Positions 1 to 64,000 of a stretch of DNA of 64,000 nt are shown piece after piece (position 1 is the first letter of the stretch; every line of letters starts with the position of its first letter). The DNA is taken from assembly GCF_000420265.1 (NCBI RefSeq), contig NZ_ATUP01000001.1:2480001-2544000 (forward strand), written 5' to 3'. Below the pieces are notes generated by a model that had not been told where the DNA came from, searched no databases, and saw only the letters and a program-made list of their open reading frames with translations. The DNA comes from Oceanicaulis alexandrii DSM 11625 (GTDB lineage: Bacteria > Pseudomonadota > Alphaproteobacteria > Caulobacterales > Maricaulaceae). A program made the translations under genes and the position numbers.

Positions 1-78
1 CTGCTGCGCGTCGGCAGAGGCCCCGCGGCGCCGCGCTCGCTGCGGCGTTCGGTCGAGGCGGTGATCGAGCCGGCTTAA
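1..78 (+). CDS. C-terminal end of an unidentified protein (partial)
   Basis: Frame 1 is open from the window edge to a TAA stop at 76-78. It gives about 25 residues ending in VEAVIEPA, with Arg and Ala in typical high-GC proportions. It overlaps the stop codon of the convergent S41 peptidase gene by 4 bp, the tight packing seen elsewhere in this window. The visible tail is too short to name the family. Confidence 0.5.
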   Translation: MLRVGRGPAAPRSLRRSVEAVIEPA

Positions 79-1463
79 CCGCCCTCGATCATCCCGACCA
101 CGCGCTCGATCGCAGCTCTATGGCCGGCGACGGGGGCGGCCTCGGGATAGATGTCGACCATGATGGCGGGCGGAAGGCCGCGGCCTTCAAATACGGCGCC
201 TGACCCGTCTTCAAACACTTCGTTGGACAGTTCCAGATACCAGCCATTGGGCAAGGGTTTGGCGAGCGGCGTGCTGAACGCGCCGCGCGTAACGCCGCCC
301 ACCTGAATCACATTGGGCAGCTGACGTAGCATCATCGTGGTGATCTCCCCGCCCGACACCGTCACATCGCTGGTCATCACATAGACCGGGCCCGTAAAGC
401 GCACGCCGTCATGGGGCGTGATCTCATAGTCTTCCGTCGCCTCGGGCGCGCCGGGCACGCTGACGCGATAGCCGAGAAACGCCTCATCAGTGAAGCGGGC
501 CGCAATGGCGCGGGTGACGGCGTCATAGCCGCCGCGATTGTTGGACAGGTCCAGAATGATCGCCTGATGGTCCGCAAACCGGGTGAGGGCGTCATCAAGA
601 ATGTCAGAGAGCGCGGCAAGCTCGGCCTGTGACCATTCAAGGCTTCCCGGCGTGTGCTCAGTGGTGAAGCCGCCCATGGTGAAGATCTGGATGTAGCCGA
701 TCGGCGCGCCGCTTTCGGGCGTGATCTCGCCCACGATCACCCGGTCGGCGATCAGCTCGGCGCCGGGGTCGAGCACGTCGTTGAAGAGCTGATCGACAAG
801 ACCATTGAGCCAAGCGCCTTCGCCCATGCCGTTCCGGATCATCGGCAAGGTGGCTCCAAGGCCTGCCTGGGCGCGGCGCGGTTCACCGTCCACCATCCCG
901 ATCAGCTTGGTGTGGGAATCGCCCAGCGGGTCCAGAAGGCCTGCCAGCACAGCCAACAGCGCCGCTTCGCCCATGCCGTCCTGCACATGAGGATGAGCCG
1001 CCGCGATTTGTGCATCCCAGTCCACGCCGCGCGCATCAAAGAAGCTGTAATGCCGGGCCATCACGCTGGCGAAAACATCAAAGATTGCGGTTTCCGTGGT
1101 CAGGTCTTCTGCGCCGCAAGACGGAGGCAGGGCGTCCAGCCGCTCAAAAGAAGCCGAGGCGTCGCCCGGCAGGTAATTGAGGCGGATGGACTGGCCGTCG
1201 CGCGACGGACGGAACAGCTGGTATTCCACCTGGCCCATCATCGGCGTGCTCTCATCGGGCGCCGGGCTGGCGTAACAGCCTGCTGGGGTGTCCTGCCAGC
1301 GGGTGATCCCGGTCGCGTTGATGTCGAGGATCCAGCCCTTTTCCCGACTGTACCAGACGCCCTCCGCGCGGCCATCGAGCGCTCCGTCTTCCGCAAAGAT
1401 GGGGTGGGCGCCCTGGGCGCTGCTCAGAAGCGCGACAGCAAGACTGATCAAAAGAAACATCAT
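75..1463 (-). CDS. S41 family peptidase (C-terminal processing protease-like), exported
   Basis: 462 residues. A signal peptide (about residues 1-18, ending SSAQG) suggests export. The second half is an S41/tricorn-like core: the strand motif DLSNNRGG (about 306-313) is the family signature before the nucleophile, and TSDVTVSGGE places the likely catalytic Ser at about 370, followed by GGVTRGAFSTPLA and the GRGLPPAIMV tail. No PDZ domain is obvious, so it resembles the small secreted S41 group rather than CtpA/Prc. It lies 61 bp downstream of the tetR gene on the same strand, with a palindrome (1479-1490) just before its start that matches the tetR operator. TetR control is therefore likely. 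The substrate cannot be inferred. Confidence 0.8.
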   Translation of the reverse strand: MMFLLISLAVALLSSAQGAHPIFAEDGALDGRAEGVWYSREKGWILDINATGITRWQDTPAGCYASPAPDESTPMMGQVEYQLFRPSRDGQSIRLNYLPGDASASFERLDALPPSCGAEDLTTETAIFDVFASVMARHYSFFDARGVDWDAQIAAAHPHVQDGMGEAALLAVLAGLLDPLGDSHTKLIGMVDGEPRRAQAGLGATLPMIRNGMGEGAWLNGLVDQLFNDVLDPGAELIADRVIVGEITPESGAPIGYIQIFTMGGFTTEHTPGSLEWSQAELAALSDILDDALTRFADHQAIILDLSNNRGGYDAVTRAIAARFTDEAFLGYRVSVPGAPEATEDYEITPHDGVRFTGPVYVMTSDVTVSGGEITTMMLRQLPNVIQVGGVTRGAFSTPLAKPLPNGWYLELSNEVFEDGSGAVFEGRGLPPAIMVDIYPEAAPVAGHRAAIERVVGMIEGG

Positions 1464-1478
1464 GGGAGCCTCAAAAAA

Positions 1479-1490
1479 TGACCGCGGTCA
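1479..1490. promoter_or_regulatory. Candidate TetR operator upstream of the S41 peptidase
   Basis: The 12-bp perfect palindrome TGACCGCGGTCA sits 16 bp upstream of the S41 peptidase ATG. A near-identical element occurs 22 bp upstream of the tetR start (2134-2147). Two copies, each before one of two adjacent co-oriented genes, are what an autoregulated TetR circuit would show. The binding role is inferred. Confidence 0.6.
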
Positions 1491-1524
1491 GCTTTTGAGG
1501 CGGTCGTCGTCCTTTGTCAAGCGA

Positions 1525-2112
1525 TCAGGCGGCCGCCAGCGACAGAAGGGTGCTGATACGCTCGTCCAGCGCGGCCCCAAGGTCAAAGCTCTCACCAGTG
1601 TTCAACCATTGGCGGATCACGCCTGTCAGGGCAGAGACATAGAGGGCGGACAGGGCTTCGGCATCAATCCCGGAGCGGATCTCGCCCCGCGCTTGGGCGG
1701 CTTTGATCAGGGTGCTGGCCTGGGTCTGGACCCGAAGGTCGATCTCACGCTCACTGCGCTGGATGTCGTCTGACTGCGGCGCGTAGGCATGCTTGGCGCG
1801 CCAGAGCACGGGTTCGGACCGGGCGAAGGTCACAGCGTTTTGCGCCATGATCAGAAAGGACTGAAGCAGCGGCTGGTCCTGGCGGGACCCCGATTTGAGG
1901 TCGGCGTTCTGCATCGCGTCTTCATACCAGGCGGCCAGCACATGCGCCTTGGTGGGAAAGTGATTGAAGAACGTGCCCTTGGCGACGCCCGCCGCCTTGC
2001 AGATGGCGGCGACGGAGGCGTCTTCATAGCCTGCTTCGCGGAACTGGGTCAGCGCCGCGTCATAGAGCGCCTGACGCACCCGGGCTTTCTTTGTGTCTCG
2101 TAATCCGGTCAT
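1525..2112 (-). CDS. TetR/AcrR family transcriptional regulator
   Basis: 195 residues from the ATG at 2112. The N-terminal helix-turn-helix is typical: ALYDAALTQFREAGYEDASVAAICKAAGVAKGTFFNHFPTK, where the G-TFFNHF recognition-helix signature is diagnostic of TetR. The C-terminal part is a variable ligand and dimerisation domain. An upstream in-frame ATG at 2178 would add 22 residues, but it would put the palindrome at 2134-2147 inside the coding region, so the shorter start is preferred. The likely target is itself and the S41 peptidase downstream. Ligand unknown. Confidence 0.85.
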   Translation of the reverse strand: MTGLRDTKKARVRQALYDAALTQFREAGYEDASVAAICKAAGVAKGTFFNHFPTKAHVLAAWYEDAMQNADLKSGSRQDQPLLQSFLIMAQNAVTFARSEPVLWRAKHAYAPQSDDIQRSEREIDLRVQTQASTLIKAAQARGEIRSGIDAEALSALYVSALTGVIRQWLNTGESFDLGAALDERISTLLSLAAA

Positions 2113-2133
2113 CCCATAGATATGCCGCAAATC

Positions 2134-2147
2134 ATGACTGCGGTCAT
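2134..2147. promoter_or_regulatory. Candidate TetR operator in the tetR promoter
   Basis: ATGACTGCGGTCAT is an interrupted palindrome (ATGAC/GTCAT arms). It shares TGAC-YGCGGTCA with the perfect palindrome at 1479-1490. It lies in the intergenic gap between divergent tetR (start 2112) and tlyA (start 2214), so it could also touch the tlyA promoter. Confidence 0.6.
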
Positions 2148-2213
2148 CCAGTCTGCTGATTTGGGTTTTGCGCCGCACTTGGATAAAACCAGCCGCCTGA
2201 TCATGAGGGTTTC

Positions 2214-2951
2214 ATGCGCGCAGACAAATTTCTGGTCGAGCACGGCTATTTCGACACCCGCGCCAAGGCGCAGGCGGCGATTGCGGCGGGCAAGGTGATC
2301 GTCAACGGCGAAGCGCTTCGCAAAGCCTCCCAGACCGTGCCTGCTGGCGCCGAGGTGCAGGCGGAGGCCGCCCATCCCTATGTCAGCCGGGCGGCGCTGA
2401 AACTGGTGGAAGGGCTGGATGTGTTCGGCGTCGATCCGGCGGGGCGGGTCTGTCTGGATGTGGGCGCCAGCACGGGCGGTTTCACCCAGGTGTTGCTCGA
2501 GCGCGGCGCCCGGCACGTCATCGCGGTGGATGTGGGCCGCGACCAGCTGGATGCGGCGCTGAAAGGCGATCCCCGCGTGCTGAGCCTTGAAGCGACCGAC
2601 GCCCGCACGCTGACGCTCGATTCGATCGGCGGCGTGGCGCCGGACCTCGTGGTCTGTGACGCCAGCTTCATCAGCCTTGAGAAAGTGCTCGCCCGTCCGC
2701 TGGAGTTGGCGGCGCCGAAGGCGGAATTGATCGCGCTGTTCAAACCCCAGTTCGAGGTCGGCCCCAAGCATGTGGGCAAGGGCGGCGTCGTGAAGGATGA
2801 GGCGGCGGTGGATCGCGCCAAAGAAAACGCCCGCGCCTTTTTGGCGCGGGCGAGTGTCCCGGTCGAGCGGGAGACTGGCAGTCCTATCCGGGGAGGAGAC
2901 GGGAACTGCGAATATCTGTTCTACGGCGCCAAGGCCGTCTCGGATCAGTAG
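2214..2951 (+). CDS. tlyA: TlyA family rRNA (cytidine-2'-O)-methyltransferase
   Basis: 245 residues, the usual TlyA length. An N-terminal S4 RNA-binding domain (MRADKFLVEHGYFDTRAKAQ through the VNG segment, residues 1-60) is followed by an FtsJ/RrmJ-like SAM methyltransferase domain with the motif I stretch LDVGASTGGFTQVLLERGA and the later DLVVCDASFISL. TlyA enzymes 2'-O-methylate cytidines in 16S and/or 23S rRNA; older annotation calls them hemolysin A. Which rRNA is modified here cannot be told. The 3' end overlaps the convergent glycine-zipper gene by 7 bp. Confidence 0.92.
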   Translation: MRADKFLVEHGYFDTRAKAQAAIAAGKVIVNGEALRKASQTVPAGAEVQAEAAHPYVSRAALKLVEGLDVFGVDPAGRVCLDVGASTGGFTQVLLERGARHVIAVDVGRDQLDAALKGDPRVLSLEATDARTLTLDSIGGVAPDLVVCDASFISLEKVLARPLELAAPKAELIALFKPQFEVGPKHVGKGGVVKDEAAVDRAKENARAFLARASVPVERETGSPIRGGDGNCEYLFYGAKAVSDQ

Positions 2952-3778
2952 GTCGAGGCCGGGCGCCAGACGCCGTCCGCGCCCTGGCACATCCAGGTCA
3001 CAGAACCATTGCTTGAGCCCATATTGCGGCAGGCGCCGCCCGGCTGGGCGTTGGATGGAGCGCCGGAGCTGGCGGTATAGCTGCGCGCCTGAGGGGCAGG
3101 CTGGGATTGCGGCTGGTAGGGCTGATCGAGATAGGGCTGGGCCGGCTCGTCATAGCCATAGCTTTCTCCGCCCAGAAGCTCGCCTTGCGATGCGGAGGAG
3201 CTACGATAGGTGCGCTGGTCATAGCCCTGATCGTAACCCTGATCATAGCCGCCCTGATAGCCGTTATTCTGATAGCCGCCGTTCTGATAGCCTTGATCGG
3301 GATAGGCGTAACCGCCCTGATCATAGCCGCCGCCATAGCCGGCGTTGCGCAGATGCTCGCACCCATTGCCGCGGCCGGAAATGGCTGCGCCGGCGAGGGC
3401 GCCCAGACCGGCGCCGGCCAGAACCGCGCCGTCATTGCCGTCTTCCTTGTAGCCGCGTCCACGGTCATAGCGGTCGCCGCGACGATAGCCGCGCCCGTAA
3501 TAATCGCGATGACGGTCCCGGCCGCGATAATTGCGCTCGCGGTCCCGGTCCTGTCGATCATCATGCACTTCAGCGCCGATCACCGCGCCAAGAACGCCGC
3601 CGATCACAGCGCCCGCCACTTGGCGGTTACGCTGGGAGGCCACGCAGGCCTCATAGCTTTGCGGGGCCGAGGAGGCTGAATTGTTGCGATAGGTCTGCGC
3701 CTGGGCGCCAGTGGCGGCCAGCGGCAGAAGCAGGGCGGCGCCCGTCAGGGCGGAGACTGCAAAACGCGAACGGATCAT
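2945..3778 (-). CDS. Glycine-zipper envelope protein, secreted, Gly/Tyr/Gln-rich C-terminus
   Basis: 277 residues from the ATG at 3778, chosen because GGAGG lies 8 nt upstream; an in-frame start 15 bp earlier lacks this. A signal peptide (ALLLPLAATGAQAQ) precedes two glycine-zipper segments (VAGAVIGGVLGAVIGAEV and AVLAGAGLGALAGAAISG), separated by a charged Arg/Asp/Tyr linker. The C-terminal half is low-complexity: repeated GYQNxGYQ and GYDQGYDQ units, then a short Cys-containing end (GACRNMG...TWMCQG). Glycine zippers of this type (17 kDa antigen, 2TM) occur in outer-membrane-associated proteins. The next gene on this strand has the same architecture. No function can be assigned. Confidence 0.7.
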   Translation of the reverse strand: MIRSRFAVSALTGAALLLPLAATGAQAQTYRNNSASSAPQSYEACVASQRNRQVAGAVIGGVLGAVIGAEVHDDRQDRDRERNYRGRDRHRDYYGRGYRRGDRYDRGRGYKEDGNDGAVLAGAGLGALAGAAISGRGNGCEHLRNAGYGGGYDQGGYAYPDQGYQNGGYQNNGYQGGYDQGYDQGYDQRTYRSSSASQGELLGGESYGYDEPAQPYLDQPYQPQSQPAPQARSYTASSGAPSNAQPGGACRNMGSSNGSVTWMCQGADGVWRPASTY

Positions 3779-3912
3779 GAGGAAACCCTCCAAGTCTGAC
3801 GCCGCAGCGCCGGTTTGTTACGTTGCCAACACCCTACACGCTCCGCCATGAGCGCTAGATGAACGGGCATGGTTTATTGTTTCTGAAGGGAAAAGCAGAC
3901 GCCGGATGACAA

Positions 3913-3946
3913 AACGGGCCCGCCATAAAGCCATGGCGGGCCCGTT
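3913..3946 (-). terminator. Intrinsic terminator-like hairpin
   Basis: A perfect 14-bp inverted repeat (AACGGGCCCGCCAT and its complement) with a 6-nt loop, followed on the minus strand by TTTTG. It lies about 120 bp past the stop of the Arg-rich gene at 4065-5180 and before the glycine-zipper gene, separating the two transcripts. Confidence 0.75.
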
Positions 3947-4064
3947 CCTGTCCCCGGATCCCGTCCCCACAGGATCCAGGCGTCCCGACCCGGTTAGAGC
4001 GACCGGTCGAAACAGCATTCAGGCGCGAGAGAGTGTGCGCCTGAACGCGAAATCATAAGCGCGG

Positions 4065-5180
4065 TTACTGGCGGCGCGCCACCTCCCACCGGCCATAGTT
4101 GTCCTGACACATGCGGACACGATCGTATGAGACCTGACCGTTGGGCAGGAAGATTTCCGCATCCCCCCAGCGGCACTGACGCGGACCCCAGCTATGGTAA
4201 TCGCCGGCGCGGACCACGCCGCGGACGCCCGAATACGGGTTGGCCCAGTAATAGGGCTGGTCGGTGGTGAAGGCGGAATGCAGGCCGTAGCGATACTGGC
4301 CGCGGTCGCAATCATTGAGCGATGCGCCGAGACCCGCCCCGATCAGACCGCCCGCAAGATAGGCGCCGCCATCGCCGTCACCCAGCGCGCCGCCGAACAG
4401 CGCGCCGATCAGGGCGCCCGCGATCAGGGCGTCGCCATCGGTGCGGCAGAACTGGTCGGTATAATAGAACTGGTGGCTGTTATAATGGCGATAGCGGTCA
4501 TGATAGCGCCAGTTGCGGCCATAGGACGGGCGGTGATTGACCGAATAGTGCACGACCCGGCGCGGCGGCGGGCTATAGCGGTTATGGCCCCGGCGGTCAT
4601 GATTGTAATAGCGGCGCTGGTCGCGACGATAATCATGTCGCGCATCGCGGCGCACGTCCCGGCGATACTCCCGGCGCGCCTCACGCCGCACATCCCGGCG
4701 GTATTCGCGTCGGGCTTCACGACGGGCGTCTTGACGAATTTCCCGCCGGACTTCGCGGCGGTGTTCCCGGCGATCCTCACGCCGCGCCTCGCGACGGTGT
4801 TCCCGACGATCTTCGCGCCGCGCCTCACGGCGGTCCTCACGACGACCTTCGCGGCGGGCGTCTCTACGGTCTTCGCGCCGGGCTTCACGCCGCGCTTCGC
4901 GACGTTCGCCGCGTTGATCGCCTCGCGCCTCCCGGCGGCGCTCCTGACGCCCTTCTTCGCGATTGCCGCCCCGACCGCCACGCGCATCACGTCGCTGTTC
5001 GCGTCGGTCGCCACGGGCTTCGCGTCGCCGTTCCTGTCGATCAGCGCGGCGTTCCTGGCGTTCTTGTTCAAAACTGGTGATCGCGGCGTCCGCGGCATAG
5101 GCGGAGGGCGCGAGAAGCAGGCCCGGCGCCACGATGGCGGTCGACAACAGGCATGTAGCGGCGAGGGTTTTCAGGCGCAT
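4065..5180 (-). CDS. Secreted protein with long Arg-rich repeat and glycine zipper
   Basis: 371 residues from the ATG at 5180 (MRLKTLAATC), which gives a clean signal peptide ending near APSAYAA. An earlier in-frame ATG at 5246 would bury it. Residues about 41-190 are an Arg-dominated repeat built on a 4-residue period (RREA, RRED, RREH, RREY, RRDV). A Tyr/His/Arg linker follows, then a glycine zipper (ALIAGALIGALFGGALG and AYLAGGLIGAGLGASL, about 251-287). The C-terminal domain has two Cys (CRWGDAEIFLPNGQV...MCQDNYGRWEV). The repeat is strongly basic overall and could bind polyanions such as LPS or nucleic acid, but this is conjecture. It is a tandem neighbour and architectural relative of the 2945-3778 product. 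Confidence 0.65.
   Translation of the reverse strand: MRLKTLAATCLLSTAIVAPGLLLAPSAYAADAAITSFEQERQERRADRQERRREARGDRREQRRDARGGRGGNREEGRQERRREARGDQRGERREARREARREDRRDARREGRREDRREARREDRREHRREARREDRREHRREVRREIRQDARREARREYRRDVRREARREYRRDVRRDARHDYRRDQRRYYNHDRRGHNRYSPPPRRVVHYSVNHRPSYGRNWRYHDRYRHYNSHQFYYTDQFCRTDGDALIAGALIGALFGGALGDGDGGAYLAGGLIGAGLGASLNDCDRGQYRYGLHSAFTTDQPYYWANPYSGVRGVVRAGDYHSWGPRQCRWGDAEIFLPNGQVSYDRVRMCQDNYGRWEVARRQ
4611..5060 (-). repeat. Degenerate 12-bp tandem repeat encoding RRxx units
   Basis: About 450 bp of degenerate tandem repeats with a 12-bp period (variants of CGCCGCGAGGCG-type units on the coding strand). They encode four-residue RR-[ED]-[AHYVD] units. The units vary by synonymous and conservative changes, so the repeat looks old and maintained at protein level rather than a fresh slippage product. 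Confidence 0.8.
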
Positions 5181-5344
5181 GAGCTGGGCCCTTTCCTGTG
5201 CTGCGGCGGGAATCCCCGCTTGGTAAACAAACCTTAAAAAATCCAAGCTGAGCGGGACATGAACAGTATTGTCAGAAAAGGGGCGGGCGCTTGTCTTGCT
5301 CTGCGCGCTTGACCGCGCAGCCTGCGCCCGGCATTGGCAAGGCT

Positions 5345-6616
5345 ATGAACAGACGTCGCACCACCGCCCCCAAACCCGTCCATGTTGAAACCCTGATCGC
5401 GGAGAGCCTCGGCGCGCGCGGAGACGCCGTCATGGACGGCCCTGTCTTCACCCCCGGATTGCTGCCCGGCGAGGCGGCGAAAGTGGAGGTTCAGGGCCAG
5501 CGCGGCCGCGTGCTCGAACGCCTGACGCACAGCCCGGACCGGGTCGAGCCTTTCTGTCCGGTGGCCGAACGCTGCGGGGGCTGCTCGCTGCAGCACTTTG
5601 AAGAGAGCGCCTATCGCAGCTGGAAACGCCATCTTGTGGTGGATGCCCTCCATAAAGCCGACGTTCAGGCTGAAGTGCGTACGCTGGTGGACGCCCATGG
5701 CGAAGGCCGCCGCCGTCTGACGCTGCATACGCAACGCTTCGGCGCCAAGCTGGTGGTGGGTTTCGCCGAGCGCGCGGGCGACAAGATCGCTGACATTACG
5801 GATTGCCCCGTGGCGACGCCCGGCCTGCGCGCCTCGATCCCCGGCCTGCGCAAACTCGCCGAAGTGGCGACGCCCAAAAAGGGCCGGATCGACATCCACG
5901 CGCTTGATTGCCAGCCCGGCCTCGACATCTCGGTGCATGGCGTCAAGGAAATCAGCCTCAATCTGCGCGAAGCGGGTGCTGAGCTTGCGGGCAAGTATAA
6001 CTGGACCCGCGTCACCATTGGCGATGATCCGCTGATCGAGTTTGCAGCGCCGGTCGTCAAGTTCGGCGACACCAAGGTCACGCCATCCCCTGGCGGTTTC
6101 CTGCAAGCCACCGCCGAGGGCGAGGCCGTGCTGGCGGGACTGGTGGATGAAGCGGTGAACAGCCTTGAGGGCAAAGGCCCGTTCAAGGCGGCGGACCTGT
6201 TCGCCGGCGCCGGCGCCTTCGCCCTGCGTCTGGCGCGGACAATGCCGGTGCTGGCGGTTGAGGGCGATAGCGGCCTTCTGCGCGCTCTGCAACGCGCCGC
6301 CCAGCGCACGCCGGGGCTGAAGCCCGTGGATGCGCGGGTGCGCGATCTGGCGTTGGAGCCGATCACCCCCAAAGAACTCGAAGGCTTTTCGCTGGTGGTC
6401 ATGGATCCGCCGCGTGCGGGCGCCAAGGCCCAGGCCGAGCGTCTGTCAGACAGTCAGGTTCCCGTGATCGTCTCGATCAGCTGCAATCCTTCAACCTTCG
6501 CCCGCGACGCAGCGATCCTGATCGAGGGCGGCTACCGGATGGGCCCCGTCACCCCGGTCGACCAATTCAAATGGACCGGCCATGTGGAATCCGTGGCGGT
6601 GTTTAGGCGTAGATGA
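5345..6616 (+). CDS. RlmD/TrmA-family RNA (uracil-C5)-methyltransferase
   Basis: 423 residues from the ATG at 5345. An N-terminal TRAM-like beta domain (VETLIAESLGARGDAVMDG...VEVQGQRGRVLERL) is followed by the iron-sulfur cluster cysteines C-x5-C-x2-C (FCPVAERCGGCSLQHF), with a fourth Cys in TDCPVATPG. The C-terminal SAM methyltransferase domain has the DLFAGAGAFALRLA motif I, the VVMDPPRAG motif IV, and the catalytic Cys in SISCNPSTFARD. The family makes m5U in 23S rRNA or tRNA. TRAM plus Fe-S favours the RlmD/RlmCD side, but the exact target is uncertain. The earlier in-frame start (5291) has no better support. Confidence 0.88.
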   Translation: MNRRRTTAPKPVHVETLIAESLGARGDAVMDGPVFTPGLLPGEAAKVEVQGQRGRVLERLTHSPDRVEPFCPVAERCGGCSLQHFEESAYRSWKRHLVVDALHKADVQAEVRTLVDAHGEGRRRLTLHTQRFGAKLVVGFAERAGDKIADITDCPVATPGLRASIPGLRKLAEVATPKKGRIDIHALDCQPGLDISVHGVKEISLNLREAGAELAGKYNWTRVTIGDDPLIEFAAPVVKFGDTKVTPSPGGFLQATAEGEAVLAGLVDEAVNSLEGKGPFKAADLFAGAGAFALRLARTMPVLAVEGDSGLLRALQRAAQRTPGLKPVDARVRDLALEPITPKELEGFSLVVMDPPRAGAKAQAERLSDSQVPVIVSISCNPSTFARDAAILIEGGYRMGPVTPVDQFKWTGHVESVAVFRRR

Positions 6617-6685
6617 GCTGAATTCCCGGGCGAGCATCGCGAAGACCCGGGACCTCGGTCCGCGAGAAGCGCCCTATTCTGATGA

Positions 6686-6727
6686 AGGCCCCGGCTCTGC
6701 GCTGAGCCTGGCCGGGGTTTCAAGTTT
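6686..6727 (+). terminator. Intrinsic terminator after the RNA methyltransferase
   Basis: The stem CCCCGGC/GCCGGGG is extended by wobble pairs, has a 15-nt loop, and is followed by TTTCAAGTTTTT on the plus strand. It lies between the convergent methyltransferase and aroC genes. Confidence 0.65.
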
Positions 6728-7816
6728 TTACCGATATGCCGCAGCGCGCAGTTTGTGATCGGCGAGCACAAGGGCGGCCATGGCTTCGGCCACCGGCACG
6801 CCGCGAATGCCCACGCAGGGATCATGACGGCCCTTGGTGACCACTTCGGTTTCCTGAAGGTCCCTGGTCAGGGTCTGGCGCGGAATGCGGATCGAGGAGG
6901 TGGGCTTGATCGCCACGCGCACCAGCACATCCTGCCCGGTGGAAATGCCGCCCAGAACGCCGCCATTATTATTGGACAGAAATTCAGGCTGGCCGTCCGG
7001 TCCCAGGCGCATCTGATCCGCCGCGTCCTCGCCGCGCTGGGCGGCGGCCTCAAGGCCGGACCCGATCTCGACGGCTTTTGCCGCGTTGATCGACATCATG
7101 GCGCTCGCCATGTCTGCATCAAGCTTGCCATAGACCGGCGCGCCCCAGCCTGCGGGCACGTTCGAGCACACCACTTCAATCAGCGCGCCGACCGAGCTGC
7201 CGTCCTTGCGGATCTGATCCATATCGGATTCCCAGAGTTTGGCGGTTTCGGCGTCCGGGCAGAAGAAGTCGTTCTCGCGCACCTGATCCCAGTCCCAGCG
7301 TGACCGGTCGATCTTGCGCGCGCCGATCTGGACGAGGGCGGCGCGGATCGTGATCTTATCGCCCAGCACCTTGCGCGCGACCGCGCCGGCTGCGACGCGG
7401 GCGGCGGTCTCACGCGCCGAGGAGCGCCCGCCGCCGCGATAATCGCGCACGCCGTATTTGGCGTCATAAGTGAAGTCGGCGTGGCCTGGCCGCCATTTGT
7501 CGCGAATGTCTGAATAATCCTTGGAGCGCTGATCGGTGTTCTCGATCATCAGCGAGATCGGCGCGCCGGTGGTGACCTGACCGCCTGTGCGCTCGTCTTC
7601 AAAGACGCCGGACAGGATTTTCACTTCATCGGCTTCGCGCCGCTGGGTGACATGACGAGACGTGCCGGGCTTTCTCAATTCCAGCCAGGGCTGGATGTCG
7701 CTTTCCGTCAGCGTGATCCCCGCCGGGCAGCCGTCAATGACGCAGCCGAGCGCGGGACCGTGGCTTTCGCCCCAGCTGGTGAAGCGGAACAGGTGACCGA
7801 AGGAATTATGGGACAT
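6728..7816 (-). CDS. aroC: Chorismate synthase
   Basis: 362 residues, full family length. The start [34 protein letters not shown] is the AroC N-terminal signature. Other conserved stretches are [37 protein letters not shown] and [28 protein letters not shown]. It catalyses the FMN-dependent conversion of 5-enolpyruvylshikimate-3-phosphate to chorismate, the last shikimate-pathway step, in the cytoplasm. A J-domain gene lies upstream on the same strand, 61 bp away. Confidence 0.97.
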
Positions 7817-7877
7817 GGAAAGACGCCAAGCAGAAACCGTTACAAGCGCAGCACTCTAGGCGGGCTTGGCGCTGGCG

Positions 7878-8471
7878 TCACGCGGCGTTGCTGCCGCCGC
7901 CGCGCACCCATTTGGCGAACCGGGCGGCGGGTGAGGCTTTGACGAAGCGGTCACAGAACGCTTTCAGCAGATTGGTGTGCGCGTCCGCATCTTCCTGGGC
8001 TTCCTCGACTTTGGTGTCGTCGAACTTTTTCTTCATCGCCGCCAGACGCTTGAGTTCGGCCTCGCCCTGCTGGTTGAGGTCGGCGTTGACCATTACATCC
8101 TGAACCTTGATGTGAACGCGCCAGAGCGGATCGCCGATGGGCACCACGACCGTGCCGTTCTTCACCGCGACCGGGATGCGGATCATCGCTTCGCGGTCAT
8201 GGATCTTGATGGTGCGGATGCCGCCCTTGCGCGCTTCTTCCGGCGTGATCGTGATGTCGTGACGGCGCGGCGCAAAGCGGCGCAGGACCTCATAGGCCTT
8301 GAGCATGCGCTGGAGCTTGGCGACGGTCTGGGGATCGCCGCCCTCGGCGGTATCGGGGTGAACATCCTTGATCAGAGCGCGAAAGCGGTCACGGACGACG
8401 GAGAAATCCTCGTCGCCATCAAGGCCAAAAACCTTGTACGCCTTGACTATCGCTTCATGCGGCTCGCTCAT
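7878..8471 (-). CDS. J-domain (DnaJ-like) protein
   Basis: 197 residues from the ATG at 8471 (MSEPHEA); a start 9 bp earlier is also possible. A degenerate J domain covers residues 5-65, with the HPD tripeptide at 38-40 that activates DnaK. A short beta-rich segment follows (TITPEEARKGGIRTIKIHD...IRIPVAVKNGTVVVPIGD) resembling a DnaJ C-terminal substrate-binding unit. No Gly/Phe region and no Cys zinc finger are present, so this is not classical DnaJ. The C-terminal ~70 residues are charged and helical. It is divergent from pdxH. Client unknown. Confidence 0.82.
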   Translation of the reverse strand: MSEPHEAIVKAYKVFGLDGDEDFSVVRDRFRALIKDVHPDTAEGGDPQTVAKLQRMLKAYEVLRRFAPRRHDITITPEEARKGGIRTIKIHDREAMIRIPVAVKNGTVVVPIGDPLWRVHIKVQDVMVNADLNQQGEAELKRLAAMKKKFDDTKVEEAQEDADAHTNLLKAFCDRFVKASPAARFAKWVRGGGSNAA

Positions 8472-8574
8472 ACTGCCCATATTACACGGGTTTTATTGTC
8501 GAATCGTTGACCTGACCGCCAAGCTGACTAGGTGAGAGGTCTCAAAGCCCGTCGGGGCCGTCAGGAGACGTCTT

Positions 8575-9243
8575 ATGAGCGACAAGTCCGTCATTCCGCC
8601 CAGCCCCAGCCAGCAAGACTATGAACAGGCCGAGGCCAATGCGCCCGAAGACATCTTCGCGCGAGAGGATCCGTTCGCTCTGTTCGAGCACTGGCTTGAA
8701 GACGCGAAGAAGAAAGAACCCAACGACCCCAACGCCGTCGCGCTGGCCACGGCGGATGCGGATGGCGCGCCGGATGTGCGCATGGTGCTCTTGAAAGGGT
8801 TCGATGCGCGCGGCTTCGTCTTTTATACCAACACCGACAGCATCAAGGGCTTGCAGCTTGGGGCCAACCCGAACGCGGCGATGTGTTTTCACTGGAAAAG
8901 CCTGCGTCGGCAGGTGCGCGTGCGCGGGCCGATCAGCCAGGTCAGCGATGAAGAGGCGGACGCGTATTTCAATTCCCGCGCTCGCGACAGCCGCATCGGC
9001 GCCTGGGCGTCCAAACAATCGCACAAGCTGGAAAGCCGCTTCGCGCTGGAGAAGGCTGTGGCCAAATACGCGGCCAAGTTCAATATCGGCGACATTCCGC
9101 GGCCTGAAAACTGGACGGGCTATCGGCTGGATCCGCGACGGATCGAGTTCTGGCGCGATCGGGCCTTCCGACTGCACGACCGGATGGTGTTCGAACGGCC
9201 ACAGGCGAGCGAAAGCTGGTCGGTGAGCCGACTCTATCCTTAA
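8575..9243 (+). CDS. pdxH: Pyridoxamine 5'-phosphate oxidase
   Basis: 222 residues. The FMN-binding split-barrel signature is clear: [59 protein letters not shown] and the C-terminal [25 protein letters not shown]...WSVSRLYP. It oxidises pyridoxamine or pyridoxine 5'-phosphate to pyridoxal 5'-phosphate, the last step of PLP biosynthesis and salvage. It is transcribed divergently from the J-domain gene. Confidence 0.95.
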
Positions 9244-9306
9244 AACTGCAACGCACCCGGCCTACACTGGACGGACGTTTTTTCTCAGGGCGATTGGGGC
9301 TTGGTC

Positions 9307-10128
9307 ATGATTTCGGCATTCCGCACACTTCGGCATATTGTGATCGGCCTTACGGCGGCGCTGGCCATACTCACGCCGCTCTGGTTCGCAGCGGCGGGGC
9401 TCGGGACCCGGTTCGGCTTCTGGGATTACTCGTTCGGTCTGATCCAGATGACATTTGGCTGGGGGCCGAAGCTGTTATTCGCCGCGCTGGGCGCGGGCGT
9501 CATCAGCCTGATCCTGCTGATCGCCTATCGCATCGCCTTCGGTAAAGCCAATGCGCCGGGCGCAGGCGGCTGGATCGCAGCGGTGCTGGCGATCGCCGTA
9601 GGCGCGGGCGGTCTGGGCTATGCGGCGTCGGTGCGCGAGATGGCGAGCCAGATCCCCCCCATCCACGACATCAGTACGGACACTGAAAACCCGCCGCAAT
9701 TCTCCGCCGCCCTGATCGATCGGCGTGGGCCGGACGCCAATTCGGTGGATTACGAGTCCAAGATTGATCCGCGCTCCGAACGTCCGCTGCCGGAGGTTCA
9801 GGCCGAGGCCTATCCCGACATCCAGCCGATCATCGTCGGCGTCGAGCCGGAACTGGCCTATCAGGCGGCGCTCAACACCGCCCGGGATCTGGGCTGGAAA
9901 ATCGGAACGGAGTCTGAAACCGCGGGCATGTTCGAAGCGACCGACACCAGTTTCTGGTATGGCTTCAAGGATGATGTGGTGGTCCGCGTGACCGCGCTGG
10001 ACGAGGGCGGGTCGCGCATTGACGCACGCTCGGTCAGCCGGGTGGGCGTGTCTGATCTGGGCGCCAACGCGGCGCGCCTCAGCCGTTTTGAAGAGCGCTT
10101 GCGCGCCTCGCTGGGCGAGGGCGCCTAA
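9307..10128 (+). CDS. DUF1499 family membrane protein
   Basis: 273 residues from the ATG at 9307. The N-terminal third has three hydrophobic helices (about residues 10-30, 45-70 and 80-105). The rest is a DUF1499 domain, seen in the stretch from DANSVDYESKIDPRSERPLPE through AYQAALNTARDLGWKI to GFKDDVVVRVTALDEGGSRIDARSVSRVGVSDLGANAARLSRFEERL. The molecular function of the family is unknown. It converges on the hydrolase gene 12 bp downstream. Confidence 0.8.
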   Translation: MISAFRTLRHIVIGLTAALAILTPLWFAAAGLGTRFGFWDYSFGLIQMTFGWGPKLLFAALGAGVISLILLIAYRIAFGKANAPGAGGWIAAVLAIAVGAGGLGYAASVREMASQIPPIHDISTDTENPPQFSAALIDRRGPDANSVDYESKIDPRSERPLPEVQAEAYPDIQPIIVGVEPELAYQAALNTARDLGWKIGTESETAGMFEATDTSFWYGFKDDVVVRVTALDEGGSRIDARSVSRVGVSDLGANAARLSRFEERLRASLGEGA

Positions 10129-10140
10129 GCGTCAGCCTTC

Positions 10141-11040
10141 TCAGGCGAGGGTGTAGCGGGTGTCGAGCCCGGGCGCGCCCTCGCACACGGCCTTGCCCTG
10201 CTCCACCAGATGGATCATGTGCGCCAGAACGGAATGGGCGGCGGCCGGGTGCAGGCGCTTGTCCACGTCCGCGTACATCACCGCGACCATGTCCTTGATG
10301 GTTTCCCGACCGTTCTGAAGCTGGGCCAGCACTTGCGCCTCGCGGTTTTCGCGATGGGCGATATAGGCCTCCAGGAACGGGTCGGGTTCTGTAATCTGGG
10401 GGCCGTGGGTGGGCCAGATCGTGGCGAATTTCATCGCATGAACGCGTTTGAGCTGCGCCAGGTAATCGCTCATGGACCCGTCCGGCGGGCTGACGACCGA
10501 TGTGGACCAGCCCATCACATGATCGCCTGAGAACATGGCGTTCTCCTGCCGGAGCGCATAGCACACATGGTTGGAGGTGTGGCCGGGCGTGTGAAGCGCG
10601 GTCAGCGTCCAGTCCGGTCCCTCAAACACCGCGCCGTCCTCAATCTGGACATCGGGCTGGAAGCCCAGATCATCGCCCGCTTCCATGCGAACCTCGCCGC
10701 CTTCAGGCTCGGTCACCCGCGGCATGCGGCCATAGACCTTACAGTCATGCTTCTGCGCCAGCGTGTGGGCGAGGGGGGAGTGGTCCAGATGATGATGGGT
10801 GACCAGGACATGGCTGACCCGTTCGCCCTCGAGCGCGGCGTCCAGCGCGGCTTCGTGTTCAGGCAGGGCGGGGCCGGGGTCCAGCACCGCCACTTCGCCT
10901 GTCCCGATGATGAACACGCCGGTGCCCGTGAAGGTGAAACTGCCCGGATTGGGCGCGATCACCCGGCGGATGCGCGGGCTCATCTGATCACAGCGCCCGT
11001 ATTCGAAGTCGAACTCGCGGACGAAGGGGATGGCGCTCAT
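10141..11040 (-). CDS. Metallo-beta-lactamase-fold hydrolase (LACTB2/RNase Z-like)
   Basis: 299 residues. The metal-binding signature THHHLDHS lies at residues 81-88, with HTPGHTSNH and FSGDHVMGW downstream supplying further ligands, and a C-terminal HPAAAHSVLAHMIHLVEQG helix pair typical of the LACTB2/YqjP-like group. Likely a soluble Zn-dependent hydrolase; the substrate is not evident. Its ATG overlaps the stop of the upstream ATP-grasp-like gene by 4 bp (ATGA), so the two are probably translated from one mRNA. Confidence 0.88.
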   Translation of the reverse strand: MSAIPFVREFDFEYGRCDQMSPRIRRVIAPNPGSFTFTGTGVFIIGTGEVAVLDPGPALPEHEAALDAALEGERVSHVLVTHHHLDHSPLAHTLAQKHDCKVYGRMPRVTEPEGGEVRMEAGDDLGFQPDVQIEDGAVFEGPDWTLTALHTPGHTSNHVCYALRQENAMFSGDHVMGWSTSVVSPPDGSMSDYLAQLKRVHAMKFATIWPTHGPQITEPDPFLEAYIAHRENREAQVLAQLQNGRETIKDMVAVMYADVDKRLHPAAAHSVLAHMIHLVEQGKAVCEGAPGLDTRYTLA

Positions 11041-11972
11041 GACGAAGTCTCCACAGGGGTCAGGCGGACGTCCACATAGGCGCGCAAGGCGTGCGCCAGT
11101 TTGCGGGTCGCGGTCATTTGGTCTTTCAGGGGCAGCGCGATCGGCGGCCCCATATCGGTCTTGTTCACATCAACGATCCAGATTTCGCCCGTCCGCCGGT
11201 CGCGCAGCACGTCCAGCCCGCCCCAGTCGAGCGCCATGGCGCGGCAGAAGTTGCGGATCAGCGCGCGCTCCTCGGCGCTGAACACCGTGTCGGGGTCCAG
11301 CAAGCGCACTTCTGTGTTGTGGTTGGCGAACCGGTCGCCGAGCGGGCGGCGTTTCAGGAACACCACGCTGATTTCGCCATTCACCGTGGGACAACGCAAA
11401 TCCTCGACACAGCCATCATCGGCGCAGTTATCAATCAGGCGCTGATAGGCGATCCCGGCGTCAGGCTGGACCGGGCCGGTCAGAATCCGGCCGTCATGGG
11501 CGCCGTTCAACTCGGACTTGGCGACCATCTCAGCCGTCCAGGTTTGCGGGTCGACCGCCAGAGCCCGGCCGCTGACCTGCTCAAAGACACGCGCGACTTC
11601 TGATTTGGAGGTGTCGGCACAGACGGCGTTGAGGTGAAGACCGGCGTGCTGGCGGGGCGGAGCCACCGTCGTCACGTCCTCGAAGCTGAAGCACAGATCC
11701 GCGTCTTCGGGGCGGCTGGCGATCCGAAGACCCGCCAGCTGGACCACCGGCCAGATCAGATACCAGGGGCGCGGACGGTCGGGCGTGAACCAGATGCGCG
11801 GCCCGTCAGATCGGATGCGCCGCCGTTCCAATTCGATACGCGCGTGATAGCCCATCCAGGTCAGGGTTTCGCTTATGATGTCGAAATCAATGGGAATGCG
11901 CGCGCCGGTCTTGCGGACCTGCACCACATTGCCCTCCAGCTGGAAATCGCGCCACCACGCGGTCGTCGTCAT
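11037..11972 (-). CDS. Conserved protein with ATP-grasp-like C-terminus
   Basis: 311 residues from the ATG at 11972, chosen because AAGGA lies about 11 nt upstream; in-frame starts at 11984 and 12032 exist. I do not recognise the family firmly. The C-terminal part (FCRAMALDWGGLDVLRDRRTGEIWIVDVNKTDMGPP) looks like an ATP-grasp catalytic region, where the DVN motif binds metal-ATP. The central part contains several Cys (NCADDGCVEDLRCP). Its end overlaps the hydrolase start by 4 bp, suggesting a functional pair. Confidence 0.55.
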   Translation of the reverse strand: MTTTAWWRDFQLEGNVVQVRKTGARIPIDFDIISETLTWMGYHARIELERRRIRSDGPRIWFTPDRPRPWYLIWPVVQLAGLRIASRPEDADLCFSFEDVTTVAPPRQHAGLHLNAVCADTSKSEVARVFEQVSGRALAVDPQTWTAEMVAKSELNGAHDGRILTGPVQPDAGIAYQRLIDNCADDGCVEDLRCPTVNGEISVVFLKRRPLGDRFANHNTEVRLLDPDTVFSAEERALIRNFCRAMALDWGGLDVLRDRRTGEIWIVDVNKTDMGPPIALPLKDQMTATRKLAHALRAYVDVRLTPVETSS

Positions 11973-12094
11973 TGTTTCGCCCATCCTTGATACGGTGACA
12001 CGATACCCGCCCCCTGCTGATGCGCAATTCACGCTCGATCACAGCGGCGCGCTTTTTGCGTCACACATTCGTGTACGCCAGCAAGGGGAGCGTC

Positions 12095-12307
12095 ATGACT
12101 CGACTGAACGCGGCCAGCGTCTTTGTCAGCCGACGTGTCAGATTACTGCTGATGGCGGCGGTGCTGATCGGGTGTCTGAAAGCGGGCCTGAGTGGCGCGC
12201 CGACACAGCCGCAGACTGTCATGCAGCGCTCAGCTCCGGTTCATGCGGGTGTAGATATCACTCCAGAGATGCACGCTGAACGCGCTCAAAGTCCGGACAA
12301 AGACTGA
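12095..12307 (+). CDS. Small hypothetical protein with hydrophobic N-terminus
   Basis: 70 residues from the ATG at 12095, preceded by AAGGGGA at good spacing. After about 15 residues comes a hydrophobic stretch (LLLMAAVLIGCL) and then a short polar tail ending QSPDKD. It could be a membrane-anchored or exported peptide; a Cys follows the hydrophobic run but the lipobox is poor. No family recognised. It lies upstream of oppB, with 131 bp between. Confidence 0.4.
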   Translation: MTRLNAASVFVSRRVRLLLMAAVLIGCLKAGLSGAPTQPQTVMQRSAPVHAGVDITPEMHAERAQSPDKD

Positions 12308-12438
12308 CCGATTTTGAAACAGCGCACCTAGAACTTGTTGAATTCACGTCCAATTTGGGGCTCACTGCGGGTCGTCCTTGATCCTGTACTGTGTAGCCCT
12401 CACAAAGCGGACCTCATCCAGATGTCAAAAAGCGTCCC

Positions 12439-13371
12439 ATGATCGGTTATATCGCCCGCCGCATACTCGTCGCGATCCCCACACTGCTGGTGATCATCAC
12501 GCTGGCGTTTTTCATGATGCGCTTCGCCCCTGGCGGGCCGTTTGATCTGGAACGTCCCATGCCTGAACAGACCCGCCAGAACCTGCTGGCGAGCTATGGC
12601 ATGGACCAGCCGGTGCCCAAGCAGTATCTCGACTATCTGGTCGACCTGGCGCAATTCGATCTCGGCCCGTCGCTGAAATTCCGCGACAAGACCGTCTCCC
12701 AGATCATCGCCGAAGGCTTTCCGGTCTCCGCCACTGTGGGCCTGTTGTCCATGGGGCTTGCGGTGTTCATCGGGACCATATTGGGATCGATCGCCGCGCT
12801 CAGGCAAAATACAGCGGTGGATTACGGAGTGGTCGGGTTCGCCACAGTGGGGATCGTCATCCCGCCCTTTGTGGTGGGGCCGATTCTGGCGCTGGTGATC
12901 GGGATCTATCTGGGTTGGCTGCCCTCAGGGGGGCTTGATCCGCGACACGGCATGACCGTGGAGCGCATGATCCTGCCGGTGATCACTCTGGCGCTGCCGC
13001 AGATCGCCATCATCTCGCGCCTGATGCGGGCGAGCATGATCGAGGTGATCCGCTCCAACTTCATCCGCACCGCGCGCGCCAAGGGGCTGAGCCCGTTCGC
13101 CGTGATCAGCCGGCACGCCCTGCGCGCCGCGATCCTGCCGCTGGTCAGCTATCTCGGCCCGGCCACCGCCGCTCTGCTGACCGGCTCCATCGTCATCGAG
13201 CAGGTCTTTTCCCTGCCGGGCGTCGGGCGGCAATTCGTGTTCGCGGCGCTCCAGCGCGACTATACCGTCGTGATGGGCGTGGTGATCCTGTACGCCGGCC
13301 TGATCATCGCGCTCAATCTGATCGCGGATCTGCTGTACGCCGTGCTCAATCCAAAAGTGAAGTTCGACTGA
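12439..13371 (+). CDS. oppB: Oligopeptide ABC transporter permease OppB
   Basis: 310 residues. The start MIGYIARRILVAIPTLLVIITLAFFMMRFAPGGPF is the OppB/DppB N-terminal signature. About six transmembrane helices are seen, and the EAA-type ATPase contact loop is IRTARAKGLSPFAVISRHALRAAILP. It forms the inner-membrane channel with OppC for peptide import. The stop overlaps the oppC start by 1 bp. No OppD/OppF ATPase gene occurs in this window. Confidence 0.92.
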   Translation: MIGYIARRILVAIPTLLVIITLAFFMMRFAPGGPFDLERPMPEQTRQNLLASYGMDQPVPKQYLDYLVDLAQFDLGPSLKFRDKTVSQIIAEGFPVSATVGLLSMGLAVFIGTILGSIAALRQNTAVDYGVVGFATVGIVIPPFVVGPILALVIGIYLGWLPSGGLDPRHGMTVERMILPVITLALPQIAIISRLMRASMIEVIRSNFIRTARAKGLSPFAVISRHALRAAILPLVSYLGPATAALLTGSIVIEQVFSLPGVGRQFVFAALQRDYTVVMGVVILYAGLIIALNLIADLLYAVLNPKVKFD

Positions 13372-14276
13372 TGGTTCTGACCTCCACGCCGCAAGAAAAA
13401 GCCGAGCTCATGGAGCAGAGCGCCGTCAAGGGTCGCTCGCTCTGGGATGATGCGCGCACGCGCCTGTTGCGCAACAAGGCCGCCGTGGCCAGCCTGATCG
13501 TGCTGGGACTTCTGGTCTTCCTGGCCCTGATCGGCCCGCTCCTGTGGGTGCACGACAGCACTTTCATCTATCGCGACAAGGTGCAGATCGCGCCGACTTT
13601 CACCGACCTGCACATTTTCGGCACGGACGCCCAGGGCCGCGACCTGTTCGCACGGGTTCTGGTGGGCTTGCGCATGTCCTTGATGGTGGGCGTGGTGGCG
13701 ACCTTCGTCTCCCTGATCATCGGGGTAACCTGGGGCGCTGTGGCCGGTTTTCTGGGCGGGCGGATCGACCAGCTGATGATGCGGGTCGTGGACGTTCTCT
13801 ACTCGCTGCCCTTCATCTTCTTCGTCATTATCCTGATGGTGGTGTTCGGCCGGAACATCATCTTGATCTTCGTCGCCATCGGGGCGGTGGAATGGCTGAC
13901 CATGGCGCGCATCGTGCGCGGGCAGACCATCTCGCTGAAGAACATGGAATTCGTTGAGGCCGCCCATGCCGCCGGCGTGTCGCAACTCTCGATCATCCGC
14001 CGCCATATCGTGCCCAATGTGCTGGGGCCGGTGGTGGTCTATGTGACGCTGACCATTCCGGTGGTGATCCTGGCGGAAAGCTTCCTGAGCTTCCTGGGGC
14101 TCGGGGTGCAGGAACCGCTGACCTCGCTGGGCAATCTCATCTCCAACGGCGCGCGCGACATGGAGATCGCGCCCTGGACGCTGATCTTCCCGGCGCTGAC
14201 CATGATGCTGACCCTGTTCTGCTTCAACTTTATCGGCGACGGTCTGCGCGACGCCATCGACCCCAAGGACCGCTAG
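13371..14276 (+). CDS. oppC: Oligopeptide ABC transporter permease OppC
   Basis: 301 residues. An N-terminal cytoplasmic tail leads into the first helix (VASLIVLGLLVFLALIGPLLW). It has the OppC/DppC features HIFGTDAQGRDLFARVLVGLRMSLMVG and the EAA loop EFVEAAHAAGVSQLSIIRRHIVPNVLGPV, and ends with FNFIGDGLRDAIDPKDR. It is the partner permease of OppB, translationally coupled to it, and is followed by a strong bidirectional terminator. Confidence 0.92.
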   Translation: MVLTSTPQEKAELMEQSAVKGRSLWDDARTRLLRNKAAVASLIVLGLLVFLALIGPLLWVHDSTFIYRDKVQIAPTFTDLHIFGTDAQGRDLFARVLVGLRMSLMVGVVATFVSLIIGVTWGAVAGFLGGRIDQLMMRVVDVLYSLPFIFFVIILMVVFGRNIILIFVAIGAVEWLTMARIVRGQTISLKNMEFVEAAHAAGVSQLSIIRRHIVPNVLGPVVVYVTLTIPVVILAESFLSFLGLGVQEPLTSLGNLISNGARDMEIAPWTLIFPALTMMLTLFCFNFIGDGLRDAIDPKDR

Positions 14277-14296
14277 AGGCCCTGACGGCGGACACA

Positions 14297-14327
14297 AAAA
14301 AGCGGCGCTGACCCAGCGCCGCTTTTT
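14297..14327. terminator. Bidirectional intrinsic terminator
   Basis: A 14-bp perfect stem (AAAAAGCGGCGCTG and its complement) with a 3-nt loop, flanked by A-run and T-run so that it works in both directions. It separates convergent oppC and the hypothetical gene at 14346. Confidence 0.9.
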
Positions 14328-14345
14328 CTTTGCCGATGGGTCGCT

Positions 14346-14966
14346 TTATTCCACGCGTTCGGCGCGGAAACGCCGCCTTTGGCTATTGCTCAGGCTCATG
14401 AAGTGGGCGCCCAGTACGCCGCTTTCGATATCCGCCGTCAGCCCGTCGCGCACGGCGCGGCTCGAGATGCGGGGCAGACGGGTGGAATCGGTCTGAGCCC
14501 AGATCTGTCCATTGGCCAGGGTGATACGCAGCTTGCCGCCCCGCATGGACACTTCCGACACCGGAACGCCCACAAGGCTGTCGAGCGATCCGCTGGCGTT
14601 ATAGGTCGCGGTGGAGCCGTCCTCGAGCGTTTCAACTTCGGCCACTGCGGTCGCCGCCTCTTCAGAATCACGACGGCGCAACAGCCCGCCCAGACGTCCG
14701 ACGCTCGGCAGGTTCAGCCCGAAACTCTCGCGCTCCACTTCGCGCAAGGCGCGACGCTCGACCACCACGATGCGGCCTGTCTCGGTCGCTTGCGCAAAAG
14801 TGTTCAGATGCTCGTCCTGACAGGCCAGACGGGCCGCGTCATCGCTCAAGGCGCGGCAGGCCAGCAAACGATTGAGCGTGTCTGACTCGCTTTGCGCCTC
14901 CTGCGCCAGGGCGGGCGCGCTCGCCGCCAACACCGCTATTGCAGCCGCAAGGGATCTCAGTTGCAT
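14346..14966 (-). CDS. Exported hypothetical protein
   Basis: 206 residues from the ATG at 14966, which begins directly with a signal peptide (MQLRSLAAAIAVLAASAPALAQ). A short Cys pair follows (LLACRALSDDAARLACQDEHL), a pattern seen in many alphaproteobacterial periplasmic proteins. The C-terminal half contains LRITLANGQIWAQTDSTRLPRIS, suggesting a small beta-domain. No known function. It lies between oppC and oppA on the opposite strand, splitting the opp genes. Confidence 0.6.
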   Translation of the reverse strand: MQLRSLAAAIAVLAASAPALAQEAQSESDTLNRLLACRALSDDAARLACQDEHLNTFAQATETGRIVVVERRALREVERESFGLNLPSVGRLGGLLRRRDSEEAATAVAEVETLEDGSTATYNASGSLDSLVGVPVSEVSMRGGKLRITLANGQIWAQTDSTRLPRISSRAVRDGLTADIESGVLGAHFMSLSNSQRRRFRAERVE

Positions 14967-15076
14967 GTCATATGTCCGATTTTTACTTGAATTCTCACCC
15001 ATTTCCCTAGGAAATTAAGGCCACGTCAACCATAACGCTTTCATCACCCGGTGAATAATCCGGGTAAGGCGGTAGG

Positions 15077-15109
15077 CTCACCATCATTTATGAGAGATGA
15101 TGATGTGAG
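15077..15109 (+). other. Leader hairpin upstream of oppA
   Basis: CTCACCATCAT and ATGATGATGTGAG form an imperfect inverted repeat (2-nt bulge, 9-nt loop), 54 bp before the oppA start. It could be a 5' UTR structure or an operator; nothing further can be said. Confidence 0.3.
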
Positions 15110-15163
15110 ACGCCAGAAATAGCTCGTAGAAGCGATAACCGATCACTGGGGAGCCTGATCATA

Positions 15164-16783
15164 ATGACCATCACTCGACGACTAAGCCTTCTTCTCGCCG
15201 CCAGCGCATCGGCGCTGGCGCTGACAGCGTGCGGGGGCGGCGGCGACAGCGCCGATAGCGACAGTGTGGTTCTGCATCGCGGGAACGGGGCTGAACCGCT
15301 GACCCTGGATCCGCACAAGGCGTCGGGCACTTGGGAAAACAACATTATCGGCGACATGTTCATCGGTCTGTTCACCGAGAACGCTGAGGCCGAACCGATC
15401 CCGGGCATGGCGACCGATTGGAGCGTCACGGATGATGGTCTGAGCTGGACCTTCACCTTGCGCGATGCGGTGTGGAGTGATGGCGAGCCGGTGACGGCTG
15501 AAGATTTCGAATTCGCTTTCCGCCGCATCATGGATCCGGCGACGCTGGCGAATTACGCCTCGCTGCTCTATCCGATCCGCAATGCGCGCCAGGTCAACGC
15601 CGGCGAGTTGCCGCCTGAAGAGCTGGGCGTCACGGCGATCGACGAGCGGACCTTGCGCATCGATCTGGAATTCCCGGCGCCGTATCTGCCCGGCCTTCTG
15701 ACCCATTACACCACCTTCCCCGTGCCTCAGCATGTGGTGGAGCAATATGGCGACGCCTGGGTCCAGCCGCAGAACATCGTCACCAACGGCCCTTACACGC
15801 TGGTGAACTGGCGGGCGAACGACTTTGTCCTGACCGAACGCAATGAGCTGTTCTGGGACAATGAGAATGTCTGCGTGGACGAAGTGTTCTACTATCCCAC
15901 CGTGGACAATCCCGCCGCCGAGCGCCGGGTGCGCAATGGCGAGCTGGATCTGAATGTCGACTTCGCCGGTCAGAACCTCGACTTCCTGCGCCGTGAAATT
16001 CCCGACTATGTGCGGGTGCACCCGTATCTCGGCATCGTCTATTTCGCCTTCAACACCACCGAAGCGCCATTTGACGATCCGCGCGTGCGCAACGCCCTGT
16101 CCATGGCGGTGGACCGTGAATTCATCGCCACCGATATCCTGCGCGCCGGCCAGATCCCGGCCTACAGCTTCGTGCCGCCGGGCGTGAACGCCTATCCCAG
16201 CGATGCGCGCGTCACCTGGGAGGATGTCCCGGTGGAAGAGCGTCGTGAGATGGCGCGTGAAATGCTGATCGAGGCCGGCTATGGCCCTGACAACCCGCTG
16301 CGGTTTGAATATTCCCACCGCACCACGGGCGATAACCCGCGCGTGGCGCCGGTGGTGCAGCAGGACTGGTCGCTGATCGCAGACTGGGTGCAGCCTGAAA
16401 TTGTCGGCATCGAAACCCAGATCCATTACGCCAATTTGCGCGCGGGCGATTTCTCGCTCGGCGATGGCGGCTGGATCGGCGATTACAATGACGCCTACAA
16501 CTTCCTGTTCCTGGGCGAATCTGACTCTGTGCCCATGAACTATTCGCGCTGGTCCAATCCGGAATATGACGCGCTGGTTGAACAGGCGAACCGGACGCTG
16601 GATGCGGAAGAACGCGGCGACCTGCTGTCGGACGCCGAGCAGATTCTGCTCGATGACAGCCCTTACATGCCGCTGGTCTATTACGTGAACAAGGCGCTGG
16701 TGAATCCGGCGGTGACCGGTTGGGAAGACAACCTGACCCACATTCACCGCACGCGTTATCTGTGCCTGGCCGAGACCGACTGA
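15164..16783 (+). CDS. oppA: Peptide ABC transporter substrate-binding lipoprotein OppA
   Basis: 539 residues. A lipoprotein signal (LALTAC, lipidated Cys about 23) leads into an SBP_bac_5 fold: RGNGAEPLTLDPHKASGTWENNIIGDMFIGL, the signature PGMATDWSVTDDGLSWTFTLRDAVWSDGEPVTAEDFEFAFRR, and a late SPYMPLVYYVNKALVNP. It binds oligopeptides in the periplasm for OppBC. A GGGGAG ribosome site precedes the ATG. It is separated from oppBC by an oppositely oriented gene, so it has its own promoter. Confidence 0.9.
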   Translation: MTITRRLSLLLAASASALALTACGGGGDSADSDSVVLHRGNGAEPLTLDPHKASGTWENNIIGDMFIGLFTENAEAEPIPGMATDWSVTDDGLSWTFTLRDAVWSDGEPVTAEDFEFAFRRIMDPATLANYASLLYPIRNARQVNAGELPPEELGVTAIDERTLRIDLEFPAPYLPGLLTHYTTFPVPQHVVEQYGDAWVQPQNIVTNGPYTLVNWRANDFVLTERNELFWDNENVCVDEVFYYPTVDNPAAERRVRNGELDLNVDFAGQNLDFLRREIPDYVRVHPYLGIVYFAFNTTEAPFDDPRVRNALSMAVDREFIATDILRAGQIPAYSFVPPGVNAYPSDARVTWEDVPVEERREMAREMLIEAGYGPDNPLRFEYSHRTTGDNPRVAPVVQQDWSLIADWVQPEIVGIETQIHYANLRAGDFSLGDGGWIGDYNDAYNFLFLGESDSVPMNYSRWSNPEYDALVEQANRTLDAEERGDLLSDAEQILLDDSPYMPLVYYVNKALVNPAVTGWEDNLTHIHRTRYLCLAETD

Positions 16784-16805
16784 TCATGAGCTGACGGGGG
16801 CGAGG

Positions 16806-18203
16806 GTGAGCGATAATTTTGATCCCGCGGCGCAAGCCGTCACAGATCACGCCATTGCGATGGGCGTGGCGGCGGGCCGGGGATCAACACGTCGCAAGCC
16901 CTCGCGCCCGGCCGTTCTGCGGGCGGATACGCCTGAAGGCGTCTGCGCCAATTGCGAGACCAAGCTCGAAGGCCCGGTCTGCCATATGTGCGGGCAGGTG
17001 GATGATGAATACCATCGTCCCGTCCATGGCCTGTTTTCAGAAGTCATCGAAGGGTTGTTCGCGCTGGACGGGCGGGTGGCCCGCACCCTTCCGGCCCTCT
17101 TGCTGTTTCCGGGACGCGTCACGCGCGCCTTCCTGAAGGGCAAGCGGATGCGGTATATGCCGCCTTTCCGCCTCTACATCATCGCGTCGCTGTTGTTCTT
17201 CTTGCTGGTTCCGCTTAGCGGCAATCTCGGCGGCATGGCCAACGACATGCAGGACGGCTGGGGCAATTACCAACCCGATGGCATCGACCTGTCCGCGGCT
17301 CGTCTGGAGATCGAGGAGCAGGTCGCTTCCGGGACCATGACCGAAGAGGACGCCGAGTACGCTCTGCAGGCTCTGGAACGCATTGGCTTCACCACCGGGC
17401 GTGAGTCCGAGTCGCAAAACACGCTGGTCACAGATACCGATTCCGGTGCGGTCTTTCACCTGACGCCTCTGGGCCCGAAAAGGCTTCAAGGATCAGAGGC
17501 GGCGATCAATCCTGACAAGGTCGCCGCAGCAGACTTCAGCTTGCCGGTCGCCGAGGCGCCTGAGACGGGCGTCGCGGACAAGCTGGAAGCGCCCGTTGCC
17601 GAGACAAGCGTCGCCAATCCATTTCTAACCGGAGTTATAGCGACGCCGGATGGCGAGACCTCGGACTTTGGTCCCTTACAGGGGAATGTCTCGGGGAATA
17701 ATATTCGTCAGTTCTTTGCGCCTGAGGATTTCGGCGAGCCTGCGCCGCAAACGATCTGGCCGTTGCAGATGCGTCGCTATCTGGGGGAGCGGTTCGCTCA
17801 TGTGGCGGACGATCCGGGCGATTGGCTGGAATCGGCGGCGGACTGGGTCCCGCGGGTCATGTTCGCCATGGTGCCGGTCTACGCCTTGCTGCTGGGCCTG
17901 GTCTATGTGTGGCGGCGCGGCTTTTATCTCTATGACCATATGATCGTCTCGCTGCATTTTCACGCGGCGTTGTTTCTGTCCATGGCGATCCTGAGCAAGG
18001 CGAGCCTGCTGATCGGCGCGGGTTGGGCGACCCTGGCGATGATCGTCTATTCCAACGTCTATCTCTACAAGCTGCATCGCAAGGTCTACGAGCGCGGCCG
18101 GTTCCAGTCCGTCGTGCGCACGCTGACCCTGAGCGTGCTTTACGGCTTCGTGCTGATGCTGGGCCTGTTCGCCGTCTTCCTGCTCGGCGCGGTTATCGGC
18201 TAG
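16806..18203 (+). CDS. DUF3667 family membrane protein with zinc ribbon
   Basis: 465 residues with a GTG start at 16806. A zinc-ribbon CANCETKLEGPVCHMCGQ (C-x2-C-x9-C-x2-C) near residue 47 is the DUF3667 hallmark, followed by VIEGLFALDGRVARTLPALLLFPGRVTRAFLKGKRMRYMPPFRLYIIASLLFFLL. A long acidic soluble insert (about residues 145-330) precedes three or four C-terminal transmembrane helices. The function of the family is unknown. It follows oppA by 22 bp and may be co-transcribed. It overlaps convergent sppA by 4 bp. Confidence 0.8.
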   Translation: MSDNFDPAAQAVTDHAIAMGVAAGRGSTRRKPSRPAVLRADTPEGVCANCETKLEGPVCHMCGQVDDEYHRPVHGLFSEVIEGLFALDGRVARTLPALLLFPGRVTRAFLKGKRMRYMPPFRLYIIASLLFFLLVPLSGNLGGMANDMQDGWGNYQPDGIDLSAARLEIEEQVASGTMTEEDAEYALQALERIGFTTGRESESQNTLVTDTDSGAVFHLTPLGPKRLQGSEAAINPDKVAAADFSLPVAEAPETGVADKLEAPVAETSVANPFLTGVIATPDGETSDFGPLQGNVSGNNIRQFFAPEDFGEPAPQTIWPLQMRRYLGERFAHVADDPGDWLESAADWVPRVMFAMVPVYALLLGLVYVWRRGFYLYDHMIVSLHFHAALFLSMAILSKASLLIGAGWATLAMIVYSNVYLYKLHRKVYERGRFQSVVRTLTLSVLYGFVLMLGLFAVFLLGAVIG

Positions 18204-19993
18204 CGCGGCTGTTCGGCAGGCGCCGTCAGATCTGCCCCTTCAGCGCGTAACCGCGCCTGCTGGCGCAACAGCGCCTGAGCTTCGGGCGTTTCCAGCAGCT
18301 GGTTCAGCACTTGCGCGCTGTGCACGGTGTCCAGGCTGACGCCGAACAGCGCCTGCAAAGCCTCAAGCCCTTCAGGACGCGCCGGGAAGCGCTGCAGCCG
18401 GATGCGCTGGCTGTCGCTCAGCCCCGCCATTGCGCGCGCCGAGGCGAGGGCGGCGTCAAACCCGCCCAGTTCGTCTACCAGGCCCAGCTCCAGCGCCTGC
18501 GCCCCCGTCCAGACCCGGCCACGCGCGATTTGCTGGATGCGCGCCAGCGGCAGATCGCGGCCTTCAGCGACCTTGAGGGTGAAATCCTCATACACGTCTT
18601 CGGCCAGGCGGGCGAAATCGGCGGCCTGCGTCTCGGTCCAGGGCTGCGCGGCTGACTGAGCCAGCGCATACTCGCCCCCCACATGAAGCGGATCAAGATT
18701 GAGCCCCAAACGGCCCAGAGCCTCATCGGCCACAAGCTTGCCGCCATACATCCCGATCGAACCGGTCAGGGTGGTGGCCTGGGCGATGATCCGGTCCGCG
18801 GGGGCGGCGATGTAATACCCGCCCGATGCTGCAGTCGCCCCCATCGAGGCGATGACGGGCTTGCCCGCCTGGCGCGCGCGCATCACCGCATCCCAGATCT
18901 GGTCGGAGGCGATGGCGGACCCGCCAGGCGAGTCGATGCGCAGGATGATGGCGCGAACGGCGCTGTCGCTGGCGGCGGCGTCGATGGCGTCCGCCAGCGT
19001 ATCGCCGCCGACAAGCGGGCCGCTGCCCAGTCCCGCCTCGGATGCGCCTGTGACGATGCCGCCCTGCGCTTCAACCAGGGCGATCACGGGGGCTTGTGAG
19101 GGAGGCGGGCTCACGGGCCCTTTATGATACAGGGCGATGTCCACGATCCGCGCATTCGGGCCGGCGCGGTCCAGCACGCTCTGACGGGCGGCGGCCACAT
19201 GGCCCAGTCGGTCGACCAGGCCCAGATCGAGCGCCTGCTCGGCAGAATAGGGGCCCGCCTCCACAAGCGCGCGCAACCGCTCCGGCTCGATGTCACGGGA
19301 CCGGGCGAGGGCGGCGAGCGCCGTGTCATGGATCGAGCCCAGCCAGCTTAATGTGGCCTCGCGATGGGCGTCGGTATAGCCGGTCCGGGTGAAGGTGTCG
19401 GCGGCGTTCTTGAATTCATGAAACTGGACAAATTGCGGCTGCACGCCGAACTGTTCGAACATTCCGCCCAGAAACAGGGTTTCAACGCTCAGGCCCACGG
19501 CCGTGAAGCTGGCGCTGTCCTGCATCCAGATCTCGTCCGCGCCGCCCACCGCGAAATACGGCAGCACAGAGCCGCCCTCGAACCCTTGCGCATGGGCGAT
19601 GACGGGTTTGCCGGCGTCAGAGATGCGAGCCAGAAGGGTGTGAATCTGTTCCGCCTGTGCGGCGGGCAGGCTGAGGGTGTTGGCGCGCACGAAGACGGCG
19701 GCCACGCGCGAATCCGTGCGGGCGCGCTCCAGCGCCTGCGACAATTCTACGATGGACAGCGGTTCGGCGAAGGCGAAGGGCGAGGCGGAGGGCTGGTCCA
19801 GGCGCGGTGTTCTGAGATCCAGCTCCAGCACCATGGCGTTGCCTGTCAGAGGCGGCGCGTCTGAGCGCGCCGCGGTCTCCAGAGCCGCGCCGATCAGTCC
19901 GCCGATCAGGAAGATCACGAACACGATGCAGAGAATCGCACCAGCGATCACGCCGGCGATGGACCCGAAAAATGTCAGCCAGAATTGTTTCAT
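18200..19993 (-). CDS. sppA: Signal peptide peptidase SppA, 67 kDa type
   Basis: 597 residues, the double-domain form. An N-terminal membrane anchor (ITG-type glycine-rich helix, residues 8-35) is followed by two crotonase-like S49 domains. The general-base Lys lies in the first domain (QFHEFKNAADTFTRTGYTDAHREA), and the nucleophile Ser in the second (ASMGATAASGGYYIAAPADRIIA). This matches the Ser/Lys dyad of E. coli SppA. It degrades cleaved signal peptides in the inner membrane. Confidence 0.92.
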   Translation of the reverse strand: MKQFWLTFFGSIAGVIAGAILCIVFVIFLIGGLIGAALETAARSDAPPLTGNAMVLELDLRTPRLDQPSASPFAFAEPLSIVELSQALERARTDSRVAAVFVRANTLSLPAAQAEQIHTLLARISDAGKPVIAHAQGFEGGSVLPYFAVGGADEIWMQDSASFTAVGLSVETLFLGGMFEQFGVQPQFVQFHEFKNAADTFTRTGYTDAHREATLSWLGSIHDTALAALARSRDIEPERLRALVEAGPYSAEQALDLGLVDRLGHVAAARQSVLDRAGPNARIVDIALYHKGPVSPPPSQAPVIALVEAQGGIVTGASEAGLGSGPLVGGDTLADAIDAAASDSAVRAIILRIDSPGGSAIASDQIWDAVMRARQAGKPVIASMGATAASGGYYIAAPADRIIAQATTLTGSIGMYGGKLVADEALGRLGLNLDPLHVGGEYALAQSAAQPWTETQAADFARLAEDVYEDFTLKVAEGRDLPLARIQQIARGRVWTGAQALELGLVDELGGFDAALASARAMAGLSDSQRIRLQRFPARPEGLEALQALFGVSLDTVHSAQVLNQLLETPEAQALLRQQARLRAEGADLTAPAEQPR

Positions 19994-20148
19994 ACGCTTC
20001 GCGCGACGTCGCCGCGCACCCCCTTGAACCCTAACAATGTCTTAAGGGGCGCGGCGTGGCGGGTCGATATCTGGTTGTCTGGCGGCTGGCGGTTCGCGCA
20101 TGAGTGTGGCGCGGAAGCGACTCGGATGGCGTTCCGACCAACAAAAAC

Positions 20149-20170
20149 GCGCCTTCCGGAAGGAGGGCGC
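20149..20170 (-). terminator. Terminator downstream of tRNA-Pro
   Basis: A 9-bp stem (GCGCCTTCC against GGAGGGCGC, one wobble) with a GGAA loop, followed on the minus strand by GTTTTTGT. It lies 30 bp downstream of the tRNA-Pro gene on the same strand. Confidence 0.6.
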
Positions 20171-20199
20171 GCATGTCCTGTAAACAGGGCGGGAATAAC

Positions 20200-20276
20200 T
20201 GGTCGGAGTAGCAGGATTTGAACCTGCGACCCCTGCCTCCCGAAGACAGTGCTCTACCAGGCTGAGCTATACTCCG
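20200..20276 (-). tRNA. tRNA-Pro (anticodon CGG)
   Basis: A complete 77-nt cloverleaf on the minus strand: acceptor stem CGGAGTA/TACTCCG, D arm with AGCCTGGTAGA, anticodon stem CTGTC/GGCAG around loop TTCGGGA (anticodon CGG), T arm GCAGGTTCAAATCCTGC, discriminator A and an encoded CCA end. Confidence 0.96.
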
Positions 20277-20427
20277 AACCGAGGGCGGGCTTATAGACCG
20301 AAGGCGTTGAAAAAGGCAATGACATCTTCACAGCTGGAATGCAGCTGACGAAAGTGCAGCACAGGGCGTTGCATCCTGCGTCGGGCCGGGCTAATTACCG
20401 CGGCCCGTGACCAAGTGGTCACCCGGT

Positions 20428-20502
<75 letters not shown>

Positions 20503-21068
20503 TACTTTTCAGATCAGATATGTAAGTATAACACGCTGTTTCAGCGTGAAACGGCGTGGCCTTGGCGCCACGTGCGCTCTGTTAACGTCTCTATCTCGAT
20601 CAATTGCAGTTAATCGCAAAAGCTTTTCAGTCGCGTCATCGCGTCTGGAGCGCGAGGCGGAGCTGACGCTAAATCACCCTTGATTCACAGGGTATTTCTG
20701 ACGATGCGGTAATGTCTGGCGTCGTCGTAAAACGATGATGCTTCGTCTTTAGAAAGCTCAACACCATCGGCCCGAGGCGGGCGCGGTCGTGTTTGAGCGG
20801 TTGATCGGCGAACTCAGCCGGTGCTAGCGTTCATCCAAACTATAGAGACGGCGGACCACGCCGCGTAACAAGCGGAGGGCGACATCGCTGATGTCGGTCT
20901 CGTTTACTTATTATTGGCCCTTGGCGATCAAGGGTCATCGCGCGGTGCGCCGCGGTATTTGTGTTTTTGGGGGGCCGATACCGTCGCGGAGACGATCGGT
21001 GCACCGATAAAGCGAGGGAAACGGAGCGCGCAGTCATTGTGATCGCGCCGGCTACTGTGAGGCAAAAT
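20503..21068 (+). other. Intergenic leader of the TonB operon
   Basis: 566 bp without a convincing gene. It holds a short hairpin just after the tRNA, a -10-like TATTAT at 20909-20914, an interrupted palindrome at 20915-20937, and the TGTGAGG ribosome site (about 21056-21062) of the DUF3450 gene. No Fur-box-like sequence or known riboswitch was recognised. Confidence 0.5.
20915..20937. promoter_or_regulatory. Candidate operator upstream of the TonB operon
   Basis: An interrupted palindrome with 6-bp perfect arms CCCTTG-N5-CAAGGG and further outer matches (TG...CA). It directly follows a TATTAT -10-like element, so it would overlap the transcription start, a classic repressor position. The regulator is unknown. 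Confidence 0.4.
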
Positions 21069-21836
21069 ATGTCCATGACGTTCAAAGGAATCCGCACGAC
21101 GCTTGCGGCGAGCGCCGCCGCGCTCGTCGTTGCGGGCGCTGCGCATGCGCAGCTCGACCGGGCGCTTGAAGTGGCGCGTCAGTCCACTCAGGAAGGCGCT
21201 CGCGCTCAAGATCAGATCAACGATCTGGCGGACGCCGCCGACAACGCGGAACGCGAATACCTGGCGGTTCGCGAACAGATCGAATCCCAGCGCGTCTTCA
21301 TCGCGCAACAGAACGTGTTCCTGCGCTCGCAGGAAAACGAGCTGACCGGTCTGCAAAGCCAACTCGAGCGTGTGGGCAACATCGAACGCGATCTCGCGCC
21401 GATGATGCTGGAAATGTTCAACGCGCTGGAAGACTTCATCGCGGCCGACATGCCGTTCCGCATCGATCAGCGCACCCAGCGTCTGGACAATATTCGTGAA
21501 GTTCTGGGCGAGGCGGCTGTCTCCCCGGCTGAGAAATATCGTCTGCTGCTGAACGCCTTCGAGATTGAATCTTCCTACGGTCGTTCGCTGAACGCCTATT
21601 CGGAAGAAGTTCTGGTCGACGGCGTTCCCCAGGAAGCCAACATCCTGCAGATCGGCCGCGTGGCTCTGATCCGTCAGATTGGCGGCGATCTGGCCATCAT
21701 GACGCACGACAACCAGACCTGGCGTCCGGTTCCGTCGTCCATGTCGTCCAACGTTCAGCGCGCCTTCCGGATCGCGAACGAAGTGACCACCCCGGAAGTG
21801 TTCGAGGCCCCGCTGCCGGGCCCGACCGCGGGTTAA
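21069..21836 (+). CDS. DUF3450 protein of TonB/TtpC system, periplasmic
   Basis: 255 residues from the ATG at 21069 with TGTGAGG upstream. A signal peptide ends at GAAHA before QLDRAL. Residues 30-110 form a long coiled coil (DQINDLADAADNAEREYLAVREQIESQ...ENELTGLQSQLERV). The rest matches DUF3450: FNALEDFIAADMPFRIDQRTQRLDNIREVLGEAAVSPAEKYRLLLNAFEIESSYG. In Vibrio and Shewanella, DUF3450 genes precede ttpC-exbB-exbD-tonB. Role: periplasmic accessory of TonB energy transduction. It heads a seven-gene operon. Confidence 0.85.
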   Translation: MSMTFKGIRTTLAASAAALVVAGAAHAQLDRALEVARQSTQEGARAQDQINDLADAADNAEREYLAVREQIESQRVFIAQQNVFLRSQENELTGLQSQLERVGNIERDLAPMMLEMFNALEDFIAADMPFRIDQRTQRLDNIREVLGEAAVSPAEKYRLLLNAFEIESSYGRSLNAYSEEVLVDGVPQEANILQIGRVALIRQIGGDLAIMTHDNQTWRPVPSSMSSNVQRAFRIANEVTTPEVFEAPLPGPTAG

Positions 21837-21858
21837 TGTGAGACGGGAGAGCAAAACA

Positions 21859-23256
21859 ATGAAACGCATTCTTACCTCGATTGCGGCCGTCTCGCTGATC
21901 GCCGGTGCGGCGTCGGCTCCGGCCTTCGCACAAGCCGACCGCGAACCGGTCTCATCCATTTCCCAGCTGCTTGAGCGCGTCCGTCAGGACAGCCGCGACG
22001 CCGCTGCGGAAAATCAGCGTCGTCTGCAGGAGTTCCGCTCCGAGCGTGACCGTCAGTCCGCGCTGCTGAGCCAGGCCCGCAACGAACTGGCTTCCCTGGA
22101 AGCCCAGTCCGAGCGTCTGCAGGCTCAGTTTGACGCCAATGACCAGCAAATCGCCGAGCTCGACGCCGAGCTTCGCGAAGCGCAAGGCGCCTTCGGCGAG
22201 CTGTTCGGCGCCGCGCGTCAGACGGCTGGCGAATTCGGTTCGATCATCGAATCCTCCATGGTGTCCGCCCAGTATCCGGGCCGCGCTCAGCCTCTGCAGG
22301 AACTGGCCCAGAGCCGCACCCTGCCGGAGCGTTACGAGCTGGACGCCATCTGGCAGACCATGATCAACGAAATGGAAGGCCAGGCTGAAGTCACGACCTT
22401 CAACGCTCGCGTGCTGGGTCTGAACGAAGGCAACCCGGTCCCCGTGACCCGCGTCGGTCCGTTCATCGCCATGGCGAATGACGGCGGCCCGCTCTTCGTG
22501 CAGTGGACCTCTGACGAGAACAACGCGGCAGCCGGCTATCGTCTGGCGAACCTGGAGCGTCAGCCCCCGGCCCGTCTGCTGAGCGCTGCCTCCAACCTGA
22601 TCAACGCCGAGCCGGGCGAAATCGTCTCCGGTCCGGTCGATCCGTCCCGTGGCGGTCTGCTGCGCATCTATCGTGACGTGCCGAGCCTGTCCGAGCGCTT
22701 TGAACAAGGCGGCATCGTTGCGAAAATCATCGCAGCTCTGCTGATCTTCTCGGCGGCCTTTGGTCTGTTCCGTCTGGTGAGCCTGCTGCTGGTGAACTCG
22801 GCGATCAACGCTCAGAAGCGTCGTTCGACCGCATCCAGCTCCAACCCGCTGGGCCGCGTGATGCTGGCCTATGAGGAAGTGAAAAACCGTCCGACCGAAA
22901 CCATCGAACTGAAGATCGACGAAGCCATTCTTCGCGAAACTCCGAAGTTCGAGTTTGGTCTGAACTTCCTGAAGCTGGCGGCTGGCGTCGCTCCGCTGCT
23001 CGGCCTGCTGGGCACTGTGACCGGCATGATCCGGACCTTCACCCAAATCACGCTCTTCGGCACCGGCGACCCGACCATCATGGCAGGCGGTATTTCCGAA
23101 GCCCTGGTGACGACGGTGTCCGGTCTGATCGCGGCGATCCCGCTCTTGTTCATCCACTCGTTCGCTGCAAGCTTCGCGCGCGGCGCCCAGAGTGCTCTGG
23201 AAGAACAAGCGGCAGGCATCATCGCCCGTCACGCCGAAGAGAAATCCGCAGGTTAA
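21859..23256 (+). CDS. TtpC-like long MotA/TolQ/ExbB family protein
   Basis: 465 residues from the ATG at 21859. Unlike ordinary ExbB it has a cleavable signal peptide (SAPAFAQ) and a long periplasmic part with a coiled coil (about 40-110) and a beta-rich segment. The MotA/TolQ/ExbB core lies in the last 180 residues: EFGLNFLKLAAGVAPLLGLLGTVTGMIRTFTQITLFGTGDPTIMAGGISEALVTTVSGLIAAIPLLFIHSF. This is the architecture of TtpC, required in Vibrio for TonB2 function. It is followed after 12 bp by a normal ExbB. Confidence 0.85.
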   Translation: MKRILTSIAAVSLIAGAASAPAFAQADREPVSSISQLLERVRQDSRDAAAENQRRLQEFRSERDRQSALLSQARNELASLEAQSERLQAQFDANDQQIAELDAELREAQGAFGELFGAARQTAGEFGSIIESSMVSAQYPGRAQPLQELAQSRTLPERYELDAIWQTMINEMEGQAEVTTFNARVLGLNEGNPVPVTRVGPFIAMANDGGPLFVQWTSDENNAAAGYRLANLERQPPARLLSAASNLINAEPGEIVSGPVDPSRGGLLRIYRDVPSLSERFEQGGIVAKIIAALLIFSAAFGLFRLVSLLLVNSAINAQKRRSTASSSNPLGRVMLAYEEVKNRPTETIELKIDEAILRETPKFEFGLNFLKLAAGVAPLLGLLGTVTGMIRTFTQITLFGTGDPTIMAGGISEALVTTVSGLIAAIPLLFIHSFAASFARGAQSALEEQAAGIIARHAEEKSAG

Positions 23257-23268
23257 GGAAACAGACCT

Positions 23269-23790
23269 ATGGATATCTCAGGCGCCCTCACAGGTCTCCA
23301 GGAATTCCTGGAACGCGGTGGTCCGATCCTGACCTGGATCATGGCCCTGACCTTCGTGATGTGGGCGTTCATCCTGGAACGCATGGCGTATTTCGGTTTC
23401 GCGCACAAAGGTGCGGCGGACCGGGCGCGGCAGGAGTGGGGCGCACGTAGCGACCACCACACCTGGAACGCTCACGCCATCCGGGATCAGCTCATTAGCG
23501 AAGTGAAGGCCAAGGCCGACCAGAATGTGGAACTGATCAAGACGCTTGTCGCGGTCGCTCCTCTCTTTGGTCTGCTGGGCACAGTGACCGGGATGATCTC
23601 GGTGTTCGACGTCATGTCGATCTCCGGTTCGTCCGATGCTCGCGCCATGTCGGCGGGGGTGGCTCGCGCCACCATCCCGACCATGGCGGGCATGGTCGCT
23701 TCCTTGTCCGGACTGCTTTTCTCCAACCAGATCGAGCGCATGGCCAAACAGAAGGTCCATGAACTCGCAGACGAGCTGGAGGTGGACTAG
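23269..23790 (+). CDS. exbB: ExbB-like proton channel subunit
   Basis: 173 residues, the short form. A first helix (ILTWIMALTFVMWAFILERM) is followed by the family core TLVAVAPLFGLLGTVTGMISVFDVMSISGSSDARAMSAGVARATIPTMAGMVASLSGLLFSNQIERMA. It forms the inner-membrane pentameric proton channel that, with ExbD, energises TonB. The next gene (exbD) starts 3 bp after its stop. Confidence 0.92.
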   Translation: MDISGALTGLQEFLERGGPILTWIMALTFVMWAFILERMAYFGFAHKGAADRARQEWGARSDHHTWNAHAIRDQLISEVKAKADQNVELIKTLVAVAPLFGLLGTVTGMISVFDVMSISGSSDARAMSAGVARATIPTMAGMVASLSGLLFSNQIERMAKQKVHELADELEVD

Positions 23791-23793
23791 GCC

Positions 23794-24204
23794 ATGCGTA
23801 GAAAAGTCAAACGCGGAAGCGATAACGCTGACGTCGATATGACGCCGATGCTGGATATCGTCTTCATCCTGCTCATCTTCTTCATCGTCACGGCGACCTT
23901 CCTGCAGGAGCAGGGGATTGATATGCGTCCCCCGCCCCCGTCGGATAATCAGGACACCGAGCCGAACCCGGTTATTCTGGTCCAGGTGAACGACCGCAAT
24001 CAGGTCTTCGTCAACCAGGATCCCACCAGTGAACTTCGTGTGCTGGCGGCAGTGTCGCGCATTCGGGCCGAACAGCCTGATTCCGCGGTGCTGATCGAAG
24101 TGGCCGACGAAGCCCGGCACGGCACGATCGTCCTGATCTGGGATGAGATGAAGGCGAACAGCATTCCCGTTTCAATCACTCGCGCCGAAGGCGGCGAGGG
24201 ATAA
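23794..24204 (+). CDS. exbD: ExbD/TolR-like subunit 1
   Basis: 136 residues. A single N-terminal helix carries the proton-binding Asp motif VDMTPMLDIVFILLIFFIVTATF. The periplasmic domain (NPVILVQVNDRNQVFVNQ...EQPDSAVLIEVADEARHGTIVLIWDEMKANSIPVSITR) is complete. It is the first of two consecutive ExbD genes; the two differ clearly in the linker and periplasmic domain, so they are old paralogs rather than a recent duplication. Confidence 0.92.
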   Translation: MRRKVKRGSDNADVDMTPMLDIVFILLIFFIVTATFLQEQGIDMRPPPPSDNQDTEPNPVILVQVNDRNQVFVNQDPTSELRVLAAVSRIRAEQPDSAVLIEVADEARHGTIVLIWDEMKANSIPVSITRAEGGEG

Positions 24205-24228
24205 CGGACCGGGAGAGGAGACAAGCCA

Positions 24229-24633
24229 ATGGCTCGCCGACAAAGCCGCGTGCTGCAAGATGACGAAGAAGTCCAGCTGGACATGACGCCGATGCTCGAC
24301 GTCGTGTTCATCCTGCTCATCTTCTTCATTGTGACAGCCGTGTTCGTTAAGGAGCCGGGCGTCGAGATCCTGCGACCTGAAACCCAAATTCAGGACCGTG
24401 AGAAACCGACCCTGCTCGTGGCCGTGACGGCCAATGACGAAATCTATGTGGACGGAAATGTTTACGAGCTCGCGCAGCTTCGTAACGCGTTCGAACAGCT
24501 CCGGGAGGAGAACCCCCGCGCCGAAGCCATGATCCAGGGTGATAGTGGTGCGCCGGCGGGGACGGTTCTCGATGTCCAGGAATTGCTGATGGACATGGAC
24601 ATTCCCGTCAAAATCTCAACCGAGGAAGGATAG
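24229..24633 (+). CDS. exbD: ExbD/TolR-like subunit 2
   Basis: 134 residues, with the same helix and proton-binding Asp (LDMTPMLDVVFILLIFFIVTAVF). The periplasmic domain is REKPTLLVAVTANDEIYVDGNVYELAQLRNAFEQLREENPRAEAMIQGDSGAPAGTVLDVQELLMDMDIPVKIS. With the first ExbD it could make an ExbD heterodimer inside the ExbB pentamer (inference). A GGGAGAGGAG ribosome site lies upstream. Confidence 0.92.
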   Translation: MARRQSRVLQDDEEVQLDMTPMLDVVFILLIFFIVTAVFVKEPGVEILRPETQIQDREKPTLLVAVTANDEIYVDGNVYELAQLRNAFEQLREENPRAEAMIQGDSGAPAGTVLDVQELLMDMDIPVKISTEEG

Positions 24634-24642
24634 GGGGACGCG

Positions 24643-25260
24643 ATGGCTAGTATAATCCGTCTTCTCGTCGGCGTACCCATCGCCGCCGTGATCACCTTCC
24701 TGCTGTTCATGCTGATGCAGCGCCTGATCCTGACTGACGAAGTCGAGCTGGAACCGGCGCGGGATGAACTGGCGATCTCTATTTCCGAGGAAGTGGAAGA
24801 TCTTTCAGTCCGTCAGCGTGAAGTCACCATGGATGACGTGAACGAGGTCGAACCTCCGCCCCCGCCGCCCCAGATCGAGCGGCAAGTGGCTGAGGCTCCG
24901 GCTGAGGACATGAACACCATCGCTGGTGAGATTCCTGAGTTTGACGCGCCGGATCTGGGCAGCGGGGATGTCAGCTTTGACGTTTCCGACCGTGACGCCC
25001 AGCCGATGGTGCGCATCCCGCCGCAATATCCGCCCCGGGCGGCTGAGCGCGGCGTGGAAGGCAGCTGCCTGATGCAGTTTGACGTGACGCCGGATGGGAC
25101 GCCGACGAACATTGTGGCGCTGGATTGCACCAGCTCCCTGTTTGAACGCTCCAGCATCCGGGCCGTGGAACGCTGGCGGTATGAACCCAGGATCGAAAAC
25201 GGCAACGCGGTCTGGCGTCGGGGCGTGCAAACGTCTCTCGACTACCAGCTGGCTGACTAG
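24643..25260 (+). CDS. tonB: Energy transducer TonB
   Basis: 205 residues. An N-terminal membrane anchor (VPIAAVITFLLFMLMQRLIL), a short Glu/Pro periplasmic linker (NEVEPPPPPPQIERQ), and a complete TonB C-terminal domain: MVRIPPQYPPRAAERGVEGSCLMQFDVTPDGTPTNIVALDCTSSLFERSSIRAVERWRYEP. The linker is much shorter than in E. coli TonB, as in TonB2-type proteins of TtpC systems. It couples the proton motive force to outer-membrane receptors; no receptor gene lies in this window. Confidence 0.93.
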   Translation: MASIIRLLVGVPIAAVITFLLFMLMQRLILTDEVELEPARDELAISISEEVEDLSVRQREVTMDDVNEVEPPPPPPQIERQVAEAPAEDMNTIAGEIPEFDAPDLGSGDVSFDVSDRDAQPMVRIPPQYPPRAAERGVEGSCLMQFDVTPDGTPTNIVALDCTSSLFERSSIRAVERWRYEPRIENGNAVWRRGVQTSLDYQLAD

Positions 25261-25276
25261 GCAGTGCGGCGCTTCT

Positions 25277-25292
25277 CGCTCATGCGTGAGCG
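25277..25292 (+). other. Hairpin between tonB and the TPR gene
   Basis: CGCTCA-TGCG-TGAGCG is a perfect 6-bp stem with a tetraloop, extended by imperfect pairing (GCGC arms at 25270 and 25297). It lies in the only sizeable gap of the operon (59 bp) and has no T-run, so RNA processing or differential expression is more likely than termination. Confidence 0.35.
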
Positions 25293-25319
25293 GGCAGCGC
25301 CCACACCGGGAGAGTGACA

Positions 25320-26849
25320 ATGACTCTGAATGAGACTTTCAACCCCGCCAGCTTGGTCCGGACACTGGGCGTCGTCGCCATTTCCGGCCTCCTGGCCATC
25401 GCGATTGCAGCGCCGTCAGAAGCGCAGCGCCGTCGTGATAACGAGGACCAACAGGCTGAAGGCCGTGTTCTGAGCTCTGCGGTCGGTGAGCAAGTGCTCG
25501 CCTCGCAAGAGTGTCAGGACGTGGACGATAACGCCTGTGTGCTGCGGATCATGAACGAGCTTGCGGCTCGAGATAACCTCACGCCGTATGAGCGGTTTGT
25601 GGTGTTGCAGCTGCGCGCTCGCGCGTACTTCACCGAGGATCGCCTCGATCTCGCCATCCGCGACTTCGGCGCGGCGCTGGCGACCGGCGCGACCACCACG
25701 GATGAAGAGATTGCGATCCGCACGGCCCTGGGTCAGCTCTATCTGGTTCAGGAAAATGTGGACGAGGCGATCCGTCAGTTCGAGCTGGCCATCTCGGCTG
25801 GCGCCGAGTTGACGCCGAACTTCTCCAAGACCGTGGCGCAAGCGTATCTGCAGGCGGACCGGATTTCCGATGGCGTTCGCTATGCGGAAATCTATTACAA
25901 CAATACGCCCCAAAAGAACGAGCAGGACTTCAACCTGATGTTCTATTTCTATCAGCAACTTGATCGCACCAGTGATCAATTGCGGGTGGTTCGGGAGTAT
26001 CTGTCCGCGTTTCCGGGCGCACGTCAGGCCTGGCAGAATTTGATTGCGCTCTATGCGCAAGAAGATGACGCCAACAGTGCGTTTGAAGCTAACAAGCTGA
26101 TGTATCTGAACGGTCTTTTCCAGGAAGAAAACGAGCTGATCCGTCTGGTTCAGTATTACAGCTTCTTTGAAAACCCGTTCCGCGGCGCGTCCATTCTGGA
26201 GCGCGAGATGAATGCGGGCCGCGTGGAAGTGACCCAGCGCAATCTCGAGCTTCTGGCCAATATGTGGCGTCAGGCGTCCGAGTTCGAACGGGCGATCCCG
26301 GTGCTCGAACGTTTGTCTCAGCTGCAAGGCGATGGTGAAACCGCCCTGCGTCTGGCCGAAGCGAACTTCCAGCTCAATGACTTTGGCGCTGCGGAAGCGG
26401 CCCTGGTCACGGCTCTGGATCGCGGCGGCCTCAGCGATACCGGCAAAGCCTGGGAATTGCTGGGCACGGCGCGCTTCCGTCAGGGCGAACGTCAGGGTGC
26501 GATCCAGGCGTTCCGTGAAGGGGCGCGCTATCCTTCGAGCCGTACGGCCTCCAATGGCTGGATTCGCTGGATCACCGCTCAGATTGATGGCGAAGAGCGT
26601 CGCCGGGTGCAACAGGAGCAGATCGTCATCGACGAATGCCGCCTGACCCTGGACGCAGAGCGCCGTCAGATCGTTCTGACCGGTTCTGTGGATGATGAAG
26701 GCCGCGTGCGGTTTGAATCCATCCCGGAGCGCTGTGAGCCGTACTACAATGTCTATGGTGAGCAGATCCGTGAAGCAGGCCTGACCGACGCCGAAGCGGC
26801 GGCGGCTCAAGCCGAGCGCGAAGCCGAAGCGGCGACCGCTGAAGGCTAA
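25320..26849 (+). CDS. TPR-repeat protein of the TonB operon
   Basis: 509 residues from the ATG at 25320 with GGGAGAG upstream. A signal peptide ends at APSEAQ. Helical TPR-like repeats run from about residue 60 to 430, e.g. RLDLAIRDFGAALATGATTTDEEIAIRTALGQLYLVQENVDEAIRQFELAI and GKAWELLGTARFRQGERQGAIQAFREGARY. The C-terminus is Ala/Glu-rich. A TPR protein closes TtpC-type operons in Vibrio and Shewanella as well. Likely a periplasmic scaffold for the TonB complex. A strong terminator follows. Confidence 0.85.
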   Translation: MTLNETFNPASLVRTLGVVAISGLLAIAIAAPSEAQRRRDNEDQQAEGRVLSSAVGEQVLASQECQDVDDNACVLRIMNELAARDNLTPYERFVVLQLRARAYFTEDRLDLAIRDFGAALATGATTTDEEIAIRTALGQLYLVQENVDEAIRQFELAISAGAELTPNFSKTVAQAYLQADRISDGVRYAEIYYNNTPQKNEQDFNLMFYFYQQLDRTSDQLRVVREYLSAFPGARQAWQNLIALYAQEDDANSAFEANKLMYLNGLFQEENELIRLVQYYSFFENPFRGASILEREMNAGRVEVTQRNLELLANMWRQASEFERAIPVLERLSQLQGDGETALRLAEANFQLNDFGAAEAALVTALDRGGLSDTGKAWELLGTARFRQGERQGAIQAFREGARYPSSRTASNGWIRWITAQIDGEERRRVQQEQIVIDECRLTLDAERRQIVLTGSVDDEGRVRFESIPERCEPYYNVYGEQIREAGLTDAEAAAAQAEREAEAATAEG

Positions 26850-26870
26850 GCTCATACGACAGACTGATTG

Positions 26871-26904
26871 AAAGCCCCGGCGCTCTGCGCCGGGGCTTTT
26901 TCTT
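26871..26904 (+). terminator. Terminator of the TonB operon
   Basis: A 13-bp perfect stem AAAGCCCCGGCGC with a TCT loop, followed by a T-rich tract (CTTTTTCTTT). It lies 21 bp after the TPR gene stop. Confidence 0.92.
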
Positions 26905-27035
26905 TAGGGCCCTAGAGTATTCTTGCTAGGGTTCGAGCCTCGCCTTGGATTAAGCGCAATGAGAAACCGGCTTTCAGGCGCTCGGCGGCCTGCATGCGCT
27001 TCTCCTGGACGGGGCGTCAGAACATGGAGGCGTGC

Positions 27036-27440
27036 ATGAAGGGCGGATGCAATTGCGGGGCGGTGCGCTTTGAAGTGACAGGGCCTGTCATGGGTGTGAT
27101 CCAGTGTCACTGCTCACTGTGTCGCCGATATACAGGAACGGCGAATATCTCGGTGGTGCTGGCGAAACGAGAGGATTTTCACTGGCTCGCTGGCGAGGAT
27201 CAATTGACCTATTGGCGTCATCCAGATGCAGACTGGGAAAGCACGTTTTGCAAGTTCTGCGGCTCACCCGCTCCTGGTGACAATGACGCGGACCGGGTCT
27301 TTATTCCTGCAGGCGTTCTAACCGACGGCGCGGACTCGTTGAAGGTCGTCCACCATATCTTTGTAGGCTCGAAAGCGAGCTGGGACGAGATCGGTGATGA
27401 CGGTGCTCAGCATGACACGCGGATCGGTGTGAAGTCCTGA
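27036..27440 (+). CDS. GFA family (CENP-V/GFA domain) zinc protein
   Basis: 134 residues from the ATG at 27036, which has GGAGG 5 nt upstream. Zinc-binding cysteines appear as CNCG near the start, then the CHCSLCRRYTG motif and a later CKFCGSP. The GFA fold was named after glutathione-dependent formaldehyde-activating enzyme, but most members have no proven activity. It stands as a single gene between two terminators. Confidence 0.85.
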   Translation: MKGGCNCGAVRFEVTGPVMGVIQCHCSLCRRYTGTANISVVLAKREDFHWLAGEDQLTYWRHPDADWESTFCKFCGSPAPGDNDADRVFIPAGVLTDGADSLKVVHHIFVGSKASWDEIGDDGAQHDTRIGVKS

Positions 27441-27451
27441 TCAAGCACAAA

Positions 27452-27484
27452 AAAACGGCGCGGGGAAAGCTCCCGCGCCGTTTT
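27452..27484. terminator. Bidirectional intrinsic terminator
   Basis: A 13-bp perfect stem AAAACGGCGCGGG with a 7-nt loop. A seven-base A-run before it gives a strong T-run on the minus strand, and TTTTC follows on the plus strand. It serves the convergent GFA and oligopeptidase B genes. Confidence 0.88.
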
Positions 27485-27508
27485 CAGTTCTCTCAGTGAG
27501 GCGGAAGC

Positions 27509-29806
27509 CTACTCAGGGCTGTCAGAGGCCTCAGAGGCGGCCTCTGCGGCTTCCTGATCGGCCAGGCCCACCGTCATCAGGGCGAAGGCGTATTCCTCGG
27601 CGCGTTCACGCAGGGAATCAAACCGGCCAGACGCGCCGCCATGACCCGCGCCCATATTGGTGCGCATCAGGGTCAGGCCGTCATCGGTGCGGCGGGTGCG
27701 CAGACGCGCCGCCCATTTCGCGGGCTCCCAATAGGTCACACGCGGGTCGGTGAGGCCCGCTGTGGCCAGAACATGCGGGTAATCCTGCGCGCTCACCTGA
27801 TCATAGGGGCTGTAGGACAGGATGTAGTCATACGCCGCCGGGTCGGTGATCGGGTTGCCCCATTCCGGCCATTCCGGCGGGGTCAGCGGCAGGCTTTCAT
27901 CGGACATCGTGGTCAGCACATCCACGAACGGCACCGCGCCGATGGCGCCGGCGAACAGCTCGGGCGCCTGGTTGATGGCGGCGCCGACCAGCAGGCCGCC
28001 GGCTGAGCCGCCCATGGCGACCATCTGACCTTCAGAGGTGTAGCCTGCTTCGACCAGGGCGCGGCCCGAGTCGACGAAGTCATTGAACGTGTTGGTTTTC
28101 TGGTCGAGCTTGCCGTCCAGATACCATTGATAGCCCTTGGACATGCCGCCACGGATATGGGCGATGGCGTAGACCATGCCACGATCCACCAGGCTGAGGC
28201 GCGAGGTGGAGAAGCTGGCGGGAATGGTGATGCCGTAAGACCCATAGCCGTACAGCAGCAGCGGCGCGGACCCGTCGATCGGGGTGTCGCGATGATACAG
28301 GATCGTCACCGGCACGCTGGCGCCGTCGCGGGCCGTGGCGTGGATGCGGCGCACCACAAAGTCTTCCGCATTGTGACCCGAGGGGACTTCCTGACGCTTG
28401 ATCAGGGTGCGCTCACGCGCGCTCATGTCGTAGTCATAGGTCTCTTCCGGGGTGGACGGGCTTTCATAGGAGAAACGCATCTGGTCGGTGGCGTATTCAT
28501 AGCCGCCATCCATGCCCAGGGCGTAGGCTTCCTCATCAAACGCGATCTCGTGCTCTTCGCCGGACCGCAAGTCGCGCACGATGATGCGGGGCAGGGCGTC
28601 TGAACGCTCGGACCGGACCAGCCAGTTCTCAAAACCCATCAACCCGTTCACCAGCACGCCGGGGCGGTGCTCGATCAGCGACGTCCAGTTCTCGCGGCGC
28701 GGATCATCCAGCGGCGCTTCCATGATCTGGAAGTCCACAGCGCCGCCCTGATTGGTGCGCACGAACAGACGGCCGCCCGCTTCGGTCAGCGAATATTCCA
28801 CGCCCGGCTCACGTTCTGACACCAGGATCGGCTCGGCGGCCGGATCATTGGCGTCAAACACCCGCGCTTCAGAGGTGGTGTGGTCGCCGGCGCCCAGAAC
28901 GATCCAGCTGTCGCCATCGGTCTTGCTGACGCTCAGGAAATAGCCCGGATCGGTTTCTTCGTAGATCAGCTCGGCTTCAGCGGAGTCGAACGCCTGACGA
29001 TAGACCCGGCGCGGCCGGTTGTTGTCGTCGCGCCAGACCCAGTACAGGGTGCGGCTGTCATTGCCCCAGACCATGGAGCCATAGCCCTCATCGGTGACGG
29101 TGGCGATGTCCTCGCCCGTCTCGAGGTCGCGAATCTTGATCTGGTAGAATTCCGAACCGGCGGTATCCACCGCATAAGCCAGATAGCGGTGATCGGGCGA
29201 GTGCTGGACAGAGCCCAGATCGAAATACTCGATTCCGTCCGCTTCGGCGTCGCCATCCAGGATGATCACTTCCTCGCCAGCCATCTCGCCGTTCTCGCCG
29301 GTCGCACGCCGGGCGAAGACCGGATACTGGCCGCCTTCGCGATAGCGCAGATAATAATACCAGTCGCCATCGCGGGAGGCGGGAGATTCATCGTCTTCCT
29401 TGATGCGGCCGCGCATCTCGCCGTACAGGCGCTCTTCCAGGCCGGTGAGCGGCGCCATCACCTCGTTGTAATAGGCGTTTTCCGCTTCCAGGTGCGCGCG
29501 GATGTCCGCGTCCAGCACGCTGGGATCGCGCATCACTTCCTGCCAGTTGTCATCGCGCAGCCAGGTGAATTCGTCGGTGCGGGTGCGGCCCAGCTGCTCG
29601 ATCTCGACCGGGCGCTGCTCGGGCGTCGGCGCTGAAATCTCGAGCGCGCGCGCGATCAGGTCCTGAGCGGGGGCGGAGGTGTCATTCATACTGTTTTCCG
29701 TCGTCGTGGCGGCGCTGTCCGCAGCGGGCTGGCTGCAGGCTGAAAGCGCAATAAGCGCCGCCCCGGCCAGCAAGGCGGCTTTCGATCCGTAATGAGATAA
29801 GGTCAT
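27509..29806 (-). CDS. Oligopeptidase B-like S9 peptidase, lipoprotein
   Basis: 765 residues. The N-terminus is a lipoprotein signal (LIALSAC, Cys about 24), unlike cytoplasmic PtrB of E. coli. An N-terminal S9A beta-propeller runs to about residue 490. The hydrolase domain has the nucleophile in MGGSAGGLLVGAAINQ, the acid near LATAGLTDPRVTYWEPAKW and the His in NMGAGHGGASGRFD. It cleaves oligopeptides, usually after basic residues in oligopeptidase B. Envelope location is inferred from the lipobox. It could help supply peptides to Opp. Confidence 0.9.
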   Translation of the reverse strand: MTLSHYGSKAALLAGAALIALSACSQPAADSAATTTENSMNDTSAPAQDLIARALEISAPTPEQRPVEIEQLGRTRTDEFTWLRDDNWQEVMRDPSVLDADIRAHLEAENAYYNEVMAPLTGLEERLYGEMRGRIKEDDESPASRDGDWYYYLRYREGGQYPVFARRATGENGEMAGEEVIILDGDAEADGIEYFDLGSVQHSPDHRYLAYAVDTAGSEFYQIKIRDLETGEDIATVTDEGYGSMVWGNDSRTLYWVWRDDNNRPRRVYRQAFDSAEAELIYEETDPGYFLSVSKTDGDSWIVLGAGDHTTSEARVFDANDPAAEPILVSEREPGVEYSLTEAGGRLFVRTNQGGAVDFQIMEAPLDDPRRENWTSLIEHRPGVLVNGLMGFENWLVRSERSDALPRIIVRDLRSGEEHEIAFDEEAYALGMDGGYEYATDQMRFSYESPSTPEETYDYDMSARERTLIKRQEVPSGHNAEDFVVRRIHATARDGASVPVTILYHRDTPIDGSAPLLLYGYGSYGITIPASFSTSRLSLVDRGMVYAIAHIRGGMSKGYQWYLDGKLDQKTNTFNDFVDSGRALVEAGYTSEGQMVAMGGSAGGLLVGAAINQAPELFAGAIGAVPFVDVLTTMSDESLPLTPPEWPEWGNPITDPAAYDYILSYSPYDQVSAQDYPHVLATAGLTDPRVTYWEPAKWAARLRTRRTDDGLTLMRTNMGAGHGGASGRFDSLRERAEEYAFALMTVGLADQEAAEAASEASDSPE

Positions 29807-29923
29807 GATGGTCCTGCACCAGACGCGTGCTGCGCCTGACTCCCCAATTGAGATGATGGGGCAGTGTTTCTCGCACCTGCAGCGCTGTCCAGCGTTTCCA
29901 ACGGTAATGGACGAAAAGAAACG

Positions 29924-31186
29924 TCAGCGCACCCGGCGCAGCGACAGGATCGGCGTGGTCAGCGCGATCACGATCAGCACCAGCAGCAGCCCCGCCATGG
30001 GGATCAGGGACGACAGACGCGGTCCGATCTCGTGCACCACATAGCCCATCACGAAGGCGCCCAGCGGCATGCCGCCGAACATGCCCAGCTGATAGACGCT
30101 CATCACCCGCGCAATCATGCGCGGCGGGGCGTTCTCCTGCACCACGGCGCGCGACAGTGAAATGCCGACGCCGCCCCCCAGGCCCCAGCTGAACACCAGG
30201 ATGAAGAGCGCGTAGAGCGGCAGGGGCAGGGCCAGCAGCCCCATCGAGACCACCGTCACCAATTGCGCCAGCATCAGGATGCGTCCGGGCCGTTCAATCT
30301 CGCCCACTTGAGACAACAGAACATTGGCGATGAAGGCGCCGATCCAGAAAGAGACGAGCAGGAGCGCGAGCAGGCCGTAGCCGCCGTCATACACATCACG
30401 CACCAGCACCGGAATGATGACGAAGAAGCCGCCGCCCACCACCAGCAGGCCCAGCGCCAGCATGATCAGCGTCATCGGCGCCAAGATGGGCGAACGGACC
30501 ACTTCCAGAACGCCGGTGCGCAAGCTGGTCCACAGGCTTTCGCCGCCTGTATTCTGCCGCGGCAGGCGCGGCATGAGCAGGGCGGCGCCCGCGCCGATCG
30601 CCAGCCCCCCGGCCTGAACAGCGAACAGCGGCGCAGGACCCAGGCGGCCCGCCAGCACGCCGGCGCCCATGCCGAAGATCTGGGCGGCGAACTGCACAAG
30701 AGAGGCCAGGATCACCGCTTTTTGCAAGGTGAAATCGCGGCGTCCCAGTCGTTGGGCGACACGGGTCACCGCATTCACCGCGCTGTCGCGGGCGGGCATG
30801 ACGAAAGCGCCCGCCACGCCCACCAGCAGGGCGTAAAGGATCATCACCCAATAGCTGAGCAGGTTCTGGAACAGCAAAAGCGACATCAATCCGGCGCACA
30901 GGCAAGCCAGAAGGTGAAACCCGCCCATCACCCAGCGCCGGTCAAGACGCTCGGCCACCACGCCCGCCATGGGCAGCAAGAACAGCATGGGCGCCGTCAG
31001 CGCCGCCTGCGCGAGCCCCAGCCGGTCCGGGCTTTCATTCAGCGTATAGTTGATCACGCCGGGAAACAGCGTCGTCTGAAGACCGAAACTGAAAAACCAG
31101 CCTGCGACAGCGATCATGTAGACGGTGAAAGGTGGAAAGCGCTGGAAGCGGCGGAATTTACGAAGACTTTTCAACGCCACGGGCAT
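29924..31186 (-). CDS. MFS transporter
   Basis: 420 residues from the ATG at 31186; a GTG at 31234 would add 16 residues. About twelve hydrophobic helices, with the loop 2-3 motif GVVAERLDRRWVMGG and the helix 5 stretch VGVAGAFVMPARDSAVNAVTRV, typical of the MFS_3 (enterobactin-exporter-like) group. A cytoplasmic loop separates the halves (RLPRQNTGGESLWTSLRTG). It is probably an exporter; substrate unknown. It is divergent from the DUF2336 gene. Confidence 0.88.
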   Translation of the reverse strand: MPVALKSLRKFRRFQRFPPFTVYMIAVAGWFFSFGLQTTLFPGVINYTLNESPDRLGLAQAALTAPMLFLLPMAGVVAERLDRRWVMGGFHLLACLCAGLMSLLLFQNLLSYWVMILYALLVGVAGAFVMPARDSAVNAVTRVAQRLGRRDFTLQKAVILASLVQFAAQIFGMGAGVLAGRLGPAPLFAVQAGGLAIGAGAALLMPRLPRQNTGGESLWTSLRTGVLEVVRSPILAPMTLIMLALGLLVVGGGFFVIIPVLVRDVYDGGYGLLALLLVSFWIGAFIANVLLSQVGEIERPGRILMLAQLVTVVSMGLLALPLPLYALFILVFSWGLGGGVGISLSRAVVQENAPPRMIARVMSVYQLGMFGGMPLGAFVMGYVVHEIGPRLSSLIPMAGLLLVLIVIALTTPILSLRRVR

Positions 31187-31285
31187 ACCTGTCGGTTGGG
31201 CGGGGATGGCCCCGGCAAATGCAATCAGGCCCACGGGCGGATCAAGGCAAAGATGTGTGACACATACTTGATAAGGTCTTAAGCA

Positions 31286-31315
31286 CCTTGCGCGACTTCA
31301 GCCCCTGGCGCAAGG
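31286..31315. promoter_or_regulatory. Inverted repeat in divergent MFS / DUF2336 promoter region
   Basis: Perfect 8-bp arms CCTTGCGC and GCGCAAGG are separated by 14 nt. The element lies between the divergently transcribed MFS transporter and DUF2336 genes, so it could be an operator for either or both. No regulator gene is adjacent. Confidence 0.35.
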
Positions 31316-31391
31316 CGTCGCATATCTCGACGCTTCCTTAACGCCCTCGGGCTCATCTTGGGGTGAGACTGAGCAGGATGTGATTTCGACC

Positions 31392-32486
31392 ATGGCGGAA
31401 GATCTGAGCCCCGCACCGCCCCGACCCGCCACGCCGCGGGCGCGGGACCTCTTGACCCGGCGTTTGGCGGACATTGTCTGCCTGCCCTCCAGCCAGATCG
31501 CGCCGCAGGAGCGGTGGATGGTCGCAGACGTGCTGGATGAATTGCTGCGGGCGGCGGATGTGGGGTTGCGGGCGAAAGTGTCCAAGCGCTTGGCCCAGCA
31601 AAATGAAGCGCCCCGCGCTCTGGTGCGCCGGCTCGCCCATGACGACTTTGAAGTGGCTGAGCCGTTGTTGCGACGCTCCCAGGCGCTGTCCGATTTTGAC
31701 ATGATGGACATCGCCCAGGGGGCGAGCGCATTGCACAGGCTGGAGTTGGCGCGTCGTGAGAGCGTGTCAGAGACCGTGGCCGCCGCGTTGGCTGCAGGCG
31801 GCGACATGGACGTGATCACCACGCTGTTGCGCAATGACGGCGCCCGGCTCGCGAGTCAGACCGTGGAAGTGATCGTGCGGGTGGCGGCGGAACACGACGT
31901 CATCGCGCGCTTGTTGATACGGCGTCCTGAATTGCGGCCCGCCCAGGCGCTGGCGCTGTTCTGGTCCGTCTCTCATGATCTGCGCCGCATGATCCTCGAC
32001 CGGTTCGCCGCATCGCGTCAGATCCTTCAGGATGCAGCCGAGGACGTGTTTCCTTTGGCGGCGCGTGAAGCCGAACCGGATACTGCCGTTCAGGAGGCGC
32101 TGGCTTATATCGACCGCCGCCAGCGCGACCGAAAAGCGGCCGAAGTGACGCCTTATGGATCGCTTGAGGGATTGATCGAACGCGCCTCGCAAATCGGGTT
32201 CACCGAGGAGTTGCGCGCCGAGGCGGCGGTGCTCGCCAATATTCAGCGCGATCTGCTCAATCGCATGATTGATGATTTCGGCGGCGAACCGCTGGCGATT
32301 CTGGCCAAGGCGACCGGGCTGTCGCGCCAGCATCTGACCGGGCTGATCGAGGGCTCGGGGCGCACCGACGCCTTCAACCGCGTGCAACAGGCGATTTTGG
32401 TCTTTGACACGATGAGCGTGGACAAGGCGCAAACCGTTTTGCGCTATTGGAACTGGGTCATCGCTCGCAGCGCCCGCGGGGATTAG
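31392..32486 (+). CDS. DUF2336 family protein (first of two)
   Basis: 364 residues from the ATG at 31392; a GTG 12 bp earlier is possible. Almost wholly alpha-helical, with HEAT-like stretches such as EVAEPLLRRSQALSDFDMMDIAQ and the motif VITTLLRNDGARLASQTVEVIVRVA that recurs in the second DUF2336 protein here (VATLIRNDGAQLSRSTYEQVARRA). DUF2336 is an alphaproteobacterial family of unknown function. It precedes sbtA by 75 bp on the same strand and may be co-transcribed with the bicarbonate/antiporter cluster. Confidence 0.82.
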   Translation: MAEDLSPAPPRPATPRARDLLTRRLADIVCLPSSQIAPQERWMVADVLDELLRAADVGLRAKVSKRLAQQNEAPRALVRRLAHDDFEVAEPLLRRSQALSDFDMMDIAQGASALHRLELARRESVSETVAAALAAGGDMDVITTLLRNDGARLASQTVEVIVRVAAEHDVIARLLIRRPELRPAQALALFWSVSHDLRRMILDRFAASRQILQDAAEDVFPLAAREAEPDTAVQEALAYIDRRQRDRKAAEVTPYGSLEGLIERASQIGFTEELRAEAAVLANIQRDLLNRMIDDFGGEPLAILAKATGLSRQHLTGLIEGSGRTDAFNRVQQAILVFDTMSVDKAQTVLRYWNWVIARSARGD

Positions 32487-32561
32487 GCGCCGGGCTGCGG
32501 CGCCGCCAAATGCCGCGATAAGCCTTGAACCCGCGCAAGAGTGCGTCTAGCTGTCGCAGCC

Positions 32562-33542
32562 ATGTTGGATGTTCTTTCCCTCGCACTCGCGAACCTGACT
32601 TCGCCGGCCGTGTTGTTTTTCGCTCTGGGCGTGCTCGCCGGAGTGCTGCGGTCTGATCTGAACATTCCCCAGGCCGTGGCCAAGGGGCTGGCGCTCTATC
32701 TGATGATGGCGATCGGCTTCAAGGGCGGGGTGGAAGTCTCCAAGGCGGGGCTGACGACCGAATTGTTGCTGGCGGCGGGATCGGGCGTTTTGCTCAGCTT
32801 CGCCATGCCGCTGATCGCGTATGGTTTGCTGCGCGCCTTCACCCAGCTTGACCGCACGACCGCTGCGGCCAGCGCGGCGCACTATGGGTCGATCTCGGTG
32901 GTGACCTTCGTGGCGGGATCTGAATTCCTGCAGCTCTCAGGCCTGGTTTATTCCGGCCATATGGTCGCCGTTCTGGCGCTGATGGAGACCCCGGCGATCC
33001 TGACCGGTCTGCTGCTGGCGGGCGCGTCGAGCAAGGGGCCGGACCCCAGCGCGCGCGGCGAGCTGATCCGCGAAGTGGCGCTGAACGGCTCGGTCGTGCT
33101 GCTCATGGGCGCCTTCTTCATCGGCTGGATCTCGGGCGAGCCGGGCATGGTGCGGCTCGAGCCGTTCGTGGTGGATTTGTTCCAGGGCATTTTGTGTCTC
33201 TTCCTGCTCGATATGGGGATCGTGGCCGCGCGACGTCTGTCCGGCGCACGCAAGCTGGGCGTTCCCGGCGCGCTGTTCGGTATCGTCATGCCGCCCATCG
33301 GCGCAGCGGCGGCCCTGGGACTGGCGCTGTTGACCGGCATGGGCGCCGGGGATGCGGCGGCGCTGATGATCCTGGGCGGTTCGGCCAGCTATATCGCCGT
33401 GCCTGCGGCCATGCGCATCGCGCTGCCGGAGGCGGACCCGTCGGTCTATCTGACCTTGTCTCTGGCCATCACCTTCCCGTTCAACCTGGCGATCGGCATT
33501 CCGCTCTACACGGCGGTCGCCCAAGCCCTCATCGGAGGCTGA
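32562..33542 (+). CDS. sbtA: SbtA-type sodium-dependent bicarbonate permease
   Basis: 326 residues from the ATG at 32562; a GTG at 32541 would add 7 residues. About ten transmembrane helices, with family stretches SPAVLFFALGVLAGVLRSDLNIPQ, LALYLMMAIGFKGGVEV, AHYGSISVVTFVAG, and the GGSASYIAVPAAMRIALPEADPSVYLTLSLAITFPFNLAIGIPLY end. SbtA imports HCO3- with Na+ across the inner membrane. Directly followed (3 bp) by the PII-like sbtB, as in cyanobacteria. Confidence 0.9.
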   Translation: MLDVLSLALANLTSPAVLFFALGVLAGVLRSDLNIPQAVAKGLALYLMMAIGFKGGVEVSKAGLTTELLLAAGSGVLLSFAMPLIAYGLLRAFTQLDRTTAAASAAHYGSISVVTFVAGSEFLQLSGLVYSGHMVAVLALMETPAILTGLLLAGASSKGPDPSARGELIREVALNGSVVLLMGAFFIGWISGEPGMVRLEPFVVDLFQGILCLFLLDMGIVAARRLSGARKLGVPGALFGIVMPPIGAAAALGLALLTGMGAGDAAALMILGGSASYIAVPAAMRIALPEADPSVYLTLSLAITFPFNLAIGIPLYTAVAQALIGG

Positions 33543-33545
33543 CCC

Positions 33546-33854
33546 ATGGCGCGCACAGTTCGTAAAAAACTCATCGCCATCGTCGAGACGCCCCATCTCA
33601 AACGGCTGATCGACCTGCTGCGCCAGTGCGGCGTAACCGGCTTCACCGTTATTGAAGGCCGAGAGGGCAGCGGTCTGGGCGGGGACTGGACCCGTGAAGA
33701 CGTGCTGGACGCCACAGAGATGAAAATCGTGCTGTCGGTGATGAAGCCCGAGACCGCCGAGAAGGTGTTTGAGCAGGCTGAGCCCTTCTTTGCACGCTAT
33801 CCCGGCATCATCTATGCGCACGATGTGGAAGTGGTCCGCGGCGAGCGCTTCTGA
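33546..33854 (+). CDS. sbtB: SbtB-like PII family regulator
   Basis: 102 residues with a PII-like ferredoxin fold: RKKLIAIVETPHLKRLIDLLRQCGVTGFTVIEGREGSG, then a T-loop region and KIVLSVMKPETAEKVFEQAEPFFARYPGIIYAHDVEVVRGERF. SbtB binds SbtA in response to adenine nucleotides and controls bicarbonate uptake in cyanobacteria. This protein stops right after the last strand and lacks the CGPxGC C-terminal redox loop of many cyanobacterial SbtBs. The 3-bp gap after sbtA supports pairing. Confidence 0.85.
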   Translation: MARTVRKKLIAIVETPHLKRLIDLLRQCGVTGFTVIEGREGSGLGGDWTREDVLDATEMKIVLSVMKPETAEKVFEQAEPFFARYPGIIYAHDVEVVRGERF

Positions 33855-33897
33855 AGAAACTCCAGCATTTGTGTCCGGTTTCGCTGGAAAACGCGGT

Positions 33898-33943
33898 GAG
33901 GGGTGGTCTAGAACCCCCCTCAACGCCGCCCAATGCAGGCGGC
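33898..33943 (+). other. Two hairpins between sbtB and mrpE
   Basis: The first pairs GAGGGG (33898-33903) with CCCCTC (33916-33921). The second pairs GCCGCC (33925-33930) with GGCGGC (33938-33943). Neither has a T-run. They occupy most of the 109-bp gap between sbtB and mrpE and lie just before the mrpE ribosome site (GGGAGGG), so they could tune expression between the modules. Confidence 0.35.
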
Positions 33944-33963
33944 GAGAAGAGGGAGGGTGATCG

Positions 33964-34491
33964 GTGGCCTCAAGGCTGTTCTACGGCGTCTTGCTCGCAG
34001 TCATACTGTCCGTGCTCTGGCTGTTATTGTCAGGCTATTGGTTCAAACCGCTTCTGGTGGGCTTCGGCGTGCTGGCGGTGACGGTTGCGCTGGTCACGAC
34101 CGCGCGCATGGGCCTTCTGGACGGGGAATCGGTTCCCTTCGCCCGCTTGCCGCAATATTTCAAATATTGGAGCTGGCTCGGCGCAGAGATCTTCAAGGCG
34201 AACATCGCCGTGGTGCGCATCGCCATGGCGCCCGATCTGAACATCAAGCCGGTCATGACCCGCGTGGCGGTCAGCGCCAAGTCCGACATGGCGCGCACCA
34301 CCTACGCCAACTCCATCACCCTGACGCCGGGCACGGTCACCATTGAAGTCGAGGAAACCGGCTTTCTGGTTCACGCCCTGACCGAGGAGTTCGCTGACCA
34401 GGACGCCTTCCGCGACATGGAGCGGCGGTCCATCGAAGCGGTTGAAGGGCGCAAGGCGCTGGCGAAGCCGCGCGGAGAGGCCGGATCATGA
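33964..34491 (+). CDS. mrpE: Mrp-type Na+/H+ antiporter subunit E
   Basis: 175 residues, GTG start at 33964 behind GGGAGGG. Two N-terminal hydrophobic helices (LFYGVLLAVILSVLWLLLSGYWF and a second) precede the MrpE domain: QYFKYWSWLGAEIFKANIAVVRIAMAPDLNIKPVMTRVAV...YANSITLTPGTVTIEVEETGFLVHALTEE. It starts the antiporter operon; the stop overlaps mrpF by 4 bp. Confidence 0.92.
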   Translation: MASRLFYGVLLAVILSVLWLLLSGYWFKPLLVGFGVLAVTVALVTTARMGLLDGESVPFARLPQYFKYWSWLGAEIFKANIAVVRIAMAPDLNIKPVMTRVAVSAKSDMARTTYANSITLTPGTVTIEVEETGFLVHALTEEFADQDAFRDMERRSIEAVEGRKALAKPRGEAGS

Positions 34492-34811
34492 TCACACCCA
34501 TTCTCGATTTCGGCATCGCCATCGTCCTGGCGATTTCCATGGTCCTGATGATCAGCCGCCTGTTCATTGGCCCGACCCTGTATGACCGGGTGCTGGCGGT
34601 GAACTCTTTCGGCACCAAGACCGTTCTGTTCCTGGCGGTGTTCTCGCTGATGGTGGGCCGCGGCGACGGCCTCGACATTGCGCTGCTGTATGCGCTGATC
34701 AACTTCATCGCCACCATCGCGATCCTGAAATTCTTCCGCTATCGCTCGCTGGACGTGGCCCTGTCGCAAATGGCGCTTCGACGTGCGCTGGACGGCGAGG
34801 AGGACCACTAA
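34488..34811 (+). CDS. mrpF: Mrp-type antiporter subunit F
   Basis: 107 residues, three helices. Signature: AIVLAISMVLMISRLFIGPTLYDRVLAVNSFGTKTVLFLAVFSLMVGRGDGLDIALLYALINFIATIAILKFF. An inner-membrane subunit of the Mrp complex. It shares one base with the mrpG start. Confidence 0.92.
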   Translation: MITPILDFGIAIVLAISMVLMISRLFIGPTLYDRVLAVNSFGTKTVLFLAVFSLMVGRGDGLDIALLYALINFIATIAILKFFRYRSLDVALSQMALRRALDGEEDH

Positions 34812-35173
34812 TGGATTATGCGTTCTGGATAGAGCTGGGCCTCGACATCGTCTCGGCCGCTTTCGTCATCACCGGCGCCGTGTTCGTGCTGGCGGGCGCC
34901 ATCGGCGTCATCCGCCTGCCCGATTTCTACACCCGCATGCATGCCGCAGGCGTCACCGACACGCTGGGCGCCGAGCTGATCGTGATCGGCTTGATGGTGC
35001 AGGGCGGGTTCACTCTGGTCACGGTAAAGCTGGCGCTTCTGGGCGTGTTCGTCTTCCTGACGAGCCCCACCGCCACCCACGCTGTGGCCAACGCCGCCTA
35101 TAAATCGGGGCTGAAGCCGCTTCTGACGCGCTACCGCCCTCATGCCGGTTCTGACGATGGAGGGGCGGCATGA
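34811..35173 (+). CDS. mrpG: Mrp-type antiporter subunit G
   Basis: 120 residues, three helices with the MrpG/MnhG motif GAIGVIRLPDFYTRMHAAGVTDTLGAELIVIGLMVQ, and FLTSPTATHAVANAAYKSGLKP near the end. The stop overlaps the next gene by 4 bp. Confidence 0.93.
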   Translation: MDYAFWIELGLDIVSAAFVITGAVFVLAGAIGVIRLPDFYTRMHAAGVTDTLGAELIVIGLMVQGGFTLVTVKLALLGVFVFLTSPTATHAVANAAYKSGLKPLLTRYRPHAGSDDGGAA

Positions 35174-35727
35174 GCGCGTCTGACATCACCCAGTATTTTG
35201 ACTACATCTTCATGGCGATGCTCCTGTGCATCGGCATTGCGGTGATCCGCCTGCGCAATCTGTTCGCGGTGGTGATGCTGACCGGCGCCTATTCTCTGAT
35301 CTCGGCGGCCTGGTTCGTGTCGCTGGACGCGGTGGATGTGGGCTTCACCGAAGCCGCTGTGGGCGCAGGCATCTCCACCGTGCTGCTGCTGGGCGCGATG
35401 CTTCTGACCTCACGCGAGGCGGACGAGACGCCGCTGGTGCGCCATCTGGCGGCGCTGGCCGTGACGGTGGCCGCAGGCGTGGCGCTGTTTTACGCGCTGG
35501 GCGACATGCCGGTTTATGGCGACGCCAATAGCCCAGCCAACACCGGCGTCGGCATGGACTATGTCCAGCTCACCGCCGAGCAGATCCACATCCCCAACGT
35601 GGTCACCGCCGTGCTGGCCAGCTATCGCGGTTTTGACACCATGGGCGAGGTTTTCGTGGTGTTCGCCGCAGGCCTGGGCGTGGCCCTGTTGATCGGCCTG
35701 GGCGAATCCAAGCGGAAGAAGGGGTAA
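35170..35727 (+). CDS. DUF4040 protein: standalone MrpA C-terminal (MbhD+MbhE-like) subunit
   Basis: 185 residues. The first half is DUF4040 (MbhD-like): IAVIRLRNLFAVVMLTGAYSLISAAWFVSLDAVDVGFTEAAVGAGISTVLLLGAMLL. The second half carries the MrpA C-terminal/MbhE signature NVVTAVLASYRGFDTMGEVFVVFAAGLG. In classical Mrp both parts form the tail of the large MrpA protein; here they are one small gene, as in archaeal Mbh complexes where they are two. No full-length MrpA gene is present. Function: part of the membrane antiporter. Confidence 0.85.
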   Translation: MSASDITQYFDYIFMAMLLCIGIAVIRLRNLFAVVMLTGAYSLISAAWFVSLDAVDVGFTEAAVGAGISTVLLLGAMLLTSREADETPLVRHLAALAVTVAAGVALFYALGDMPVYGDANSPANTGVGMDYVQLTAEQIHIPNVVTAVLASYRGFDTMGEVFVVFAAGLGVALLIGLGESKRKKG

Positions 35728-35731
35728 GCCC

Positions 35732-36178
35732 ATGATGTCGCCTCACGTCATTCTGCGCGTCGTCGCCAAGGTCCTGATCCCCATGATCATCGTGTACGGG
35801 TTTTACGTGCACTTTCATGGCGAGTATTCGCCCGGCGGCGGGTTCCAGGCGGGCGTCGTGCTCGCCTCGTCGATCATCCTGTACGCGCTCATTTTCGGCC
35901 TGGACGCGGCCCGCAAGGTCTTCCCGCCCTATTGGGCGCGAGTCGGCATGGCGCTGGGCGGCTTCATCTATGCGTCAGTGGGCTTCGTCTCCCTGATCAT
36001 GGGCGGGCAGTTTCTCGAATACACTGTCTTCCATCCCGACATCTCGCACGGGACCGGCCAGCATATCGGCATCATCGCGGTGGAGGTCGGCGTTCTGACG
36101 ACGGTGACCTGCGTGATGATCGCGATCTTTTACGCCTTCGCCGGGCGCACGCCCGAAATCTCTGACGAGGATTGGTAA
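35732..36178 (+). CDS. mrpB: Mrp-type antiporter subunit B
   Basis: 148 residues, four helices. The MnhB domain is recognisable from SPHVILRVVAKVLIPMIIVYGFYVHFHGEYSPGGGFQAGVVLASSIILYALIFG. It is 4 bp after the DUF4040 gene and 3 bp before mrpC. Confidence 0.92.
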   Translation: MMSPHVILRVVAKVLIPMIIVYGFYVHFHGEYSPGGGFQAGVVLASSIILYALIFGLDAARKVFPPYWARVGMALGGFIYASVGFVSLIMGGQFLEYTVFHPDISHGTGQHIGIIAVEVGVLTTVTCVMIAIFYAFAGRTPEISDEDW

Positions 36179-36181
36179 GCC

Positions 36182-36586
36182 ATGTTCGAGATGGTGACGG
36201 AACGCTTCAACTATGCGGTGATCATCGTCCTGATGATGGTCGGCCTGTACGCCGTGATCGCCACAGGAAACCTCGTCAAGCGCCTGGTGGGGCTGTCGAT
36301 TTTCCAGACCTCGGTGTTCTTGCTGTACATCAGCATCAGCAAGGTGTTCGGCGGCGCGCCGCCGATCTTCGACTATAAGGACATGGCCTATGACCGGCTC
36401 GATCCGAACGCGGTCTACTCCAATCCGCTGCCCCATGTGCTGATCCTCACCGCCATTGTGGTGGGCGTGGCGACCTTGTCGGTCGGCCTGGCCCTGGTGG
36501 TGCGCATTCGTGAGGCTTACGGCTCGATCGAGGACGATACGATCGCCGAAGCCGATTATTCTCTGGAACTGGAAAAGGGCGTTTAA
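36182..36586 (+). CDS. mrpC: Mrp-type antiporter subunit C (NuoK-like)
   Basis: 134 residues, three NuoK-like helices: FNYAVIIVLMMVGLYAVIATGNLVKRLVGLSIFQTSVFLLYISISKV and, after a short soluble loop, NPLPHVLILTAIVVGVATLSVGLALVVRI. It sits before the first MrpD-like gene as expected. Confidence 0.92.
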   Translation: MFEMVTERFNYAVIIVLMMVGLYAVIATGNLVKRLVGLSIFQTSVFLLYISISKVFGGAPPIFDYKDMAYDRLDPNAVYSNPLPHVLILTAIVVGVATLSVGLALVVRIREAYGSIEDDTIAEADYSLELEKGV

Positions 36587-36589
36587 GCC

Positions 36590-38116
36590 GTGACGGTTGG
36601 TCAATTCCTCCCGGCCGCGCTCGCGGCCCATGCCCCGGTCTTGCTGGTGGCGATCCCGCTCATCCTGTCCGCACCTGCGGCGGCGTTGAAATCCGGACGC
36701 GTCAGCTGGGGCATCGCCTTCGCCGGCGCTGTGGCGGCGTTGTTGTTCGCCATCGAGCTGTTTCTCGCCACGCGCGGCGAGGGCGCCGTCATCAGCTATG
36801 CGCTGGGCGCCTGGCAGCCGCCGGTGGGCATCGAGTTCCGCGTCGACGCGCTGAACGCGGCCTTGCTGCTCTTGCTGACGGCCAGCGCGGTTCTGGCGCT
36901 GATCTTCGCCCTGCCCAGTGTCGAGGACGAAATCGATAAAGACAAGCGCGCGCTGTTCTATTCGGCGTTTCTGGTGGTGCTGTCCGGTCTCGCCGGGGTG
37001 GCGACCACGGGTGACGCCTTCAACATGTTCGTTTTCCTGGAGATTTCCTCCATCCCCACGTATGCGCTGATCGCCATGGGGGCGAGCCATGATCGCCGCG
37101 CGCTGACCAGCTCGTTCAACTATCTGGTCATGGGCACGATCGGGGCGACCTTCTTCGTCATCGGCGTCGGCTTTCTCTACATGGCGACGGGCACGCTCAA
37201 CATGGCCGACCTCGCCATGCGCCTGCCCGAGCTGCAGGGCGACCGGGTGGTGGAGATCGGCTTCGCGTTCATCCTTGTGGGCCTTGGCCTGAAAGCGGCG
37301 CTCTTCCCGCTGCATCTGTGGCTGCCCGGCGCCTACGCCTATGCGCCGAGTTTTGTGACCACCTTCCTGGCGGCGACCGCCACCAAGGTCGCGTTCTACG
37401 CCATCATCCGCTTCAGCTTTGACGTGTTCTCGGTGGGCAACGGCTTCGTGCTGAACAGCTTCACCTATGTGATCGCGCCGCTGGCCATCGCGGGCATGAT
37501 CATCGCGTCAGCCCAGGCTTTGTTTCAAAGCGATGTGCGCCGCCTGCTCGCCTACTCGTCCGTGGCCCAGGTGGGCTACATGATGCTGGGCCTTGGCATC
37601 GGCACCCAGGCCGGGGTGTCGGCGGGCGTGCTGCACCTGATCAATCACGCCATGATCAAGGGCGCGCTGTTCATGGCGCTCGGCGCCTTCGCGATCAGCT
37701 ATGGCGTGCGCCGGATCGAGAATTTCAAAGGTCTGGGCCAGGCCCTGCCGGTGACGTCTGCGGCCTTCACCGCCGGCGCCCTGTCGCTGATCGGCGTGCC
37801 GTTCACGGTGGGCTTCATCTCAAAATTCTATCTCATCCAGGCCGCCTTGCAGAAAGGCTGGACCTTCGCGGTCGTCGCCATCCTGATCGCGTCCGTGCTG
37901 GCGGTGTTTTACTGCTACCGGGTGCTGGTCAATCTCTGGGTCGCGCCGCGTCCGGACGGCGCCAGCCATGCCGTGCAGCGCGTGCCGATGATGATCATGG
38001 CGCCGCTCGTGGTTCTGGCGCTGATGAACCTTGTGTTCGGCGTTTACGCCGAGCCGATCGTGAACATGGCTGAGGCGGCCGCCGCCGCAGCCTTCAACGC
38101 CGGAGTCGCGCCGTGA
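36590..38116 (+). CDS. mrpD: Mrp-type antiporter subunit D, paralog 1 (NuoN/NuoL-like)
   Basis: 508 residues, GTG start at 36590, about fourteen helices. The ion-path residues of the proton-conducting family are kept: Glu in NMFVFLEISSIPTYALIAMG (TM5) and Lys in VGLGLKAALFPLHLWLPGAYAYAP (TM7). A discontinuous-helix region follows. It is the first of three MrpD-type proteins in the cluster. The end (GTGA) overlaps the next one. Confidence 0.9.
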   Translation: MTVGQFLPAALAAHAPVLLVAIPLILSAPAAALKSGRVSWGIAFAGAVAALLFAIELFLATRGEGAVISYALGAWQPPVGIEFRVDALNAALLLLLTASAVLALIFALPSVEDEIDKDKRALFYSAFLVVLSGLAGVATTGDAFNMFVFLEISSIPTYALIAMGASHDRRALTSSFNYLVMGTIGATFFVIGVGFLYMATGTLNMADLAMRLPELQGDRVVEIGFAFILVGLGLKAALFPLHLWLPGAYAYAPSFVTTFLAATATKVAFYAIIRFSFDVFSVGNGFVLNSFTYVIAPLAIAGMIIASAQALFQSDVRRLLAYSSVAQVGYMMLGLGIGTQAGVSAGVLHLINHAMIKGALFMALGAFAISYGVRRIENFKGLGQALPVTSAAFTAGALSLIGVPFTVGFISKFYLIQAALQKGWTFAVVAILIASVLAVFYCYRVLVNLWVAPRPDGASHAVQRVPMMIMAPLVVLALMNLVFGVYAEPIVNMAEAAAAAAFNAGVAP

Positions 38117-39582
38117 GTTGGACCCCTGAACTCGCCCTCGCGCTCGCCCTGATCCTGCCTTTGATTGGCGGCGCCGCCGTTCTCGGCCTGGGCGCCAAGC
38201 CCAATCTGCGCGAGGCGGCGACCCTGATCACCGCCATCGCGCTGGCCGTGGTGGTCGCCTATCTGGTCGAAGCGTCCGGATCGCGGCCCGAGCTGGTCCT
38301 GTTCGAGCTGGCGCCGGGGCTGGAGCTGAAATTCAAGCTTGAGCCGCTGGGCGCCATGTTCGCCATGGTTGCGAGCGGGCTGTGGATCATCAACTCGCTG
38401 TACTCCATCGCCTATATGCGCGGAAACAACGAGAAGGATCAGACGCGCTTCTATTTCTGCTTCACGATCTCCATCGCTGCGGCGATGGGCATCGCGCTGT
38501 CGGGCAATCTGCTGACCCTGTTCTTCTTCTATGAAGCGCTGAGCCTCGCCACCTATCCGCTGGTGGCGCACAAGGGCGACGCCAAGGCCAAGCGCGGCGC
38601 CTCGATCTATCTGGGCATTCTGCTGGCGACCTCGATCGGCCTGTTCCTGCCCGGCGTGTTTGCGGTCTACGCCTTTACCGGCACCACCGACTTCACCGTC
38701 GGCGGCATTCTGTCAGGCGTCGGGCCCATGGCCGGTTCGGTCCTGCTGGTTCTGTTCGCGTTCGGCATCGGCAAGGCGGCGCTGATGCCGGTCCACCCCT
38801 GGCTTCCGAACGCCATGGTCGCGCCGACGCCGGTCTCTGCGCTCCTGCACGCCGTGGCCGTGGTGAAAGCGGGCGTGTTCTCGATCCTGAAAGTGGTCGT
38901 CTATATTTTCGGCGCCGATTACATGCAGACCCTGCCGGCCGCCGACGTGCTGGCCTGGGTGGCGGGCGGCTCCATCGTGGTCGCCTCGATCTTCGCCTTC
39001 ACCAAGGATAATCTGAAGGCGCGGCTGGCCTATTCCACGGTCTCCCAGCTCAGCTACATCACGCTGGGCGCCATGCTCGCCAGTCCGCTGGCGCTCCTGG
39101 GCGCGGCGCTTCAGATCGTCATGCACGCCTATGGCAAGATCACCCTCTTCATGACGGCGGGCGGGATCTATACCGGCGCGAAAAAGTCTGAAATCTCCCA
39201 GCTTGACGGTCTGGGCCGCTACATGCCGGTGACCTTCGCCGCCTTCACCATCGGCGCCCTGTCGATCATCGGCGTGCCCCCCTTTGGCGGGGTCTGGCCG
39301 AAAGTCTTCCTGATGGAGGGCGCGGCCGAGGGCGGCCAGCCCTGGCTGATCGTCATGCTGATCGGTTCGACGCTTCTGAACATCGGCTATCTGCTGCCCA
39401 TCGTCATTCGCGGCTTCTTCAAGCCCAAGCCTGAGCCCAGCCCGATGCGCCCCGGCCAGCCGCCGGCGCTCGCCTGGATCGCGCCGCTGATCACGGCGGG
39501 CGGCACCATCGTGCTGTTCTTCGCCATCGGCCCGCTGATTGACTTCCTGTCGCCTGTCTTCACCACGGAGATGACGCCATGA
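38113..39582 (+). CDS. Mrp-type antiporter subunit D, paralog 2
   Basis: 489 residues, GTG start. Proton-conducting family with Glu in LLTLFFFYEALSLATYPLVAHKG and Lys in AFGIGKAALMPVHPWLPNAMVAPTPVSALLHAVAVVKAGVF. It differs substantially from paralog 1, being closer to NuoL/NuoM-like members by the MPVHPWLPNA stretch. The stop overlaps the next small gene by 4 bp. Confidence 0.88.
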   Translation: MSWTPELALALALILPLIGGAAVLGLGAKPNLREAATLITAIALAVVVAYLVEASGSRPELVLFELAPGLELKFKLEPLGAMFAMVASGLWIINSLYSIAYMRGNNEKDQTRFYFCFTISIAAAMGIALSGNLLTLFFFYEALSLATYPLVAHKGDAKAKRGASIYLGILLATSIGLFLPGVFAVYAFTGTTDFTVGGILSGVGPMAGSVLLVLFAFGIGKAALMPVHPWLPNAMVAPTPVSALLHAVAVVKAGVFSILKVVVYIFGADYMQTLPAADVLAWVAGGSIVVASIFAFTKDNLKARLAYSTVSQLSYITLGAMLASPLALLGAALQIVMHAYGKITLFMTAGGIYTGAKKSEISQLDGLGRYMPVTFAAFTIGALSIIGVPPFGGVWPKVFLMEGAAEGGQPWLIVMLIGSTLLNIGYLLPIVIRGFFKPKPEPSPMRPGQPPALAWIAPLITAGGTIVLFFAIGPLIDFLSPVFTTEMTP

Positions 39583-39896
39583 CCGCGCCCCGCGACTCTA
39601 AATCCGAGCTGCATCCGCTGGCGCGTCCCCTGTCCGGGCTGACCAGTCCGCGCGCCGGCCTGATTGCCCTGATCGTTCTGGCGGTATTGGTGGCGGCAGG
39701 CTTCGGCTTGGAAACCGTATTGTCTGAAGACGGCCTGTCCAAATATCCCGAGGTGTATGGCGCATACGAGCTGCTGCCTCTGGCGGCGGGCGCTGTCGCC
39801 ATTCTGGGGGGCTGGGCGCTGGTCTGGCTGCTCAGCCGTCCGGGTGATTTCTATTCTCGCGCCGCTGGCGATGTGAAGGAGGGCGAGAATGACTGA
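39579..39896 (+). CDS. Small membrane protein within the Mrp cluster
   Basis: 105 residues. Two hydrophobic helices (LIALIVLAVLVAAGFGLETVL and YELLPLAAGAVAILGGWALVWLL) are separated by a short polar loop; the start is polar. It does not match MrpE, F, G, B or C. It overlaps both neighbours (4 and 8 bp), so it is translated as part of the antiporter and is likely a lineage-specific subunit. Confidence 0.7.
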   Translation: MTAPRDSKSELHPLARPLSGLTSPRAGLIALIVLAVLVAAGFGLETVLSEDGLSKYPEVYGAYELLPLAAGAVAILGGWALVWLLSRPGDFYSRAAGDVKEGEND

Positions 39897-41613
39897 CGCC
39901 CTGTCATTTCTGAACGGCGTCTCGCCGGCCTGGTTCCTCATTCTCGCGGGGCTTCTGGCCTGGGCCTCGCCCCGGTCCGAGCTGCGCAAGGCGCTGATGC
40001 TGCTGGGGCCGATCGGCGCCCTGTGCGCCTGGTTCGCCACTGGCGAGACCGGCGTCTATGGCGTGATCGATCTCGGCCCTGTGGTGCTGGAGACCTTCCG
40101 TCTCGACAACCTCTCTCGCGTCTGGGCGCTGGTCTTCATCCTGATCAGCTTCATCAACGGCGTGTACGCGCTGCATGACCGCAATCGCATGACTGACGGC
40201 GCAGCGCTGATCTATGCAGGTTCGGCAGTGGGCGCGGTGTTCGCGGGCGACCTGCTGACCCTGTTCTTCTTCTGGGAGCTGACGGCTCTGGCCTCAGCCC
40301 CGCTGATCTTCGCCGTCGGCACGCCGGAAGCGCAACGCGCGGGCCTGCGCTATCTGGCGATCCAGGTGCTGTCAGGCGTGGCGCTTCTGGGCGGCGCGAC
40401 GATCTGGGCCAGCCAGACCGGTTCCTGGGCGTTTGACGTGCTCGGTACGGACAGCTGGGCCGGGATCATCATGCTGCTGGCCTTTGGCCTGAAAGCGGGC
40501 TTCCCGCTCTTGCACATGTGGCTGCCGGACGCTTATCCCAAAGCCACCGGGGTGGGTTCGGTCGTCTTGTCCGCCTTCACCACCAAGCTGGCGATCTACG
40601 CGCTGGCGCGCGGCTTTGCCGGCGAAGAGGTTCTGATCACCATCGGCCTCGTCATGGCGGTCTTCCCGATCTTTTTCGCAATGACCAGCAATGATCTGCG
40701 CCAGACCTTGGCCTATGCGCTGATCAACCAGCTCGGCTTCATGGTCGTGGCGGTGGGCGTCGGCGGCGATCTGGGGCTGAACGGCGCCGCGGCAAACGCC
40801 TTTGTGGGCGTCATCTACATGGCGCTGATGTTCATGGTTCTGGGCGCGGTGCTGCTGCGCACGGGCACGCTGAAAGTCAGCGCGCTGGGCGGGCTTTACA
40901 AATCCATGCCGGTCACCGCGCTCTTTGCGATCATCGGCGCCCTGTCGGTTGTCGGCGCGCCGCTGTTTTCCGGCTTTGTCGCCAAGACGCTGATCCTGTC
41001 CGCGACCCATTACGCGCACCATGACTGGGCCTATACGATCCTGGTCTACGCTTCCGCTGGCGTGATGGAGCTGAGCGTTCTGAAGGTCGTCTACTTCACC
41101 TTCTTCGGCACGGACCGGGGCATCCGGGTGAAGGAAGCGCCGCAAACCATGCATCTGGGCATGGCGCTGGCGGCCTTCCTGTGCGTCTTCCTGGGCGTGA
41201 ACTACCAGGCGTTGTACGGCATCCTGCCGTTCGACATGGAGTATTCGCCCTACAAGCTGTCGAGCGTGTTCGGTCAGGTGCAGCTGCTTCTGGGCGGGCT
41301 TCTGGTGTTCGCAGCAGCGCTTTATTTCAAGCTGTTCCCGCTCAAGGGCGACCGCACGATCCTCGATGCGGACTGGCTCTATCGCCGCTTTGGCGATGCG
41401 TGCGCGCGCTGGGGCGCCGCCATGGGGCAGCTTCTCTTTGACGCGATCGGCAAGGGGCTGAGCGCCGCGATCACGCGCATTCGCGGGCGATTGTTCAACC
41501 TGTTCAGCCCAGCGGGCGCCCTGTCCAAGGAATTTCCGTCCGGTCTGATGGCGCTTTGGACGGCGATCATGCTCGCAGGGGTCGTTCTGGTGGCGTACTT
41601 TTCCCCCAGTTAG
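39889..41613 (+). CDS. Mrp-type antiporter subunit D, paralog 3 (possible MrpA-N substitute)
   Basis: 574 residues, the longest of the three. Glu in LLTLFFFWELTALASAPLIF and Lys in LLAFGLKAGFPLLHMWLPDAYPKATGVGSVVLSAFTTKLAIYALARGF are present. It has extra C-terminal sequence with a further hydrophobic helix (LMALWTAIMLAGVVLVAYF) after a polar linker. With MrpA split here, this protein may do the job of the MrpA N-terminal antiporter domain (inference). Last gene of the operon. Confidence 0.87.
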   Translation: MTDALSFLNGVSPAWFLILAGLLAWASPRSELRKALMLLGPIGALCAWFATGETGVYGVIDLGPVVLETFRLDNLSRVWALVFILISFINGVYALHDRNRMTDGAALIYAGSAVGAVFAGDLLTLFFFWELTALASAPLIFAVGTPEAQRAGLRYLAIQVLSGVALLGGATIWASQTGSWAFDVLGTDSWAGIIMLLAFGLKAGFPLLHMWLPDAYPKATGVGSVVLSAFTTKLAIYALARGFAGEEVLITIGLVMAVFPIFFAMTSNDLRQTLAYALINQLGFMVVAVGVGGDLGLNGAAANAFVGVIYMALMFMVLGAVLLRTGTLKVSALGGLYKSMPVTALFAIIGALSVVGAPLFSGFVAKTLILSATHYAHHDWAYTILVYASAGVMELSVLKVVYFTFFGTDRGIRVKEAPQTMHLGMALAAFLCVFLGVNYQALYGILPFDMEYSPYKLSSVFGQVQLLLGGLLVFAAALYFKLFPLKGDRTILDADWLYRRFGDACARWGAAMGQLLFDAIGKGLSAAITRIRGRLFNLFSPAGALSKEFPSGLMALWTAIMLAGVVLVAYFSPS

Positions 41614-41627
41614 GGTGTTGAACGCGG

Positions 41628-41742
41628 TTACCCACAACTAGCGTAATAAGGGAATTCACGCGCCTATAATAGGAATGTTATCCTCACCCTTCAGCTCGAT
41701 CCTATACTTCACAGAAGGATCGACAAGGGAGGGGATAACCCG
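41628..41742 (+). promoter_or_regulatory. Promoter region of the GafY/GafZ-like pair
   Basis: A TATAAT -10 element lies at 41665-41670 inside the palindrome CCTATAATAGG; no good -35 is seen. A DnaA-box-like 9-mer TTACCCACA (41628-41636, one change from TTATCCACA) lies upstream of the -35 position, where an activator could bind. GTTATCC (41676-41682) and GGATAAC (41733-41739) form a wide inverted repeat. A strong GGGAGGGGA ribosome site precedes the ATG at 41743. Confidence 0.4.
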
Positions 41743-42093
41743 ATGCGTACCAACACGCTTGTTCTGGACCAGGCCCGCGCCCGGCTGGCGCAACAGGCCG
41801 CCGCCTACGCCTTTGGCGTGCCGGTGGAGGAGATCAGCAGTCCGACACGGGGGCGAGCGCGCGCTGCGCTGGCGCGACAAGCCGCCATCTATCTGACCCA
41901 TGTGGCGTTCGAGCTGAGCTTGAACCGTGTGGCCGACGCGTTTGGCCGCGACCGCTCCACCGCCGCTCACGCCTGTCACCGGATTGAGGACGCCCGCGAC
42001 GACCCCGCCTTTGACGCGGCGATGGAGGACCTCGAAGCCTGTCTGCGCTCGGCTCCGGGACCGGATCTCATTCCCTTCGGAATGACCCAATGA
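41743..42093 (+). CDS. DnaA-domain-IV-like DNA-binding protein, GafY-like GTA activator
   Basis: 116 residues. The core ARQAAIYLTHVAFELSLNRVADAFGRDRSTAAHACHRIEDARDDPAFDAAME is a Bac_DnaA_C helix-turn-helix (compare GRDHTTVLHACRKI in DnaA), but there is no AAA+ ATPase, so it is not a replication initiator. In Caulobacter, GafY is such a small DNA-binding activator of the GTA cluster and is encoded next to GafZ. Here the stop overlaps a DUF6456 gene by 4 bp, giving the same pair. A GTA cluster lies 16 kb downstream. Confidence 0.75.
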   Translation: MRTNTLVLDQARARLAQQAAAYAFGVPVEEISSPTRGRARAALARQAAIYLTHVAFELSLNRVADAFGRDRSTAAHACHRIEDARDDPAFDAAMEDLEACLRSAPGPDLIPFGMTQ

Positions 42094-42860
42094 ATGCCGC
42101 TGTACCAGGCTGGCTGCGGCGTCTGGCCCGGCCGGGCGCCCGGCTGGCGCAGCGCAGCGGCGGGCGCTCTGGCTATGGTGTCTACGCCAGCGCAGACCGT
42201 CGCCGCCGCCCGCTGGCGAGCGTCAGCGACGCCGCTCTGGCGCACGCGTTGGAGCAGGGCTGGCTGGCACAGGCGCAAGCGAATGAATTCGTACTGACGC
42301 AAGTGGGGCGGCGCTGTCTTGATGAGGGCGATGCCGCGGGTGTCCGACCCGCTCTGACCCTCGCCCGGAAGACGCTGCACGACCCTGAGGGCGGGCTCAG
42401 GCTGCAGACGGTCAACCCGACAACGCTCGACGGCCCGCTGGCGCGCTATGCGCGGCCTCAGAACGGCCGGCCCGCCTTGCTGGAGGCCGTGCATCTCAGT
42501 GCGGCCGACAACCTGATGCGCGATTATGAACGCTCCACCCTTTCCAGCCGCGTCACGCAAAGCTGGAGCGGCGTGCCCGGCGGGGGCGTGCGTTCGGCGC
42601 CAAGGGACCGTAGCGAGGCGCCGATACAGCGTCTGAACGCGCAGGAGCGCGTGATGGACGCGCTGGCGGCGGTCGGGCCGGGGCTCGATCACTGGCTGGT
42701 GGAAATCCTGATGCGCCAAAGCGCCATGACCGAGGCCGAACGCCGCCTCAACTGGCCGTCACGATCCGGCGCCCAAGCCCTGAAACTGGCGCTGGATCGT
42801 CTGGCAGTGCACTACCGGATGAAACCGGCGGGCTTGGGCGTCGATCCGTACGGGCTCTAA
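42090..42860 (+). CDS. DUF6456 protein, GafZ-like GTA antiterminator candidate
   Basis: 256 residues. An N-terminal winged-helix-like part (SVSDAALAHALEQGWLAQAQANEFVLTQVGRRCLDEGD) is followed by a middle segment with ALLEAVHLSAADNLMRDYERSTLSSRVTQSW, and a DUF6456 C-terminus (NAQERVMDALAAVGPGLDHWLVEILMRQSAMTEAERRLNWPSRSGAQALKLALDRLAVHY). The pairing with the DnaA-like protein matches GafY/GafZ of Caulobacter, fused as GafA in Rhodobacter. Caulobacter GafZ is reported to work as a transcription antiterminator. Family call fairly sure; the GTA role is by context. Confidence 0.72.
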   Translation: MNAAVPGWLRRLARPGARLAQRSGGRSGYGVYASADRRRRPLASVSDAALAHALEQGWLAQAQANEFVLTQVGRRCLDEGDAAGVRPALTLARKTLHDPEGGLRLQTVNPTTLDGPLARYARPQNGRPALLEAVHLSAADNLMRDYERSTLSSRVTQSWSGVPGGGVRSAPRDRSEAPIQRLNAQERVMDALAAVGPGLDHWLVEILMRQSAMTEAERRLNWPSRSGAQALKLALDRLAVHYRMKPAGLGVDPYGL

Positions 42861-43276
42861 AGCCGCGCCTGCGCCTCGGCCTGGATGCGTTTGATCATCG
42901 AGGCGAGACCATTGGAGCGTTGCGGCGAGAGGTGCTCGGCGAGGCCGATGCGGCCCAGAACCTCTTTGGGATCAATGGACAGCGCCTCGTCGGGCTTGCG
43001 ACCGTCATAGAGCCGGCTTAACAGCGCCACGAGCCCCTTGACGATATGGGCGTCGGAATCCCCGCGCAGCTCCAGCGCATGATCCGGTCCGTCATCAATC
43101 ACCATCCAGACCTGGCTGACGCAGCCTTTGACGCGGGTGTCGTCGGTGCGCTCGGCGTCGGGCAGGCCGGGCAGGGCCTGGCCCATCTCGATCAGATAGC
43201 GATAGCGTTCTTCCCAGTCGCCCAGAAAGTCGAACTCGTCCACGAGGGCGTCGATGTCAGCTTGAAGATCGGTCAT
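42857..43276 (-). CDS. sufE: SufE family Fe-S cluster assembly protein
   Basis: 139 residues from the ATG at 43276 (MTDLQAD). SufE hallmarks: DFLGDWEERYRYLIEMGQALPGLPDAERTDDTRVKGCVSQVWM, with the sulfur-accepting Cys in KGCVSQVW. It takes persulfide from SufS and passes it to the Suf scaffold. It stands alone here, without other suf genes, converging on the DUF6456 gene with a 4-bp overlap. Confidence 0.93.
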   Translation of the reverse strand: MTDLQADIDALVDEFDFLGDWEERYRYLIEMGQALPGLPDAERTDDTRVKGCVSQVWMVIDDGPDHALELRGDSDAHIVKGLVALLSRLYDGRKPDEALSIDPKEVLGRIGLAEHLSPQRSNGLASMIKRIQAEAQARL

Positions 43277-43326
43277 GAACGCTGAGGTAAAGCGCACGCC
43301 GAGACAGGGCAAGACCAGCGCCGCGT

Positions 43327-43728
43327 CTAACGCAGGTCAGAGGTCTCGCGCGTGACGTCCGCCAGAAGCGCGTCGAGGCTTTGCGCCGGGGCGTCCTGAG
43401 GCAGGGCGCCGGGGGCGAGGGGCGCTTGGGCGCGTTGATCTGCGGCCCAGCTCTGGGCGCGGTCAGAGACGACGCCCATCACAAGCGAAGAGAAGCTGGC
43501 GAGTTGTTGGCCGACGGCGCAGGCTTCAGACTGTTCGTTGCAGAACTCACGCGTCTGTTGGCCCGCCTGACGGGTCAAACCTCGAGAATTGTCCAGAGCA
43601 TCTGTCGCAATGATCAGCTCGCGGGTTTCGCGCGCAAACGCTCCATCCGGCGCGGCGCTAAAGCCGGCAGGGATGAAAGCCGCCGTCACGGCGGTCCAGA
43701 AAATGGCGCGTAGCACGGTGCGGAGCAT
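43327..43728 (-). CDS. Small membrane-anchored/secreted hypothetical (DUF5330-like)
   Basis: 133 residues. It starts MLRTVLRAIFWTAVTAAFIPAGF, a hydrophobic anchor typical of DUF5330-like alphaproteobacterial proteins, then ETRELIIATDALDNSRGLTRQAGQQTREFCNEQSEACAVGQQLASF with two Cys seven residues apart. Function unknown. It is 50 bp upstream of sufE on the same strand. Confidence 0.6.
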   Translation of the reverse strand: MLRTVLRAIFWTAVTAAFIPAGFSAAPDGAFARETRELIIATDALDNSRGLTRQAGQQTREFCNEQSEACAVGQQLASFSSLVMGVVSDRAQSWAADQRAQAPLAPGALPQDAPAQSLDALLADVTRETSDLR

Positions 43729-43810
43729 GCCAGCCTCTTTTCAACTCACTTCAGGTCTTGAAGCAATTCTGAGGCTAGAAAATAGTTCCCGGAAACACCA
43801 GTGGATGTGC

Positions 43811-43856
43811 AATTAAGGGTAAAGTGTGTGTTAACGCTGAACACTTACCCTTAATT
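43811..43856. other. AT-rich inverted repeat
   Basis: Arms AATTAAGGGTAA(A)GTGT and ACACTTACCCTTAATT match over 16 bp apart from one extra A, with a 13-nt loop containing GTTAAC. It lies between two minus-strand genes. No T-run follows, so it may be a terminator of unusual make-up or an operator for the DUF5330-like gene. A near CtrA motif (TTAA-N7-TTAC, 43851-43865) overlaps its edge. Confidence 0.4.
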
Positions 43857-43883
43857 TGAGCTTACGTTACTGGAGAAACTGTC

Positions 43884-44882
43884 TCAATTTGAAACAGCTT
43901 CATTCGGCGCCCGAGTCGCGGTCAGACAATCAGCCACGTCATTGAGCGCGTGCTCGGCGATGCAGAAGCTGTCTTCATACTTGAAATGGCCGGCCGCCAC
44001 GCATTGGGCGAGGTCCAGACGCACCCATTGCATGCAGCGCTCCACCGCCGGGTCATCGAGCAAACGGTCCATCAAGGTCATGTCGCCGTCTTCAATGGCG
44101 TCCAGCGCCGCCAGCGACAGCATCCGGCCCACCCGGCGCTCATCAGGCTGGAGCTGGCTCTGGCCCACTTCCACGCTCAACTCTGGCAGGTTCAGATCCA
44201 CGGTTTCAGGCTGGGCGAACAGGGTGGTGGCTGACCCCATGGGCGCTGCGGCGGACGTGTCAGGGGCTCGAAACTGCACGTCCAGACGTTCAGAGGCGCT
44301 TTCCAGAGAGGACAGGCGCTCGGCCCGGTCGCGGGCGCGGGTTTGCGCCCAGCGCTCGTGCTGAAGATCATAGGCCGCCTGACGATAGCGGGCGCCAACC
44401 TCCCGGATTTCAGTGACATCGCCGTCAATCGCCTGGGCGACATCCAGTCCGGCTGTGTCCGCGCCCATAAAGCCGGTGACATACATGGGATCATGGGTCA
44501 GGGCGGCGGCGGCGGTCTCGGTGCCGTAATAATCGGCGACAGCGCGTACGGCGTCGATGAATTCAGGATTGCGCGCGGCGACCAGCGCCGCATAGGCGAT
44601 CTGTGCGTTCACCAGTCGATCGCCGTCATAATAGCGCGACAGCGCATCCATGGTGGCGTCGAGATCGGCGCCGGACAGAAGCTCGCGCTCGCCCGCCAGC
44701 GTGACGTCAGAGCGATAGGCGGCATAGGTCTGTGCGTTCAGCAGCACTTCGGGCTCGGTGGTGTCCGGCGTGGTTTGCGCAGCCTGCGGCGCCGGCAGCG
44801 CCAGGACGGGGCCTGACGGCTCCTGTGGCGCAGGCTCCTGAGTCGCAGACAACAGGGCGAAGCTGAGGGCGGCAAAAATCAT
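43884..44882 (-). CDS. Exported hypothetical protein
   Basis: 332 residues with an N-terminal hydrophobic signal (MIFAALSFALLSATQEP) and a Pro/Ala-rich linker. The middle is helical (ALSRYYDGDRLVNAQIAYAALVAARNPEFIDAVRAVADYYG). The C-terminal ~60 residues contain four Cys (VERCMQWVRLDLAQCVAAGHFKYEDSFCIAEHALNDVADCL), which could form two disulfides. No family recognised. It is divergent from the histidine kinase gene. Confidence 0.6.
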   Translation of the reverse strand: MIFAALSFALLSATQEPAPQEPSGPVLALPAPQAAQTTPDTTEPEVLLNAQTYAAYRSDVTLAGERELLSGADLDATMDALSRYYDGDRLVNAQIAYAALVAARNPEFIDAVRAVADYYGTETAAAALTHDPMYVTGFMGADTAGLDVAQAIDGDVTEIREVGARYRQAAYDLQHERWAQTRARDRAERLSSLESASERLDVQFRAPDTSAAAPMGSATTLFAQPETVDLNLPELSVEVGQSQLQPDERRVGRMLSLAALDAIEDGDMTLMDRLLDDPAVERCMQWVRLDLAQCVAAGHFKYEDSFCIAEHALNDVADCLTATRAPNEAVSN

Positions 44883-45038
44883 GATGTCGTGATCCCGGCG
44901 AAAAACCTCTTCTGATCATGACCTAGTGCAGGGGCCGCGCCAAGAGGGCTCGCACTCTTTGACACGAATTCAGTAATTGTTAACGGCCCCAGACGAGCGT
45001 GCGGTTCTATTCTCATTTGTGAGTCGAGATTCGCTTTC

Positions 45039-46805
<1,767 letters not shown>

Positions 46806-46903
46806 GCTGGCCGTTGCGTTGCTTGGTTCGCTTTCTGAATCTTTGCGATAGCCGTTTCCCCTGCTCATACATAAGGTGAGTTTTCGCCTGTGGGGATGTG
46901 TCT

Positions 46904-47281
46904 ATGCGAGTTCTATTGTCGGTTGTTTTTGCGGTTCTCGGTATCGTACTGGGAATTATTTCGTCGGATGTAATAATACAGTCCGGAAGAATGATAGTTG
47001 GTGATGTCAAAATTGAATGTATAGATGGTGATTATTGTGTCGGAGATAGTGCGGGCCGCATACTTAATGCGCTATTTCTAACCGACACAATCGGCGGTCT
47101 GGGTGCTATTCTATGTGATGGCAATTATATATTTCTCTCTGACTTGGTCGGCGGCGAAGTGTGTGAGGGGGATAGCTATGTCCTTGTGTTTCGTAACTCT
47201 ACTGCTCGAACAATGATCCACATTGACTCCGGTACCGTGTCAGAGATCGTTCGTGGGCCGTTGCACACGCTCGACCTTTAA
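46904..47281 (+). CDS. Orphan membrane-anchored hypothetical of unusual composition
   Basis: 125 residues from the ATG at 46904 (GGGGA upstream; a GTG 6 bp earlier is possible). One N-terminal helix (VLLSVVFAVLGIVLGIISSDVII), then an acidic, Cys-containing domain (IECIDGDYCVGDS...AILCDGNYIFLSDLVGGEVCEGDSYVLVFRNS). Codon use is clearly more AT-rich than any neighbour, with many TAT, AAT, ATA and TTT codons, pointing to recent acquisition. No family recognised. The end folds into a CTCGACC/GGTCGAG hairpin (47270-47290). Confidence 0.6.
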   Translation: MRVLLSVVFAVLGIVLGIISSDVIIQSGRMIVGDVKIECIDGDYCVGDSAGRILNALFLTDTIGGLGAILCDGNYIFLSDLVGGEVCEGDSYVLVFRNSTARTMIHIDSGTVSEIVRGPLHTLDL

Positions 47282-47297
47282 AAGGTCGAGCAAATTC

Positions 47298-48200
47298 TTA
47301 ATTGGACGTCGCCGCCGAACTTTGCGGGGCCATACGCGGCAGGCGCATGAAGCCCATGGCGGCGTCCAGCGCCCCGATCTCCACCCAATAACGGTCAATC
47401 ACCACGCCTGTGGCGTCGTAAAGATCAATGCGAGCGCCTTCGCGCGGCGCCAGGCTCGCCAGCTGCGCGACCAGCGTGTCGGGAAATTGAAAGCCTACGG
47501 CAGGCGCGCCCGCGGCGGGCGCCAGCTCGCCGGCGCGCTGGGCGCTCAGCGCTTCAGTGGCGAACACCCGGACCAGCCGGTCTGAAGGCGCGCTCCAGGC
47601 GCTGACCGGGTCATTGTCGGGGGGCGCCAGCAAGCCGCCCGCCGTCATGTCCACGGGGTAGGGTTCCTGGCTGGTGTCGCGCAGGAAGGCCACAGCATAG
47701 GCGGGACGCAAGGATGTGCGCAGGCTCAGCGCCAGTCCGGTCTCGTCGCCTTGCTGGAAAACACCGAAATTGGCGTCGCCCTGACCGAGGCTCTGTACGA
47801 TGCTCCATCGGGCGTAATCATCAGAGGCGCCGCCGCGCTGGGCGGTCCAGCCCTGCAGTCGGCCTTCAAAGCGCGCCTGGTCAAACCCCGTCAGCCGCAA
47901 CACTTCATTGCGATGGCGCTCGACGCCGGGCAGGTCGAACGCGGCCCGGCATGAGGTTTCAAACGCGTCGCGTTGGCGAACTTCAAACTGGTTCAGCTGG
48001 GCGGGGCTGGCGCCTTGCAGCACGGCGTCGTCCCGGCTGCGCCGGATGGCGGCGTTCAGAAGGTCGCGCTCCACCTGAGTGAAGACAGCGCAGGCCTCGT
48101 CCGCCGACCGCGCTTCGAGACGCAATTCATAGGCGTCAAACGAGGCGTCGATATTGGCCGCGGATTGCGCGGTCAGAAGGGTGAGGGATGCGAGCCACAT
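47298..48200 (-). CDS. Exported hypothetical protein downstream of BcsB-like gene
   Basis: 300 residues, short signal sequence (MWLASLTLLTAQSAA). Two Cys at about 37 and 84 may pair (DEACAVFTQVERD and FETSCRAAFDLPG). The later part is beta-rich (ANFGVFQQGDETGLALSLRTSLRPAYAVAFLRDTSQEPYPVDM). Not recognised. It lies 9 bp after the BcsB-like gene, so they form an operon, perhaps with a joint envelope role. Confidence 0.6.
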   Translation of the reverse strand: MWLASLTLLTAQSAANIDASFDAYELRLEARSADEACAVFTQVERDLLNAAIRRSRDDAVLQGASPAQLNQFEVRQRDAFETSCRAAFDLPGVERHRNEVLRLTGFDQARFEGRLQGWTAQRGGASDDYARWSIVQSLGQGDANFGVFQQGDETGLALSLRTSLRPAYAVAFLRDTSQEPYPVDMTAGGLLAPPDNDPVSAWSAPSDRLVRVFATEALSAQRAGELAPAAGAPAVGFQFPDTLVAQLASLAPREGARIDLYDATGVVIDRYWVEIGALDAAMGFMRLPRMAPQSSAATSN

Positions 48201-48209
48201 CCCGTCATC

Positions 48210-49784
48210 TTACGAGGTGCGTCTTGACGTCCGGTTTACATTGATGCTGCCGAGCAAAAGAAGCACAGCCAGCGAGAAGGCGCCGAGCGCCAGCCATTCG
48301 TCATGGGCGCGCAGCTCGCCGCTGATCCATTCCGCGGAGAAACGCGGCGCTGCGGACGGGCCGAAATGGGTCACATTGCTGGCGTCCCACAGGGCGGCGC
48401 GGCCATCGAGCTCGGTCCACATCTCGGACCGGGCCAGACGTTTGGCGGCGCGGGCGAAATCAGCGCCGTCAGGGGCGGTGAACAGAGCGACCTGGCGGCC
48501 TTCGGGCGTGGCGAACAGCGCAGCCACGCCGGTGATGCGCGCATCGCGCTCACTGGGATCGGCGGCGTAGGCGGTGGAGCCGTAATAGCGCCGGCGTTGC
48601 GGCGTGCGATTGGCGGCGGCGTTCGCGGCGGCGCGCACTTCACCCGGGGCCGCAGCCAGCAGGCGCGGATCCAGCGAGGCCTGAGGGCCCAGAACCATCA
48701 GGTCGTAGCGCGCAGGCGCGGCGTCGATATCATCGCCAAACCAGGCGTACAGCCAGGCCGAGCCCGAGGCGAGACCGGCGCGCGCGATCACCGACAGAGC
48801 GGCGTTGCGCTGGTCTTCATCAGAGGCGGCGATGACCACGGCGGCGCGGCCGCCCTGATCGAGCCCGAACGGCGCGCCCAGATTGGCGAGCCCCGCCAGC
48901 GCGTCGCGGTTGGCGCTGACCGGCGCCGGGGTCACTTCAAGACGCGGCGCGTTGAGGGCGGCGGCCATGTCAAAGCGCACGGTGTGCGCCTGCATGGAGC
49001 GGGCGGCGAACAGACGCGCCGAGGCGATCAACGCGGCTGGCGAGGCGGCGGACAGGCGCACTTCGGACGGGCCGGTCAGATCGATGGCCGGCGCGCCAGA
49101 GCCGCGCACGAACGCGGTGACGACCAGCTCAGCGACCTCGGCGTCGCTGACCAGGATCGGGGCTTCACCCATGCGTAGCGCCAGACCCTGAGCGATCAGG
49201 GCGGCCACCGCCAGCTCGTCATCGCCCGCGGCCTGCGCGTCCACGTGCACCCGGCGAGGCGCGGCGAAATCCGCTCTCAGCGCGGCTTCCACTTCAGACA
49301 GGGCGGAATAGCCCAGGGGCGGGGCGGCGGAGATGCGCAGCCGGCTCGCCTGGGCGGAAATGGTCCAGCCGTCTTCACCCGGCTCGACGATGCGCAGAAC
49401 CAGCGTGTTGTCGCCGGCGCGCAGATCGTCGGAATACAGAGCGAAGCGCGCCTCAAAGGATTCCGCACGGGGTTGCAGGACCACGGCGCGGGAGCGGTTC
49501 ACGAACGCCTCGATGCGGCCGCCGGAACGGGCGCTGTCGGGGATGGCGTTCATCAAGAGTTCGATCCCGGATGGATCGGCGCTGGGCGCGATGGTGAAGG
49601 GGATGCGGATTTCACGATGTTCCGCGTCAAGCCGGAGGTCGGACGCGGCGTCCGTCAGCTCGGTCAGCAGCACTTCTTCGGATCGGGCGGCTCGGAAATC
49701 CTGAGCCGCAGCCTGCGCCTGAACGGCGACAAGGCCGATGAGACCTATAACAATAAGGCTCAGTGGACGAATTTGTGTCAGCAT
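48210..49784 (-). CDS. BcsB-like membrane-anchored periplasmic protein
   Basis: 524 residues from the ATG at 49784, preceded by GGGGGA. A signal peptide (LIVIGLIGLVAVQAQAAAQ), a large beta-rich periplasmic part with a jelly-roll-like stretch (AGDNTLVLRIVEPGEDGWTISAQASRLRIS) and a single C-terminal membrane helix (WLALGAFSLAVLLLLGSINV) are the layout of BcsB, the cellulose-synthase partner. It is shorter than typical BcsB (about 750) and no BcsA glycosyltransferase gene is adjacent, so the family assignment is tentative. Confidence 0.45.
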   Translation of the reverse strand: MLTQIRPLSLIVIGLIGLVAVQAQAAAQDFRAARSEEVLLTELTDAASDLRLDAEHREIRIPFTIAPSADPSGIELLMNAIPDSARSGGRIEAFVNRSRAVVLQPRAESFEARFALYSDDLRAGDNTLVLRIVEPGEDGWTISAQASRLRISAAPPLGYSALSEVEAALRADFAAPRRVHVDAQAAGDDELAVAALIAQGLALRMGEAPILVSDAEVAELVVTAFVRGSGAPAIDLTGPSEVRLSAASPAALIASARLFAARSMQAHTVRFDMAAALNAPRLEVTPAPVSANRDALAGLANLGAPFGLDQGGRAAVVIAASDEDQRNAALSVIARAGLASGSAWLYAWFGDDIDAAPARYDLMVLGPQASLDPRLLAAAPGEVRAAANAAANRTPQRRRYYGSTAYAADPSERDARITGVAALFATPEGRQVALFTAPDGADFARAAKRLARSEMWTELDGRAALWDASNVTHFGPSAAPRFSAEWISGELRAHDEWLALGAFSLAVLLLLGSINVNRTSRRTS

Positions 49785-49801
49785 GAAACGTTCCCCCTCA
49801 A

Positions 49802-49816
49802 TTAACAGACTATTAA
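49802..49816. promoter_or_regulatory. Perfect CtrA-type box (TTAA-N7-TTAA)
   Basis: TTAACAGACTATTAA matches the full CtrA consensus TTAA-N7-TTAA of Caulobacterales. It lies in the 62-bp gap between the divergent BcsB-like (start 49784) and DUF1491 (start 49847) genes, so CtrA could control both. CtrA itself is not in the window. Confidence 0.55.
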
Positions 49817-49846
49817 GCAATTGCCCTGCCAGCAAGTGGTTTGACG

Positions 49847-50185
49847 ATGACGGATCTGAGAGCGCGGTTCTGGGTGGACGCCTTGCGCTGGCGCGCGGAA
49901 AGCGCGGGCGCCAGCATTTACGTGGCCCATAAAGGGGATCCCGATGCAGGCGTTATCTTGTTGAAAACTCTGCTGCCCGAGCGCATGGCTCAGCTCTATG
50001 CGCCGATCCGCAATTTCGAGGGCGAGCGAGTCTGGATGACCCCGCTGGGGTCAGACCCTGTCCCGGAGCAGGACGCGGACGCCTATGCCAGACGCCGGAT
50101 GGAGGATGATCCGGATCTGTGGCTGGTGGAGGTGGACGACCCGCATGGTCGACACTTCCTTAATGAGGCGATTGATAAATCTTAA
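49847..50185 (+). CDS. DUF1491 family protein
   Basis: 112 residues from the ATG at 49847. DUF1491 features: ARFWVDALRWRAESAGASIYVAHKGDPDAGVILLKTL and a tail RRRMEDDPDLWLVEVDDPHGRHFLNEAID. It is a small soluble alphaproteobacterial protein of unknown function. A CtrA-type box lies 31 bp upstream. Confidence 0.85.
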   Translation: MTDLRARFWVDALRWRAESAGASIYVAHKGDPDAGVILLKTLLPERMAQLYAPIRNFEGERVWMTPLGSDPVPEQDADAYARRRMEDDPDLWLVEVDDPHGRHFLNEAIDKS

Positions 50186-50239
50186 GACCGTTGCGGCATA
50201 CTCTGGCACAGTTGGAAAACGCCGACGGGTTAATGCAAA

Positions 50240-50653
50240 ATGCTGTTCTTGTTCAACGATGCTCTTTATGATCTGGGCGACGTCAATCAGACTGCGCGTG
50301 AGCGCGGAGACGCCTTGGGAATCAATGCGCTGACACTGCGCAACATGCGTATCGGGCAAGTCGTCAAACTGGTGCGCGAATGGGTGTGGGAACGTCCGGC
50401 GCTCGCTAAATCCGACCCCCAGAGCGCCATCTTCCTCGCCAGCCTCGTCGCACTGAAGACCAATGAGGCCAATGCGCTTCTGGCTGTGGCGCCGACCACG
50501 GCCAAGTCTTCCGCCGAAGTGCAAGTGCGACTGGCTTCGGTGTCTTTGGTGACCATGAAACAGTTGATGGATTTGCATGCTGAAGGGCGCCTGTCAGGTC
50601 ACACGGCCAACATGGCGGTCTGGTCCCAGGTTCCGGCGCGCATGCAGGCCTGA
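50240..50653 (+). CDS. Hypothetical protein, helical
   Basis: 137 residues, start MLFLFNDALYDLGDVNQTARERGDALGINALTLRNMRIGQVVKLVREWVWERPALAKSDPQSAIFLASLVALKTNEANALLAV. Mainly helical and soluble. No family recognised. It lies 54 bp after DUF1491 and may be in the same transcript. Confidence 0.65.
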   Translation: MLFLFNDALYDLGDVNQTARERGDALGINALTLRNMRIGQVVKLVREWVWERPALAKSDPQSAIFLASLVALKTNEANALLAVAPTTAKSSAEVQVRLASVSLVTMKQLMDLHAEGRLSGHTANMAVWSQVPARMQA

Positions 50654-50724
50654 CGCCTCGGCGCTTGCGTGCGCCTTGCGCCTCGGCTACCTCGCGGGTC
50701 AGAAGACTTTAGCAGGATATGCCG

Positions 50725-52317
50725 ATGACCTCCGCCGCTGACGGCGCGCAATGGGCGCGCCGGCGCACATACGCCATCATCTCTCACCCGGATGCGGGTA
50801 AGACCACGCTGACCGAGACGCTGTTGCTGGAGGCAGGCGCCATCCGCCTGGCCGGACAAGTGCGCGCGCGCGGCGAGAACCGCCGCACCCAGTCAGACTG
50901 GATGAAGATCGAGCGCGAGCGCGGGATTTCGGTCTCCGCCTCGGTCATGACCTACGAATACCGGGATCTGATCTTCAACCTGCTCGATACGCCGGGCCAC
51001 GAGGACTTTTCCGAAGACACCTATCGCACGCTCACGGCTGCAGACTGCGCCATCATGGTGCTGGACGCCGCCAAGGGCGTTGAGCCGCGCACCCTGAAGC
51101 TGGTGGAGGTGTGCCGTCTGCGCGACATACCGATTATCACCTTCATCAACAAGTTCGACCGCGAGGCGATGGAGCCGTTCGAGCTGCTCGATGACATTCA
51201 GGACAAGCTGGCGCTTGATGTCAGCCCGATGCAGTGGCCGTGCGGGTCCGGCAACCGCTTCAAGGGCGTCGCCGATTTCAAGACCAATGAGTTCGTGCTC
51301 TACAAGCGTCCCGATGACAGCGAGGTCAGCCGCTCCGAACGCGTGCCGCTGGACGGGGACGCGATCCACAAGGTTCTCAGCGAGGAAGAGCTGGCTGAAG
51401 TGACCGAAGGCGTCGACATGGCGCGTGAGTTGTTGCCCGCTTTTGACGCTCAGAGCTTTGAGGAAGGCCATCTCAGCCCGGTCTATTTCGGCTCGGCGCT
51501 GCGCCGGTTCGGCGTGCATGAGCTTCTGGACGCCTTGGCCGATCACGCGCCGGGACCGCAGCCGCAAGCCGCCGCCAAAGGCCCGCGCGACGTGCTGGAG
51601 CCGGGTGACAAGGAAGTCGCCGGTTTCGTATTCAAGGTGCAGGCCAATATGGACCCCAACCACCGCGACCGGGTGGCGTTCGTGCGCCTCAGCTCAGGCC
51701 AGTTCAAGCGCGGGATGAAGTTGAAGACCGAAGGCGGCAAGACCCTGTCGGTTCACAACCCGATCCTGTTTTTCGCGTCGGATCGCGAAATCGCTGACGA
51801 AGCGTTCGCCGGCGATGTGATGGGCGTGCCCAACCATGGCGTGCTGCGGGTGGGCGACACCTTGTCTGAAAGCGGCAAATGGCGGGTCTCGGGCATTCCG
51901 AACTTCGCGCCGGAAATGCTGCGCCGGGCGCGGCTGAAAGACCCGCTCAAGGCCAAGCACCTCAAGAAAGCGCTCGAATCCCTGGCTGAAGAGGGCGTCA
52001 CCCAGCTGTTCCGCCTGCAGGTGGGCGGCGAGTTCATCATCGGCGCCGTGGGCGCGCTGCAGATCGAGGTGATGGCTCAGCGTGTGGCGGATGAATACGG
52101 CATCGATGTGGTGTTTGAAGCCAGCCCCTATGACACCGCGCGCTGGATTTCCGGGTCTGACGCCGATCTTGAAGCCTTCATTGACCGCCATAAGACAGCT
52201 GTCGCCGAAGATATCGACGGCGACCCGGTGTTCATGGCGAAATCAGCCTGGGAGGTGAATTACTCTCAGGAGAAATTCCCAAATATCACCTTCAGCGCCA
52301 CCAAGGAGCGTAGCTGA
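50725..52317 (+). CDS. prfC: Peptide chain release factor 3
   Basis: 530 residues from the ATG at 50725, chosen for spacing to AGGA; an ATG at 50719 is also in frame. Translational GTPase: P-loop SHPDAGKTTLTETLLLEAGAI (residues 20-40), switch I ERERGISVSASVM, DTPGHEDFSEDTYRTL, NKFDRE, and the RF3-specific C-terminal domain with RLQVGGEFIIGAVGALQIEVMAQRVADEYGIDV. It releases RF1/RF2 from the ribosome after peptide release. The stop overlaps the MscS gene by one base. Confidence 0.95.
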   Translation: MTSAADGAQWARRRTYAIISHPDAGKTTLTETLLLEAGAIRLAGQVRARGENRRTQSDWMKIERERGISVSASVMTYEYRDLIFNLLDTPGHEDFSEDTYRTLTAADCAIMVLDAAKGVEPRTLKLVEVCRLRDIPIITFINKFDREAMEPFELLDDIQDKLALDVSPMQWPCGSGNRFKGVADFKTNEFVLYKRPDDSEVSRSERVPLDGDAIHKVLSEEELAEVTEGVDMARELLPAFDAQSFEEGHLSPVYFGSALRRFGVHELLDALADHAPGPQPQAAAKGPRDVLEPGDKEVAGFVFKVQANMDPNHRDRVAFVRLSSGQFKRGMKLKTEGGKTLSVHNPILFFASDREIADEAFAGDVMGVPNHGVLRVGDTLSESGKWRVSGIPNFAPEMLRRARLKDPLKAKHLKKALESLAEEGVTQLFRLQVGGEFIIGAVGALQIEVMAQRVADEYGIDVVFEASPYDTARWISGSDADLEAFIDRHKTAVAEDIDGDPVFMAKSAWEVNYSQEKFPNITFSATKERS

Positions 52318-53570
52318 TGAGCGTACAGGCCGTCACCGAGCAATTGCCCGAACCGGTTCGGGCATCCATGTCGGAGTTCTTCACCCTGGCCGCTCAGGTC
52401 TGGGAGACGAGCTTTCTGGGCTTTTCGGTCGGGCAGGGGCTAAGCGCGATCGGCGTGCTGGCGATTTCGATCGTGTTCCGGGGGCTGTTTTCCTCGGTGA
52501 TCATCGCTCGGGTGCGCAAGGCGGCCACCAAGACCGAAACCCAGCTTGACGACAAGCTACTGGAAGCGCTGTACGGCCCGATCAAGCTGATCCCGGTGAT
52601 CATCGGCCTGTTCATCGCTATGACGATATTGGGCCTGAACGCTGAAGGCGCGCCGGTTAATGGCGACCGCGTGGTGCAGACGGTCATGGTGATCGCCCTG
52701 TTCTGGGCGCTTCATAATGCTGTGGGTCCGGTGGCGCTTTTGTTCGCTCCGCTGCGGCGCGCGCTCAATCCGGTGATGATCGACTGGATGGCGAAGGCGC
52801 TGCGCATCCTGTTCCTGATCATCGGCGTGGCGACCATCCTGTCGCTTTGGGAAATCCCGGTTGCGGGCGTCATCGGCGGCCTGGGCCTTCTGGGCGTGGC
52901 GGTGGGCCTGGGGGCGCAGGACCTGTTCAAGAACCTGATCGCCGGCATTCTGATCCTGACCGAAAAGCGTTTTGTCCCCGGTGAGTGGATCAAGGTGGAC
53001 GGCATTGTCGAGGGCACGGTGGAGCAGATCAATTTCCGCTCCACATTGGTGCGCCGCTTCGACAAGGGGCCGGTCTATGTGCCCAACGCCTTCCTGTCTG
53101 ACCAGGCGGTGACGAACTTCTCGCGCATGACCCATCGCCGCATCAGCTGGATCATCGGGGTGGAGTACAAGACCACCACCGATCAGCTGGCGTTTATCCG
53201 CGACAAGGTCCTGGACTGGGTGCTGAACCACCCCGAATTCGCCAAGCCGCCGGAAGTGTCCACCTTCATGCATGTGGACAAGTTCGGTCCGTCCTCTATC
53301 GACTTCTTCCTGTATTGCTTCACCACCACCACGAACTGGGGCGAGTGGCTGCGCATCAAGGAAGAGCTGGCCTTCGCCATCAAGCAGATCGTGGAAGAGG
53401 CTGGGACCGGTTTCGCCTTCCCGTCCACCACCATCTACATCGACGATGGCGCTGAAGTCTTCGTGCCGCCCAAAGTCAAGAAGCACGACGATCACGACGC
53501 TCCTGACAAGCAGAACCGACAGATCGCCCGCGGCGAAAACCATGATGGGGAATCGGGAACGGGCCGCTAG
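52317..53570 (+). CDS. MscS family mechanosensitive channel
   Basis: 417 residues. Four or five N-terminal helices end in the Gly/Ala-rich pore helix (VIGGLGLLGVAVGLGAQDLFKNLIAGILILTEKRFVPGEWIKVDGIVEGTVEQINFRSTLVRRFDKGPVYVPNAFLSDQAVTNFS), which is the MscS signature. A cytoplasmic cage domain follows, then a charged tail with His/Asp. It opens under membrane tension to release solutes. It is translationally coupled to prfC. Confidence 0.93.
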   Translation: MSVQAVTEQLPEPVRASMSEFFTLAAQVWETSFLGFSVGQGLSAIGVLAISIVFRGLFSSVIIARVRKAATKTETQLDDKLLEALYGPIKLIPVIIGLFIAMTILGLNAEGAPVNGDRVVQTVMVIALFWALHNAVGPVALLFAPLRRALNPVMIDWMAKALRILFLIIGVATILSLWEIPVAGVIGGLGLLGVAVGLGAQDLFKNLIAGILILTEKRFVPGEWIKVDGIVEGTVEQINFRSTLVRRFDKGPVYVPNAFLSDQAVTNFSRMTHRRISWIIGVEYKTTTDQLAFIRDKVLDWVLNHPEFAKPPEVSTFMHVDKFGPSSIDFFLYCFTTTTNWGEWLRIKEELAFAIKQIVEEAGTGFAFPSTTIYIDDGAEVFVPPKVKKHDDHDAPDKQNRQIARGENHDGESGTGR

Positions 53571-54655
53571 GCCGCAGCGGCCGCCTGTTTGCGCAGCTTC
53601 CAGAACCGCAGGGCGCGTTCGGCCTGTTCAGGTTCCAGCGCTTCATAGATGGCGCCGATCTCGCGCGCATCGTTGAAGGCGTTGTCCGCGGCCTGGCTGC
53701 GCAGAACGGCGAGAGTGACGAACAGCGCTTTTTCAATGCCTGCCGCCTTGCAGATCAGCGCCAGACCGTCCGGGCTTTTATGCTCCAGAGCGCGCTTGGC
53801 GGTGAAGTAATCCACCCCTGTCAGCTCGGCGAAGCCCAGGGCGCAATGCACGGGCTTTCTTTCGCGCAGCAGGCTGACCAGCAAGGAGCCGTCCAGTTCC
53901 TTGCGGACCTGTTTGGAGGCGATATAGCGGCGGGCTTCATTGATCGCCTTATCCTCGGCCATACGCTTTTCAAGCCGGGCCTGGGACGCGGCGAGCGCCG
54001 CTTCCAGGACGCCGGGTTCGAGCTTGTCAAAGCGTTGGGAGATCTTGTCGCGCAGGGTGCGGCTGACCACCACCATCAGATCGTTGAGAAGGTCGGCGGG
54101 GGCGTCGGCGCGCTCCACCAGCGGCTCTTGCAGGATTTCGCTGTCCTCGGCGCGGCGGGCGACTTGCTCATAGGTGGAGCGCGACAGCTGGGCGCCGTCA
54201 TTTCGGATCAGGGTGGCGACGGTGTTGTCATCGCCTTTTTCGACGATGGCGTGCGACAGGCGCTCTGAGACCGTGTCGCGCTTGGCGATGGCCTGGATAT
54301 GGGCCTGGCCGGTTTCGTGAACGATGGTGACCAGGTCTTCTTCGCTCAGGACCGTGGAGCGCGACAGGATCGGCGCGGCCACTTCGATGGCGTCCGCCGC
54401 CAGTTGCCGGATCAGGCCTTTGGGCGCGAAGGGCGTGTCAGCGAAGCGGTCCGCCAGCTCGGCGCGGGCGTCGTGAGCGGTTTCATTGGCGAGCGTGCGC
54501 AGAATATCATCGAACTGGCTCTGCGCCTCGGACTCAACAGCCGGCGGGGCGTCAAAGAACAGATCTGTCACCTCGCGCAGCAAATCGCGGCGGCGATCAG
54601 ATGATTTTTCTTTCGCAAGTTCGGTCAGCTTGTGAAGCTTGGACGCAACCGCCAT
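53567..54655 (-). CDS. DUF2336 family protein (second of two)
   Basis: 362 residues from the ATG at 54655 with GGAGG 6 nt upstream; the earlier in-frame start at 54676 lacks this. All-helical DUF2336 protein with RRRDLLREVTDLFFDAPPAVESEAQSQFDDILRTLANE and the shared motif VATLIRNDGAQLSRSTYEQVARRA, plus a C-terminal repeat (CKAAGIEKALFVTLAVLRSQAADNAFNDAREIGAIYEAL). Paralog of the 31392-32486 product. It overlaps convergent mscS by 4 bp. A near CtrA motif TTAA-N7-TTCA (54722-54736) is upstream. Confidence 0.85.
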   Translation of the reverse strand: MAVASKLHKLTELAKEKSSDRRRDLLREVTDLFFDAPPAVESEAQSQFDDILRTLANETAHDARAELADRFADTPFAPKGLIRQLAADAIEVAAPILSRSTVLSEEDLVTIVHETGQAHIQAIAKRDTVSERLSHAIVEKGDDNTVATLIRNDGAQLSRSTYEQVARRAEDSEILQEPLVERADAPADLLNDLMVVVSRTLRDKISQRFDKLEPGVLEAALAASQARLEKRMAEDKAINEARRYIASKQVRKELDGSLLVSLLRERKPVHCALGFAELTGVDYFTAKRALEHKSPDGLALICKAAGIEKALFVTLAVLRSQAADNAFNDAREIGAIYEALEPEQAERALRFWKLRKQAAAAA

Positions 54656-54746
54656 GCCGGCCTCCGCAGTGAGCAACTTACCATGCAGCCGATGGAGTAA
54701 AGAAAGCGTGGCGCACCGTGGTTAACACCCGGTTCAGTTGTGTTTT

Positions 54747-55154
54747 TCAACCGCCCGCCAGTTCATCACTCCGCCGCGGCTCTGCAGACGGCGCATCTTG
54801 GGTGAGGGCGCGGCGTTCACGCAGGCTGGGCGCGCGTTCTGCGCCCGCTTCGATTCGCGCGGCCAATGCCGGGGAGAGGCCGGTCACCGCGCCGGGGTCA
54901 AAATGGCTGGGCCCCGCAATCGGGTGCAAGTCACAGCGCGGCGCGCGCGCCGTTTCAGGGCGGTGATAGGTCCAGGCCTGACACCCCTCCGTCAGATCAC
55001 AGGCGCTGATGCAGGCGTCCACGCTTTGCGCGGCGGCGCCATCCAGCCGCATCAACACGCCGCGACGGGCCTGCGCGTCCAGAATCGCGCCTGATGGCAG
55101 TGCGGACGGGGCGGGCATGGCGCTTTGCAGCAGCATCAACAGGGTGATCATCAT
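54747..55154 (-). CDS. Exported PAN/Apple-domain protein
   Basis: 135 residues, signal peptide (MMITLLMLLQSAMPAPS). The PAN/Apple fold is suggested by SVDACISACDLTEGCQAWTYHRPETARAPRCDLHPIAGPSHFDPGAVTGL: four Cys in the C-x3-C-x5-C-x13-16-C spacing and the AWTY core. Such small periplasmic domains bind protein or carbohydrate ligands. The C-terminal tail is Arg/Glu-rich. It is divergent from the sodium channel gene. Confidence 0.75.
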   Translation of the reverse strand: MMITLLMLLQSAMPAPSALPSGAILDAQARRGVLMRLDGAAAQSVDACISACDLTEGCQAWTYHRPETARAPRCDLHPIAGPSHFDPGAVTGLSPALAARIEAGAERAPSLRERRALTQDAPSAEPRRSDELAGG

Positions 55155-55248
55155 GGCTGCGAATATGACATGACGACTTTGACAAACCGTTGCGCCAATC
55201 GGGTGGCGCGGCTAACCAAGCGCTTGTCTTCCTGCTTTGAGGCCTGTG

Positions 55249-56127
55249 ATGAGCGATGTGACCCCTGAGGCGACCAAGAACCCTGTGGCGCGGCTGCTCG
55301 ACAGCGCGGCGTTTCGCAACACCATCACGACGCTGATCCTTGTGAACGCGGCGATCCTGGGGCTTTTGACCTATCCGCTGCCTGAGCTGATGGTGCAGGT
55401 TCTGACCTATGCGGATCACGCGATCATCGCCGCCTTCGTGGTCGAGATCGTGCTGAAGGTCTTCGTCCACAGGCTGAATTTCTTCAAGTCAGGCTGGAAC
55501 TGGTTTGATTTTCTGGTGGTGGCGATCTCGCTGGTGCCGGCGGCGGGCGCGTTCACCGTGTTGCGGGCGTTGCGGGTCTTGCGGCTGTTCCGCCTGTTCT
55601 CGGTCATTCCCGAAATGCGGTCGGTGGTCGAGGCGCTGGGCAAGGCCATTCCGGGCATGGGCGCGATCATGCTGGTGCTGGGGGTGATTTTCTACGTCGC
55701 CTCGGTGATGGGCGCGAAGCTGTTTTCAGGCACCCACCCTCAGTTTTTCGGCGATCTGGGCGGGTCCGCCTACACCCTGTTCCAGGTGATGACGCTGGAG
55801 AGCTGGTCCATGGGAATCGCCCGGCCGGTGATCGCCGAGCATCCGTTCGCCTGGATCTTCTTCGTCGGCTTTGTGATCGTCACCAGCTTCGCCGTGCTGA
55901 ACCTGTTCATCGCGGTGATCGTGGATTCCATGCAGTCCAAGCATTTTGACGCCGAGACCGAGCGTCAGGCTGAAGCCCATGACGAGCGTGAAGTGCTGAT
56001 CCATGAAGTGCGCGCCCTGCGTTCCGAACTCGCGGATCTGCGCGAGCTGCTGGGCAAAGAGGGCGGGGCGGATCAGCCGTCTATGCCGTCCTTGAGCGAT
56101 TCAAACCGCGCTGACAAAGCCGAGTAA
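55249..56127 (+). CDS. Bacterial voltage-gated sodium channel (BacNav type)
   Basis: 292 residues from the ATG at 55249. A voltage-sensor domain (S1-S4) has the S4 arginines in VLRALRVLRLFRLFSVIPEMR (residues 104-124). The pore has the filter TLESWSM (182-188), the classic BacNav sodium filter, with S6 IFFVGFVIVTSFAVLNLFIAVIVDSMQ. The C-terminal neck is a coiled coil (VLIHEVRALRSELADLRELLG). It forms a homotetramer in the inner membrane. The last 55 bp overlap the convergent penicillin-binding protein gene. Confidence 0.93.
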   Translation: MSDVTPEATKNPVARLLDSAAFRNTITTLILVNAAILGLLTYPLPELMVQVLTYADHAIIAAFVVEIVLKVFVHRLNFFKSGWNWFDFLVVAISLVPAAGAFTVLRALRVLRLFRLFSVIPEMRSVVEALGKAIPGMGAIMLVLGVIFYVASVMGAKLFSGTHPQFFGDLGGSAYTLFQVMTLESWSMGIARPVIAEHPFAWIFFVGFVIVTSFAVLNLFIAVIVDSMQSKHFDAETERQAEAHDEREVLIHEVRALRSELADLRELLGKEGGADQPSMPSLSDSNRADKAE

Positions 56128-58043
56128 TACGCCGCCAGCCGCTCTTCACGGGCGCCGCGCCGTTGCGGCGCCGGGGCCGAGAGCGGGGCGGCGGGCAGGC
56201 CTTCATGGGCTTCGCTCATGAAGCGGCGCCAGATTTCGGCAGGCAATTGACCGCCTGTGACGCCGTCCGTGGGCGTGTCGTCATCATTGCCGACCCAGAC
56301 GCCGGCGACCAGCTGGCCGGTATACCCGACAAACCAGGCGTCGCGGCTCATCTGGCTGGTGCCGGTCTTGCCCGCGACGCGGCGGCCATTGATCTGGGCG
56401 CGCTGGCCCGTGCCTTCGATCACCACGCCTTGCAGCAGCGTCGACATCCATTGCGCCTGCTCGGGCTCGATCACCTGGCGGCCTTCGGTCGCTTCAGGCG
56501 CCTGATACAGAAGATCGCCGCGCGAATTGCGCACCTCCAGCACCAGAACCGGTTCAGGGCGGCGACCGTCATTGGCGAACACGGCATAGACCCGCGTCAT
56601 GTCGATCAGGCTGACCCCGGAGGCGCCCAGGGACAGAGACGGCACGGCGTTGAGGGCTGTGGTGATCCCCAGGCGCTGTCCCATTTCCGCAACGGCGTCC
56701 GCGCCCACCGCGGCGCCCGCCTGTGCGGCCACGGTGTTGATCGAGCGTTTGAGGGCGTCGGCGATGGTGATGCGGCCGCGATAATCGCCGCCATAGTTTT
56801 CCGGGCTCCAGCCCTCGATCTCGATGGGTTCGTCGTTGAAGGCGGTGGCGGGCTCCATGCCGGCTTCAAACGCGGCGGCGAAGACCACGGGCTTGAACGC
56901 CGAGCCGGGTTGGCGGCGGGCCTGAACCGCGCGGTTGAACTGGCTGGCGGTGTAATCGCGCCCACCCACGATCGCTCGCACCCGGCCTTGAAGATCCATC
57001 GCCACCAAAGCCGCTTCGTCGGCGTTGCGCGCTTCAGCCTGCAGGTCCATGACCGCAGCGACGGCGCGCTCGGCGGCGCGCTGGGCGGTGACGTTCAGGC
57101 TGGTGCGGATCACCAGATCGGGCGTATCCGCGGCGTCGCCCAGATGCTCTCGGGCTTCCGCCACCGCCTGATCAAACACATAGCCAAAGGCGCCCGGCTC
57201 AAAGCTTTCATCGCCGGCCGCCAGCTCGGCCGGGTTTTCAAGGGCCGTCTCATAGGTCGCCTGATCAATGAATCCGGCGTCCAGCATGCTGTAGAGCACC
57301 GCCTCGGCGCGGGCGCGGGCGGCGGGCAGGTTGGAAGTCGGCGCCAGGCGCGACGGCGCCTTGGGCAGCGCCGCCAGAAGCGCCGCTTCTGAGACGGTCA
57401 GGGCGCTGGCGGATTTGTTGAAATAGCGTTGGGCCGCAGCTTCCACCCCATAGGCCTGATCGCCCAGATAGACCCGGTTGAGATAAAGCTCGAGGATTTC
57501 CTGCTTGGTCAGATGACGCTCCAGCTCGGTGGCGATGCGGATCTCCTGCAGCTTGCGTCTGGCGGTGCGTTCGGGGCTGAGGATCAAATTCTTCACCAGC
57601 TGCATGGTCAGGGTCGAGCCGCCCTGGACCAGCGAGCCTGCGCGCAGATTGGCCCACATGGCGCGCGCAAAGCCGCGCTCGTCAAAGCCGTCATGATCGT
57701 AAAAGCGCCGGTCCTCGATAGCGAGGAAGGCCTGGGGTACATGATCGGGCAGGTCTTCCAGCTGCACAGGTCGCGCATAGAGCGGTCCGCGCTGGCCCAG
57801 AATGGCGCCGTTTTCCGCCAGCACCGTCACCGCCGCCTCGCGCCTTACGCTCCACAAATCCTGTGCGTTTGTTGGAACGGGCGGCAAGTCGTGGTAGGCC
57901 CAACGCCAGATTACAACCCCGCAGGCCAGCCCCGCCAGCAGCACCAGTTGCACGGTGACGAGCGCGATGAGGCGCCAGCGGGCTTTGAGCCTAGTTATCA
58001 GGGAGGGCGATTGATCGGCGCGGAATGTGATGGCGGACCTCAA
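56073..58043 (-). CDS. Class A penicillin-binding protein (PBP1A family)
   Basis: 656 residues. An N-terminal membrane anchor (residues 25-48) precedes the GT51 glycosyltransferase, with catalytic Glu110 in AIEDRRFYDHDGFDERGFARAMWANLRAG and QGGSTLTMQLVKNL. The transpeptidase has Ser381 in RQPGSAFKPVVF, the SIN motif (LKRSINTVAAQAG) and KTGTSQMSRDAWFVGYT. It polymerises and crosslinks peptidoglycan. It ends without the OB-type insert of E. coli PBP1a, giving a compact form. It overlaps the sodium channel gene by 55 bp, a large convergent overlap. Confidence 0.93.
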   Translation of the reverse strand: MRSAITFRADQSPSLITRLKARWRLIALVTVQLVLLAGLACGVVIWRWAYHDLPPVPTNAQDLWSVRREAAVTVLAENGAILGQRGPLYARPVQLEDLPDHVPQAFLAIEDRRFYDHDGFDERGFARAMWANLRAGSLVQGGSTLTMQLVKNLILSPERTARRKLQEIRIATELERHLTKQEILELYLNRVYLGDQAYGVEAAAQRYFNKSASALTVSEAALLAALPKAPSRLAPTSNLPAARARAEAVLYSMLDAGFIDQATYETALENPAELAAGDESFEPGAFGYVFDQAVAEAREHLGDAADTPDLVIRTSLNVTAQRAAERAVAAVMDLQAEARNADEAALVAMDLQGRVRAIVGGRDYTASQFNRAVQARRQPGSAFKPVVFAAAFEAGMEPATAFNDEPIEIEGWSPENYGGDYRGRITIADALKRSINTVAAQAGAAVGADAVAEMGQRLGITTALNAVPSLSLGASGVSLIDMTRVYAVFANDGRRPEPVLVLEVRNSRGDLLYQAPEATEGRQVIEPEQAQWMSTLLQGVVIEGTGQRAQINGRRVAGKTGTSQMSRDAWFVGYTGQLVAGVWVGNDDDTPTDGVTGGQLPAEIWRRFMSEAHEGLPAAPLSAPAPQRRGAREERLAAYYSALSARFESLKDGIDG

Positions 58044-58113
58044 TAGGGTTTCGCAGCCCGTACGGGCTTTGGGACATGTCTCAAAATCAGCCGATCACGG
58101 CTAAACTTAGGCC

Positions 58114-58575
58114 ATGAGCGATAATCGTCCCTTTTACGAACGCAAGTCGCTTTCTGAAATGAGCGACAGCGAATGGGAGTCGCTGTGCGATGGCTGCGGC
58201 AAATGCTGCGTCGTCATTCTAGGCGATGAAGATGACCCTGACACGTTCTGGCGCACCAATGTGGGCTGCAAGCTGCTGGACCTGAAAACGGTGCGCTGCA
58301 CCGATTACGCCAACCGCCAGACCCATGTGCCCGGCTGCGTGCGACTGAGCGCAAAGAATATCGACCAGCTCAAATGGATGCCCGACACGTGCGCCTATCG
58401 CTTGCTGAATGAAGGCCAGAGCCTGCCCGACTGGCATCCGCTGAAAACCGGTGACCGCGAAAGCGTGGTGCAGGCCGGGCATTCGGTCAAAGGCAAGCTT
58501 GTCAGCGAAAATGACGTCGACGAGGGCGATTTCGAGAGCCATATCGTCAGCCGTCAGGACGCAAAGCGGGGATAA
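58114..58575 (+). CDS. YcgN family cysteine-cluster protein (UPF0260)
   Basis: 153 residues. FYERKSLSEMSDSEWESLCDGCGKCCVVILGDEDDPDTFWRTNVGCKLLDLKTVRCTDYANRQTHVPGCVRLSAKNIDQLKWMPDTCAYRLLNEGQSLPDWHPL is the complete UPF0260/YcgN pattern with its conserved cysteines, likely binding Fe-S or zinc. Function unknown. It is the last housekeeping gene before the GTA cluster. Confidence 0.92.
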   Translation: MSDNRPFYERKSLSEMSDSEWESLCDGCGKCCVVILGDEDDPDTFWRTNVGCKLLDLKTVRCTDYANRQTHVPGCVRLSAKNIDQLKWMPDTCAYRLLNEGQSLPDWHPLKTGDRESVVQAGHSVKGKLVSENDVDEGDFESHIVSRQDAKRG

Positions 58576-58685
58576 CGCCTCGCCTGTCCTTCATTCCTGA
58601 ACCGTCCTTCCCTGACGCCGCAAGGCGTTGGACGAAACCGTGCGCGTTCAATCCGACCGAGGCGGTTATCGGCTAGTCTTCAGGC

Positions 58686-59207
58686 ATGGTCGAAATGAAC
58701 ACGAAGACGCCCCTCCTGGCGCCGGACCGGACGGGTGGGGGGCGGCGCTTTGACTGGATCGCCATTCATGAAGGCTGGCGGGCCGGGCAGGGCGCCGAAC
58801 ACCTGGCGGCGGCTTTCGGGCTGAAGCCGAAAACAATCACCGACAGATGCGGCTGGATTGACCAGCATTTCCCGCCCCCCGCGCCCGCAAGGATGATCGC
58901 GGAGCTGAACCGGCGCCTGGAAGCGGCGTTGGCGGCGCTCGACGATGGGGATGCGGGCAAGGCCGAACGGCAGGCGAAGACCATCGCCGCGCTGATCAAG
59001 GCGGGCCGCGATCTCAAACATTGGAGTGAAACCATGACCCAGACCGAGACGGGTGGCGCTCCCGCCGCGCATGAGGAGCAAGCGGGTGACGAACGAGACT
59101 ATTACGCCGAACTCGATCGCCGGCTCGATCGCCTCGCAGAGCATCTCAGAGCGAAGGGCGTGGGTGCGCAATCAGACCCCTCAGGAGGTGAAACGCCTCG
59201 CGACTAG
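58686..59207 (+). CDS. GTA small terminase-like protein (orfg1/TerS position)
   Basis: 173 residues. An N-terminal helix-turn-helix (DWIAIHEGWRAGQGAEHLAAAFGLKPKTITDRCGWIDQHF) is followed by a helical middle (MIAELNRRLEAALAALDDGDAGKAERQAKTIAALIKAGRDLKHW). The HTH plus its position right before the large terminase fits the TerS role. It is longer than the 106-residue Rhodobacter protein. The last 44 bp overlap the proposed terL start. First gene of the GTA cluster. Confidence 0.75.
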   Translation: MVEMNTKTPLLAPDRTGGGRRFDWIAIHEGWRAGQGAEHLAAAFGLKPKTITDRCGWIDQHFPPPAPARMIAELNRRLEAALAALDDGDAGKAERQAKTIAALIKAGRDLKHWSETMTQTETGGAPAAHEEQAGDERDYYAELDRRLDRLAEHLRAKGVGAQSDPSGGETPRD

Positions 59208-60396
59208 CTGGCGCTTCTGGGCGCGCACTGATCAGCTGCCGCCTGACGGCGACTGGCGCACCTGGTTGTTTCTCGGTGGGCGCGGGGCTGGCAAGACCCG
59301 CGCCGGAGCCGAATGGGTGAGGGCGCAGGTGAAGGCGGGCAGACGGCGCATCGCGCTGGTGGCGCCGACCTTTTCCGATGTGCGCGAGGTGATGGTGTCC
59401 GGCCCGTCAGGCTTTCTCAATATCGGCGAGGATGAGGACCGTCCCCGCTATGAAGCCAGCCGTCACCGTCTGGTCTGGCCGGACGGGGCGATGGCCTATG
59501 GCTTTTCATCTGAAGACCCGGACGGCTTGCGCGGGCCGCAATTTGATTGCGCCTGGGCGGATGAATTCGCGGCCTGGACCCGGCCTCAGGAGACGCTCGA
59601 CATGCTGGGGCTGGGGCTTCGGCTGGGCGAGCAGCCGCAATTGATGATCACCACCACGCCCCGGCCGTTGCCGGCGCTGAAGGCGCTTCTGAAACAGGCG
59701 GGCGTGGTGGTCAGCCATGCTGGGACCGATGCGAACGCGCCCAATCTGGCGCCGGGTTTCGTCGCGGCGATGACCGAGCGCTATGGCGCCAGTCGTTTGG
59801 CGCGACAGGAGCTTGAGGGCGTGCTGATCGACGATCCCGAAGGGGCGTTGTGGACGCGCGGTCTGATTGATCAGGCGCTGGCGCTTTCAGAGTTCGAGCC
59901 CGAACGCGTGGTGGTGGCGGTGGACCCGCCCGCCAGCGCGACCGGGGATGAATGCGGCATCATCGCCGCCGGCGCTTCCGGTCAGGGTCGCGAGGCCCGG
60001 CTGGTGATCCTGAAAGATGCCAGTCTTCAGGCGCGGCCCGAAGACTGGGCGGCGCGGGTGGCGGAAACCTTTGACGCATTGGACGCAGACGCTGTGATCG
60101 CCGAGGCCAATCAGGGCGGGGACATGGTCCGCGCCGTGTTGCAGGCCGCAGCGCCGGATCTGCCGGTGCGGCTGGTTCACGCCAGCCGCGGCAAGCGGGC
60201 GCGGGCTGAACCTGTCGCCGCGCTCTACGCCCGCGGCCGGGTTCGACATGCGGTGCGCATGCCGGCGCTGGAAGACCAGATGTGCAGTTTTGGCGCCCCC
60301 GACCAGAGCGGCAGCCCGGACCGGGTGGACGCGCTGGTCTGGGCGGTCGCCGCCCTGACGCCTTCGGCCGCCAGCCCCCGGCTGCGACGGCTCTAA
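59164..60396 (+). CDS. GTA large terminase (TerL, orfg2)
   Basis: 410 residues from a GTG at 59164 (VRNQTPQEVKRLA); a GTG at 59188 or an in-frame ATG at 59053 are alternatives. Walker A LFLGGRGAGKTRAGAEWVRAQ, Walker B with catalytic Glu FDCAWADEFAAW, coupling motif TTTPRPLPAL and C-terminal nuclease-like region (VVVAVDPPASATGDECGIIAAGA, AEANQGGDMVRAVL). It packages DNA by a headful mechanism in GTAs. It overlaps terS. Confidence 0.92.
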   Translation: MRNQTPQEVKRLATSWRFWARTDQLPPDGDWRTWLFLGGRGAGKTRAGAEWVRAQVKAGRRRIALVAPTFSDVREVMVSGPSGFLNIGEDEDRPRYEASRHRLVWPDGAMAYGFSSEDPDGLRGPQFDCAWADEFAAWTRPQETLDMLGLGLRLGEQPQLMITTTPRPLPALKALLKQAGVVVSHAGTDANAPNLAPGFVAAMTERYGASRLARQELEGVLIDDPEGALWTRGLIDQALALSEFEPERVVVAVDPPASATGDECGIIAAGASGQGREARLVILKDASLQARPEDWAARVAETFDALDADAVIAEANQGGDMVRAVLQAAAPDLPVRLVHASRGKRARAEPVAALYARGRVRHAVRMPALEDQMCSFGAPDQSGSPDRVDALVWAVAALTPSAASPRLRRL

Positions 60397-60413
60397 CTCA
60401 ACAGGAGAACGCC

Positions 60414-61571
60414 ATGCTCAAGCATTGGCTGGGTCTCGGTCGCAAGGCGGCCGGGCGAACCCTTGCGCTCGGATTCGGGACGGGGGCGAGCTGGAGCCCG
60501 CGCGGCTACGCCGCCTTCGCCACCGAAGGCTATGCCCGAAACGCCGTCGCGCATCGTTGCGTGCGGCTGATCGCGGAAGCGGTCGCCGCGACGCCTTTGA
60601 AGACCCTCAGCGAGGATCGCGCCAGCCAGCAGGCGATGGCGTTGATCCAAGCGCCCAATCCCGACCAGTCCGGCGCCGAGCTGATGGATAGCGTGCAAAG
60701 CCATCTGCAGGTGGCGGGCGACGCCTATCTGCACCTGTCCGGCTTTGAGGCGGGCGCGCCGGGGCTCTATGCGCTGCGGCCTGACCGGGTGCGTGTGATG
60801 ACCGGCCCCAAGGGCTGGGCGGAGGGCTGGGAATATCGCACAGCGTCCGGCGCGCAGGTGTTTCAGCGCGATCGCGCGTCGGGCCGGTCGCCTGTCCTGC
60901 ATCTGAAACTCTTTAACCCGACCGACGATCAATATGGCCTGTCGCCCATGGAGGCGGCGGCGCGGGCGGTGGATGTGCACGCCTCGGGCGGCGCCTGGGC
61001 GAAGGCGCTGCTGGATAACGCGGCGCGCCCGTCCGGCGCTCTGGTGATGAAGACCGGATCAGAGGGGCAGGGACGTTTGACGCCGGATCAGTTTGACCGG
61101 CTGAAAGCTGAACTGGAAAGCCTCTACACCGGCCCCGATAACGCCGGGCGGCCCTTGCTGCTGGAAGGCGGGCTCGACTGGAAGCCCATGGGCCATTCCC
61201 CCGCCGAAATGGATTTCATTCAGGCCCGGCGAGAGGCGGCGCGCGAGATCGCGCTGGCGTTTGGCGTGCCGCCCATGCTGCTGGGGCTGCCGGGCGACAA
61301 CACCTATTCCAATTATCGCGAGGCCAATCAGGCGTTTTATCGCCAGACGGTGTTGCCGCTGGCGAAGAAAACCGCCGCCGCGCTCAACCGGTTTCTGGCG
61401 CCCTGGTTCGGGACCGATCCGAAGCTGTGCGTGGATGAAGACGGCCTGCCCGCCTTTACAGAAGAGCGCGCCGCGCGCTGGGCGCAGATCTCCGGCGCGG
61501 ACTTCCTGTCGCCGGATGAAAAGCGCGCCCTTCTGGGCCTCGCCCCGCAAGGACAAGGAGAGCCGTCATGA
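60414..61571 (+). CDS. GTA portal protein (orfg3)
   Basis: 385 residues from the ATG at 60414, with AGGAG upstream. HK97-type portal: GYARNAVAHRCVRLIAEAVAATPLKTL, QAPNPDQSGAELMDSVQSHLQVAGDAYLHLSGF, and GVPPMLLGLPGDNTYSNYREANQAFYRQTVLPL. It forms the dodecameric DNA gate of the capsid. The stop overlaps the next small gene by 4 bp. Confidence 0.93.
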   Translation: MLKHWLGLGRKAAGRTLALGFGTGASWSPRGYAAFATEGYARNAVAHRCVRLIAEAVAATPLKTLSEDRASQQAMALIQAPNPDQSGAELMDSVQSHLQVAGDAYLHLSGFEAGAPGLYALRPDRVRVMTGPKGWAEGWEYRTASGAQVFQRDRASGRSPVLHLKLFNPTDDQYGLSPMEAAARAVDVHASGGAWAKALLDNAARPSGALVMKTGSEGQGRLTPDQFDRLKAELESLYTGPDNAGRPLLLEGGLDWKPMGHSPAEMDFIQARREAAREIALAFGVPPMLLGLPGDNTYSNYREANQAFYRQTVLPLAKKTAAALNRFLAPWFGTDPKLCVDEDGLPAFTEERAARWAQISGADFLSPDEKRALLGLAPQGQGEPS

Positions 61572-61822
61572 GCCTTGGAGACCAGGTCGCCCAAGGCTGG
61601 CGGCTGGATCGCTCGATCACCCTCGGCGTCATTCTGGCGCTGACGCTGCAGACCGCGGGCGCCTTGATGTGGACCGGGGCCGCCAATGAGCGCCTCGATC
61701 AGCTGGAAACCCGCGCCGACGCCACCGCGCCGGTGGCTGAACGTTTGGCGCGGCTGGAAGCGCACGCCGCGTATTCGCGCGCTGCGCTGGAACGCATCGA
61801 GCGTCGCCTCGAACAGGACTGA
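61568..61822 (+). CDS. Small membrane protein in GTA cluster (orfg3.5 position)
   Basis: 84 residues. One hydrophobic helix (SITLGVILALTLQTAGALMW) is followed by a C-terminal coiled coil (NERLDQLETRADATAPVAERLARLEAHAAYSRAALERIERRLEQ). It occupies the place of Rhodobacter orfg3.5. Topology (one anchor plus helical periplasmic or cytoplasmic rod) is reminiscent of small phage accessory or spanin/holin-like proteins, but no function is known. Confidence 0.72.
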   Translation: MSLGDQVAQGWRLDRSITLGVILALTLQTAGALMWTGAANERLDQLETRADATAPVAERLARLEAHAAYSRAALERIERRLEQD

Positions 61823-61857
61823 CCGGTCCGCTTTTCACATTTTCAGGGGAGGCGCGC

Positions 61858-62325
61858 ATGCAGGCGCTGAACGGCTCTGGCGAGACGCTGGAGGTGGCTG
61901 GCTATGCCAGCCTGTTTGATATCGAGGATCAGGGGGGCGATCTCGTCCGCGCGGGGGCCTTTGCAGAGGGGCTGAAAGCGCGAGGCCCCACAGGGGTGCG
62001 CATGCTGTTCCAGCATGATGCAGCGGAACCTGTGGGCGTCTGGGACGAGATCGCCGAGGACGGCCGCGGGCTCTATGTCCGCGGCCGGATTCTCTCGACC
62101 GCGCCGCGCGGACGCGCCGCCCTGGGGCTGGTGCGCGAAGGGGCGGTGGATGGCCTCTCCATCGGGTTTCGCACGCAACGCTCCGCGCCCCGACCGGGCG
62201 GCGGACGCGATCTGCTTCAGCTCGATCTGTGGGAGGTGTCCATCGTTACCTTTCCCATGCTGGCCCAGGCGCGGCTTCGCGTCCTTGGGGCTTCTGAGGC
62301 GCGGCTCGCCGCGTCGGCGGCCTGA
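61858..62325 (+). CDS. GTA prohead protease (orfg4)
   Basis: 155 residues, HK97-type S78 protease: GYASLFDIEDQGGDLVRAGAFAEGL, the catalytic His in VRMLFQHDAAEPVGVWDEIAED, the Ser in VREGAVDGLSIGFRT and the Glu in DLWEVSIVTFPMLAQARL. It cleaves the capsid precursor during maturation. It precedes the capsid gene by 37 bp. Confidence 0.92.
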   Translation: MQALNGSGETLEVAGYASLFDIEDQGGDLVRAGAFAEGLKARGPTGVRMLFQHDAAEPVGVWDEIAEDGRGLYVRGRILSTAPRGRAALGLVREGAVDGLSIGFRTQRSAPRPGGGRDLLQLDLWEVSIVTFPMLAQARLRVLGASEARLAASAA

Positions 62326-62362
62326 CCGCTTTGACTTCGCATCATGAACAGAAAGGATTTTC

Positions 62363-63568
62363 ATGAGCCGGGAAACCAAGATGGCGGTTCCTTCCGCTGA
62401 CACGCGCGTGGCCATGGCGGACATGCTGGCCGCGTTTGAACACTTCAAACAGGCCAATGACGACCGCCTGGAGGCGCTGGAATCCAAGACCGGCGCCGAT
62501 CCGCTCATTGCCGACAAGGTGAACCGCATAGACGCGGCGCTGAACGAGGCCCAATCCCGCCTCGACCGTCTCAGCCGGGAAGCGGCGCGGCCCGACCTGT
62601 CCGGCGCCGATGTGAAATCGGCGGGCTGGTCCGGCTTTCTGCGCACAGGCGAAACGCCAGCGCTCGATCAAAAAGCGCTGTCGGGCCAGACCGGCGCAAC
62701 GGGCGGCCATGTGGCGCCGGCGGAGCTTGAAACGCGTATTGAACGCCTGATCCGCGAGGTCAGCCCGATCCGGTCCATCGCCACGGTCAAACAGACGCGG
62801 TCTCACACCTTCAAGAAACCGGTCAGCGCGGGCGGCGCAGCAGGCGCCTGGGCGGCGGAGACGGCGAGCCGGCCTGAAACCGACGCGTCCTCGCTGGAGC
62901 TGCTCGAATTTCCGACCGCCGAGCTTTACGCCATGCCCGCCGCGACGCCTGCGATCCTTGATGATGCGCTGGTCGATCTCGAGCAATGGCTGGCTGAAGA
63001 AGTGCGCGACGTGTTCGCCGAGGCCGAGGGCAAGGCCTTCGTCTCCGGCGACGGGGTGAACAAGCCGCGCGGGTTCTTGAGCTACACCATGGCCGAAGTC
63101 GGCACGGAAAGCTGGGGCGAGATGGGGTTTGTCTCGACCGGGGTGTCGGGCGGCTTCTCCGCGTCTGACCCTGCAGATGCGCTGATTGATCTGATCTATG
63201 CGCCCAAGACCGCCTATCGCGCCAATGGCCGCTTTGTGATGAACCGCTCCACGGTGTCCTCCGTGCGCAAGTTCAAGGATGCAGACGGCCAGTATATCTG
63301 GCAGCCCGCCCAGGGCGCGGGCCAACCGGCGAGCCTGATGGGCTATCCCGTCACCGAGGCCGAGGACATGCCCGATATCGGCGCGAACAGCTATTCCATC
63401 GCCTTTGGTGATTTCGAGCGTGGCTATCTGGTGGTCGATCGCCAGGGCGTTCAGGTGCTGCGCGATCCGTATTCGGCGAAACCCTATGTCCTGTTTTACA
63501 CCACCCGCCGCGTCGGCGGCGGCGTGCAGGATTTCGACGCGATCAAGTGTCTGAAATTCGCCGCCTGA
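62363..63568 (+). CDS. GTA major capsid protein (orfg5, HK97 fold)
   Basis: 401 residues. An N-terminal scaffold-like coiled segment (AMADMLAAFEHFKQANDDRLEALESKTG...NEAQSRLDRLSREAA) is removed by the protease in such systems. The HK97 core includes LIREVSPIRSIATVKQTRSHTFKKPVS, TAELYAMPAATPAILDDALVDLEQWLAEEVRDVFAEAEGKAFVSGDGVNKPRGFL and the P-domain end DFERGYLVVDRQGVQVLRDPYS. A strong terminator follows 23 bp after the stop. Confidence 0.94.
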   Translation: MSRETKMAVPSADTRVAMADMLAAFEHFKQANDDRLEALESKTGADPLIADKVNRIDAALNEAQSRLDRLSREAARPDLSGADVKSAGWSGFLRTGETPALDQKALSGQTGATGGHVAPAELETRIERLIREVSPIRSIATVKQTRSHTFKKPVSAGGAAGAWAAETASRPETDASSLELLEFPTAELYAMPAATPAILDDALVDLEQWLAEEVRDVFAEAEGKAFVSGDGVNKPRGFLSYTMAEVGTESWGEMGFVSTGVSGGFSASDPADALIDLIYAPKTAYRANGRFVMNRSTVSSVRKFKDADGQYIWQPAQGAGQPASLMGYPVTEAEDMPDIGANSYSIAFGDFERGYLVVDRQGVQVLRDPYSAKPYVLFYTTRRVGGGVQDFDAIKCLKFAA

Positions 63569-63591
63569 TCCGAGCCTTCTCTCCCCCACCT

Positions 63592-63628
63592 CAAAGCCCC
63601 GGCCCCAGCGCCGGGGCTTTGCTTTTTT
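63592..63628 (+). terminator. Intrinsic terminator inside the GTA cluster
   Basis: A perfect 12-bp GC-rich stem (CAAAGCCCCGGC and its complement) with a 6-nt loop and a CTTTTTT tract on the plus strand. It lies between the capsid gene and the connector gene, in the middle of what should be one late transcript. Unchecked, it would cut off tail genes. Antitermination by a GafZ-like factor would solve this. Confidence 0.9.
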
Positions 63629-63645
63629 GAAAAGGAGGCGGCGCG

Positions 63646-64000
63646 ATGTCTCTCACTCTTTTAAGCCCGCCCGGGGCGGAACCTGTCAGTCTCGACGCAG
63701 CGAAAACCTGGCTGCGCGTCAGCCATGAAGACGACGATGCGCTGATCACCGACGCGATCATCGCCGCCCGTGAGCATGTGGAAGCGCGCACCGGGCTGGC
63801 GCTGATCACCCAGAGCTGGCGCGAGCGGCTGGATGATTGGCCGCGCGACCGGCTGAGCGCGTCGGGGCTGGCGGTCAGCCTCGCCAAGGCGCCGCTTCTG
63901 AGCGTCGAGGCGGTGCGCGGCCGCGAGCGGGACGGGACGCTCTCGGTCTGGGATCCGGCGGAATACCGGGTGGAGACCGGCGAGCCGGGACGGCTGGTGG
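63646..64000 (+). CDS. GTA head-tail connector (orfg6), partial at window end
   Basis: 118 residues visible, then the window ends. It starts MSLTLLSPPGAEPVSLDAAKTWLRVSHEDDDALITDAIIAAREHVEARTGLALITQSWRERLDDWP, the phiE125 gp8 / gp6-like head-tail connector pattern. An AAGGAGG ribosome site lies 8 nt before the ATG. Tail genes are expected further on. Confidence 0.88.
   Translation, partial: MSLTLLSPPGAEPVSLDAAKTWLRVSHEDDDALITDAIIAAREHVEARTGLALITQSWRERLDDWPRDRLSASGLAVSLAKAPLLSVEAVRGRERDGTLSVWDPAEYRVETGEPGRLV

Follow-up and report, generated by a model that had tools for sequence, protein, structure and literature searches.

A GafY/GafZ-type gene pair in a shared neighbourhood with the GTA cluster of Oceanicaulis alexandrii, with candidate control sites

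Oceanicaulis alexandrii carries two overlapping genes that a first-pass annotation read as counterparts of the Caulobacter GTA activators GafY and GafZ, located upstream of a probable target cluster. Whether the pair belongs to this family, and whether its position near the cluster carries meaning, are the questions raised by the locus. The window analysed here is a stretch of 64,000 nucleotides (G000:C1:2480001-2544000) of the 3.02-Mb genome. The gafY-like gene (41743-42093, + strand) encodes 116 amino acids corresponding to DnaA domain IV, a DNA-binding HTH, without the AAA+ part. It directly precedes the gafZ-like gene (42090-42860, + strand, 256 amino acids), which encodes a DUF6456 protein and whose start overlaps the gafY stop by 4 nt (ATGA). 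Both reading frames were recovered as annotated, and both proteins score above the Pfam cut-offs: PF08299 (Bac_DnaA_C) matches the GafY-like protein with E 4.1e-14 and 52.8 bits (cut-off 31.5), and PF20057 (DUF6456) the GafZ-like protein with E 1.8e-32 and 112.7 bits (cut-off 26.3). Among solved sequences, the GafY-like protein has five matches, all to DnaA, with 3pvp at the top (E 5.5e-8). GafZ is the single DUF6456 match in the O. alexandrii genome, and among 14 control genomes the domain was matched in Caulobacter vibrioides only. The comparison with Caulobacter was made with sequences of Caulobacter sp. Root655 instead of C. crescentus, and the identities of 51% for GafY and 34% over 244 columns for GafZ bear out the proposed arrangement. 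By GafZ, the closest relatives among the genomes compared are Oceanicaulis sp. MMSF_3324 (G096) and Oceanicaulis sp. HTCC2633 (G085); the GafY-like protein is 97% identical to that of MMSF_3324. Judged by family scores and conservation in relatives, chance matches are excluded for both genes, and the assignment of the pair to the GafY/GafZ type is supported.

The layout matches that of C. crescentus GafY/GafZ (CCNA_01111/01112), with two neighbouring genes of the DnaA domain IV and GafZ types and a GTA cluster present in the genome. Rhodobacter capsulatus encodes one fused protein, GafA, with N- and C-terminal parts homologous to GafY and GafZ, respectively (PMC11150451), whereas Oceanicaulis has two genes. 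In Rhodobacterales, gafA is usually flanked by lipA and gua1, according to a passage of PMC6363796. A structure model of the Oceanicaulis GafZ (pLDDT 74.9, 14 sequences) had four sigma-28 chains as top Foldseek hits and many sigma region 4 structures among the later ones, with a best E of 0.25, which is not significant. These non-significant best hits would be in line with the sigma-like HTH of GafZ reported in section 12 of PMC11150451.

The GTA structural cluster, expected about 16 kb further on, indeed starts at 58686, which is 15.8 kb past the gafZ end, and its genes were recognised from TerL to the tail proteins, as in alphaproteobacterial type I GTAs. The first gene (g1 position, 58686-59207) encodes a protein with no match in Pfam or PHROGs. 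It is followed by the large terminase TerL (59053-60396; PF03237, PF17289) and the portal protein (60282-61571; phrog_12), both with uncertain starts, the head maturation protease (61858-62325; phrog_80), the major capsid protein (62363-63568; PF05065, phrog_10) and a head-tail adaptor (63646-64000) that runs past the window end, all on the + strand. A small gene between portal and protease (61568-61822) has no match in PHROGs. The cluster goes on with the tail terminator, major tail protein, tape measure, DUF2460, hub and NlpC/P60 proteins to a 1269-amino-acid tail protein (L031), and all recognised families are open frames. The family scan covered the whole cluster except for two small open reading frames before the tape measure (L031:9303-9787).

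Convergent with gafZ, here and in many relatives, lies sufE (42857-43312, - strand; PF02657). The neighbours on the cluster side are a penicillin-binding protein with transglycosylase and transpeptidase domains (56073-58043, - strand), which we take to be pbpC, and a CxxCxxCC-domain gene (58114-58575, + strand), presumably ycgN, immediately before the GTA promoter. The overall order is thus an antiporter operon, gafY, gafZ, sufE, further genes including RF3, then pbpC, ycgN, g1 and TerL. A comparison of 40 stretches from 32 genomes, in which some end pairs come from separate stretches, recovered this order, in full or in large part, in genera g1, g3, g6, g8, g13, g16, g17 and g19 of the own family and in family f11. 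Family f60 has both gafYZ-sufE and pbpC-ycgN-TerL, and parts of the order are found in f105, with inversions, and in f6, without a sufE match.

Activators and cluster also co-occur broadly. Among the 137 genomes of the family, 103 match both gafZ and the GTA TerL, five gafZ alone, nine TerL alone and 20 neither, for totals of 108 gafZ and 112 TerL matches, with some of the TerL matches being fragments. The genomes that match gafZ hence mostly match a GTA TerL as well (103 of 108), contrary to one of the outcomes that the first-pass annotation had named as refuting its reading. Of the 108 genomes with gafZ, 55 have TerL on the same contig, 48 on different contigs and five have no TerL match. 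The same-contig pairs lie within 45 kb in 44 cases and farther apart in 11, counts that do not stand for genome-wide rates, as contig breaks favour short distances. Within 45 kb, gafYZ is upstream and on the same strand in 43 of 44 pairs, either adjacent (17 genomes, <2.5 kb, genera g7 and g12) or at 12.3-39.4 kb (26 genomes). A sample of 387 genomes of the class contained 73 with a DUF6456 match and 111 with a TerL match. By hand, we found 28 genomes besides the own one with gafZ and TerL on a single contig. In 14, gafZ lies upstream, co-directed and at most 45 kb away (nine at 9.9-29.0 kb and five adjacent, two of which, G461 and G221, are based on weak DUF6456 matches); in four the genes are no more than 45 kb apart and point in opposite directions, and in 10 the distance is larger. 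As parts of the order from gafY-gafZ-sufE to pbpC-ycgN-TerL are also seen in other families, the proximity of pair and cluster looks inherited from an old gene order. The link is stronger than the first-pass annotation could know because the linkage is shared with relatives. The split gafA of Hyphomicrobiales, with a DnaA-like gene, a gafZ-type gene and sufE downstream, was already known (PMC9638019); in contrast to Oceanicaulis, the passages of that paper make no mention of a GTA cluster terminating the neighbourhood on the other side, and the literature passages considered here contain no statement on linkage of gafYZ to the GTA cluster. The C. crescentus pair differs from the Oceanicaulis pair, which sits 15.8 kb from the cluster in the shared gene order.

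The 17 genomes of genera g7 and g12 have gafYZ abutting the cluster. Five stretches from these genera show gafZ, a small gene at a distance of 0 to about 70 bp and TerL behind it, and in G049 the next start overlaps the stop codon of gafZ. In seven of eight adjacent-form genomes, those where it was found, sufE is located elsewhere. In g12 (five genomes), sufE, a histidine kinase and DUF1491 are still together away from gafYZ; in g7 (two genomes), sufE alone of the three was matched. The upstream antiporter operon is kept in three of five adjacent-form stretches, reduced to its last gene in one and missing in one. A TerL tree of 37 rows places g7 and g12 within an unresolved clade alongside the linked genera g3, g16 and g17. 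Given the tree position, the antiporter operon and the relocated sufE group, a later rearrangement fits better than ancestral adjacency, which is not favoured, and we read the g7/g12 arrangement as a later joining. Adjacency in family f110 may have an independent origin, with a promoter-like stretch separating gafZ from the g1-position gene. After this stretch, two f110 loci (L110, L111) and the single IMG/VR contig found (L171, which has gafZ, the g1-position gene and TerL at its start) carry ATGGTCGAAATTGCG or a one-base variant, followed by a GC-rich stretch with a T tract. The latter may be an attenuator of the kind an antiterminator would read through. In G244 (L109:9829-9880), a TAGGAATAAAATCCT box lies immediately 3' of gafZ at the putative GTA promoter.

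The DNA preceding gafY offers candidate sites for the control of the pair. An operator-like box, TAGGAATGTTATCCTC (41670-41685, + strand), is conserved and could be a repressor site of the RogA type. The predicted -10 of gafYZ, TATACT (41703-41708, + strand), follows 17 bp after ATCCTC (41680-41685), which is inside the box, and by eye the -35/-10 spacing is similar in many gafY upstream rows. The general form of the box, TAGGAANNTTATCCTC, therefore overlaps the -35 of the predicted gafY promoter. At least 12 of 14 positions are matched in 49 of 78 distinct gafY upstream regions versus 0.04% of mononucleotide shuffles, with the pattern derived from the loci scored, which are related and non-independent. 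The box is present upstream of gafY at all three Caulobacter loci compared (L157, L159, L160), a likeness with the Oceanicaulis locus. The O. alexandrii genome (3.0 Mb) contains one exact match to TAGGAANNTTATCCTC and one match with one mismatch. The RogA-bound region of C. crescentus carries GGAA-N4-TTCC repeats (PMC9632790, section 8), which the box appears to resemble: TAGGAATGTTATCCTC reads GGAA-N4-ATCC, with one mismatch and in one widely conserved copy. In addition, the right arm of the box, TTATCCTC, is similar to a half-site of the DnaA type. Of the 29 loci that lack the box, 12 have YTATCCYC in gene direction and one in reverse, against 0.4 expected, with several of the 12 being close relatives.

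An S24 protein is a candidate for the repressor at the box. The sole non-LexA S24 match in the genome (G000:C1:797927-798550) combines an HTH with an S24 domain and has a match in 197 of 299 genomes from the order (E 1e-20). At the positions aligned with the LexA catalytic residues it retains Ser and Lys, which does not fit the description of C. crescentus RogA, and it may therefore be a protein other than RogA. Genome G136 has neither the TAGGAA arm nor a match to the S24 candidate; G002 has no candidate and keeps the box, so that co-loss of the two is no rule. A different repressor, such as CdxB, described in passages of PMC13236601, may act through the box.

At the other end of the neighbourhood, the predicted GTA promoter (58649-58679, + strand) consists of CAATCC and TAGTCT with a conserved ATCCGACCG block. 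TAGTCT, the predicted -10, stops 6 nt short of the first cluster gene's ATG, whereas C. crescentus gtaT starts at +251 (PMC11150451, section 9). Upstream lies the inverted repeat GGGGATAA-N8-CTGTCC (58568-58589, + strand), a candidate GafY site. Across 33 Maricaulaceae loci, GGGGATAA and TTATCCCC spaced by N7 to 9 reach a mean best score of 12.12 out of 16, compared to a mean of 10.01 in 200 dinucleotide shuffles (sd 0.13, maximum 10.30); the motif was taken from the same 33 loci and is not independent of them, and one locus (L047) is cut by a contig end. The DnaA box is TTATCCACA, and the resemblance of the repeat arm to it would suit a DnaA-type protein such as GafY. GafY should bind both promoters, and the at most weak enrichment in gafY promoters (49 loci, 9.35 versus 9.08 in shuffles, sd 0.12, maximum 9.47) counts against this reading. 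The C. crescentus GafY element mapped by mutation contains ACTATG (PMC11150451, section 9) and may be a motif other than the inverted repeat. The pattern has four exact hits genome-wide, three of which fall into what appears to be a dispersed intergenic repeat, and six hits with at most one mismatch compared to five for a reversed control. A GafY regulon based on the repeat was consequently rejected. The three sites sharing GCGGATAAGTTYGCGGCTRTCC (G000:C1:496822, C1:1338475 and C2:224632) are intergenic, have similar surroundings, mimic the GTA promoter repeat and probably represent the dispersed repeat.

Additional promoter elements gave mixed results. An IHF-like match is poor in the own genome (6 of 9 positions) and averages 6.61 over 31 of the 33 loci, against 5.97 in shuffles (sd 0.12). 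Unlike in C. crescentus, no significant GafZ palindrome was found between the -35 and -10 of Maricaulaceae GTA promoters (4.71 versus 4.67 in shuffles; 28 of 33 cores typed), and this candidate was rejected. The palindrome is a feature of target promoters known from one species and not a feature of the protein. Exact copies of GCGCCCGGCTGGCGC, with no mismatch to the Caulobacter GafZ element, occur within gafY (41777-41791) and gafZ (42136-42150), both in ARLAQ codons, and GCGCCCGNCTGGCGC has five genome matches versus one for a reversed control. We regard the GCGCCCGGCTGGCGC copies as coincidental, as the best matches in the HTCC2633 and MMSF_3324 stretches searched have three and two mismatches, respectively. 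We make no claim for a conserved ATGGTCGAAA leader element, which coincides with the first-gene start codons in most loci.

We consider it highly likely that the pair is a gafYZ operon working as in C. crescentus, with repression at the box, activation by GafY, antitermination by GafZ and a retained gene order. A repressor on the TAGGAANNTTATCCTC box would keep the operon off. On release, the DnaA-type protein GafY would activate two promoters, that of gafYZ itself and that of the GTA cluster upstream of 58686. GafZ would join RNA polymerase at the GTA promoter and carry it through terminators along the cluster, and the pair would lie near the cluster through retention of the old order gafY-gafZ-sufE to pbpC-ycgN-GTA. 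The identity of the genes, the presence of the cluster genes, the linkage and the conservation of motifs are shown by the comparisons; the further steps, from repression and binding of GafY at the inverted repeat to antitermination and particle production, would follow the C. crescentus model laid out in passages of PMC11150451 and PMC9632790. Section 14 of PMC11150451 proposes for GafZ a mode of action like that of late-gene antiterminators such as lambda Q, to which, according to the same paper, GafZ has no sequence or structural similarity.

Could the pair instead be a relic kept by drift, with host regulators alone controlling the GTA cluster? The assembly of HTCC2633 (L095:1130-1600) has gafY broken by an internal deletion, where the first ~38 codons run into gafZ sequence, with loss of both the DnaA-type HTH and the start of gafZ. 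This may be a real loss or an assembly fault. As HTCC2633 is a close relative, the intactness of the GTA switch is not uniform in the genus. A gafZ match is also absent in nine of the 112 family genomes with a TerL match. Against drift, dN/dS of gafZ is well below 1, at 0.27 compared to MMSF_3324, where gafY reaches about 0.04, TerL 0.24 and RF3 0.06. Compared to HTCC2633, gafZ has 0.32 and TerL 0.15, with just 35 gafY codons being comparable; a 35-codon "portal" hit with dN above dS was left out because the stretch stops short of the portal gene, and no other capsid or portal hit was available in this stretch for dN/dS. The ratios indicate purifying selection on gafY, gafZ and TerL, the pair and its promoter box are conserved, and nearly all gafZ genomes match TerL, which together make a relic quite improbable. 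The first-pass suggestion that the GTA is intact and controlled in this lineage is one we infer from the cluster genes, purifying selection and the conserved operator-like box.

Closeness of pair and cluster could also be incidental, given that 12 of the 55 same-contig family genomes have other arrangements, six of them in the own genus, that 48 more cannot be judged with the genes on different contigs, and that half of the 28 class genomes lack the arrangement with gafZ co-directed and at most 45 kb upstream. Where the distance is no more than 45 kb, the pair is nevertheless upstream of the cluster and co-directed with it almost throughout the family and in 14 of 18 cases in the class. The two ends of the block, sufE on one side and pbpC-ycgN on the other, are found again in f11 and f60, and f11 shares more of the block than f60 does. 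Mere coincidence is thus very improbable. Least probable of all is a role of GafY as a DnaA-like replication modulator of the HdaB type, with the pair acting on chromosome replication and not on the GTA. The match to DnaA domain IV would suit such a role, and HdaB was the first name given to the C. crescentus homologue; the same source ascribes the replication effect to GTA induction (PMC9632790, in the passages concerned), and gafYZ is linked to and co-occurs with the GTA cluster. A phage origin of the pair is not supported. The lone phage record with a relative (MW462191.1, "Bacteriophage sp.", 103 kb, L172) contains cellular genes alongside gafY-like, gafZ-like and sufE-like ones, and the part examined looks like a bacterial chromosome fragment.

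More tentatively, and with odds we place somewhat below even, gafYZ and the GTA might form a linked regulatory island across several alphaproteobacterial families, in which GafY reads a site derived from the DnaA box and which collapsed into one operon in two Maricaulaceae genera. The sites would be the GGGGATAA-N8-YTATCCCC repeat at the GTA promoter and, at the gafY promoter, one YTATCCYC copy inside the repressor box. In the two genera, the gafY promoter alone would drive activators and particle genes as a self-reinforcing switch.

These comparisons lend good support to a gafYZ operon whose neighbourhood is shared with relatives, and they add new candidate control sites; the mechanism proposed for the operon is carried over from Caulobacter. 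The locus adds Maricaulales to the groups with a GafYZ-type switch and provides specific candidate DNA sites. In genera with the adjacent form, one promoter may govern both activators and structural genes, and HTCC2633 may represent a natural gafY loss. Together, the adjacent genera and HTCC2633 would allow a direct test of what keeps GTAs switchable.
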